A stretch of 36,093 nt of DNA from a bacterium (GTDB taxonomy: Bacteria; Bacteroidota; Bacteroidia; NS11-12g; UBA955), in assembly GCA_029945665.1 (NCBI GenBank), contig JAQSCZ010000032.1, positions 1-36,093 on the forward strand, written 5' to 3'. Below the pieces are notes generated by a model. That model was not told where the DNA came from. It did not search any database and saw nothing but the letters and a program-made list of their open reading frames with translations. A program made the position numbers and the translations under genes. This document shows positions 1-36,093 of this stretch, in pieces (within the stretch, counting starts at the first letter, position 1; every line of letters begins with the position of its first letter).

Positions 1-6
1 AAATGA

Positions 7-789
7 ATGAAAATGTCTATTTTTGAACCGTACTCAAAATGGGGAGCCTACAGAAGTAGAATAACTGATCCATTAAAGATGAACCATACCTATGTAGGTG
101 TGGAAATTAATCCGAGTAAGAATGAGTGTTATTCTTATGCATATAATGGTGTATGGGAGCAGAGGGAAGAGCGGGATATGAGCATGCCTGGTGGTGCTGG
201 AAATATTGTTTCAACTCCGAATGATTTAGTTGTTTTTATTACTGCTTTATTCAATCACAAATTGGTTTCAGATAGTAGTTTAAAAAAGATGAAATCAATT
301 AAGAATGGTATTGGTATGGGGTTAAATGAATATGAATTTAATGGAGTGATCGCTTATGGGCATTTGGGAGGAATAGATGGCTTTAGTGCAGTTATGGGTT
401 ATTTTCCTATGGATAGTATGGCCATTTCATACACCACAAATGGACAGTTTTATGCATTAAAAGATATTATGCTTGGGTGCTTAGCTATTTGTTTTAACAA
501 ACCTTACAAGCTGCCTTCGTCATCAATTCTAGTGAGAAAAGATATTTTAGAAAAATTTATTGGTGATTATACAAGCGAACAACTTCCTGTTAAAATTAAA
601 ATAACGATGAAAGATTCACAATTATATGCAAAGTTTAAGGGCGAAGAGCCATTTAAATTAGAGGCCAAAGGGAACAATAAGTTTAGCTATGAAGAAGGGG
701 ATATTCAAGTGGTTTTTAATGCAGATACTAACGAAATGACTATGAGACAGGTTGGAAAGGTGTTTTTGTTTAGGAGAAAAGGTAAATAG
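7..789 (+). pseudogene. Serine hydrolase (beta-lactamase/class C family), 3' part, probably broken at the 5' end
   Basis: The readable part carries the C-terminal half of a penicillin-binding-protein-like serine hydrolase. It has a PLKMNHTYVG segment, then PGGAGNIVSTPNDL, then HLGGIDGF, which takes the place of the KTG box. A beta-rich lipocalin-like tail of about 90 residues follows. Proteins of this type are exported and act on peptides, esters or cell-wall stems. The catalytic SxxK and YxN motifs must lie upstream, about 150-200 residues further N-terminal. A TGA stop stands at 4-6 in the same frame, directly before the first ATG, and the other two forward frames also close within the first 26 bases. 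Either a frameshift near positions 10-30 has broken the gene or a sequencing error is present. Homology to the family seems to begin around residue 12. I am sure of the family and unsure whether the gene is functional. Confidence 0.6.
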
Positions 790-834
790 GTTTAAATTGA
801 CTTCTAATTTACCGGCAGATATTCAGGTTAGGCT

Positions 835-875
835 ATTTTAAAGGCTTTCTCCAATCGCAAGCACCTTTAAAATTT
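835..875 (+). terminator. Possible terminator after the serine hydrolase
   Basis: Perfect 10-bp arms ATTTTAAAGG (835-844) and CCTTTAAAAT (864-873) enclose 19 bases. Inside the loop GCTT and AAGC can pair as well. Only a short T tract follows, so termination may be weak. Confidence 0.4.
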
Positions 876-890
876 CTTGTCTAATATTAA

Positions 891-920
891 TTGTAATACC
901 ATATATAATGTGGATTTTTG
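891..920 (+). promoter_or_regulatory. Bacteroidota-type promoter for the rlmL-like gene
   Basis: TTG at 891-893 is followed after 19 bases by GATTTTTG at 913-920. The second element differs from the Bacteroidota -7 consensus TAnnTTTG by one base. Transcription would start near 927, which favours the ATG at 937 over the in-frame TTG at 877. Confidence 0.4.
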
Positions 921-936
921 CAGAATCGAAAAGAGT

Positions 937-2100
937 ATGAGCGAGAATTATAAAATGGTGGCCAAAACCATCTTCGGTTTTGAAGAATTATTGGAAACAG
1001 AATTAAAGGCCTTAGGCGCCATAAATATTGAGCGAGGTATGCGCATGGTGAGTTTCGAAGGCGATAAAGGCTTTATGTATAAAGTAAATATTGCAGCGCG
1101 TACAGCCATTAAAATCCTTAAACCTATTCATCAATTCGAAGCACTTAATGAATTAGAACTTTATGCGGGTATCAGAGAAATTAATTGGTCTGATTACATG
1201 AATGTGCGCCAAACTTTGGCAATCGACTCAGCCGTATTCTCGGATTTTTTCACCCATTCTCTTTATGTTTCTCAGAAGGTAAAGGATGCAATTGCCGATC
1301 AGTTTAGGGATAAATTCGAGGAGCGCCCAAGTGTCGATTTAGAATCACCCGATCTTAGAATTAATATCCATATTCATCATAATAAAGTATCAGTAGCACT
1401 CGATAGTTCAGGTGAATCGTTGCATAAAAGAGGATATCGTCTAGCTACCAATGTAGCGCCAATAAACGAAGTGCTAGCCGCAGGGTTAGTCATTTTATCT
1501 GGATGGGATGGGCAATGCGATTTCTTAGATCCGATGTGTGGTAGTGGTACTATTTTAGCCGAAGCCGCCATGATTGCCTATAATATTCCTGCAAATATTA
1601 ATCGCAGAGAATTTGGTTTTGAACGTTGGCGCGATTGGGACGCTAATTTATTTAATACTGTAAAAGAATCACTCATTAAAAAACAACGCAGTTTCAACTA
1701 TAGTATCAAAGGGTTTGATATTGATTCCACCGCGGTTGCTAAAACCAAAGAGAATCTGAAAAATGCTGAGTTGGATGAATACATCGAAGTGTTTCAACAA
1801 GATTTTTTCGATTCTAAAAAGGAAACCGAAGGGCCATTGCACATTCTTTTCAATCCACCTTATGATGAAAGGATTAATATTGATACTGAAGTATTCTATA
1901 AATCCATTGGAGACACCCTTAAAAAGAATTACCCTGGAACCAATGCATGGTTTATAACGGCTAATCTTGAAGCGCTTAAATATGTGGGTCTTAAAGCCTC
2001 GCGTAGAAAAGAAGTGGCCAATGGAGCTTTAGACGCCAGATTGGTGAAGTACGAAATGTATGAAGGAACCAGAAGGACTAACTTTAAGACTAATGAATAG
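937..2100 (+). CDS. rlmL: THUMP-domain rRNA guanine-N2 methyltransferase (RlmL/YpsC type)
   Basis: This is an S-adenosylmethionine-dependent methyltransferase of the class that makes m2G in 23S rRNA (E. coli RlmL N-terminal half, B. subtilis YpsC). An N-terminal ferredoxin-like/THUMP region spans roughly residues 5-160. It is followed by a Rossmann-fold domain with the SAM-binding motif DPMCGSGTILAEAA at 198-211 and the catalytic NPPY at 306-309, which is typical of amino-methylating enzymes. The length of 387 residues matches the single-domain YpsC form rather than the 700-residue fused RlmLK of E. coli. I chose the ATG at 937 because homology to TARGFEELL-type N-termini starts soon after it and a promoter lies just upstream; ATG 955 is also possible. 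The gene stands alone, with a terminator about 100 bases downstream. The exact target nucleotide is inferred from the family. Confidence 0.85.
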   Translation: MSENYKMVAKTIFGFEELLETELKALGAINIERGMRMVSFEGDKGFMYKVNIAARTAIKILKPIHQFEALNELELYAGIREINWSDYMNVRQTLAIDSAVFSDFFTHSLYVSQKVKDAIADQFRDKFEERPSVDLESPDLRINIHIHHNKVSVALDSSGESLHKRGYRLATNVAPINEVLAAGLVILSGWDGQCDFLDPMCGSGTILAEAAMIAYNIPANINRREFGFERWRDWDANLFNTVKESLIKKQRSFNYSIKGFDIDSTAVAKTKENLKNAELDEYIEVFQQDFFDSKKETEGPLHILFNPPYDERINIDTEVFYKSIGDTLKKNYPGTNAWFITANLEALKYVGLKASRRKEVANGALDARLVKYEMYEGTRRTNFKTNE

Positions 2101-2201
2101 GCGGGAAAGGCGCTAGGGTATTGGAGATAGGGGAAGTGTTTTTCTGTAGTTGTTTTCAGACTTGACCTCAATAACCTATTAACCCAATAACTTTATAACG
2201 T

Positions 2202-2227
2202 TTAGTCAACTTAGTTGACTAATTTTT
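2202..2227 (+). terminator. Terminator of the rlmL-like gene, overlapping the lpxB stop codon
   Basis: Perfect 9-bp arms TTAGTCAAC (2202-2210) and GTTGACTAA (2214-2222) enclose a 3-base loop and are followed by TTTTT on the plus strand. The second arm contains the stop codon of the convergent lpxB gene. The minus-strand side has no T tract, so it should work mainly for plus-strand transcripts. Confidence 0.55.
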
Positions 2228-3328
2228 GGAAGATGTTCGTTTTACAATTAATTGGGCCGCTCTTTGTGAAGCGCCAAATTCTCCTACTTTTATTTTAAGT
2301 GCTTTATAGCTATGTAGCATTTTTGTTCGGCCTTCGCCTTCAATAATCTGCTCCAATTCCTTAATAATATTATCGGTACTTAGTTCGTCTTGTATTAATT
2401 CGCTTACAATTTTTTTGTCCATAATTAAATTAACCAACGATATAAATGGAATTTTGATAACCCTTTTACCTATTTGGTAACTTAAGTTGCTAAATCTATA
2501 ACACACCACTTGCGGGCACTCTATTAAAGCGGTTTCTAAAGTGGCAGTACCGCTGCACACTAAGGCAGCATGTGCATTGGCCAACACATCATAAGTTTCG
2601 TTTTTTATGATACGTATGGGTGTATCTTTGAGATAAGAAGCATAGGTGGCATCATCAATGGCATTGGTGCCAGCTAAAATAAATTCGTAATTAGGAAACT
2701 GATTAACTACCGAGAGCATACTTGGTAGAACGTATTTAATTTCGGCCAATCGACTGCCGGGTAAAAGTGCAATAACTGGTTTTTGAAATTGGTGTTCTGT
2801 TTTAAAATGAGGCTTGAATGGGTATTGATGAATGGCATCGCAAATTGGATTGCCTACATAATCAACCGACATGCCATAGCGTTTGTAAAAGTTAGTTTCG
2901 AATGGCAAAATGGTATACATGTATTTTACATCGCGTTTTATTTTATGAACTCTACTTGTATTCCATGCCCATACTTTTGGACTAATATAATAGTGTACTT
3001 TAATTTGATGGGAGGTTGCGAATTTTGCAATTTTTAGATTGAATCCTGGATAGTCGATTAAAATTAAAGCATCTGGTTGAAATTCCAGTAGATCTTGTTT
3101 ACATAGTTTCATAAAACCCAGAATCTTTCCTATGTTTTTTAACACCTCGGTAATTCCCATAAATGCGCGTTCTCGATAATGGTTAACTAATATGCCACCT
3201 TCGGCTAACATTAAATCACCACCCCAAAATCGAAATTCAGCTTGAGTGTCTAATAATTTAATGTGCTTCATGAGATTCGCTCCATGTAAGTCACCACTGG
3301 CCTCGCCTGCAATTAAGTAATACTTCAT
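2219..3328 (-). CDS. lpxB: Lipid-A-disaccharide synthase
   Basis: LpxB is a membrane-associated GT-B glycosyltransferase (family GT19). It joins UDP-2,3-diacylglucosamine and lipid X to form the disaccharide 1-phosphate precursor of lipid A. Visible family signatures in order are GEASGDLHGA at residues 8-17, a RAFMGITEVLKNI segment, LIDYPGFNLKIAK, YYISPKVWAWN, the YVGNP motif, LLPGSRLAEI in the donor-binding domain, and SGTATLETAL near the UDP site. The length of 369 residues is normal. The start codon is fixed by the conserved N-terminal YYLIAGEASGD. The gene is divergent from the thiolase with about 108 bases between their starts, and its stop codon lies inside the terminator of the convergent methyltransferase gene. 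No other lpx gene is adjacent. Confidence 0.95.
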   Translation of the reverse strand: MKYYLIAGEASGDLHGANLMKHIKLLDTQAEFRFWGGDLMLAEGGILVNHYRERAFMGITEVLKNIGKILGFMKLCKQDLLEFQPDALILIDYPGFNLKIAKFATSHQIKVHYYISPKVWAWNTSRVHKIKRDVKYMYTILPFETNFYKRYGMSVDYVGNPICDAIHQYPFKPHFKTEHQFQKPVIALLPGSRLAEIKYVLPSMLSVVNQFPNYEFILAGTNAIDDATYASYLKDTPIRIIKNETYDVLANAHAALVCSGTATLETALIECPQVVCYRFSNLSYQIGKRVIKIPFISLVNLIMDKKIVSELIQDELSTDNIIKELEQIIEGEGRTKMLHSYKALKIKVGEFGASQRAAQLIVKRTSSKN

Positions 3329-3410
3329 TTTATTAACACTACAAATTAAGGATAGTTTAAGCCAATATTTGATATAAAATTAAAAGAAATGATGAAGCGA
3401 AAAAATTGCT

Positions 3411-3418
3411 TATTTTTG
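3411..3418 (+). promoter_or_regulatory. -7 promoter element of the thiolase gene
   Basis: TATTTTTG matches the Bacteroidota -7 consensus TAnnTTTG exactly and lies 18 bases before the ATG at 3437. No TTG stands at the expected -33 distance. The short leader argues for the 3437 start rather than the upstream in-frame ATG at 3389. Confidence 0.45.
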
Positions 3419-3436
3419 CTCAACAAAAAAAAACTC

Positions 3437-4618
3437 ATGTTAAAAGAAGTATACATCGTTTCAGCAGTAAGAACCGCGTTAGGCGGATTTATGGGCTCCT
3501 TAGCAAATGTTCCAGCCACAAAACTTGGTGCAACTGCTATTAAAGGCGCTTTAGATAGAATCAATTTGAAAGGTGAAGAAGTACAAGAAGTGTATTTCGG
3601 TAGCGTTTTGCAAGCTGGCTTAGGTCAGGCGCCTGCTCGTCAGGCATCTATGCATGCAGGTTTGCCAAATACAGTGCAGGCTACTACTATCAATAAAGTA
3701 TGTGCCAGCGGTATGAAATCAGTTTCAATTGGTGCACAACAAATTATGACTGGTGTTTCGGATGTGGTAGTGGCAGGAGGTATGGAAAATATGAGTGCTG
3801 TGCCGCATTATATGATGGGCAGCAGAACCGGCTATAAATATGGTAATGTAACAATGGTAGATGGACTATCCAATGATGGTTTGATGGATGCCTATAATCA
3901 CAACATGATGGGATGGTGCTCCGACCTTTGTGCTACAGAATATAAAATTAGTAGAGAAGACCAAGATGCATTTGCAATTGCATCATACAAAAAATCTGCA
4001 GCAGCATGGGCAGATGGGAAATTTAATGAAGAGATTGTGCCGGTTGAATTGATAGATAAAAAAGGGAATATTACTTTATTCAATCAAGACGAAGAATACA
4101 AAAATGTATTTTTTGATAAGATACCAACTTTAAAACCAGCTTTCAATAAAGAAGGAACTGCAACTGCGGCTAACTCAAGTACTATGAATGATGGTGCAGC
4201 AGCTTTGGTATTAATGAGTAAAGAAAAAATGGAAGCTTTGGGTTTGAAACCAATTGCTAAAATCATTGGCTTTGCCGATGCAGAACAGGCGCCAGAATGG
4301 TTTACAACTGCGCCTAGTAAAGCTTTGCCAAAGGCGTTAGCTAATGCGGGTAAAACAATTGCTGATGTAGATTATTTTGAATTTAATGAAGCATTTGCAA
4401 CAGTGGGTATTGCCAATACTCAAATATTAGGCATTGATAGCAATAAAGTGAATGTAAATGGCGGTGCTATTTCATTGGGTCATCCTTTGGGAGCGAGTGG
4501 AGCAAGAATATTGGTAACCTTGATTCATGTATTGAAACAAAATGGAGGTAAAATTGGTGCAGCGGCTATCTGTAATGGTGGTGGTGGTGCTAGTGCAATG
4601 GTGATTGAAATGGCGTAG
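3437..4618 (+). CDS. Acetyl-CoA C-acetyltransferase (degradative/biosynthetic thiolase)
   Basis: This cytosolic thiolase condenses two acetyl-CoA molecules to acetoacetyl-CoA or runs the reverse cleavage, feeding ketone-body, butyrate or fatty-acid routes. From the ATG at 3437 the protein has 393 residues, the standard length. The catalytic residues fall almost where they do in the Zoogloea enzyme: nucleophile Cys89 in VCASGMKS, Asn317 in NEAFA, His349 in GGAISLGHPLGASG, and Cys379 in CNGGGGASA. The upstream ATG at 3389 would add 16 residues rich in Lys and Leu that are not part of the family and would overlap the promoter, so I rejected it. The gene stands alone, divergent from lpxB. Short-chain acetoacetyl-CoA preference is inferred from overall similarity and not proven. 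Confidence 0.93.
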   Translation: MLKEVYIVSAVRTALGGFMGSLANVPATKLGATAIKGALDRINLKGEEVQEVYFGSVLQAGLGQAPARQASMHAGLPNTVQATTINKVCASGMKSVSIGAQQIMTGVSDVVVAGGMENMSAVPHYMMGSRTGYKYGNVTMVDGLSNDGLMDAYNHNMMGWCSDLCATEYKISREDQDAFAIASYKKSAAAWADGKFNEEIVPVELIDKKGNITLFNQDEEYKNVFFDKIPTLKPAFNKEGTATAANSSTMNDGAAALVLMSKEKMEALGLKPIAKIIGFADAEQAPEWFTTAPSKALPKALANAGKTIADVDYFEFNEAFATVGIANTQILGIDSNKVNVNGGAISLGHPLGASGARILVTLIHVLKQNGGKIGAAAICNGGGGASAMVIEMA

Positions 4619-4776
4619 TTGTTTTAATAAATCAACTGGGCCCTTTTTTATTTACTCAAATCCTCATAAAGGTTTAAATTTTATTAATAATTTTGACCTT
4701 ATTCATTGTCAAATTGTATTATTATGCTCAAATTTTAGTTACGGGTCGAATAATTTAAATTACAAATGAAAAACTT

Positions 4777-4812
4777 TAAGTTTGCATACACAATAATTGT
4801 GGTACAATTTTG
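4777..4812 (+). promoter_or_regulatory. Candidate promoter of the 4827 secreted-protein gene
   Basis: Two overlapping readings exist. TAAGTTTG at 4777-4784 is a perfect -7 element. Alternatively its TTTG (4781-4784) can act as the -33 box for CAATTTTG at 4805-4812 with a 20-base spacer. The second reading would put the start of transcription only a few bases before the ATG at 4827. Confidence 0.35.
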
Positions 4813-4826
4813 ATTATAGTATAAGT

Positions 4827-5669
4827 ATGAGAACGAAAATGTATTTAACTGCGCTGTTGATTTGTTGCAAACTAGGTGGTTTGCAAGCACAGGAATATAA
4901 TCCGCTCTTAAAGAAGTATGCGGATAGCTTGAGGTATTGCAAAATTGAAGCCTTAAAGTTTCAGTACAATGATTCTTTTAAAGTCTTATTGAAAGCAATT
5001 TTAGAGGATGAAAATTCATTTAGCTATAATTTAGATTCAATTAAAAATACGATTTCAATTTTAGAATCAGAAGATAAAAAAGTGAAATGCATTACATGGG
5101 TAATGACCAATGAAAGCGAAGAGTTTACGAATTTTGGAGTGGTATTGTACAAGAAAAAATCTAGTGCAGAGACCAAGGTATTTTGGCTGCGCGATTATAT
5201 TTTTAATAAAGCCGATTCTATATATGAAGATTTCCCAGCCGACAATTGGCCTGGAGCTTTATACTACCAAATGTATCAGTTTAAATGGAAGAAGAAAGAT
5301 GCTTATTGTGTGGTAGGTTATAATGGTAAATCGAGTTTTATGAATAGAAAAGTCATAGATGTTTTATGGTTTGATAAGGAAGATGAATTGCACATAGGCG
5401 CACCTGTTTTTTACAAATCTGAAACCGATTATACACCTCAATATAGAGTGTTTTTCGACCATGCCGATCAAACCAGCATGGTACTTCGTTTCGAGCCAAC
5501 TAAGAAAATAATTACCTTTTCAAATTTAGTACCTTCGAATCCACAAATGATTGGTCAAAGGCAATACTATATTCCCGATGGAAGAATCGATTATTTTGCT
5601 TTAACAAAGAAGGGCAAATGGATTAAGCACGAAGGCTTAACAGAGTTTGATTTGATGGACAAACAGTAA
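4827..5669 (+). CDS. Secreted protein of unknown function, conserved in Bacteroidota
   Basis: I do not know a named function for this protein. From the ATG at 4827 it has 280 residues and begins with a clear signal peptide (about 20 residues, hydrophobic LTALLICCKLGG, cleavage near LQA-Q), so it is exported. The mature part is soluble and mixed alpha/beta. The segment around YYQMYQFKWKKKDAYCVVGY, followed by NGKSS, KVIDVLWFD and GAPVFY, then a LRFE segment, resembles a recurring Bacteroidota family of uncharacterised exported proteins of similar size; that resemblance is from memory. No catalytic motif, lipobox or T9SS sorting domain is visible, so the protein probably stays in the periplasm. 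The longer frame starting at a TTG (4797) would put charged residues before the signal peptide and was rejected. It is followed at once by a hairpin at 5671-5702. Confidence 0.75.
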   Translation: MRTKMYLTALLICCKLGGLQAQEYNPLLKKYADSLRYCKIEALKFQYNDSFKVLLKAILEDENSFSYNLDSIKNTISILESEDKKVKCITWVMTNESEEFTNFGVVLYKKKSSAETKVFWLRDYIFNKADSIYEDFPADNWPGALYYQMYQFKWKKKDAYCVVGYNGKSSFMNRKVIDVLWFDKEDELHIGAPVFYKSETDYTPQYRVFFDHADQTSMVLRFEPTKKIITFSNLVPSNPQMIGQRQYYIPDGRIDYFALTKKGKWIKHEGLTEFDLMDKQ

Positions 5670-5670
5670 T

Positions 5671-5702
5671 TAAGTACCCTTCGGCTTCGCTCAGGGTACT
5701 TA
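5671..5702 (+). repeat. Hairpin of the GCTTCGCTCAGGG type, possible terminator
   Basis: Perfect 10-bp arms TAAGTACCCT (5671-5680) and AGGGTACTTA (5693-5702) enclose 12 bases that contain TTCGGCTTCGCTC. It begins one base after the upstream stop codon, so it may end that transcript, although no T tract follows. The loop has the same core, in inverse orientation, as the repeat units at 5759-5831. Confidence 0.6.
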
Positions 5703-5758
5703 GATGTACTTATAATATTAAGAAGGAGGTGTGACGAGACAGCGTTCACAGGAATTTC

Positions 5759-5831
5759 GCACACTTAGCGGAGTCAAAATCTGCATATTGAGCGGAGTCG
5801 GATCTGCACACTGAGCGGAGCCGAAGTGTGC
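5759..5831 (+). repeat. Three degenerate tandem copies of a GCACACTGAGCGGAGTCG unit
   Basis: Units lie at 5759-5782, 5783-5805 and 5806-5831. Each begins GCA(C/T)A and shares an AGCGGAG core followed by TC or CC. The last unit is itself a palindrome, with GCACACT (5806-5812) pairing to AGTGTGC (5825-5831), and ends just before the transaldolase stop codon. The unit resembles palindromic repeats seen between genes in many Bacteroidota. Confidence 0.7.
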
Positions 5832-5832
5832 T

Positions 5833-6492
5833 CTACCCGTTAGCTTTTTTATGGTCCGCTAAAAATTTAGCCAAACCAATATCAGTCAATGGATGGTATA
5901 ATAAACCCATGATTGCATCCAAAGGACAAGTAACAACATGCGCACCGCACTCTGCTGCTTTTACAATGTGTAATGGATTGCGCACAGAAGCTGCTAATAT
6001 TTGGGTATCATAATCTTGTATGGCGTAGATGTCAGAAATTTGCGAAATTAAATCCATGCCATCCCAGCTAATGTCATCAATACGACCAATAAAAGGAGAT
6101 AAGTAGGTAGCACCTGCTTTAGCAGCTAATATAGCCTGACCAGCAGAAAACACCAAAGTACAATTGGTTCTGATACCATTGGCAGTAAACCAACTAATGG
6201 CTTTGATACCATCTTTAATCATTGGCACTTTTACTACGATATTAGAATCGATAGCGGCTAATTTTTTGCCTTCTTCTATCATGCCTGCAAAATCGGTAGA
6301 GATAACCTCTGCACTTACATCACCTTTGCCTACTATGTCGCAAATGTCTTTGTAGTGTTTCATTACATTTTCAGTTCCGGTAATGCCTTCTTTTGCCATA
6401 AGAGAAGGGTTGGTAGTAACACCATCTAAAATACCAAATTCTTTGGCTTCTTTGATTTGTGCTAAATTAGCTGTGTCAATAAAAAATTTCAT
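5833..6492 (-). CDS. tal: Transaldolase, small (TalC/Fsa-like) subfamily
   Basis: This TIM-barrel aldolase moves dihydroxyacetone units between sugar phosphates in the non-oxidative pentose phosphate pathway. From the ATG at 6492 it has 219 residues, the usual size of the decameric short subfamily. Visible motifs are the N-terminal [22 protein letters not shown] at 24-36, the Schiff-base Lys88 in [18 protein letters not shown] at 110-120, and SPFIGRIDD at 132-140. Fructose-6-phosphate aldolase has Tyr at the position of Phe134 (Tyr131 in FsaA), while transaldolases have Phe, so transaldolase activity is the better call. The 13 extra residues of a longer frame to 6531 lack homology and were left out. 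Repeat clusters lie on both sides. It is downstream of, and in the same direction as, the POT transporter at 6737, with 244 bases between the two coding regions. Confidence 0.9.
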
Positions 6493-6575
6493 TGGTACAA
6501 AAGTACATAGACCGATTGGGCAAGTAGCCACAAGTTTTTAACAAAGCTGAAACCAATTAGCAAGTGAGAACCATA

Positions 6576-6731
6576 GTTGGCAATTGGCAATGGGGAAAGA
6601 AATCAGTTGGCAAGAGGGTACATTTAGCAATGAGAAAAGTTGGCAATAGGAAAATTGGATGTTGGTAAGAGAAGAGAGTTGGCAATTAGATTTCTTTGCC
6701 AACTGCCAACTTGGTATCTATTGCCAACTTT
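6576..6731. repeat. Cluster of GTTGGCAA / TTGCCAAC repeats with nested inverted repeats
   Basis: The octamer GTTGGCAA occurs exactly at 6576-6583, 6606-6613, 6639-6646 and 6678-6685, with a one-base variant at 6661-6668. Its complement occurs at 6696-6703 and 6721-6728. Two perfect inverted repeats are nested: outer 14-bp arms at 6636-6649 and 6718-6731, and inner 9-bp arms at 6677-6685 and 6696-6704 around a 10-base loop. The region has no coding potential. It fills most of the gap between the transaldolase and the upstream transporter gene. Confidence 0.8.
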
Positions 6732-6736
6732 CCCCT

Positions 6737-8221
6737 CTACTTAACCTCCTGCATGAGTTTGCGGATGAGAGGAGAAATGGCGATTAAAATTACACCCGCC
6801 ACTAATGCATATATAGACAATTGATAATAGCCGTCGGTATAAGATTGTAGCTTTGTCATTAGCGAAGCGTTTTGGTCGGGAGAAGACATGCCTGCCCCTA
6901 ATAAACCTGCAGCATATTGTCCATAAGCACTTGCTAAAAACCACATGCCCATCATCATGCCAGATAAATGTTTTGGGGAAAGTTTTGTAACAATGGACAA
7001 TCCAATTGGAGATAAGCACAATTCACCAATGGTAATAACTAGATATGCTAAAGTGAAAATATTTAATGAAGTAATCCCATCTACATTCGCAAAGAAGCGG
7101 GTATAATAAAATACATAAAAGGCAGCACTTAAAAACAGAAAGCCTAATCCGAATTTAATAACAGTATTGGGTTCTAATTTTTTCTTGTATAACCATAGCC
7201 ATAATAAGCCAATTAAAGGACTAAATGCAATTACAAATAATGAATTAGAGGTATTGTTAACGATATTGGGGTCGATAGAAAAGAATAACAAAGTATGGTG
7301 TAAATTTTTCTCTGCGAACAAAGCCAATGAGCCTCCACTTTGCTCGAAAAATGCCCAAAATACAATTGAAAATATAATGAAAATAAAAGCTGCAATGATT
7401 TTCTTTCGACCAGCTTCATCTTTGATTTTATAAGTTTCATATAAGAAATAAAGAATAGCCAATGGTCCAATGGTGTACATAAATATATCCGTGTAGGCGG
7501 TGTTCTTAATCATTATAAAAATAAGCGGAATGCTGACTAATGAACCCATGTAAACGGCAATTTCTCTGGTTTTGCGTTGCCCATTTGTAATGTCTTTTAG
7601 GGGAGAATCTCCAATAGGACCCAAATGTTTTTTTGTAAGTATAAATGTGATAACACCTATCACCATGACAATTGCAGCCGCTAAAAATGCGTAGCTCCAT
7701 GAGTGGTATTTACCTAAATAAACACAGATAGCACCACCAAGTAAAGCCCCAATGTTAATTCCTGAATAAAACATACCGAAACCTGCATCTCTTCGAGGAT
7801 CGCCCTCTTTATATAAATCGCCAACCATTGAAGATATATTGGGTTTGAAGAATCCTGTACCGATGATGGATAATGTAATGCCTAAATAAAATAATTCTTG
7901 CGGAGAAAATGCAATAATTAAATTGCCAATAATCATAATGATGCCACCAAATAGCAGTGACTTTTTAAAGCCTAAAATTTTATCGGCAAATATGCCGCCA
8001 ATAAAAGTAAATGCATAAACAAAGGCTTGAATCGCGCCATATTTCAAGTTCGATTCTTGGTCGCTTAAACCTAATTGACTCACCATAAAAATGGCTAACA
8101 CACCACGCATGCCATAGAAACAAAAACGTTCCCACATTTCTGTTAAAAATAAATACCATAACTGTTTTGGATATTTGCCTTCGAAGTTTTGAATGGACTC
8201 GAGTGTATATTCTTGATTCAT
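6737..8221 (-). CDS. POT/PTR-family proton-coupled peptide transporter (first copy)
   Basis: This inner-membrane major-facilitator protein imports di- and tripeptides with protons. The hallmark ExxERFxxYG of helix 1 is present (Glu28, Glu31, Arg32, Phe33, then FYG to residue 37). The second PTR signature follows: FFKPNISSMVGDLY, RRDAGFGMFYSGINIGALLG. The hydrophobic pattern fits about 12-14 helices. The length of 494 residues is normal. The C-terminal half keeps GELCLSPIGLS and the GMMMGMWFLASAYG segment. It is a paralogue of the next gene upstream but is separated from it by a strong terminator at 8240-8270 only 19 bases before its start, so it needs its own promoter or read-through; TAATATTG overlapping that gap is a weak -7 candidate. 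Peptide selectivity cannot be read from the sequence. Confidence 0.93.
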   Translation of the reverse strand: MNQEYTLESIQNFEGKYPKQLWYLFLTEMWERFCFYGMRGVLAIFMVSQLGLSDQESNLKYGAIQAFVYAFTFIGGIFADKILGFKKSLLFGGIIMIIGNLIIAFSPQELFYLGITLSIIGTGFFKPNISSMVGDLYKEGDPRRDAGFGMFYSGINIGALLGGAICVYLGKYHSWSYAFLAAAIVMVIGVITFILTKKHLGPIGDSPLKDITNGQRKTREIAVYMGSLVSIPLIFIMIKNTAYTDIFMYTIGPLAILYFLYETYKIKDEAGRKKIIAAFIFIIFSIVFWAFFEQSGGSLALFAEKNLHHTLLFFSIDPNIVNNTSNSLFVIAFSPLIGLLWLWLYKKKLEPNTVIKFGLGFLFLSAAFYVFYYTRFFANVDGITSLNIFTLAYLVITIGELCLSPIGLSIVTKLSPKHLSGMMMGMWFLASAYGQYAAGLLGAGMSSPDQNASLMTKLQSYTDGYYQLSIYALVAGVILIAISPLIRKLMQEVK

Positions 8222-8230
8222 TAAACAATA

Positions 8231-8270
8231 TTAAATAAAAAAAGCCTTGTAAAAAAATTACAAGGCTTTT
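8231..8270 (-). terminator. Strong rho-independent terminator between the two peptide transporters
   Basis: Perfect 13-bp arms AAAAGCCTTGTAA (8240-8252) and TTACAAGGCTTTT (8258-8270) enclose a 5-base loop. On the minus strand the hairpin runs into a seven-T tract. It ends transcripts of the upstream transporter and so separates the two paralogues. Confidence 0.88.
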
Positions 8271-8290
8271 CAATAAATGGTTATTAATTC

Positions 8291-9841
8291 TTAATTGATG
8301 CCATGCATCATTTTCTGCAATTTAGCACTCAAGAAATAAAGAATGGCCGCCGCCACACTCGTCATTATAATAAATAACATAAAGAATTCAAATAGATTGG
8401 TAATTTGGAATCCAATGAAAGATGGATAGTTGGTAACATCTACCACTTCGCCTTCGGCAGCAGTTGGAGGGATTAAAGCGCTTAATGTGCCTGCAAATTT
8501 ATTCGCAGCAGCATTGGCCAAGAACCATGTTCCCATCATCAATGACGATAGTCTCAATGGAGCCAATTTAGAAACCATTGAAAGGCCGATTGGGGATAAA
8601 CACAATTCACCACATGTGTGAATCACATAAAGGCCCATTAACCACCATAAGCTTACTTTAGTGCTTGGGTTTATACCGTGAACAGCAAATGCAATGACCA
8701 CATAACCTAAAGCTACCAAGGCAAGACCAATTGCCATTTTCTTTGGGGAAGAAGGTTCCATTCTTCTTTTGTGTAAATAGCCCCAAATCAAAGTAAATAA
8801 AGGGGCCAAGGCGATTATCGCTAATGGGTTTACAGATTGAAACCATGAAGCAGGCATTTCGCCTCCAAAAATATGTCTATCAGTTTGTTTATCTGCAAAT
8901 AATGTTAATGAAGCTCCAGCCTGTTCGAATGCACCCCAAAAGAAAATAACAAAAAATGCTAAGATGAAAATTACTACAATTCTAGATCGTTCTTGTGAAT
9001 TTAAACTTTTATCAGTCAAAATAACTATGGGCATGATAATCATCGCGCCATAAATAACATAGCCGATTAAATCAACCTCGCTTTTAAACATTTGTTTAAA
9101 GTTTAGCATAAAGAAAACAATGGCAATTGAACCAATAATTGTTAAAATACTTTTCATATCAAGTTTCTTAACAGGCAATCCAAGTTCTTTGCCTTGTTCA
9201 GATATTAAATATTTCTTCTGATAAATAATGAAACAAATTAAACTAATAGCCATGCCAATACAAGCTGCTAAGAAACCCCATTTAAAATGAACATTCTCTG
9301 CCAATGATCCGCAAATTAATGGTGAAAAGAAGGCGCCTAAGTTGATCCCCATGTAAAAAATGGTAAAGGCACTATCTACTCTTCTATCACCTTCGGGATA
9401 TAATTGACCTACCATTGTTGAAATATTTGGTTTAAAAAAACCATTTCCAATAATTAAAGAGGTTAAACCAGCCCACATCAAAGTTATTCCCGGAGCGCCT
9501 GCAGATGAAGCACTTAAGAACATAAAAAATTGACCAATAGACATTAATAGCCCTCCAATGATAATGCTTCTTCTGTTGCCTAAAAATTTATCGCTTAAAT
9601 AACCGCCTAACAAGGGTGTTAAGTACACTAATCCAGTATAACTGCCATATATGTTTGAAGCGTCGGCATCGGTCATCAGAAGCATTTTAGTCATAAATAA
9701 AATGAAGATCGCCCTCATTCCATAATAACTAAATCTTTCCCACATCTCTGTAAAGAACAGAAAATACAACCCTTTTGGGTGGCCTTTGGCGCTGCTCTGG
9801 TTTATATCAGAGTGACCTTGGTCGTCAATAATTACATCCAT
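8291..9841 (-). CDS. POT/PTR-family proton-coupled peptide transporter (second copy)
   Basis: This is a second di-/tripeptide proton symporter of the inner membrane with 516 residues. Helix 1 carries the canonical TEMWERFSYYG motif (Glu32, Glu35, Arg36, Phe37), and the second signature is FFKPNISTMVGQLYPEGDRR with FTIFYMGINLGAFFSPL. Compared with its neighbour it has a hydrophilic N-terminal extension (about 20 residues, MDVIIDDQGHSDINQSS) and a slightly longer loop in the C-terminal half. The matching TM segments (for example GELCLSPIGLSMVSKLAP) show that the two arose by duplication, but they have diverged well. It starts 68 bases after the dipeptidyl peptidase stop with no convincing terminator between, so the two are probably cotranscribed: the peptidase makes dipeptides and this carrier takes them in. 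Confidence 0.93.
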   Translation of the reverse strand: MDVIIDDQGHSDINQSSAKGHPKGLYFLFFTEMWERFSYYGMRAIFILFMTKMLLMTDADASNIYGSYTGLVYLTPLLGGYLSDKFLGNRRSIIIGGLLMSIGQFFMFLSASSAGAPGITLMWAGLTSLIIGNGFFKPNISTMVGQLYPEGDRRVDSAFTIFYMGINLGAFFSPLICGSLAENVHFKWGFLAACIGMAISLICFIIYQKKYLISEQGKELGLPVKKLDMKSILTIIGSIAIVFFMLNFKQMFKSEVDLIGYVIYGAMIIMPIVILTDKSLNSQERSRIVVIFILAFFVIFFWGAFEQAGASLTLFADKQTDRHIFGGEMPASWFQSVNPLAIIALAPLFTLIWGYLHKRRMEPSSPKKMAIGLALVALGYVVIAFAVHGINPSTKVSLWWLMGLYVIHTCGELCLSPIGLSMVSKLAPLRLSSLMMGTWFLANAAANKFAGTLSALIPPTAAEGEVVDVTNYPSFIGFQITNLFEFFMLFIIMTSVAAAILYFLSAKLQKMMHGIN

Positions 9842-9909
9842 AAATTTATTCTTAATTTTATTTATTATTTGGCAATAATATCTATTTTTATTTATAATTC
9901 AATTTACTC

Positions 9910-12090
9910 TTATAAATTCTTTTCAAAGTAGTTGCTAATTTTGGTGAACAAATGCAGGCGTATCTTGCCTCCACGGATCCCGTGATTCGTGTTTGGATAA
10001 TAAGCCGCATCGTATGGAATGTTCTTTTCATTCATCGCTTTAGCCATCTCTACAGCATTCTGAAAATGCACATTGTCATCGGCCGTACCATGGATTAATA
10101 AATAGTTGCCTTTAATCTTCTCAACATGGTTAATCGGGGAGTTAGAATCATATCCATCTGCATTCTCTTGTGGAGTGCGCATATAACGCTCGGTATAAAT
10201 ATTGTCATAATATCTCCAATTGGTTACAGGAGCTACTGCCACAGCTGTTTTGAAATAATCGGCACCAAGTGTTATACAATTACTGGCCATAAATCCACCA
10301 TAGCTCCAACCAAATACGCCGATTCTGTTTTTATTGATATAGTTTTTAGTACCCCAAAATTTAGCTGCTTCGATGTAATCCGTCGTCTCATATTTGCCTA
10401 ATTGTAGGTAGGTCATTTTTTTGAATTCTTCGCCTCTGCCACCACTGCCGCGATTGTCAATAGATATTACAATATAGCCCTTTGCTGCCATGTATTGGTA
10501 CCATAAATAATTGGCACCGGCCCATTGATTTTTTACCGTTTGATAACCTGGTCCGCCATACACAAAAAAGATAACAGGGTATTGTTTGCTGCTGTCGAAA
10601 TTCGGAGGCAATATGCGCCAATAATCAAGGTTCACTTTTTCGCTGCTAGTAAAAGTACCGAAATCTACTTTCCCTAAGTTTTGTGAACTCAATTTGGTGT
10701 TTAATTTAGAATTGTCTTCTAACACTTTTACAAGTTTACCATTGGCCTCGTATAAAGTAAAAGTTGGGGACATGGTAAGCGTTGAAAAATTATCTAAATA
10801 ATATTGCATGCCTTGCATAAAAGTAATGCTATGCCATCCATTCGCAGACGTTAAACGGTTCATTTTTCCTTTTTTAATTTCTATACTGTACAATTGTCTT
10901 TCGCTTGGATTCGAACCCCCACCGATTAACATGCCCGAAGTAAAATACAATATACCTTTGGTTTCATCCAATCCTTTGAACTCATCAATTTCCCAATTTC
11001 CAAAGGTGAGGGCTTTCTCTACCTTCGTTACATAATTATAAATATATAAATGTTCCCAACCGCTTTTTTCACTGCTGTAAATAAAAGATTGATTGTCTTT
11101 CAAAAATGTTAAATGATCGTTTATGCTCACGTAATATTTATTTTTTTCGTTTAGTATCACTTCTGTTGCACCGCTTTCTGCATCTGCAAATAAGAGTTCC
11201 CATTCGTTTTGGTGACGGTTTAATCTTTGTATCGATAATTTACCTGGGGTGTTGCTCCACTGCATGCGAGGTAAATATTGGTCGCGTTCGCTGCCAGTAT
11301 TGCATTTAACTATTTTGCTTGATGTTAAATTGTAAATGTATATGTCTACAGCGCTATTGCTTTCGCCTGCTTTAGGGTATTTAAATGTTTCGAGTGATGG
11401 ATATAAATTGCCATAGATTACCATTTGAAATTCTTTTACTTTGCTTTCGTCAAAACGATAAAAAGCCAAATATTTGCCATCTTTACTATAGCTAAAACCC
11501 TTGCTCATACTAAATTCTTCTTCATACACCCAATCAACCGCGCCGTTGATTATTGCATTCTTTTTTCCATCAGTGGTAATGGCTGTTTCTGTTTTTGTAA
11601 CTAAATCGTAACTGTATAAATTGTTGTTGTAAACATAGGCCACCTTGCTTGCATCTGCATTAAAATCGGCATACATTATTTTATGGTCCGTAATTTTTTG
11701 AAAGGTTTTATTTATAAGGTCGAACACATATGTATTGCTTGCACCAGAGTGGCGGTAAACAGCTTCGAAACCATTGGTGATAATTGCTTTTTTTTCATCT
11801 TTGCTAAAACCAAAATTTTCAATTGAAATGGGTTTGCCATTGTCTATAAAATTAGCAGTTGAAAAAATAGGACCTAGTTTATTGCCTGTTTTTATATCAT
11901 AACGGTTGCAGGAGATTGATTTGTCTTCATTGGGGTCGAGTTGGCAATAGCTTTTTCCATCGGTCATGCCTTGAAAGCCTTGAACGAATTTAGGGGAATA
12001 TTCGCGACTGTTCCAAATGTTTTCGAGGGTGAGCTGAGCGCTTGCTTGCAATGATAACCCAAGTATGAGCGCAATAAATAATTTCTTCAT
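9910..12090 (-). CDS. Dipeptidyl peptidase IV-like serine peptidase (family S9B), exported
   Basis: This prolyl-oligopeptidase-fold enzyme removes dipeptides, usually Xaa-Pro, from peptide N-termini in the periplasm. A signal peptide (KKLFIALILGLSLQASA, cleavage before Gln19) is followed by a beta-propeller of about 450 residues, then the alpha/beta-hydrolase domain. The catalytic triad is intact: Ser596 in GWSYGG, Asp671 in HGTADDNVHFQ, His703 in NTNHGI. The propeller holds DWVYEEEF at 186-193, the paired glutamates that bind the substrate's free amino end in DPP-IV. The length of 726 residues is normal. It is the first gene of a likely unit with the POT transporter downstream. A TATTTTCG sequence on the minus strand (12109-12116) is one base off the -7 consensus and could be its promoter. 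Exact cleavage preference is inferred. Confidence 0.95.
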   Translation of the reverse strand: MKKLFIALILGLSLQASAQLTLENIWNSREYSPKFVQGFQGMTDGKSYCQLDPNEDKSISCNRYDIKTGNKLGPIFSTANFIDNGKPISIENFGFSKDEKKAIITNGFEAVYRHSGASNTYVFDLINKTFQKITDHKIMYADFNADASKVAYVYNNNLYSYDLVTKTETAITTDGKKNAIINGAVDWVYEEEFSMSKGFSYSKDGKYLAFYRFDESKVKEFQMVIYGNLYPSLETFKYPKAGESNSAVDIYIYNLTSSKIVKCNTGSERDQYLPRMQWSNTPGKLSIQRLNRHQNEWELLFADAESGATEVILNEKNKYYVSINDHLTFLKDNQSFIYSSEKSGWEHLYIYNYVTKVEKALTFGNWEIDEFKGLDETKGILYFTSGMLIGGGSNPSERQLYSIEIKKGKMNRLTSANGWHSITFMQGMQYYLDNFSTLTMSPTFTLYEANGKLVKVLEDNSKLNTKLSSQNLGKVDFGTFTSSEKVNLDYWRILPPNFDSSKQYPVIFFVYGGPGYQTVKNQWAGANYLWYQYMAAKGYIVISIDNRGSGGRGEEFKKMTYLQLGKYETTDYIEAAKFWGTKNYINKNRIGVFGWSYGGFMASNCITLGADYFKTAVAVAPVTNWRYYDNIYTERYMRTPQENADGYDSNSPINHVEKIKGNYLLIHGTADDNVHFQNAVEMAKAMNEKNIPYDAAYYPNTNHGIRGGKIRLHLFTKISNYFEKNL

Positions 12091-12170
12091 GGTTGAATAT
12101 ATAAACCACGAAAATAGGAGAAAAATGGGTTATAAACACGTGATTGATTAGAAGTGCAACCGTTTTTTTT

Positions 12171-12290
12171 AACACAAAAGGCACAAAAGAAAAACCTTAA
12201 GTCGCATGCGTGTGAACCTTGAAACTATTAAAAAAATAGCATCAATTTTCTTCGTGACATAACTGACCTTGCTTTTGTGGCTTTTGTGTT
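12171..12290. repeat. MITE-like element: 19-bp imperfect terminal inverted repeats around 82 bases
   Basis: The left arm AACACAAAAGGCACAAAAG (12171-12189) and the right arm CTTTTGTGGCTTTTGTGTT (12272-12290) are inverse complements at 18 of 19 positions. Each arm is itself made of two similar CACAAAAG halves. The interior has no open frame and no transposase. The right arm runs into the first base of the stop codon of the YyaL-like gene. The rest of the interval 12091-12289 shows only the probable upstream region of the dipeptidyl peptidase gene. Confidence 0.65.
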
Positions 12291-14299
12291 TAATTGTTTT
12301 CTACACTGTATGCCTCTGGCGCATTGCATACATAATCTTTACAAAGATACACCAGTGCTTCGCCCTTATATTGTTTGCCTTCGAAAAGTGGAATCGCTGT
12401 AACTTTACCAGCAAATCCAACAATGGCATTGGGCTGAATGTAGTATTGTTTCAATGGTAAAGTGTTTCTTAAATCCTCAGGGCCCGATAAAATTATTTGA
12501 TGCGTTCCTTCTTCTTTGAACAATTGTAAAGCGGCCCAATGGCTGTACCAAGGCGCACTTTTTTTAATACTAGGCGTTAATGCATTTAACATGGTATTGG
12601 CTAAAACATACCAATCGGTATGTGAAAAATAAAAAGATAACCGCCATAGGTTATGCGCCATAATACTATTGCCGCTGCTTATCACATCATCGTTTACATC
12701 GTATTTAGGGGCAATTAAAGTTTCGCTATTGTTGGAGTTGAATTCGAAGAAACCATTTTTCTTGTTGTAAAAATTAGCAATGGTATATTCACAAATTTCT
12801 TTTGCTTTTAATAAATGTGTTTCGTTAAATGTCGCTTGATAGGTAGTAATTAATCCATCAATGAGTGTGGCATAGTCTTCGAGAAATGCATCGATTTTTA
12901 CATGCTCATTTTTACTTGTTCTTTTCAATCCTTCGGCTGAATAATAAATTTTCAAAATAGTATCAGCCAATGTATTTGATTGACCGGAAAACTGAGGTTC
13001 ATTAAGCCATATAGCGGCTTCAGCCAATGCTTTCAACATTAAATTATTCCAACTGCAAATGCATTTATCATCTAGCCCAGGTGCAATTCTTTTGGAACGA
13101 AATGTTTTTAATTTTACTAAACTATTTGCAACCAATGCCTCCAGTTTTTGTTCCTCAATGCCTAGCTGTTGAGAAGCCTTATCAATGGTATCTATGGCAT
13201 ATAAAATATTCCTACCTTCTTCCCAATTGCCACTCGGAATGCATTGGTAATAACGACAGAAATCACCAGCCTCTGCACCTAATACTGTTGTTAATTCATC
13301 GTATGTGAAAGTGTAATACAAGCCTTCAACACCTTCGCTATCGGCATCGTAAGCCGAATAAAATAAGTCCGATTTTGATTTCATTTCACTGTTGCAAAAA
13401 GCTAAAGTCTCTAATGCAATTTTTTTATAGAAATAATTTTGTGAAACCGCATAAGCATAACTATACAAACTAATTAATTGTGCATTGTCGTATAACATTT
13501 TTTCGAAGTGTGGAGCGAACCAGCGATTGTCCACAGAATAACGGGCAAAACCGCCACCTACTGCATCGTAGATGCCGCCAAGGGCCATTTGTTTCAGGGT
13601 AAACAAACCCATGTTTTTTGCCAAATCATTGTTTTTTAAAACCCCATATTGCAATAAGTAACGGTAGTTAGAAGGCATAGGGAATTTAGGTGCTCTTTTC
13701 GGTCCGCCATAAACCGTATCATACTGCGCTTCAAAAACAGATAAAACATCTGTGCTGATATTTTCATGATTATCTGAATCGGATAAGGCAGGGGCCAAAC
13801 TCATGTTGGCGATGCCTTGACTCAGCTTTTTCGCATAGTCTATCGCAGTAGTTGGTTCCTTTTGCCATAAGCCGTGCAGATTTAAAAGTATCTCTTGCCA
13901 GCGCTCTTTAGGCGCATAAGTCATGGCATGCAACGGACGTTTGTCGGGCAATGTGAAAGCATTTAATGGCCAACCACCATTGCCGTTTACCAACTGACAA
14001 GCATCCATGTAGATTTGATCGACATCTGGTAATTCTTCTCTGTCAATTTTAATACATACAAAATTTTCATTCATAATAGCTGCTGTTGCATCATCTTCGA
14101 AACACTCGTGAGCCATTACATGGCACCAATGACAGGCGCTATAGCCAATGCTAACAATCATTAATTTATTTTCTGTTCGCGCTTTTTCAAATGCCTCCTC
14201 ACCCCATTCGTACCAATCGACAGGATTGTGCGCATGCTGAATTAAATAAGGACTTAAAGAATTAATTAAGCGATTTGTTTTTTTGTATGAATTTTCCAA
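12290..14299 (-). CDS. yyaL: Thioredoxin-domain protein of the YyaL / SPATA20 (DUF255) family
   Basis: This large conserved cytosolic protein has no firmly established reaction. Residues 1 to about 165 form a thioredoxin-like domain with the family signature [20 protein letters not shown] at 10-29 and the CHWC motif (Cys56, Cys59) in [22 protein letters not shown] follows. The rest is an alpha/alpha-toroid related to N-acylglucosamine 2-epimerases and glycosidases, with [24 protein letters not shown] and [15 protein letters not shown] in the usual order. The length of 669 residues is normal and the frame is intact. The start is a TTG at 14299, because no ATG precedes the conserved N-terminus. 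It is divergent from tex, with the tex promoter element starting three bases from this start codon. No signal peptide is present. The family assignment is strong; its function is open. Confidence 0.9.
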
Positions 14300-14309
14300 A
14301 ATAGATTTG
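14282..14309 (+). promoter_or_regulatory. Promoter of tex
   Basis: TTTG at 14282-14285 and a perfect -7 element TAGATTTG at 14302-14309 are separated by 16 bases. This spacer is slightly short, but the same spacer is found before guaA. The leader to the ATG at 14359 would be about 45 bases and contains the purine-rich AAGAAAAGAGAG just before the start. Confidence 0.5.
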
Positions 14310-14358
14310 TGGCTTGTGTCGACTTAAAAGTCAATACAAAAATAAGAAAAGAGAGCAG

Positions 14359-16470
14359 ATGAGAGAAAAAATAAATTTCATAAAACAGCAAACCCAATTA
14401 TCAGAGAAAGCGATACAAGCAGTTGTAAAATTAAATGAAGAGGGCGCAACTGTTGCTTTCATAGCGCGTTATAGAAAGGATGCCACCGATAATATGGACG
14501 AGTTGGGTATTTTAGATGTTATAAAATATGAGAACTATTATAATGAATTGGTAAAGCGCAAAGAATTTGTTTTAGAAAGCATACAATCGCAAGATAAATT
14601 AACACCCGAACTGAAGCAAAAAATTGAAGCTTGTATGGATAAGGATGTGTTAGAAGATTTATACTTGCCTTATAAACAACGCAAAAAAACAAGAGCAGAT
14701 ATAGCGCGTGAAAAAGGATTAGAACCTTTAGCGAAAATTATTTTAGCTCAAAGAGAATCGGATGTAGAATATGCGGCACAAAGGTATGTGAATGCTAAAG
14801 TAATAGATGTGGTTGAAGCGATTCAAGGCGCAATGGATATTGTGGCGCAATGGATTGCCGATGATGCCGATACCCGAAGTATGCTTAGGCAGCGTTTTGA
14901 ACAACATGCTTTTATTGAAACAAAAGTGGGCAAAGGCAAAGAAAAAGAAGGTGAGAAGTACAAGGATTATTTTAAGTATTCCGAGAAAGCAGCCAATGCC
15001 CCTTCGCATCGCATCATGGCCATTATGCGTGCAACCGACGAAGGGATTTTGAAATTGGGGATTGCACCCGATGAGGAAAGAACTTTAGAGGCCATCGATT
15101 ACAAATGGATAAAAAGAGGAAGTGCCACGGAAAATTACATGTTGGATGTTACCAAGGATGCTTATAAAAGATTACTTCTTCCTTCTATTGAAAATGAAAT
15201 AAAACAAAAATTATTTGAAAAGGCAGAGGCAGATGCTATTAAAATATTTGCAGATAATTTACAACAGTTGTTATTGTCATCGCCTTATGGGAATAAGCGC
15301 ATCCTGTCTGTCGATCCTGGTATTCGCACTGGTTGTAAAACTGTTTGTTTAAACGAAAATGGCAATTTGTTGCACCATACAGTTTTGTTTTTTAATTCAG
15401 AGAACGACAGAATGAATTCTACCAATCAAATTCAAAAACTTGTAAAGGAATTTAAACTAGAAGGCATAGCAGTGGGCAATGGAACAGCGGGAAGAGATAC
15501 TGCAGATTTTATAAAAGGGCTAGGTCTTGATTTGCCTGTGTTTTTAGTGAATGAAGATGGCGCTTCGGTGTATTCTGTTTCAGAAATTGCGCGCAAAGAA
15601 TTTCCCGATCACGATGTAACAGTGAAAGGTGCCGTGAGTATAGGTCGTCGCCTGATTGATCCATTGGCCGAGCTTGTTAAGATAGATGCCAAGAGCATGG
15701 GCATAGGACAATATCAGCATGATGTGAATCAAACCAAATTGAAACAGGCATTGGATGAAACGGTAGAAATATGTGTGAATAGAGTAGGTGTAAATTTAAA
15801 TACGGCAGGCGAAGAATTGTTGAAACATGTTTCGGGACTAGGACCAGTATTAGCAAAAAATATCATAGAGCACCGCAATAAAAATGGTGAGTTTAAATCG
15901 CGCGAGGAGTTAAAGAAAGTAGCGCGTTTGGGCGATAAGGCGTATGAACAATCCGCTGGTTTTTTGCGAGTACCTTCGGGTAAAAATCCATTGGATAGGA
16001 GTGGTGTTCATCCCGAACAATACAGCAATGTAAAAAAGATGGCGACCTTGGCAGGTGTAGCGGTTGATGAGTTAATTGGCAATGCCACATTAATCAAAAA
16101 AGTAGCTGAATTAACAGAAGTAAAGACACAAATGGGGGAGTTTACTTTTAAGGATATTTTAAAAGAATTGGAGAAGCCAGGGCTTGATCCTAGGGTGCCT
16201 TTGAGCGAGGAAGTATTTGATGCAGGCATACGCAAAATGGAAGATTTGCAAGTGGGTATGACGATAAAAGGCATAGTCGCCAACATTACGAATTTTGGAG
16301 CATTTATTGATATTGGTATAAAGCAGAGTGGCTTGTTGCATATTTCCGAAATGGCCAATCATTTTATTAAAAGTCCGGCAGAAGTTGTAAAGCTTAATCA
16401 GCAACTCACATTAAAGGTCAAAGAAATTGATTTCGAAAGGCAGCGCATTGCCTTGACTTTGAAATTTTAG
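14359..16470 (+). CDS. tex: Tex-family RNA-binding transcription accessory protein
   Basis: Tex is a nucleic-acid-binding protein related to eukaryotic Spt6 that acts in transcription and RNA handling. From ATG 14359 it has 703 residues. Domains in order: the helical Tex N-terminus (FIARYRKDATDNMDE, DLYLPYKQRKKTRAD), the YqgF/RNase-H-like domain starting near residue 315 (ILSVDPGIRTGCKT, then AVGNGTAGRDT), the helix-hairpin-helix region around 480-545 (NTAGEELLKHVSGLGPVLAK, REELKKVARLGDKAYEQ), and a C-terminal S1 domain from about 632 (GMTIKGIVANITNFGAFIDI, GLLHISEM). The 15 extra codons up to a TTG at 14314 would overlap the promoter and were excluded. A strong bidirectional terminator lies 21 bases after the stop. 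Confidence 0.96.
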   Translation: MREKINFIKQQTQLSEKAIQAVVKLNEEGATVAFIARYRKDATDNMDELGILDVIKYENYYNELVKRKEFVLESIQSQDKLTPELKQKIEACMDKDVLEDLYLPYKQRKKTRADIAREKGLEPLAKIILAQRESDVEYAAQRYVNAKVIDVVEAIQGAMDIVAQWIADDADTRSMLRQRFEQHAFIETKVGKGKEKEGEKYKDYFKYSEKAANAPSHRIMAIMRATDEGILKLGIAPDEERTLEAIDYKWIKRGSATENYMLDVTKDAYKRLLLPSIENEIKQKLFEKAEADAIKIFADNLQQLLLSSPYGNKRILSVDPGIRTGCKTVCLNENGNLLHHTVLFFNSENDRMNSTNQIQKLVKEFKLEGIAVGNGTAGRDTADFIKGLGLDLPVFLVNEDGASVYSVSEIARKEFPDHDVTVKGAVSIGRRLIDPLAELVKIDAKSMGIGQYQHDVNQTKLKQALDETVEICVNRVGVNLNTAGEELLKHVSGLGPVLAKNIIEHRNKNGEFKSREELKKVARLGDKAYEQSAGFLRVPSGKNPLDRSGVHPEQYSNVKKMATLAGVAVDELIGNATLIKKVAELTEVKTQMGEFTFKDILKELEKPGLDPRVPLSEEVFDAGIRKMEDLQVGMTIKGIVANITNFGAFIDIGIKQSGLLHISEMANHFIKSPAEVVKLNQQLTLKVKEIDFERQRIALTLKF

Positions 16471-16491
16471 TTTTAGAAAATATAAGAATTG

Positions 16492-16522
16492 AAAAAAACA
16501 TACCGTTCGGTATGTTTTTTTT
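16492..16522 (+). terminator. Bidirectional terminator between tex and the convergent membrane-protein gene
   Basis: Arms 16492-16505 and 16508-16521 pair perfectly over 14 positions, with CATACCG facing CGGTATG and A/T tracts on both ends. Poly-T follows on both strands, so it can end both tex and the convergent 16527-16898 gene. Confidence 0.9.
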
Positions 16523-16526
16523 GAAC

Positions 16527-16898
16527 TTAAAAATCAAGGATGTTCCAAAATAAACTTTCTCTGAAAAGGAAGAGAAGAATGAGGATTAAAAGAAAAAAAT
16601 GCAACAAAATATTTTTACTATTCTCCATCAAATAAACCATTGTTAAAAAGTAAATAAACTCAGCGGTAATGAGAAAGCAACTAATCAGAATCACAAAAGC
16701 TGAAAACATGTAGGGTAGTTCATTGTCATTGATATAAAACGACTTGTATCGAATTCCAATTAGCAACAGCACAATCATCAAAAGGTCTGCACTAATCAAT
16801 AGCCAATTGATTGCTTTCAAAACTTTGGAAGCCCGTTTTAATTGTAGTACATTTTTTAAATTGGTCTCGAACGAACTGACCGTATTATTGGGTGGCAT
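16527..16898 (-). CDS. Small membrane protein of unknown function, three transmembrane segments
   Basis: I do not recognise this 123-residue protein. It has a polar N-terminus of about 27 residues with basic LQLKRASKVLKA, then three hydrophobic stretches: about 30-48 (WLLISADLLMIVLLLIGI), 64-92 (around MFSAFVILISCFLITAEF) and 98-112 (LLHFFLLILILLFLF). A few residues follow the last one. It is probably an inner-membrane protein. No motif, signal peptide or cysteine pair is visible. Its reality is supported by length, by an ordinary membrane-protein composition, and by a terminator placed 5 bases past its stop. It is convergent with tex and divergent from the large surface protein at 17002. A clear promoter was not found. 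Confidence 0.6.
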   Translation of the reverse strand: MPPNNTVSSFETNLKNVLQLKRASKVLKAINWLLISADLLMIVLLLIGIRYKSFYINDNELPYMFSAFVILISCFLITAEFIYFLTMVYLMENSKNILLHFFLLILILLFLFRESLFWNILDF

Positions 16899-16952
16899 TT
16901 GAATAAACTCATTTAACGTTTAAGATTAACTTTTATTATGCAATTAATTTAG

Positions 16953-16960
16953 TACATTTG
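16953..16960 (+). promoter_or_regulatory. -7 promoter element of the large surface-protein gene
   Basis: TACATTTG fits TAnnTTTG exactly, 41 bases before the ATG at 17002. A TTTT run at 16931-16934 stands at an 18-base distance where the -33 box would be. A second near match, TTGATTTG, lies at 16970-16977. Confidence 0.4.
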
Positions 16961-17001
16961 TAATTAAGCTTGATTTGTAAATATAAGAATACAATGTCAT
17001 T

Positions 17002-20000
17002 ATGAAATCTAATGTAAAATATATTTTATCTTTTGTTTTCATTTTTTTTTATGCAATAATTATTAATGTTGTTGCTCAAAATTCTAATGGCAATGCAGCA
17101 CCGAATACTCACACTGGTTACCATAGTGAATATATTTGGCTTTCACCAACAAAGCTAAAGTTCGTTTTTTATACACAAAGAGCTTGTGCTTTAATATCGA
17201 TATTTTCTAATAAACATTTCCCTGATACTTGTTACTTCAGATTGTTTGTCAATAATAAAAGAGTTATTTCAAATGTTCTGGCCTTTCGCGATAGTTCATT
17301 TGCGCATCCCTATACACAATGTGCTGGATTAACTGATTGTGCAGGAGAAGGTGATGGTTCTGGTAGTAATGCATATCATATTTTTCGTTATACAGGCACA
17401 GTAGACTTTAGTAATCAAAGTATAAAAGATACTTTAGATAAATTGAATGCTTGTATGGTAGATATTGCTTTTATGGGTGGATATCGAAATCCAAATGTTG
17501 CCTCCAATTTTGTTTCTGGAACTAATACTGCGCCTGATAGTTTGTATGCCTATCTCCAGGTAAATAGATGTTTTAAGTGGAAAGCAGGGGACCGTTCTCC
17601 TAAAATTAGGAATTTTCAACCTTTTACTGCGGATAATTTAAGACAAGCAGGAATAATTCAAATAGATATGGGTTATAGTAAAGGTGACCAAGGAGATAGT
17701 TTAAATTATCTATTAACCCAACCAAGGAAATATAGAGATGCACTGGTTTATTATCCATTTACATCGAATTATTCACTTTCATACTATTATACTTCATACT
17801 GCCCAGGCGGTGCTCCGTGTGCTGCTGCCCCCGAAGCTAAACCGCCTAGGGGTTTTTATTTAAGCCCTAAAACGGGTGTAATTAAGTTTTATAAGCCCAC
17901 AATCGATAATAGTGTTAATATCAATCCCATTTTGGCAGTAATATGCGAGAGTTACAAGAAAGACAGCACAGGGACTTATGTGAAAGTCTCTTCCTTGGTT
18001 CGAAATAATATAAACTATGTTTTTGGAGGAACACTTCCGGCTGATTTAAAATTAAATACCAGTCCCTATGTCATTGGTCTTGATTATTCTTATAATGTTT
18101 GCGAGGAAGCTTCTGATACTATTAACTTTTCAATAAGGGATACACTAGCAGAGAACCAATCAACTTCTGATACAATTGAATACAGATGGTTGAATGAGAT
18201 TCCAGGCTCCTCGGCAACTGTTAAGAATTTTGGAAACCCAGAACCTAATATTCAAATAATTTGGACTCCTCCAGCCGATAGTTATATAAATAGTCCATAT
18301 ACATTTAATATTTATTCAAATGAAAAACAATGTTCGCCTAAAAGGCAATACATGTTTAGATCAGCTGAATTTATTCCAGTTCCACGGCCTAAATTTAAAT
18401 TGAAAATAGATACAACTAATTGTGGGAAACTAAGATTTTCGGCATCTACTTTGCAAAGCGATCCTTTTAAAATTAAATGGACAATTTATAACATTACAGA
18501 TACAATAAAAATTAGTTCAAAATTAAATGATAGTGTTGATTTACCATACTCAGGTAAGTGGTACATCAAACTCAAAGTAGAAAACAGTAAACATGGTTGT
18601 ACAGATTCTTGGCTAGATTCTATTTTGCCTGTAAATTCGGCCATTATTTCAAGTATCAGTAAGTTGAAAAGCAAAGTTTGTAAAGGCCAAATAGCATACT
18701 TTAGTAACGTAACAAAAAATACTATCGGAGGTTTAAGTTATCAGTGGATTAGAAATGGTCAGATTGTTTCAACTGCCTCAGATTATTATACAATAATCAA
18801 TGATACAACAAAAGTGAAATTTATTGTGTTTGATAAGAGGAACTGCAATGCATCAGATAGTGTGACAATTACAACTTTCCCTGAAAAAACAATTTATCAT
18901 TTGCCAGATACCTCCTTTTGTAATAATGAAAGTATAAATATAAAAGCAATACCTCCTCAAATAATAGATACCATTACATGGATGCATAATGTTAGTAAAA
19001 CTGCAACACAATCTTTGACTAAAAAAGGTACGTATATTCTAAATTACAAGGATAGTAATAAGTGCGAGTTAAATGATACATTTGTTTTAAATGAAATTGA
19101 ACCACTTTTATTACACTCTTTTAACGATATAAGTTTATGTAAAAATGATACATTAAAACTAAATACGCCATTAAATTCAAATGTAGACTATGATTCAATT
19201 TTATTTATTAAAGATGGTTTTGTTGTTAGTCGGAATTATTATCCCCAACTATTGTTTAACAAAAATGCCATAATGAACTTAACCGTTTATGGTACTAAGT
19301 TCAATAAGCAATGCAAAGTGAGTGATACTTTTAATGTTGTTATATTTCCTGATTCTGATATAAAAATTAAAGTTTCCTCAACCGATTCTTGTATGAAAGG
19401 GAACGTCTTCTATGTGGAAAAAACTGGGTCTACATCAACTAGTAGTATGGGTGTTAATTGGGGTGATTCTAAATATGAGAACCTGAGTGGAAGAATAAAC
19501 CATACATATAAGGATACTGGCAATTATTTAATCCAACTTTATGTAATGACAAAAGACAATTGTTTGGATACTTCAAAAAAACAAGTTCATGTATTTCCAT
19601 CGCCAGAAATTCAGTATGCACTTAATGACTCCATACAGTGTCTAGAAAATAATTTATTTATACTTCAATTGACCTCAAATTCAATTTCAGGACTTAAGCA
19701 CGATATTAATTGGGGAGATAATGTCAATAATAATAATTTAGGTAATGGAACATACAGCCACGAATATATAAGGGATAACTCAAGTTTGGGAAATAAATTA
19801 ATTCAAATTTTCGCAACAAATAATTTTTCATGTAAAGATTCAGTTAAGAAAAAAATTGAAATTGTTGCAAGTCCAAAAGTGAAAATCGGAGCTTATGGCT
19901 TTTGTATTGGAGACCGGTGTTTTTTTGATGGTATAATTTCCAATTTTGTTCCAATAAAAAGCTACATCTGGAACATCAATAATGAACAGGTATCTACATC

Positions 20001-20664
20001 AAAAAGTTATACGCGCTTGTTGGATACGATTTCAATTCACCATATTTCACTAAATGTTTTATCAGATCAAAATTGTAGTGGTTTTGATTCTATAGATTTT
20101 ACCTTGATAGAAAAACCCGTCGCTAATTTTAGTTATGAAAGATTGAATGAAAATATAAATGGATTTCCATTTCATTTCGTTGATCATTCTTTGAAAAACA
20201 ATACATGGTCGTGGTACTTTGGTAAAACTGGCTCATCCTTAATTCAAAATCCTGATTTCACTTTTATAGATACTGGATATACAAAAGTAAAATTGGTTGT
20301 CTCAAATAATAATATTTGTTATGATAGTATTGAAAAAATATTGCCTGTTTTTGGTAGAATAGTTTTTTATTTTCCGAATGCTTTTAGCCCTAATGGAAAT
20401 GGAATAAATGATGGATTTGGGCTTAATCCTAATCAATATTATTTAGTAAAGAATTACCATATAGAGATATTTAATAGATGGGGAGAGAAAGTTTTTGAAA
20501 CTACTGATATTAAAGAACATTGGCTTGTTTCAAATTCAGGCTCGTCATTCTCACTTGGTAAGAAGGATGGTCCTCAACAAGGTATTTATTTATACAAAGT
20601 GGTAATTAAGGATATTTATAATAGAGAACAAGAATTAACAGGAGCTGTGGAAGTTTTGAGGTGA
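17002..20664 (+). CDS. Large secreted surface protein with PKD/Ig-like repeats and a T9SS type-B sorting domain
   Basis: This 1220-residue exported protein is probably displayed on the cell surface by the type IX system. A signal peptide (about 25 residues, hydrophobic ILSFVFIFFYAIIINVV, cleavage near AQ) leads a cysteine-containing N-terminal region with no family I can name. A long series of beta-sandwich modules follows. Two or three near the end look like PKD domains, for example NWGDSKYENLSGRINHTYKD, a second with INWGDN, and a last one with WSWYFGKTGSS. Residues 1118-1220 are the gliding-motility-associated C-terminal domain: YFPNAFSPNGNGINDGF, then EIFNRWGEKVFET, then GIYLYKVVIKD and a final GAVEVLR. 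The part between HWLV and GPQQG is longer than usual and lacks the common WDG. Adhesion or matrix roles are typical but not proven here. Confidence 0.85.
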   Translation: MKSNVKYILSFVFIFFYAIIINVVAQNSNGNAAPNTHTGYHSEYIWLSPTKLKFVFYTQRACALISIFSNKHFPDTCYFRLFVNNKRVISNVLAFRDSSFAHPYTQCAGLTDCAGEGDGSGSNAYHIFRYTGTVDFSNQSIKDTLDKLNACMVDIAFMGGYRNPNVASNFVSGTNTAPDSLYAYLQVNRCFKWKAGDRSPKIRNFQPFTADNLRQAGIIQIDMGYSKGDQGDSLNYLLTQPRKYRDALVYYPFTSNYSLSYYYTSYCPGGAPCAAAPEAKPPRGFYLSPKTGVIKFYKPTIDNSVNINPILAVICESYKKDSTGTYVKVSSLVRNNINYVFGGTLPADLKLNTSPYVIGLDYSYNVCEEASDTINFSIRDTLAENQSTSDTIEYRWLNEIPGSSATVKNFGNPEPNIQIIWTPPADSYINSPYTFNIYSNEKQCSPKRQYMFRSAEFIPVPRPKFKLKIDTTNCGKLRFSASTLQSDPFKIKWTIYNITDTIKISSKLNDSVDLPYSGKWYIKLKVENSKHGCTDSWLDSILPVNSAIISSISKLKSKVCKGQIAYFSNVTKNTIGGLSYQWIRNGQIVSTASDYYTIINDTTKVKFIVFDKRNCNASDSVTITTFPEKTIYHLPDTSFCNNESINIKAIPPQIIDTITWMHNVSKTATQSLTKKGTYILNYKDSNKCELNDTFVLNEIEPLLLHSFNDISLCKNDTLKLNTPLNSNVDYDSILFIKDGFVVSRNYYPQLLFNKNAIMNLTVYGTKFNKQCKVSDTFNVVIFPDSDIKIKVSSTDSCMKGNVFYVEKTGSTSTSSMGVNWGDSKYENLSGRINHTYKDTGNYLIQLYVMTKDNCLDTSKKQVHVFPSPEIQYALNDSIQCLENNLFILQLTSNSISGLKHDINWGDNVNNNNLGNGTYSHEYIRDNSSLGNKLIQIFATNNFSCKDSVKKKIEIVASPKVKIGAYGFCIGDRCFFDGIISNFVPIKSYIWNINNEQVSTSKSYTRLLDTISIHHISLNVLSDQNCSGFDSIDFTLIEKPVANFSYERLNENINGFPFHFVDHSLKNNTWSWYFGKTGSSLIQNPDFTFIDTGYTKVKLVVSNNNICYDSIEKILPVFGRIVFYFPNAFSPNGNGINDGFGLNPNQYYLVKNYHIEIFNRWGEKVFETTDIKEHWLVSNSGSSFSLGKKDGPQQGIYLYKVVIKDIYNREQELTGAVEVLR

Positions 20665-20701
20665 TTTAGGAAGTTGATTAATTTGAAATCGTTTACCGTA
20701 A

Positions 20702-21349
20702 CTAATGCTCCTTAAAATAAGCCATATACTTTAATCCTCTTGCGCAATATTCTGCATCATAGGTACGCGGTCCACCGATAGTAGGGTGGGGCATGCCCGT
20801 GTTATGTATATGAAAGGCATCCTTGTATTTCTCTTTTTTAAGGTATTTGCCATAGGTCATATCAATCCATTTAGTGCCATAATAAACAGCATTGTCACCT
20901 CTTATGTCTTTTGCCTTTATATTTAATAATAAGCACTTGTAACCCATCAGCTGAAATGGCCCCCAACTACTTGCCAAATTCTTAAGGGCATCGTCGTTGG
21001 CATCAGCTAGCATTTCTTTTGTAACATGTTCGTAGTTTTCGAGGGTGCCGAATTTTACCATTTTTAATTTATTATAAACATGGGGTTCTAGGCGTTGCGC
21101 AAATTCTTTTCGTCCTCCACACTCTAACATACACAGTGCTTTTAAATATTCAGGTGAAATTTCGAAAATTGCTGCGCAGCTATCAATCGAAGTTCCGTAA
21201 TTTTTACTCACTTGTTCGAGCCCACTTTTACGATCTTCAATATTTATATTTTTCTTTTGCAGATAAGGAATCAAATACACCAAAACTGCAGTGGCAGTGG
21301 CTAAAATAAGAAACAGAATAAATAGGCCTTTTAGGTTTTTCATTTGCAA
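20702..21349 (-). CDS. Lysozyme-fold (muramidase / lytic-transglycosylase-like) protein with N-terminal membrane anchor
   Basis: This 215-residue protein probably cleaves the glycan strands of peptidoglycan. A single hydrophobic segment at about 8-29 serves as a signal anchor or uncleaved signal, followed by a polar linker. The catalytic domain shows the order seen in lysozyme-like enzymes: an acidic residue Glu76 in MLECGG as candidate catalyst, SSWGPFQLMGY at 127-137 (the SxGxFQ-x-G substrate-groove motif), and HNTG at 182-185, matching the AYNAG/HNTG site of transglycosylases. RRLEPH-like text (QRLEPHVYNKL) between the first two motifs suggests the N-acetylmuramidase type. The start could also be Met3. 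It is convergent with the surface-protein gene 37 bases away and lies downstream of the T9SS repeat protein in the same direction. The exact glycosidase family is not settled by eye. Confidence 0.65.
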   Translation of the reverse strand: MQMKNLKGLFILFLILATATAVLVYLIPYLQKKNINIEDRKSGLEQVSKNYGTSIDSCAAIFEISPEYLKALCMLECGGRKEFAQRLEPHVYNKLKMVKFGTLENYEHVTKEMLADANDDALKNLASSWGPFQLMGYKCLLLNIKAKDIRGDNAVYYGTKWIDMTYGKYLKKEKYKDAFHIHNTGMPHPTIGGPRTYDAEYCARGLKYMAYFKEH

Positions 21350-21471
21350 AACACGAAAGTAAATTAATTGCAGTGAATAGGCAAGGAATTGGAAATTAGT
21401 AAACCAATAATATGCAATATGTAAAGAATATTTTTATTCTTAGATAGTACTCCTCAGAATTTTGAAAATCG

Positions 21472-22875
21472 CTATTGCTTAATAATAAATTGAGAATGGT
21501 AAATGCCTTCATTGTTATAAATCTTTACAAGATAAATACCATTTGGATAATTTTGTAGGTCGATAATAGGGTTATTATTTCCAGCATCTAATACGGATTC
21601 TAAAACACATTCGCCCAATGTATTGTATAAAGCAAACTTAAAGTCGAGTGATTCATGCTTTGCAATGTGAATTATTCCATTGCTTGGATTGGGGTAAATT
21701 AAAATGCTATTTGTTAAATTTTCCTTGTGTATTCCCACAGTGCCAGATGCATCAGTTTTTATAATAAAGGCAGAATTTTCATTCAATATATATTGACTTA
21801 TGCCTACCATTGTCATACTGCCATCATCTTGAATCATAAAGTCGCGGCATTGATCGAATCTGTTTGTGCCATAAAAATTTATAGACTTTAAATTTAAATT
21901 ATTGTCCAATTTAAGAATTGTAACATCGCCCATGCTATCTGAATAAGAAGTGGAATAACCAAGGCAATAAACGACATTGTCTTTTATTTGTGCCGATAAA
22001 AAAATGTCATCCCCTTTGAATCCATAGGTGTTTTCTTTGGTAATATCTCCGGCATTATTAATGATGGCAGAATAAGCCTGAAGTTTATTTGTAGGGTCAT
22101 CTTTTTGACCGAACATCATCACATTGTTATTAAATTTTATAACCTTGTACAGAACATTCCGACCTTGATTAACCATCGTTTTCGTCCAATTTAAATCGCC
22201 ATTTTTAGTGCAACTTAAGTAATGAGAATTGCTGATATTATTGCTTGTGTCGTATGCAAAGCCAGATAATATTAGATTGTTATCCGAAGTGAAACATAAA
22301 CTTACGCCAATTTCATTCATACTATCTCCAAAATGTTTTTGAAAAATAAGTTGACCATCTTTATTAATTTTAGTAAGAAAAACATCGTATTCTTTTGAAC
22401 CAAAACTTTCTGTTCTACCAACCGAATAGATATTGCCATCGGTATCTTCGATAGACAAATAAAGGACATCATCCAATATGGAATCTCCTACAAGCAAACT
22501 CCAAATTTTATTTCCGTTTCCATCAATCTTAACCAAATAACCATCGCACTCTTGATTGTAAAAAGCGGAATGGCCAGTAATTAAATAATTATTGTCGGCT
22601 AATTTTAAAATATTATTGCCTCCATCTTCATTTTTTAAACCAAAATTTTTCTGCCAAATTATTTTGCCCTTGCCATCTATTTTCATGGCATACATATCAC
22701 CATTTATATCCGAGGTTGATTTGTCCAAACCACTAATAATACACTCGCCATTATCTGCAGCAGCAATGCCTCTGATATCCGAATAGCCACTTGTTAGTAT
22801 GTGTTGCTGGTAACTTGATTGAGCATTCAAGCCCACATTAAGCAAGTATAGAAAAATTAAAGATAGTTTTTTCAT
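21472..22875 (-). CDS. Secreted beta-propeller-like repeat protein with a T9SS type-A sorting domain
   Basis: This 467-residue exported protein starts with a signal peptide (MKKLSLIFLYLLNVGLNA, then Gln). The body consists of repeats of about 50 residues with the pattern DGYLVKIDGNGNKIW, FGDS or FG, a hydrophobic strand, DNNLILSG. Such repeats usually fold as blades of a beta-propeller. Six or so copies are visible between residues 30 and 375. Residues 391-467 form a canonical type-A C-terminal domain (ILIYPNPSNGIIHI, ALYNTLGECV, YPNGIYLVKIYN, FIIKQ), so it is exported through the outer membrane and either anchored or released. No catalytic motif is visible. The gene stands alone on its strand; the 122-base gap to the lysozyme-fold gene downstream holds only an AT-rich 7-bp hairpin (21424-21441). 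Confidence 0.85.
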   Translation of the reverse strand: MKKLSLIFLYLLNVGLNAQSSYQQHILTSGYSDIRGIAAADNGECIISGLDKSTSDINGDMYAMKIDGKGKIIWQKNFGLKNEDGGNNILKLADNNYLITGHSAFYNQECDGYLVKIDGNGNKIWSLLVGDSILDDVLYLSIEDTDGNIYSVGRTESFGSKEYDVFLTKINKDGQLIFQKHFGDSMNEIGVSLCFTSDNNLILSGFAYDTSNNISNSHYLSCTKNGDLNWTKTMVNQGRNVLYKVIKFNNNVMMFGQKDDPTNKLQAYSAIINNAGDITKENTYGFKGDDIFLSAQIKDNVVYCLGYSTSYSDSMGDVTILKLDNNLNLKSINFYGTNRFDQCRDFMIQDDGSMTMVGISQYILNENSAFIIKTDASGTVGIHKENLTNSILIYPNPSNGIIHIAKHESLDFKFALYNTLGECVLESVLDAGNNNPIIDLQNYPNGIYLVKIYNNEGIYHSQFIIKQ

Positions 22876-23145
22876 GATTTAACAACCCAATTAATTGTTA
22901 ATTATTGTAGTATGTAATTATTATTGCAATTTTATGACATATTATTGAAGGGTTGTGAATGGATGAAATTGTGCATTTTTAATTCGCTCAAAGGTTTAAT
23001 TGTATTAATATTCAATCCAAGTTTACAAAGACTAAAAACGATGCTTAATGAAAAGAGAGATAATTTGAAATTAGCTGCATCGTTAGTATTCTATATATTT
23101 TCTTTGAGTAGTTTTGGTAATCGACCTTGCGTTTAGAATAAGTTT
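22876..23145. other. 270-base interval without a convincing gene
   Basis: AT-rich interval between two minus-strand genes. A plus-strand frame begins at 22924; its last part (from ATG 23041, 31 codons) reads like a basic start plus a hydrophobic signal-peptide core, then stops at 23136. It could be the remnant of an exported protein gene. No terminator or clear promoter was found. Confidence 0.4.
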
Positions 23146-24513
23146 TTACTTCCCTCCCAAATCAATCAACTCATCTCCTTTTTGATAAGGCATGTAGGTA
23201 AGAATAAATTGCAGCATCTCATCAGTCGTGCGCATGCTAGCGCCCCCATGGTCGTTGCGCTCACCAATTAGTTGAGGTGGATTGAATGGGTTATTGGGGT
23301 TTTTTATTGTATTGTCAAATACTGCTTCTACTCTTATGATACTGCCTTTCGGAATCTTAACAGGTTTGGTAAACGTATAAAAGTATTGCCACCTGAATTG
23401 CCATTGGGGTATTTTAATTAAGCGCACCGTATCGCCATTCGGTTTTAAAGCATAGGCTTTAAATTGTTGACCAATTAAATGCATATGAGGGTTAATCGTT
23501 AATACAGAAATATCGTTGTATATGGTCAGCTCTGTGATGTGTTTGGAGATGGCATTAGGTGCAATTTGTAAAGGTGGAACAATTGGCGCTACCCCATTGG
23601 TGCCTAACATTATTTCAAAGGTTGGACGCTCGGGTTTTTTATCTGCGAAATAAACATACAATTTAGAACTGTCAATCAGCGCTTTTTTACTCGGTCCGTA
23701 ATGAATATCATTGGCTATAAAAGTGCCATTCGGTGACAATATAAAGCCACCAATACCATTGGGGTATTTAACGCCAAAACTACCAGGTAAATAATTAAAG
23801 GCCGAATGGATGCGCTCCGGTTTGGTGCCGTTAGCATTTAATAATTCCAATCGATTAAATTGAGCAAGAAAATGAGAGTCATTTGTTTCTATAATGCGCT
23901 TACCTGCAAAAGGGTTTGTAAGTTGGTCGTATAATAATAAATGACCATTGGCATGGTGTACAATACTCGGCTGGCCTGCTACAAATTCTACCGACTTAAC
24001 ATATTGAGCCTGTTTAATTTGATATGGGATTTTAATTAAATAAAACCGATCAGTATTGTTGTTTTCAATGGTTACTGGTGGAACATCAATCACTAAATCA
24101 GGTGGTCCTAAAACCGATTGTCGTTTATAGGATAGCATGGGTTTTAATTGATTGGTATCGCCTGCTGATTTGCCTGTTGTGGCCCATTTTTGAATGAGTT
24201 CTATTTCAGATTCACTTAATAATCGCTCGTTAAGAAAATGGGTGTACAAACGGTCGGCTGGCCAAGGAGGCATATAGCCTGTGCGTGTAACAAAGGCAAT
24301 TGTTTTAGCGCGCTTGGCTACATCTGTATAAGAAATTAAATTAAATGGAGCACCTCCATTGGGTTGATGACAAGGGGTGCAATTTTTATAGACAATAGGG
24401 GCAATGTCTTTAGAAAAAGTAAGTTCTTTTTCGCCACATGAAACCAAACAAAAACTAGTCAGGCTCGATAAAACAGCCAACAGGAGTTGTTTCTGAAATT
24501 TCAATGGGTTCAT
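23146..24513 (-). CDS. Lipoprotein with a c-type heme site and a PHM-like copper type II monooxygenase core
   Basis: This 455-residue lipoprotein has a lipobox LVSC with Cys26 as the lipidated residue. Residues 32-115 are a cytochrome-c-like domain: heme motif CTPCH at 45-49 and Met81 in MPPW as probable axial ligand. Residues 150-440 resemble the two beta-sandwich domains of peptidylglycine hydroxylating monooxygenase. All six copper ligands have counterparts: His186, His187 and His271 for the first copper, and His343, His345 (HMH) and Met433 (DEML) for the second. It would therefore be a periplasm-facing or surface-exposed copper/heme redox protein; substrate unknown. Its start lies inside the redoxin gene (59-base overlap, different frame), so translation is likely coupled. 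Protein families of this make-up are known from Planctomycetes and Acidobacteria, to my recollection as fusions with the redoxin part. Confidence 0.82.
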   Translation of the reverse strand: MNPLKFQKQLLLAVLSSLTSFCLVSCGEKELTFSKDIAPIVYKNCTPCHQPNGGAPFNLISYTDVAKRAKTIAFVTRTGYMPPWPADRLYTHFLNERLLSESEIELIQKWATTGKSAGDTNQLKPMLSYKRQSVLGPPDLVIDVPPVTIENNNTDRFYLIKIPYQIKQAQYVKSVEFVAGQPSIVHHANGHLLLYDQLTNPFAGKRIIETNDSHFLAQFNRLELLNANGTKPERIHSAFNYLPGSFGVKYPNGIGGFILSPNGTFIANDIHYGPSKKALIDSSKLYVYFADKKPERPTFEIMLGTNGVAPIVPPLQIAPNAISKHITELTIYNDISVLTINPHMHLIGQQFKAYALKPNGDTVRLIKIPQWQFRWQYFYTFTKPVKIPKGSIIRVEAVFDNTIKNPNNPFNPPQLIGERNDHGGASMRTTDEMLQFILTYMPYQKGDELIDLGGK

Positions 24514-25000
24514 TTTTCTGCAACGAAATTAAGGCTTTCTCAATATAATTTATACTGGCTTGTGGTTTCTGTGAACTGATGCTTTCAAAACGATCGTCAA
24601 TTTTACCCGAGTATAAATATTGATCGCCTGAATGTTTCGAATAAATAAGTGCCTGAGGAGTGGTAGTAGCTCCCATGGTATGGGCAATTTGATTCGAACC
24701 ATCCATCACAATTCGGTTATAAGGAATGGAATCGTAAGCACAAAAGTCTTTGATGTCTTGCTCGGATTGTGGTCCCGAAAAAACATATTGAAAATTGTAA
24801 TACTGCCCGAATTTTTGATATGTGGATTTAAAACTGCCTTGGTATTTCTGACAAATGGGGCATTCGGCATTCAAAAAATAAATAATAGTTGTTTTGTTGA
24901 GGGTGAGTCCATTTGCAAATACTATCGAGGGAGTACTTGTTTTTCGAGGAGCCTCTTGGCAAGCTGTCAAAGCTATTAAAACAAGTGCAAGGTATTTCAC
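24455..25000 (-). CDS. Thioredoxin-fold (redoxin) lipoprotein
   Basis: This 181-residue periplasmic lipoprotein starts with GTG at 25000 and has lipobox LTAC with Cys14 lipidated. The thioredoxin fold carries CPIC (Cys47, Cys50) in NAECPICQKY and the cis-proline loop TTTPQALIY. It is likely to reduce or transfer disulfides outside the cytoplasm, or to deliver a cofactor; an exact role is not known. The C-terminus TTPVGCFIE, with Cys176, looks like the conserved junction that in fused homologues leads straight into the c-heme domain. Here a stop follows at once and the next gene has begun 59 bases earlier in another frame. A good promoter stands 26-54 bases upstream. It is divergent from the ECF sigma factor gene at 25107, with 106 bases shared between them. 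Confidence 0.85.
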   Translation of the reverse strand: MKYLALVLIALTACQEAPRKTSTPSIVFANGLTLNKTTIIYFLNAECPICQKYQGSFKSTYQKFGQYYNFQYVFSGPQSEQDIKDFCAYDSIPYNRIVMDGSNQIAHTMGATTTPQALIYSKHSGDQYLYSGKIDDRFESISSQKPQASINYIEKALISLQKNEPIEISETTPVGCFIEPD

Positions 25001-25025
25001 AACAGTTAGTTTATTTAGTGTTATG

Positions 25026-25054
25026 CAAAGATAATTAATACTTCACTGATTCAA
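25026..25054 (-). promoter_or_regulatory. Promoter of the redoxin / copper-monooxygenase pair
   Basis: On the minus strand TTG (25054-25052) is followed after 18 bases by TATCTTTG (25033-25026), a perfect match to TAnnTTTG. Transcription would start near 25020, giving a leader of about 20 bases to the GTG start. This is the best full promoter in the window. Confidence 0.6.
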
Positions 25055-25106
25055 TAAATGGAGGGTCTTGAATTTTTTTCAATAAGGCATTAAACCTTTT
25101 GGCACG

Positions 25107-25688
25107 ATGTTCGTCCAACAGATACTATTGGAGGCCATTAATACCATAAGCGACCATGAATTGATGTCGACTTTTGTAAAAGAACAAAAGCCGGAAAATC
25201 TATTTCGCGAACTTATGGGGAGATATAAGGTGAAAGTATATTGGCAAGTGAGGCGAATATTAGTGCACCATGATGATGCGGATGAGGTAAGTCAGATTGT
25301 GTTTATTAAATTATGGCAGAATGCGGAGTCTTTTCAATTCAACAGTGCTTTGAGTAGTTTTATTTATCGCATTGCTTACAACGAAAGTATCACATTTTTA
25401 AAACAAAAAAAGCGGTTCCAATCATTCGATGATTTATTGGATGCCGATGGACATTATGCCAAAAGTATTGATAATGGTGTTGAAATGGATGGTGATCAAA
25501 TTGCTGCTAAATTGCAGAAGGCCTTATTGACATTGCCTGAAAAGCAAAGATTGGTTTTTAATTATAAGTACTTTGAAGCTATGCAATACGATGAAATAAG
25601 CGAGATAACAGGCACCTCAATTGGGGCACTTAAAAGTAGCTACCATTTTGCTGTCGATAAAATTAAAAAATATTTTAACTTTGATTAA
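25107..25688 (+). CDS. ECF-type RNA polymerase sigma factor (sigma-70 family)
   Basis: This 193-residue alternative sigma factor has only regions 2 and 4. Region 2 spans about 33-100: FRELMGRYKVKVYW, then DADEVSQIVFIKLWQ at 57-71, the core-binding DxxDxxQxxFxxLW pattern, and SALSSFIYRIAYNESITFLK facing the -10 element. Region 4 spans about 133-188, with LPEKQRLVFNYKYFEAMQYD at 143-162, then EISEITGTSIGALKS, the helix-turn-helix for the -35 element. The start at 25107 is kept because the conserved SDHELMSTF helix begins at residue 15; ATG 25164 would cut into it. It heads a unit with a membrane protein and a Spy-like protein, the arrangement of many sigma/anti-sigma envelope-stress operons. 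No standard promoter was found, consistent with self-activation. Confidence 0.93.
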   Translation: MFVQQILLEAINTISDHELMSTFVKEQKPENLFRELMGRYKVKVYWQVRRILVHHDDADEVSQIVFIKLWQNAESFQFNSALSSFIYRIAYNESITFLKQKKRFQSFDDLLDADGHYAKSIDNGVEMDGDQIAAKLQKALLTLPEKQRLVFNYKYFEAMQYDEISEITGTSIGALKSSYHFAVDKIKKYFNFD

Positions 25689-25725
25689 ACCAATTTACAA
25701 TTGAATAGTCCTAATAAAAGACACC

Positions 25726-26163
25726 ATGAACAAAGCAGATTTTGATAGCGGAATGAAACACAATGGATTCAAATTGCCCGATGGCTATTTCGAGCATTTT
25801 GAGGATAAGGTGGTTCAAAAATTGCCTGTAAAAAAAGGAGGTTTTATGGTGCCTATCATGAAAAAAATGAGCATTGCAGCAGCCTTGATTTTAGCGAGTG
25901 GATTAGCTATTTTTTTCTATAATCAAAATAAATCGGAATCCTTTAACATAGCGGATGCTCGCATCAGTGAATCCGATTATATAGAGTTTCAAAATACAAT
26001 TGACTTAAATGACGATGAATTTTCTGAAGTGGTTAGTACCCAATTTATAGATAGTTTGTATAAGGCAGAAGTATTGTCAGTTAATTTAAAGTCGAGTCAA
26101 ACCATCAAAGAAATGGAAGAAATAGAAGCGGGTTACAGCCCCTTAGATGAAATAGAAATTTAA
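25726..26163 (+). CDS. Single-pass membrane protein, probable anti-sigma factor
   Basis: This 145-residue protein lies 37 bases after the sigma gene. The N-terminal cytoplasmic part holds FKLPDGYFEHFEDKVVQKL at 15-33, a pattern I associate with Bacteroidota anti-sigma-like membrane proteins. One transmembrane helix spans about 48-66 (MSIAAALILASGLAIFFY). The rest, about 80 residues and strongly acidic, should lie in the periplasm as a possible sensor. There is no zinc-binding HxxxCxxC motif, so it is not a classical ZAS-type anti-sigma factor. Its role rests on position in the operon and topology; it might instead only be a membrane partner of the Spy-like protein. Confidence 0.65.
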   Translation: MNKADFDSGMKHNGFKLPDGYFEHFEDKVVQKLPVKKGGFMVPIMKKMSIAAALILASGLAIFFYNQNKSESFNIADARISESDYIEFQNTIDLNDDEFSEVVSTQFIDSLYKAEVLSVNLKSSQTIKEMEEIEAGYSPLDEIEI

Positions 26164-26169
26164 AATAGT

Positions 26170-26664
26170 ATGAAAAATATAATTACAATATTTACAATGG
26201 GTCTTGCATTGTTCATAGGAATTAAACCACTAACAGGACAAAACAAACCAGTAAAAAAAAATGCTGTAGAAAAAGAAGCAAAAATAAATGAATTGCGCAT
26301 TAAGTATTTTAATGAAAAATTAGTCTTGTCAGAAACGGAACAGAAGGATTTTTGGCCTTTGTATGATGATTATAAATTAAAGGATAAAAATCTCAGAGAT
26401 AGCTTTCAAAAAAAGTATAAGAAAAATTCACTCGTTTTTTTAGACGACAAGCAATCTGAAGCCTATTTAAATGCCCTATTGAAGTTGAAGGATGATCAAA
26501 ATGCCTTGTATCGCGAATATATTAATAAATTCAAAAAGGTGTTACCTGTTAAAAAAGTTGCCATGTTGCCAACACTTGAAAGAGAATTTAAAAAGGAGAT
26601 TTTACAAAAAATGATCCAATTTAAAAAAGATGGACACAAAGGCCAACTGCCCAGCGATGATTGA
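26170..26664 (+). CDS. Periplasmic Spy/CpxP-like stress protein
   Basis: This 164-residue exported protein has a signal peptide (about 23 residues, IITIFTMGLALFIGI, cleavage near TG-Q). The mature protein is helical and highly charged (many Lys, Glu, Asp). It has YFNEKLVLSETEQKDFWPLY at 46-65, the LTxxQ-like segment that in Bacteroidota relatives reads as two helices joined before FWPxYxxY. Spy and CpxP are small helical periplasmic proteins that bind unfolded proteins or tune a stress sensor. The gene starts 6 bases after the anti-sigma gene, so the three genes form one operon. A terminator follows at once. Chaperone activity is inferred from the family, and similarity is modest. Confidence 0.72.
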   Translation: MKNIITIFTMGLALFIGIKPLTGQNKPVKKNAVEKEAKINELRIKYFNEKLVLSETEQKDFWPLYDDYKLKDKNLRDSFQKKYKKNSLVFLDDKQSEAYLNALLKLKDDQNALYREYINKFKKVLPVKKVAMLPTLEREFKKEILQKMIQFKKDGHKGQLPSDD

Positions 26665-26699
26665 AGAGTATTGAACTTTTTGTTACTGATTTAATTAAA

Positions 26700-26730
26700 A
26701 AGCCCGCGCTATTAGCCGGGCTTATTTTAT
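26700..26730 (+). terminator. Bidirectional terminator between the sigma operon and the sulfotransferase-like genes
   Basis: AAGCCCG (26700-26706) and CGGGCTT (26717-26723) pair around a 10-base loop. On the plus strand ATTTTATTTTATT follows; on the minus strand TTTTTAATTAA follows. It sits between two convergent stop codons. Confidence 0.85.
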
Positions 26731-26731
26731 T

Positions 26732-29386
26732 TTATTCCAAAGTTATTAAATTTGAATCATTGCCATTTATAATAGCCAAGTAATAACCGGGCGAACCATT
26801 CAATATTTCAAAATATAGTTCCATATCATTGCTTCCTTTGTTAATTCTAATGGGTATTGCTTTGCCATTAATGTCAAATACTTCAATCGTTTTTATTTCT
26901 ACTTCAGAAGTAACTTTGTAATTATGTATGATAGTAAGTGGCCAAATAGTTGTCTTTTTTTGTGAAGATTTAATTTGTGGATACATTGAATTTAGTTTCT
27001 TCTCAGTTGTAAAATGCCAGTTGCTGCTATCAATTGCGGCATTGAAAGTATTAAAGCTGTCTTTTAATGTTTTTTCTTGAAGCGTAAGTGCTATTCTTGA
27101 AGCATTTTTTAATGGGTTATTTAGATCAAATGTGACGCTGTTTCCTAATATGTTTGCACGAGGCCCACTTACTTCGATAGAATCTATTAATAGGTTGTTT
27201 TCAAAAACCATTAAGTTGCCTATTTGTCCTTGGTATATCGTTCTATCAAATACAATACTTATTGAAGTATTTGTTTTAATATTTGTTGCATTTTGCAATG
27301 GGCTTAAGGTAATTGGTTTAGGCGTGGTTACTGTTTTAAAGTACCAGTCACCAAAAGCCAATGGTTGATTTTGAATACCATTAGAATCTATAAAACAGGC
27401 CTCCACTTCGACAACAATAGTGGCGTTTGGTTTGAATGAAAGTGTTGGGGTAATGCTAACTAAATTGTTATTGATTGTAACACCATTGCTACCTATTAAT
27501 ATGCGTTCTTTAAATAGGCTATTCTCCCAAATATCAATTTTTCCAGTGTTGTTTTTATATACTTTGTTCTTGAAAATGATTTTTAGTTCAGTGTTTAATG
27601 CGACATTAATATCCAGTGTTGCTGGCATTAATTGTTCTACAACTGGTTGTGATGAAGAGGTGTAAAAATACCATTGCGAAGAATCTAAAGTCGCCGATAA
27701 ATTGTCAGAAGAATCTCTGAAACTATAGGGGTCTATCTTCACAGATATCCGAGAATTGCTCTTAAAAGGATTGTGTATTATCGTAACCGTATCCTTATTT
27801 ATTTTAATCAAATTGTTTGGAATAGAATAAGATTGAAAAACTGCGTTGTTTTGAAAAATTTTAAGACTACCTGTTTTAGCAAGCACTGTCTCATCAAATA
27901 CAACTTTAAGTGGATTGTTTAGATTGACATTTTGATCGTTTTTTGCAGGGAACAAAGTTTTGATTTTTGGCGGTGTTTTTTCGAATATGCAAGAATAAAT
28001 GTAGGAATTTAACTCTATGGTTCCTTTGTGGCTTAAATTTTTATTTTTAAACGCAGAATAGGTATTAGGGTAATATTCGCAACGAAATACGGCATTGTTG
28101 TTGGGGGTCTGACCGTCTTGCTGAATGAAATCGCCAACCGTGGGGTTAATATACTCCCAAACTGTTTTTTGATTAGGTGTAACTTCAAAAAAGCGACCTT
28201 GCGGACCACTGCAAATAAGTGTATTGCCATTTGGTAAACGTTGTGCGCCTGATATGATCAGTGCGAAAAAATTTGTAGGAATGGAATCTTTATATATCCA
28301 ACTTGATTTTGAAGGCCCATATGGCAAGCTATTATTATAACTTCCATTGATATTCACAGGGGTGGGAATAACTTCAACTGTCGAATAAAACGAGTCTCTA
28401 TCCCATCCATTATTAAAAACCATAATACTCCCAGAATCTTTTAGGCCACCCTTAATCCAATTTGGATTGTGTTGTTTGAATAATTTTCTATCACTTAAGC
28501 CACCTTGTTTGTAGGCAATTGGATTGCCCCATCTGTAAAGTAAATCACCGCCTTTGCCGTACTTTCCGCCAGTATGTGAGATTGCTTGAGCTTTCGTTGT
28601 GCTGTGGTCAATAATCCAAATTTCAGAAATGTTATGACAACTCATTACTATCTGATCTAATTTGGGATTGTAGTCGATACCATTCATGTGTATCCAATCA
28701 CGTGTTTTTTTATTCAGGGCGTAGTTAATGTCCATTAACCCTGGGTTATTACCTACATTGCCATAATTTGCTTTGGTCGAATCAAGGTCTTGCACTAAAT
28801 GGTCAAATAAATCCCATTGCCATACAATATCTGCGCTGTCTTTTCCTCTTGGCTTTAATTCAATCAAACGTTCACCCCATAAATCGGTTTGAGAATTTCC
28901 GAAATTTAGTGGACTCCTTCCCAATGAAATAGCTTGGAGTTTAGAAATTGAATGCCAAGTCATAACCATAATATTGCCATTGGGCATTGGTCTTATGTCG
29001 TGATGTTGACAAAGCGAATCATTAAAAATAACATAACTCCATATTAGTTTGCTGTCCCAATCTAACTCTTCAATCACACCGCCTCGTCCTCCAGCTGCCC
29101 CAAAGGTGGTATCATCATAAGTGCCTGTTTTTAGCAAATTGCCATTGGGTAATAAATAAACAGAGAGGCCTGGCGTATATTTACTATGCCATTCATGGAT
29201 TCTTTGGCCACATTTGTTAATTAAAAAAGTAGTGTCGGAGGCTATTGGGGTAAATAGCACATATCCATCTTCGTCGCTACCCGTAAAATGCTTGGTTAAG
29301 CCGAGTGTTTTTGTTTGAGACAAAGCATTGGTTAGAGAAAATGCAAATATTAGAATGGTGCAAATATTTGTTAATTGTTTTTTCAT
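26732..29386 (-). CDS. Arylsulfotransferase-like secreted protein with three Ig-like domains (first copy)
   Basis: This 884-residue exported protein has a signal peptide (first 23 residues, ending ALSQ). Residues 40-445 match the arylsulfate sulfotransferase propeller family (PF05935-like): HHD at 128-130 followed by PMPNGN, the block WIHMNGIDYNPKLDQIV, then SCHNISEIWIIDHS to 262, LLYRWGNP, KQHNPNWI and FNNGWDR. These enzymes transfer sulfate between phenols through a histidine, and which His acts here is not clear. Three Ig-like domains of the SbsA/Big_5 type follow at about 471-575, 580-680 and 685-795, each with a FD or FK strand and DSSxWxF end. The C-terminal 80 residues look like a worn T9SS type-A domain without the YPNP motif. 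It lies 62 bases after its paralogue and may be cotranscribed. Confidence 0.78.
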   Translation of the reverse strand: MKKQLTNICTILIFAFSLTNALSQTKTLGLTKHFTGSDEDGYVLFTPIASDTTFLINKCGQRIHEWHSKYTPGLSVYLLPNGNLLKTGTYDDTTFGAAGGRGGVIEELDWDSKLIWSYVIFNDSLCQHHDIRPMPNGNIMVMTWHSISKLQAISLGRSPLNFGNSQTDLWGERLIELKPRGKDSADIVWQWDLFDHLVQDLDSTKANYGNVGNNPGLMDINYALNKKTRDWIHMNGIDYNPKLDQIVMSCHNISEIWIIDHSTTKAQAISHTGGKYGKGGDLLYRWGNPIAYKQGGLSDRKLFKQHNPNWIKGGLKDSGSIMVFNNGWDRDSFYSTVEVIPTPVNINGSYNNSLPYGPSKSSWIYKDSIPTNFFALIISGAQRLPNGNTLICSGPQGRFFEVTPNQKTVWEYINPTVGDFIQQDGQTPNNNAVFRCEYYPNTYSAFKNKNLSHKGTIELNSYIYSCIFEKTPPKIKTLFPAKNDQNVNLNNPLKVVFDETVLAKTGSLKIFQNNAVFQSYSIPNNLIKINKDTVTIIHNPFKSNSRISVKIDPYSFRDSSDNLSATLDSSQWYFYTSSSQPVVEQLMPATLDINVALNTELKIIFKNKVYKNNTGKIDIWENSLFKERILIGSNGVTINNNLVSITPTLSFKPNATIVVEVEACFIDSNGIQNQPLAFGDWYFKTVTTPKPITLSPLQNATNIKTNTSISIVFDRTIYQGQIGNLMVFENNLLIDSIEVSGPRANILGNSVTFDLNNPLKNASRIALTLQEKTLKDSFNTFNAAIDSSNWHFTTEKKLNSMYPQIKSSQKKTTIWPLTIIHNYKVTSEVEIKTIEVFDINGKAIPIRINKGSNDMELYFEILNGSPGYYLAIINGNDSNLITLE

Positions 29387-29448
29387 TAGGGGAATTATAA
29401 GGTGTCAAAAATTTTAATAGCATTTACAGGATAGTAAATGACAGTAAA

Positions 29449-32106
29449 TTATTGTATTAATATGTTAATTGTATACAGGTTGTTTAGACGGAGTATATAA
29501 ATACCTGAGGCGATATGAGTTGTCGTTATTTCGGATTGAAAATCGGTGGTTAAAGTTGACTTTAATTCCATTAATCGACCCTGCCCATCAAATAATTGCA
29601 GCGTATTAATTGCTTCGGTAGATTTCAGGGTAAATGTTCCATTGTTTGGGTTGGGATAGATAGAAACATTTTTATTAAATGGGTAAATTTTCACACTGCT
29701 TGATTTTAATGTATTAAATATCCATTCAGAGGAGTCAATTGCTGAGCAATAAGTGCCCATAGTATCGGCTAATAAATTAGATTCAAGCTCAATAGAGACT
29801 CTTGCTCCATTCAAAAGATCTGAATTTAAATCAAAACTTATCGTATTGCCTGTAATCATTGATCGAGGCCCATTAACATTTATAGCATCTACAGGGAATC
29901 CATCTTCGTAAACTATCAAATTGCCACTTTTAGCAACTCTAATTGGTCGGTCATAGGTAATACTTAAAGTAGGATTTAAAATCACATTGTTGGCTTTGTG
30001 GTCTGGCGACAATAGGATAATTTTAGGCGTTAAACGCGTGGCAAAAATCCAATTTCCTTTGGTGATTGGTATATTCAATGCCCCTAAATTGTTTTTAAAA
30101 CAGGCCCCTACTTCAATACTTATCAATGCATCCAATGAAAATGGGGAACTAGGCGTTATCGTAACTACGGCACCATCTATTGCAATTCTATTGCTTGAAA
30201 TTAAAAGAGATTCTTTAAGGGTGTTATTTTCATAAATATTAATTAACCCACTGTTATTTTTAATAACAGAATCTTTGAAAAATAATTTTAAAAGACGGTT
30301 AGAATTGATATCTAAGGAGAGGTTTTTAGGTAAAACTGAATCTAAAAGTAACTTTGGTTTAATTGTATAAAAATGCCATTTGCTGCTGTCAATTGCCGCT
30401 ACTAAATTATTAGCAGAATCGCGGAATGCATTGGCTGGAACTGAAAGTGAAATAATCGAATTGTAGCTGAATCCAATGATCGGTATCAGGGTAACAATAT
30501 TATTATTTACAACAACATTGGCACTATCAATATTGATAGATTCAATGAGTTTATTATTTTCGAAAATTTTTATACGACCCGTCTTTTTCAGCACAGTTTC
30601 ATCAAAAGTCATTTGAATCTTAGGTTTTGCAATAACATCTATTTGATTTTGCGATGGCGTTAACCCAAAAAGTTTGGGTGCAATTTGATCTGGCTTGCAA
30701 GTATAGAGGTATGAATTTAACTCAATATTACCTTTCTGCGAAAGATCCTTATTTTTAAACGCTAAAAAGTTATCTGGATAAAAAGTGCATCTAAAAACAT
30801 TGTTATTCCTTGCAAAATCTCCATCATTTTGAGTATTTATCCAAGAAATAGGTACTTTGTATTCCCACACAATTTTTTTCTTATAGGTTACTTCAAAGAA
30901 ACGTCCTTGAACACCACTGCATATTAATGTATTTCCATTCGCCAACCGCTGAGTACCTGAGATTATTTGAGAATAAAAATTAGTTGGAATCGAGTCTTTA
31001 TATTGCCAAGTTAAGGTATTTGGCAAGTATGGTAGCGTGGCATTATAACCATTTCCTGAAATTAAAGGGGGCGTAATAATATCAATTGAGGAATAAGAAG
31101 TATCGCGATCCCAGCCATTGTTGAATACCATAATGCAACCTGAGTCTTTGAAGCCTCCAGGAATCCATTGAGCATTGTGTTGTTTAAATAATTTACGTTG
31201 TAAGGATGTTCCTTTTTTATAGGCTTGAGGATTTCCCCATCTGTATAACAAATCTCCTCCCTTGTTATTGTTGCCGCCAATATGAGATTTTGCTTGTGCA
31301 GTAGTGGTACTATGATCGATAATCCATATTTCACTTAAATTATGGCAACTAATTACGATTTGGTCTAGTTTGGCATTGTAATCAAATCCATTGGCGTGAA
31401 TCCAATCAAAGGTTTTAAGATCGTGGGCATAATTGATGTTTACCAATTGTGGATTTAAACTAACAGTTCCATAATTGGGTTTTGTCACATCTATATCTTG
31501 TATAATGTGATCGAATAAATCCCATTGCCAAACAACAACAGCACTATCGGTGCCAATTGGTTTTAATTCAATTAATCTTTCACCCCACAATTCATTAATG
31601 GAAAAGTTTGAGGTATCGCGACCCAAGGCAATCGCACGAGAACGTGATATCGAATGCCACGCCAAAACCATAATGTTACCATTGGGCATTGGATGGATAT
31701 CGTGGTGCTGGCAAAGTGAGTCGTTAATAAGTTTATACTTCCAAACGACATTCCCGTCCCAGTCAAATTCTTCAATAAAACCGCCACGACCACCTGCAGT
31801 TCCAAAGGAGGTGTCTAAATAGGTTTCGGCTCTTAAAAGGTGTCCATTTGGTTTTAAATAGGTAGATAAGCCTGGCGAATATAAACTTGCCCATTGATGC
31901 ACTTTCTTGCCGCATCGATCTATAAGATAGGTCGTATCTATCCTAATCGGACTAAATAAAACATAACCATTTTCTTGTGTACCACTTAGGTGTTTTATTA
32001 AACCTTGTGTTTTAGATTGAGAGTAGGAGAAATTAAAAAAGAAGAAAGTTGATAAAAATAAAAGAAGAGAGTGAACAGATAAAACTGTTCTATAAGTTTT
32101 TAGCAT
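29449..32106 (-). CDS. Arylsulfotransferase-like secreted protein with three Ig-like domains and a T9SS type-A sorting domain (second copy)
   Basis: From ATG 32106 the protein has 885 residues; a frame opening at 32139 would add 11 residues and overlap the promoter, so I excluded it. The signal peptide ends near FSYSQ. The same layout is present as in the neighbouring copy: sulfotransferase-like propeller with HHDIHPMPNGN, DWIHANGFDYNAKLDQIV, SCHNLSEIWIIDHS, RWGNP, FKQHNAQWI, then three Big_5-like Ig domains, each ending in a DSSxWxF-type motif. The C-terminus is a full type-A domain (NVSIYPNPNNGTF, LQLFDGQGRL, ASGIYILRLNN), so this copy should be sorted to the cell surface. The substrate is unknown, and enzymatic activity is not assured by the fold. 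Confidence 0.82.
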   Translation of the reverse strand: MLKTYRTVLSVHSLLLFLSTFFFFNFSYSQSKTQGLIKHLSGTQENGYVLFSPIRIDTTYLIDRCGKKVHQWASLYSPGLSTYLKPNGHLLRAETYLDTSFGTAGGRGGFIEEFDWDGNVVWKYKLINDSLCQHHDIHPMPNGNIMVLAWHSISRSRAIALGRDTSNFSINELWGERLIELKPIGTDSAVVVWQWDLFDHIIQDIDVTKPNYGTVSLNPQLVNINYAHDLKTFDWIHANGFDYNAKLDQIVISCHNLSEIWIIDHSTTTAQAKSHIGGNNNKGGDLLYRWGNPQAYKKGTSLQRKLFKQHNAQWIPGGFKDSGCIMVFNNGWDRDTSYSSIDIITPPLISGNGYNATLPYLPNTLTWQYKDSIPTNFYSQIISGTQRLANGNTLICSGVQGRFFEVTYKKKIVWEYKVPISWINTQNDGDFARNNNVFRCTFYPDNFLAFKNKDLSQKGNIELNSYLYTCKPDQIAPKLFGLTPSQNQIDVIAKPKIQMTFDETVLKKTGRIKIFENNKLIESINIDSANVVVNNNIVTLIPIIGFSYNSIISLSVPANAFRDSANNLVAAIDSSKWHFYTIKPKLLLDSVLPKNLSLDINSNRLLKLFFKDSVIKNNSGLINIYENNTLKESLLISSNRIAIDGAVVTITPSSPFSLDALISIEVGACFKNNLGALNIPITKGNWIFATRLTPKIILLSPDHKANNVILNPTLSITYDRPIRVAKSGNLIVYEDGFPVDAINVNGPRSMITGNTISFDLNSDLLNGARVSIELESNLLADTMGTYCSAIDSSEWIFNTLKSSSVKIYPFNKNVSIYPNPNNGTFTLKSTEAINTLQLFDGQGRLMELKSTLTTDFQSEITTTHIASGIYILRLNNLYTINILIQ

Positions 32107-32127
32107 TTGTAATGTTTCTAATCCTTT

Positions 32128-32135
32128 CAAAAATA
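32128..32135 (-). promoter_or_regulatory. -7 promoter element of the sulfotransferase-like pair
   Basis: On the minus strand TATTTTTG is a perfect TAnnTTTG, 21 bases before the ATG at 32106. No TTG is seen at the expected -33 distance. The rest of the interval 32107-32244 holds only a weak GTCAT/ATGAC hairpin near 32160-32176. Confidence 0.45.
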
Positions 32136-32244
32136 GCAAAAAATTCTTTTAACTTTTTAATGTCATATTAAAATGACTTTAATCTGACAAAAAAGTGGAT
32201 CTTATTTTGTAGAAAAATGTTAATATCGGCATTTTCAAGGTGTA

Positions 32245-33318
32245 TTAATGGCCTTTAAATTCAGCGAGATACAAGTAGTCACAGGGGTTTTTGTCGCTGT
32301 GTATATAGTGTTGATTAATTAATGTAAGCGGTAGGTTTTGAGAGATGAAATGGACGTTTTTTTCGTTCTCCAATTCAAATACTGAACATGTGATATAGTA
32401 AAAAACACCGCCTGGTTTGAGATTCCTTAATGCGTTTTTTACAATCATTTTCTGTAAATCGGCATAAAAACTAATTTTTTGGATATCTGTTTGTTTAATT
32501 TGTTCTGGTGTGCGACCCCATGTGCCGCTGCCCGAGCAAGGCACATCTGCGATAATTATATCGTATTTTTTTGGCAATTGAAAAGGGTCTTTCAAATCGC
32601 ATAGTTCTATATGTGGCAGTGCCAACTTTGTAATCCTAAATCTATTTTTAAGATTTTCTAAAATACTAAAACGCGCATCTGAGCAAGTTAGTTTCAATGC
32701 GTTTTTATATTTATTTGCTATAAATAAAGCCTTTCCACCAGCTCCACTGCAACAATCCCATACCTCTGAATCGCTTTTGATTATAATTGAATCCGCTGCC
32801 TTTTGCGAGGCAAGGTCCATTATTATGGCCCATCCATTGTCAATGATCGAATTGCATTTGGCATTGGCACTTACTTTAATGCAATTTGAAGAAGTGTATT
32901 CAAAAGGAATGCCATTGCGCTCTAGCTCATTGTTAATAAGCTTGTGTTGATTATTTAATACAGCTAAATAAACTGGTTTTTGTACAAGTAAATTTTTAAA
33001 GAATTCATACTTGTCAATGGTTTTAGAAATTTGCGAATGGTTTGGGTAAATGGCTTTTAAATCAATTTGTGAAGCAATATTCTCTGGATTTTGTAAGCCC
33101 AATAGGATGTTGTTTTCAATACTGTTTTGGTCGGTTATATGCCCCAATCTTAAATAAGCATAACAGGCTTGTCGGTATATTTTCCGATCACGGCTACCCC
33201 AATTTTTATGTAACTTACATTGCTCGTTAAAGTAGGATATAAAGGGTGTCTTGCCAGAATAATTTTTTATTAATTCGGCAGCAATCGCTAACTGAAATGG
33301 TTTGATTATTGTCTCCAA
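32245..33318 (-). CDS. rsmB: RsmB/NOP-family RNA 5-methylcytosine methyltransferase
   Basis: This 357-residue SAM-dependent enzyme methylates cytosine-5, most likely position 967 of 16S rRNA. The N-terminal helical part (about 1-115) stands in for the NusB-like domain of RsmB and is short. The catalytic domain has SAM motif I DCCSGAGGKALFIA at 188-201, motif IV DVPCSGSGTWGRTPEQ at 258-273 with Cys261, and motif VI YITCSVFELENE at 308-319 with the nucleophile-type Cys311. It ends with CDYLYLAEFKG, typical of the family. Length is shorter than the 429 residues of E. coli RsmB. Its start overlaps the end of the upstream gene by 13 bases, so it is the third gene of the guaA operon and probably translated by coupling. 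Target specificity is inferred. Confidence 0.9.
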   Translation of the reverse strand: METIIKPFQLAIAAELIKNYSGKTPFISYFNEQCKLHKNWGSRDRKIYRQACYAYLRLGHITDQNSIENNILLGLQNPENIASQIDLKAIYPNHSQISKTIDKYEFFKNLLVQKPVYLAVLNNQHKLINNELERNGIPFEYTSSNCIKVSANAKCNSIIDNGWAIIMDLASQKAADSIIIKSDSEVWDCCSGAGGKALFIANKYKNALKLTCSDARFSILENLKNRFRITKLALPHIELCDLKDPFQLPKKYDIIIADVPCSGSGTWGRTPEQIKQTDIQKISFYADLQKMIVKNALRNLKPGGVFYYITCSVFELENEKNVHFISQNLPLTLINQHYIHSDKNPCDYLYLAEFKGH

Positions 33319-34430
33319 TAAGCCTTGTAGATATTGTAATTCTCGAAATAGAACAAATTAGTTCCAGCGTTTTCAATCAAATTTCCACGTTGAACAAATC
33401 GATAATTGGTATGCACCATTCTAAAGTTTTTATCAATTATATATTTGTAAAATTGGTTGTTAAAAGTCATTAATGCGCTTCCGAAAAACATAAACTGGTC
33501 GTAGCCAATAAAAGTATACCGTTGCGGATCTCCGCCATATTTATTTCTAAATGTTCTGCGGATATTTTTATAAGTAGTATCAATCGATGGCACACAATAT
33601 GAATCGTAAAAATAAACGCCATTAAACACATTGTAATTGGAACGGTCAACATCTAACCAATCTGCAGCACCGATAACTATCCACTTATCTTTATTGCTAT
33701 TATCAAGAGCAGAGCCTGCGGCGGATCCATTTTTAGATGTATAATAGATAAATAGTGAATCTTTACCATTCCATTCGGTTGTAGGCGTTTTTATTTTGCC
33801 ATCAATGATTTTGCATTTTTTGCCCGATACAATTTCGTATCCACGCTTAAAGTTTCTGGCTGCAAATGGTTTGACATTTTTATCAGTATTCTCAACAACC
33901 AATGCTTGGAAATTTTTAAATGCCAAAGCCGCATGTTGTCCCATATAGTAGTATTCTAAACTATCTGGTGATACACAATTTATCAATGGGAAATTGCCAC
34001 CTGTTTTGTTAGCAAAATATCGCAGTGGGCTAACCATAGGGATATTGTAAATGCTACAAAATTTTTCTGCTTCTATCAGTTCAGAATCATATACTGGCCC
34101 TATCAATAAATCAATTTTTTGCATTTCTGGATTCGATAATAAACGAATCACTTCCATGCTGTCCATTCTTGTATCGTATACAGTTAAGGTCATGTTCAAA
34201 CCTTGTTTTTTTAGATCTTCAATTGCCATTTCAACACCTTCATAATAATCGGCCATTTTATCTCGAACTCTATATTTTTCCGGCATGTCAATACAAAATG
34301 GCAACATTAAAACGATTTTATATTCTTTTTCAAAAACAGGTATTTTGTCTTTGGATACAATCCCTCCTTGACCACTTAATTTATAAAAAGTGCCTGCAAA
34401 AAATAAGATGAATAAAAAATTGATTCGCAT
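33306..34430 (-). CDS. Periplasmic-binding-protein type I fold protein, exported
   Basis: This 374-residue exported protein has a signal peptide ([20 protein letters not shown], then Gln). The mature part has the two-lobe fold of leucine/branched-chain-binding proteins: YKIVLMLPFCI at the first strand, YYEGVEMAIEDLKKQGLN, VYDTRMDS, DLLIGPVYDSELIEAEKFC, then IPMVSPL. In many Bacteroidota the gene after guaA encodes such a fold behind LysM repeats; LysM is absent here. No permease or ATPase is near, so transport is doubtful and a cell-envelope role similar to LpoA/LppC-type proteins is possible. The start at 34430 is chosen because its ATG shares one base with the guaA stop (TAATG); Met at 34439 is the alternative. 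The first cysteine of the mature protein does not sit in a lipobox. Confidence 0.75.
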   Translation of the reverse strand: MRINFLFILFFAGTFYKLSGQGGIVSKDKIPVFEKEYKIVLMLPFCIDMPEKYRVRDKMADYYEGVEMAIEDLKKQGLNMTLTVYDTRMDSMEVIRLLSNPEMQKIDLLIGPVYDSELIEAEKFCSIYNIPMVSPLRYFANKTGGNFPLINCVSPDSLEYYYMGQHAALAFKNFQALVVENTDKNVKPFAARNFKRGYEIVSGKKCKIIDGKIKTPTTEWNGKDSLFIYYTSKNGSAAGSALDNSNKDKWIVIGAADWLDVDRSNYNVFNGVYFYDSYCVPSIDTTYKNIRRTFRNKYGGDPQRYTFIGYDQFMFFGSALMTFNNQFYKYIIDKNFRMVHTNYRFVQRGNLIENAGTNLFYFENYNIYKAYWRQ

Positions 34431-35956
34431 TATTCCCATTCTATGGTAGCTGGAGGTTTTGAACTAATATCATATACAACGCGATTGATTCCTTTAACTT
34501 GATTAATAATTTTATTGCTAATTTCTGCTAATATTTCATGGGGAATATGCACCCAATCAGCAGTCATGCCATCGATTGAAGTTACTGCGCGTAAACAAAT
34601 TACATTTTCGTAGGTCCTTTCGTCGCCCATAACACCAACACTTTTTACTGGTAGAAAAATCGCACCAGCTTGCCATATTTTATCGTACCAACCTCTTTCT
34701 CTTAAAGTATTCAAAAACAAGGCATCTGCTTGCTGTAAAATTTTAACTTTGGTTGCATCCACCGCATCAATAATGCGAATTGCCAAACCTGGTCCAGGAA
34801 AAGGATGTCTTCCTAAAATATTTGCGGGTATTTCTAACGCAGCACCCACTCTTCTTACTTCATCTTTAAATAAACTTCGCAAAGGTTCAATAATTTTTAG
34901 ATCCATTTTTTCTGGCAGTCCACCTACGTTGTGATGCGACTTAATAGTAGCTGAAGGGCCTTTCACCGATACCGATTCGATAACATCGGGGTATATTGTT
35001 CCTTGGGCTAACCAACGCGCTCCATCAATCTTTTTAGACTCCTGTTCAAATACTTCTACAAATACTCTGCCAATAGCTTTTCTTTTTAATTCTGGATCTT
35101 GGATACCTGCAAGCGCAGTGTAAAATTGATTGGTTGCATCAACACCAATTACATTCAAGTCCATTTCCTTGTAAGCTTCTAATACTTGTTCAAATTCGTT
35201 TAACCTCAATAAGCCATTGTCAATAAAAATACAGTATAGATTTTTTCCAATTGCTTTATGCAACAATCCAGCCGCCACACTGCTGTCTACCCCACCCGAA
35301 AGACCAAGTATTACTTTGTCGTCGCCTATTTTTTTAATTAATTCATCGACTGTTGAATGTATGAAATTATCTGGGTTCCAATCTTGCTTGCATCCACTAA
35401 TATTTACCACAAAGTTTTTCAATAATTTAGCGCCATCTGTACTGTGCGTAACCTCTGGATGAAATTGGATACAATAGGTGTTTGAATCAGTTAGTTGAAA
35501 GGCAGCAAATGCAATAGAATCTGTCGACGCTATTAGTTGAGCATTGCTGGGCAAAGCTGTAATCGTATCGCCATGGCTCATCCATACTTGAGTAGGAAAA
35601 GTAATGTCTTCAAATAATCTGCTATCATTTGTTTTGTTTAACATCGCCCTGCCATATTCGCGGTGATTGCTTGCAGCAACATTACCACCGCCTTTTTGTG
35701 CATAATACTGAGCTCCATAGCATACGGCTAAGATCGGTAGGCTTTTATCAAATTGAGTTAAATCTATTTGTGGGGCCTCTGTGTCTCTTACCGAAGCCGG
35801 ACTACCGGAAAGGATGATTCCTTTTGTGTTTTCGGTAATTTCCGGGATGTGGTTATAGGGGTGTATTTCGCAATAAACATTTAATTCGCGCACTCTTCGT
35901 GCGATTAATTGTGTGTATTGAGAACCAAAATCAAGGATTAAAATTTGTTCCTGCAT
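34430..35956 (-). CDS. guaA: GMP synthase (glutamine-hydrolysing)
   Basis: GuaA converts XMP to GMP with ATP and ammonia from glutamine in the cytosol. The 508 residues contain an N-terminal class I glutamine amidotransferase (nucleophile Cys79 in AVCYGAQ, His166 and Glu168 in FHPEVTHS) and the ATP-pyrophosphatase domain with P-loop SGGVDS at 220-225 after ILGL. The C-terminal dimerisation domain has [26 protein letters not shown] and the final KPPATIEWE, the GMP synthase ending. Length and start are standard ([21 protein letters not shown]). It is the first gene of a three-gene operon: its stop overlaps the next start by one base. A promoter lies 18 bases upstream of the start. Confidence 0.97.
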
Positions 35957-35973
35957 GCTTAAACTTAAGTTTG

Positions 35974-36001
35974 CAAAAATAATGTTTTAAAACCAAACAA
36001 A
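35974..36001 (-). promoter_or_regulatory. Promoter of the guaA operon
   Basis: On the minus strand TTTG (36001-35998) is followed after 16 bases by the perfect -7 element TATTTTTG (35981-35974). A leader of about 12 bases would reach the ATG at 35956. The remaining sequence to the window end (36002-36093) shows no gene. Confidence 0.5.
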
Positions 36002-36093
36002 ATAAGTGAAGATGCCTTTATTTTGATGAAATCAATCAAAATCATAACTATCCGAAAGTCTGAATAAATAAAAAAAATACGGAAAAGAACTCA

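Follow-up and report, generated by a model that had tools for sequence, protein, structure and literature searches.

How can a lipoprotein have its export signal inside the gene of its neighbour, and how does such an arrangement come about? These questions are raised by two same-strand genes in the window, the whole stretch of 36,093 nucleotides of Bacteroidota DNA that was analyzed. A redoxin gene is followed there by a gene for a c-haem and copper type II monooxygenase-like protein (PHM-like, called the PHM protein below), whose reading frame opens well before the redoxin stop. A sequence-only reading of this DNA had proposed that an ancestral redoxin-cytochrome-PHM fusion was split, and that overprinting on the redoxin tail gave rise to a new lipoprotein signal. 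Here, we examine both parts of this proposal by comparing the junction within the genus, within the family and among more distant relatives. We will argue that the overprinted signal is a genus-wide feature, that the splitting of a fusion is highly improbable as its origin, and that the overlap probably grew from two genes that were already adjacent.

The two genes and their junction

The upstream protein is, on the basis of its predicted structure, a PRX-like thioredoxin-fold protein with a CPxC motif (CPIC at 47-50). The profile search gave an AhpC-TSA match of 25.6 bits, just under the cutoff of 26, and the predicted model has a thioredoxin fold with a mean pLDDT of 92.8 and TM scores of 0.65-0.69 to 2ywi, 2cvb and 2ywo, which together with 3u5r are the nearest solved structures. 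The fold is shared with the PRX-like redoxins 2ywi, 2cvb and 3u5r, but the present redoxin differs from them in being a predicted lipoprotein, in its low identity to them (15-21%) and in having its tail overprinted by the next gene. Residues C47, P48, G175, C176 and I178 show no variation among 37 homologues. The C-terminus reads ETTPVGCFIEPD, followed by the stop TAG at 24457-24455. The ending TTPVGCFIE that had been read earlier is present, but the stop does not come straight after it, since the residues PD precede the stop.

The downstream protein matches Cu2_monoox_C (PF03712) with 24.5 bits (cutoff 23) and carries a single haem motif, CTPCH. Inspection of the sequence also reveals the motifs HHANGH and HMH. 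The profile search found no match for the N-terminal domain at E 0.001, no NCBIfam family was matched, and the sequence comparison with solved structures gave no meaningful match. Judging from the domain content, the pair may constitute a putative redox chain leading from a thiol protein via a haem to a copper hydroxylase; a literature search for redoxin-cytochrome-PHM proteins found none. On the other side, the redoxin gene is adjoined by a divergent cluster (25107-26664), which contains the gene of an ECF-type sigma factor (Sigma70_r2 and r4) and those of two small proteins; an apparent membrane segment is present in one of these, and an apparent signal peptide in the other. This cluster is possibly regulatory.

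The coordinates of the features are collected in Table 1. The overlap covers the conserved last 19 codons of the redoxin gene, and its length counts the redoxin stop. An in-frame stop sits only five codons 5' of the presumed PHM ATG, and the start can therefore not lie further upstream. The first 19 residues of the PHM protein, MNPLKFQKQLLLAVLSSLT, are encoded within the redoxin gene; SFCLVSC comes next, with the codon of the lipobox Cys at 24438-24436. In its sequence pattern this N-terminus is that of a lipoprotein signal, with a basic n-region, a hydrophobic core and a lipobox Cys. The sequence-only reading, which had the second protein start 59 bases before the redoxin stop in another frame, with the overlap encoding the basic start of this protein and the greater part of its hydrophobic core, up to just before the LVSC lipobox, is thus borne out for this junction. 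It had also assigned lipobox-type signals to both products, and these are found (LTAC and LVSC); two separately lipidated proteins would then be expected.

Table 1. Features of the redoxin/PHM junction, with coordinates in the window.
Feature	Position	Strand	Description
Redoxin gene	24455..25000	-	GTG start, 181 aa; predicted thioredoxin-fold lipoprotein, C47-P-I-C50, tail motif VGCFIE
Redoxin lipobox LTAC	24959..24970	-	Read from sequence
Conserved block within redoxin, just 5' of PHM ATG	24514..24550	-	Genus consensus AATTATAT..agAAtGC.TTAA.TTCGcTGc..aAAA
Redoxin/PHM overlap	24455..24513	-	59 nt; PHM in +1 frame of redoxin; 15/15 genus loci
Redoxin VGCFIE codons	24464..24481	-	+1 reading gives most of core LLAVLSS
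c-Haem + copper type II monooxygenase-like (PHM-like) putative lipoprotein	23146..24513	-	455 aa; PF03712
PHM signal peptide (predicted), residues 1-25	24439..24513	-	Basic start and most of hydrophobic core within overlap
PHM lipobox LVSC	24436..24447	-	Cys codon starts 16 nt past redoxin stop
Haem c motif CTPCH of PHM protein	24367..24381	-	Anchor for spacing measurements

Conservation and codon choice in the overlap

The genus was sampled with 17 genomes, and the junction could be read, with both genes, in 15 of them; most of the genomes in the analysis appear to be metagenome-assembled. All 15 readable loci keep the overlap, with a length of 59 nt in 13 of them, 56 nt in L006 and 53 nt in L014. 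With both genes on the same strand, the second in the +1 frame and both reading frames conserved, it belongs to the long phase-1 unidirectional overlaps. Without exception, the PHM start is an ATG with A at -3, the N-terminus has 2-3 K/R in its first 12 residues and no D/E in its first 20, and the lipobox Cys is present 10-19 nt past the redoxin stop. The identity of the PHM proteins within the genus falls to 56-58% relative to the window's protein, and the conservation is therefore not a matter of recent identity. A further locus (L002, G000:C122:61159-62367) is a second PHM paralogue, 32% identical and with its own signal peptide; no redoxin was found beside it.

The codons used in the overlap were compared with a baseline of 320 kb of sampled genus contigs plus the window, and with relatives. 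The redoxin stop is TAG in 15/15 genus loci, while in ORFs sampled from these genomes TAG accounts for 14-21% of the stops, and it is found in 9/49 relatives; likewise, the Glu codon of the motif is GAG in 15/15, against about 20% in sampled genome stretches and 8/44 relatives (the statistics on relatives ignore shared ancestry in both cases). TAG and GAG yield Ser or Arg in the signal, where TAA and GAA would yield Asn or Lys. The genus also lacks the codons by which a stop or an Asp would be introduced into the +1 frame, namely GGA (0/15 vs 17/49 relatives, p=0.007), ATA (0/15 vs 11/44) and GTA (0/14 vs 6/25), a comparison that again ignores shared ancestry.

Synonymous diversity in the genus is 0.32 in the overlap compared to 0.48 elsewhere (permutation p=0.0037, shared ancestry not removed), whereas the same place in other genera of the family, used as a control, has no synonymous drop (p=0.35). 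With the body of the same genes as internal control, 6 of the 12 informative codon columns in the overlap are without synonymous change, compared to 3 of 50 in the body (p=0.0009, here too with shared ancestry not removed).

We have also simulated the overlap by keeping the redoxin protein fixed and drawing its codons at random. On average, 43% of the draws leave the +1 frame open and 27% leave it open with the ATG in place, and the best ten-residue mean hydrophobicity is 1.23 for the draws and 2.20 for the observed sequences. The +1 reading of V-G-C-F-I-E runs through T-N-G, G-N-T, G-Y-T, T-Y-A and T-H-G, that is, mostly L/S/W, V/A/G/D, V/A, L/S and L/S. In relatives with a stop-free core, the mean Kyte-Doolittle value is 1.18 for this +1 core and -0.26 for the +2 frame over the motif; in the genus, the +1 core has a value of 2.44. 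The redoxin protein thus predisposes to a hydrophobic +1 reading, which the choice of codons then strengthens further. We conclude that the overlap is real and more than chance, and from the codon patterns both of its frames appear to be under selection.

These results bear directly on the explanation that the overlap is a mispredicted start, with the PHM protein starting at a downstream TTG and the +1 frame being open by chance. When genomes are annotated, long overlaps are indeed mostly due to mispredicted starts (PMC2478687), and in many genus members TTG codons lie 14 and 26 nt ahead of the stop. However, a TTG start inside the overlap would give a shorter signal without the basic region. 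The ATG, the basic residues and the hydrophobic core are kept in 15/15 loci, the 10-19 nt between the redoxin stop and the lipobox Cys are too little for a signal peptide, and the overlap is constrained in its use of codons. We therefore regard a mispredicted start as improbable.

Origin of the overlap

We now consider the relatives. The junction was read in 60 unfused pairs outside the genus, and in most of these the redoxin ends at or shortly past CFIE/CLIE, with the PHM signal 3' of the stop. In 26 of the 60 pairs, the PHM gene has an ATG whose overlap with the redoxin stop amounts to 1, 4 or 16 nt; other pairs have small gaps. Relatives from the same family have a gap or overlaps of 1-19 nt, with the signal wholly or almost wholly past the redoxin stop. 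Between the redoxin stop and the lipobox Cys there are 10-19 nt in members of the genus; g12 has 22 nt, the other 36 scored relatives have 32-98 nt, and the ranges of the genus and the relatives do not meet (p=2e-8, not tree-corrected). From the redoxin stop to the haem motif, there are 64-79 nt in the genus compared to 88-341 nt in the relatives. Since the stop-to-Cys stretch in the genus codes for only 3-6 residues, the PHM protein would have no signal peptide there without the overlap.

Two other genera have shorter overlaps in the same frame. In g12 (L022) there is a 35-nt +1 overlap with an ATG, and in g3 (L139), the sister of the genus, a 20-nt +1 overlap if a TTG is the start. Both are possible intermediates toward the long overlap. 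A shared origin of the +1 overlap in the genus (g1), g3 and g12 is not rejected (AU p=0.31), and the overlap may therefore have grown stepwise. A 68-nt open extension in L062 was not counted, because an ATG at -1 gives a complete separate signal.

Some further junctions were observed. At L039, L057, L061, L161, L169, L171, L176 and L177, from several other families, the GCFIE codons supply an ATG in the +2 frame for the PHM protein (GGA TGT TTT ATH GAR), with a 16-19-nt overlap and in many cases a basic start (for example MFYR). At L070 and L127, redoxin and PHM are in the same frame, parted by one in-frame TAA and a short gap. In genus g15 of the sister family (L020, L021, L023, L024, L028, L029, L031, L045), the PHM protein has its own signal, and the approximately 1.4 kb 5' of it revealed no redoxin.

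Another option considered was the one originally proposed, in which a stop or a frameshift divided an ancestral redoxin-cytochrome-PHM fusion and the new signal arose by overprinting. Fused forms were sought within Bacteroidota only, and the fused homologues mentioned in the sequence-only reading do exist: L088, L195-L203, L205 and L206 are fused redoxin-cytochrome c-PHM proteins, all from one family (f55). The layout occurs in 13 of 249 genomes of this family, one copy being frame-broken (L204, with the redoxin part out of frame with the rest). L098-L101 and L103-L107 were rejected as fusions, their long frames being merely upstream-open PHM frames, and plasmid searches for the PHM and the fused protein gave nothing useful. 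The fused proteins have the same domain order as the genus pair and the GC tail motif at the junction, and with about 24 residues from this motif to CxxCH they come near to the short gap of the genus. They differ in being one polypeptide without an internal signal.

The phylogeny of the PHM proteins, on the other hand, argues against fission. A first tree, calculated from 109 proteins, recovers the genus as a single clade and g3 as its sister. When only one fused row was included, it sat on a very long branch, and its grouping with the genus was not rejected (AU p=0.24). The final tree, calculated with a mixture model after adding eleven fused proteins and the broken copy, has 59 rows. In this tree, the fused rows form one clade (100/100), nearest to the unfused L207/L209 (98/92), while the genus is nested deep inside a 40-row clade without any fused member (100/99). 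Joining the fused rows and the genus into one clade is rejected (AU p=0.001), and both the sister genus and the other members of the family have unfused genes. The simplest reading is therefore that fusion was a separate, derived event and that the overlap began from two adjacent genes. The gaps, short overlaps and signals past the stop in relatives without the long overlap also speak against fission, which we consider highly improbable. The overprinted signal of the original proposal thus stands, in 15/15 genus loci, while its derivation from a split fusion is not supported.

Least probable of all is a programmed +1 frameshift that joins both proteins into one product, since, although the two reading frames stay open together for 56 nt and their relation permits joining, no shift site stands out among the conserved bases (by inspection rather than a formal test) and a joined product needs no conserved ATG, basic residues or lipobox.

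The origin that we favour, and hold to be likely, is the compaction of two adjacent genes in the genus ancestor, with the PHM signal moving onto the redoxin tail in the +1 frame. The redoxin and PHM genes would have been neighbours in one putative operon, with the PHM signal wholly or mostly 3' of the redoxin stop, as in the relatives. Some 40-60 nt between the redoxin stop and the lipobox would have been lost, and the PHM start would, presumably in this order, have shifted upstream to an ATG inside the redoxin gene (Asn/His-x codons, usually AAT GAA). The +1 reading of the redoxin tail P/A-V-G-C-F-I-E could then provide the hydrophobic core (LLAVLSS, LLVVLLS), and the redoxin codons and the TAG stop would now be chosen to keep both the redoxin tail and the lipobox export signal. 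Two separate lipoproteins would be made, with PHM initiation probably taking place within the translated end of the redoxin gene, which would couple the two.

The upstream block and comparison with known overlaps

It should be noted that part of the constraint has another cause than the second frame, as it extends 5' of the ATG. It reaches ca 35 nt upstream, over AAT GCN TTA AWT TCG, and TCG is used in 14/14 Ser codons of the block although it accounts for only 7-8% of Ser codons. The block is likely a translation-initiation region, and possibly also a promoter-like element. The -7 promoter box of Bacteroidota is TAnnTTTG, and we take the TAWWTTCG of the block to resemble it. No short upstream ORF with a start and ending at ATGA was seen by eye in the +2 frame 5' of the ATG. 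Shine-Dalgarno sequences are little used in Bacteroidota, and the starts of F. johnsoniae have a preference for A at -3, -6, -12 and -13 (PMC6847099). The A at -3 of the PHM start matches this context, and part of the upstream constraint fits a translation start region, but -12 and -13 are never A in the genus. A more far-reaching scenario is that the VGCFIE tail is a ready-made source of N-termini (the signal core in +1; in +2 the ATG of GGATGT... and basic starts like MFYR) and that in this genus TTAAWTTCG at the same time drives PHM expression. We consider this rather doubtful; if true, a redox motif, an export signal and a regulatory site would all be contained in a single stretch.

Long same-strand phase-1 overlaps that arose when the downstream gene was extended at its 5' end form a recognised class (PMC2542354, PMC3887535, PMC2478687). 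A NAT codon lending the ATG is a reported route to them (PMC2542354), and conserved overlaps just below 60 bp have been noted (PMC2478687). The present case shares the strand, the +1 frame, the ATG lent by NAT + G and the length with this class. It differs from typical members in that the overlapped part here appears to be an export signal, replacing one that lies past the stop in relatives, and in the codon-level evidence of dual constraint throughout the genus. The nearest functional analogue is the phage Rz/Rz1 spanins, for which overlapped, embedded, separated and single-protein forms are known (PMC6139136), and in which the N-terminal signal of a lipoprotein also lies in an alternative frame of the upstream partner gene. 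Here, however, the genes are cellular redox genes, the signal alone is overprinted and the proteins are unrelated. A limited literature search found no paper on the replacement of a cellular signal peptide by such overprinting. The genus overlap thus belongs to a known type, of which it is an unusual and well-supported example.

Being short and tolerant, export signals lend themselves well to overprinting. There is also a practical consequence, as gene finders that penalise long overlaps would truncate the PHM lipoprotein and lose its signal. Cases of overprinting in which relatives reveal the earlier state are uncommon. In this genus, the ancestral layout, possible intermediates, the changed codons and the remaining constraint can all be seen, and the locus may therefore serve as a test of how overlaps grow under selection.
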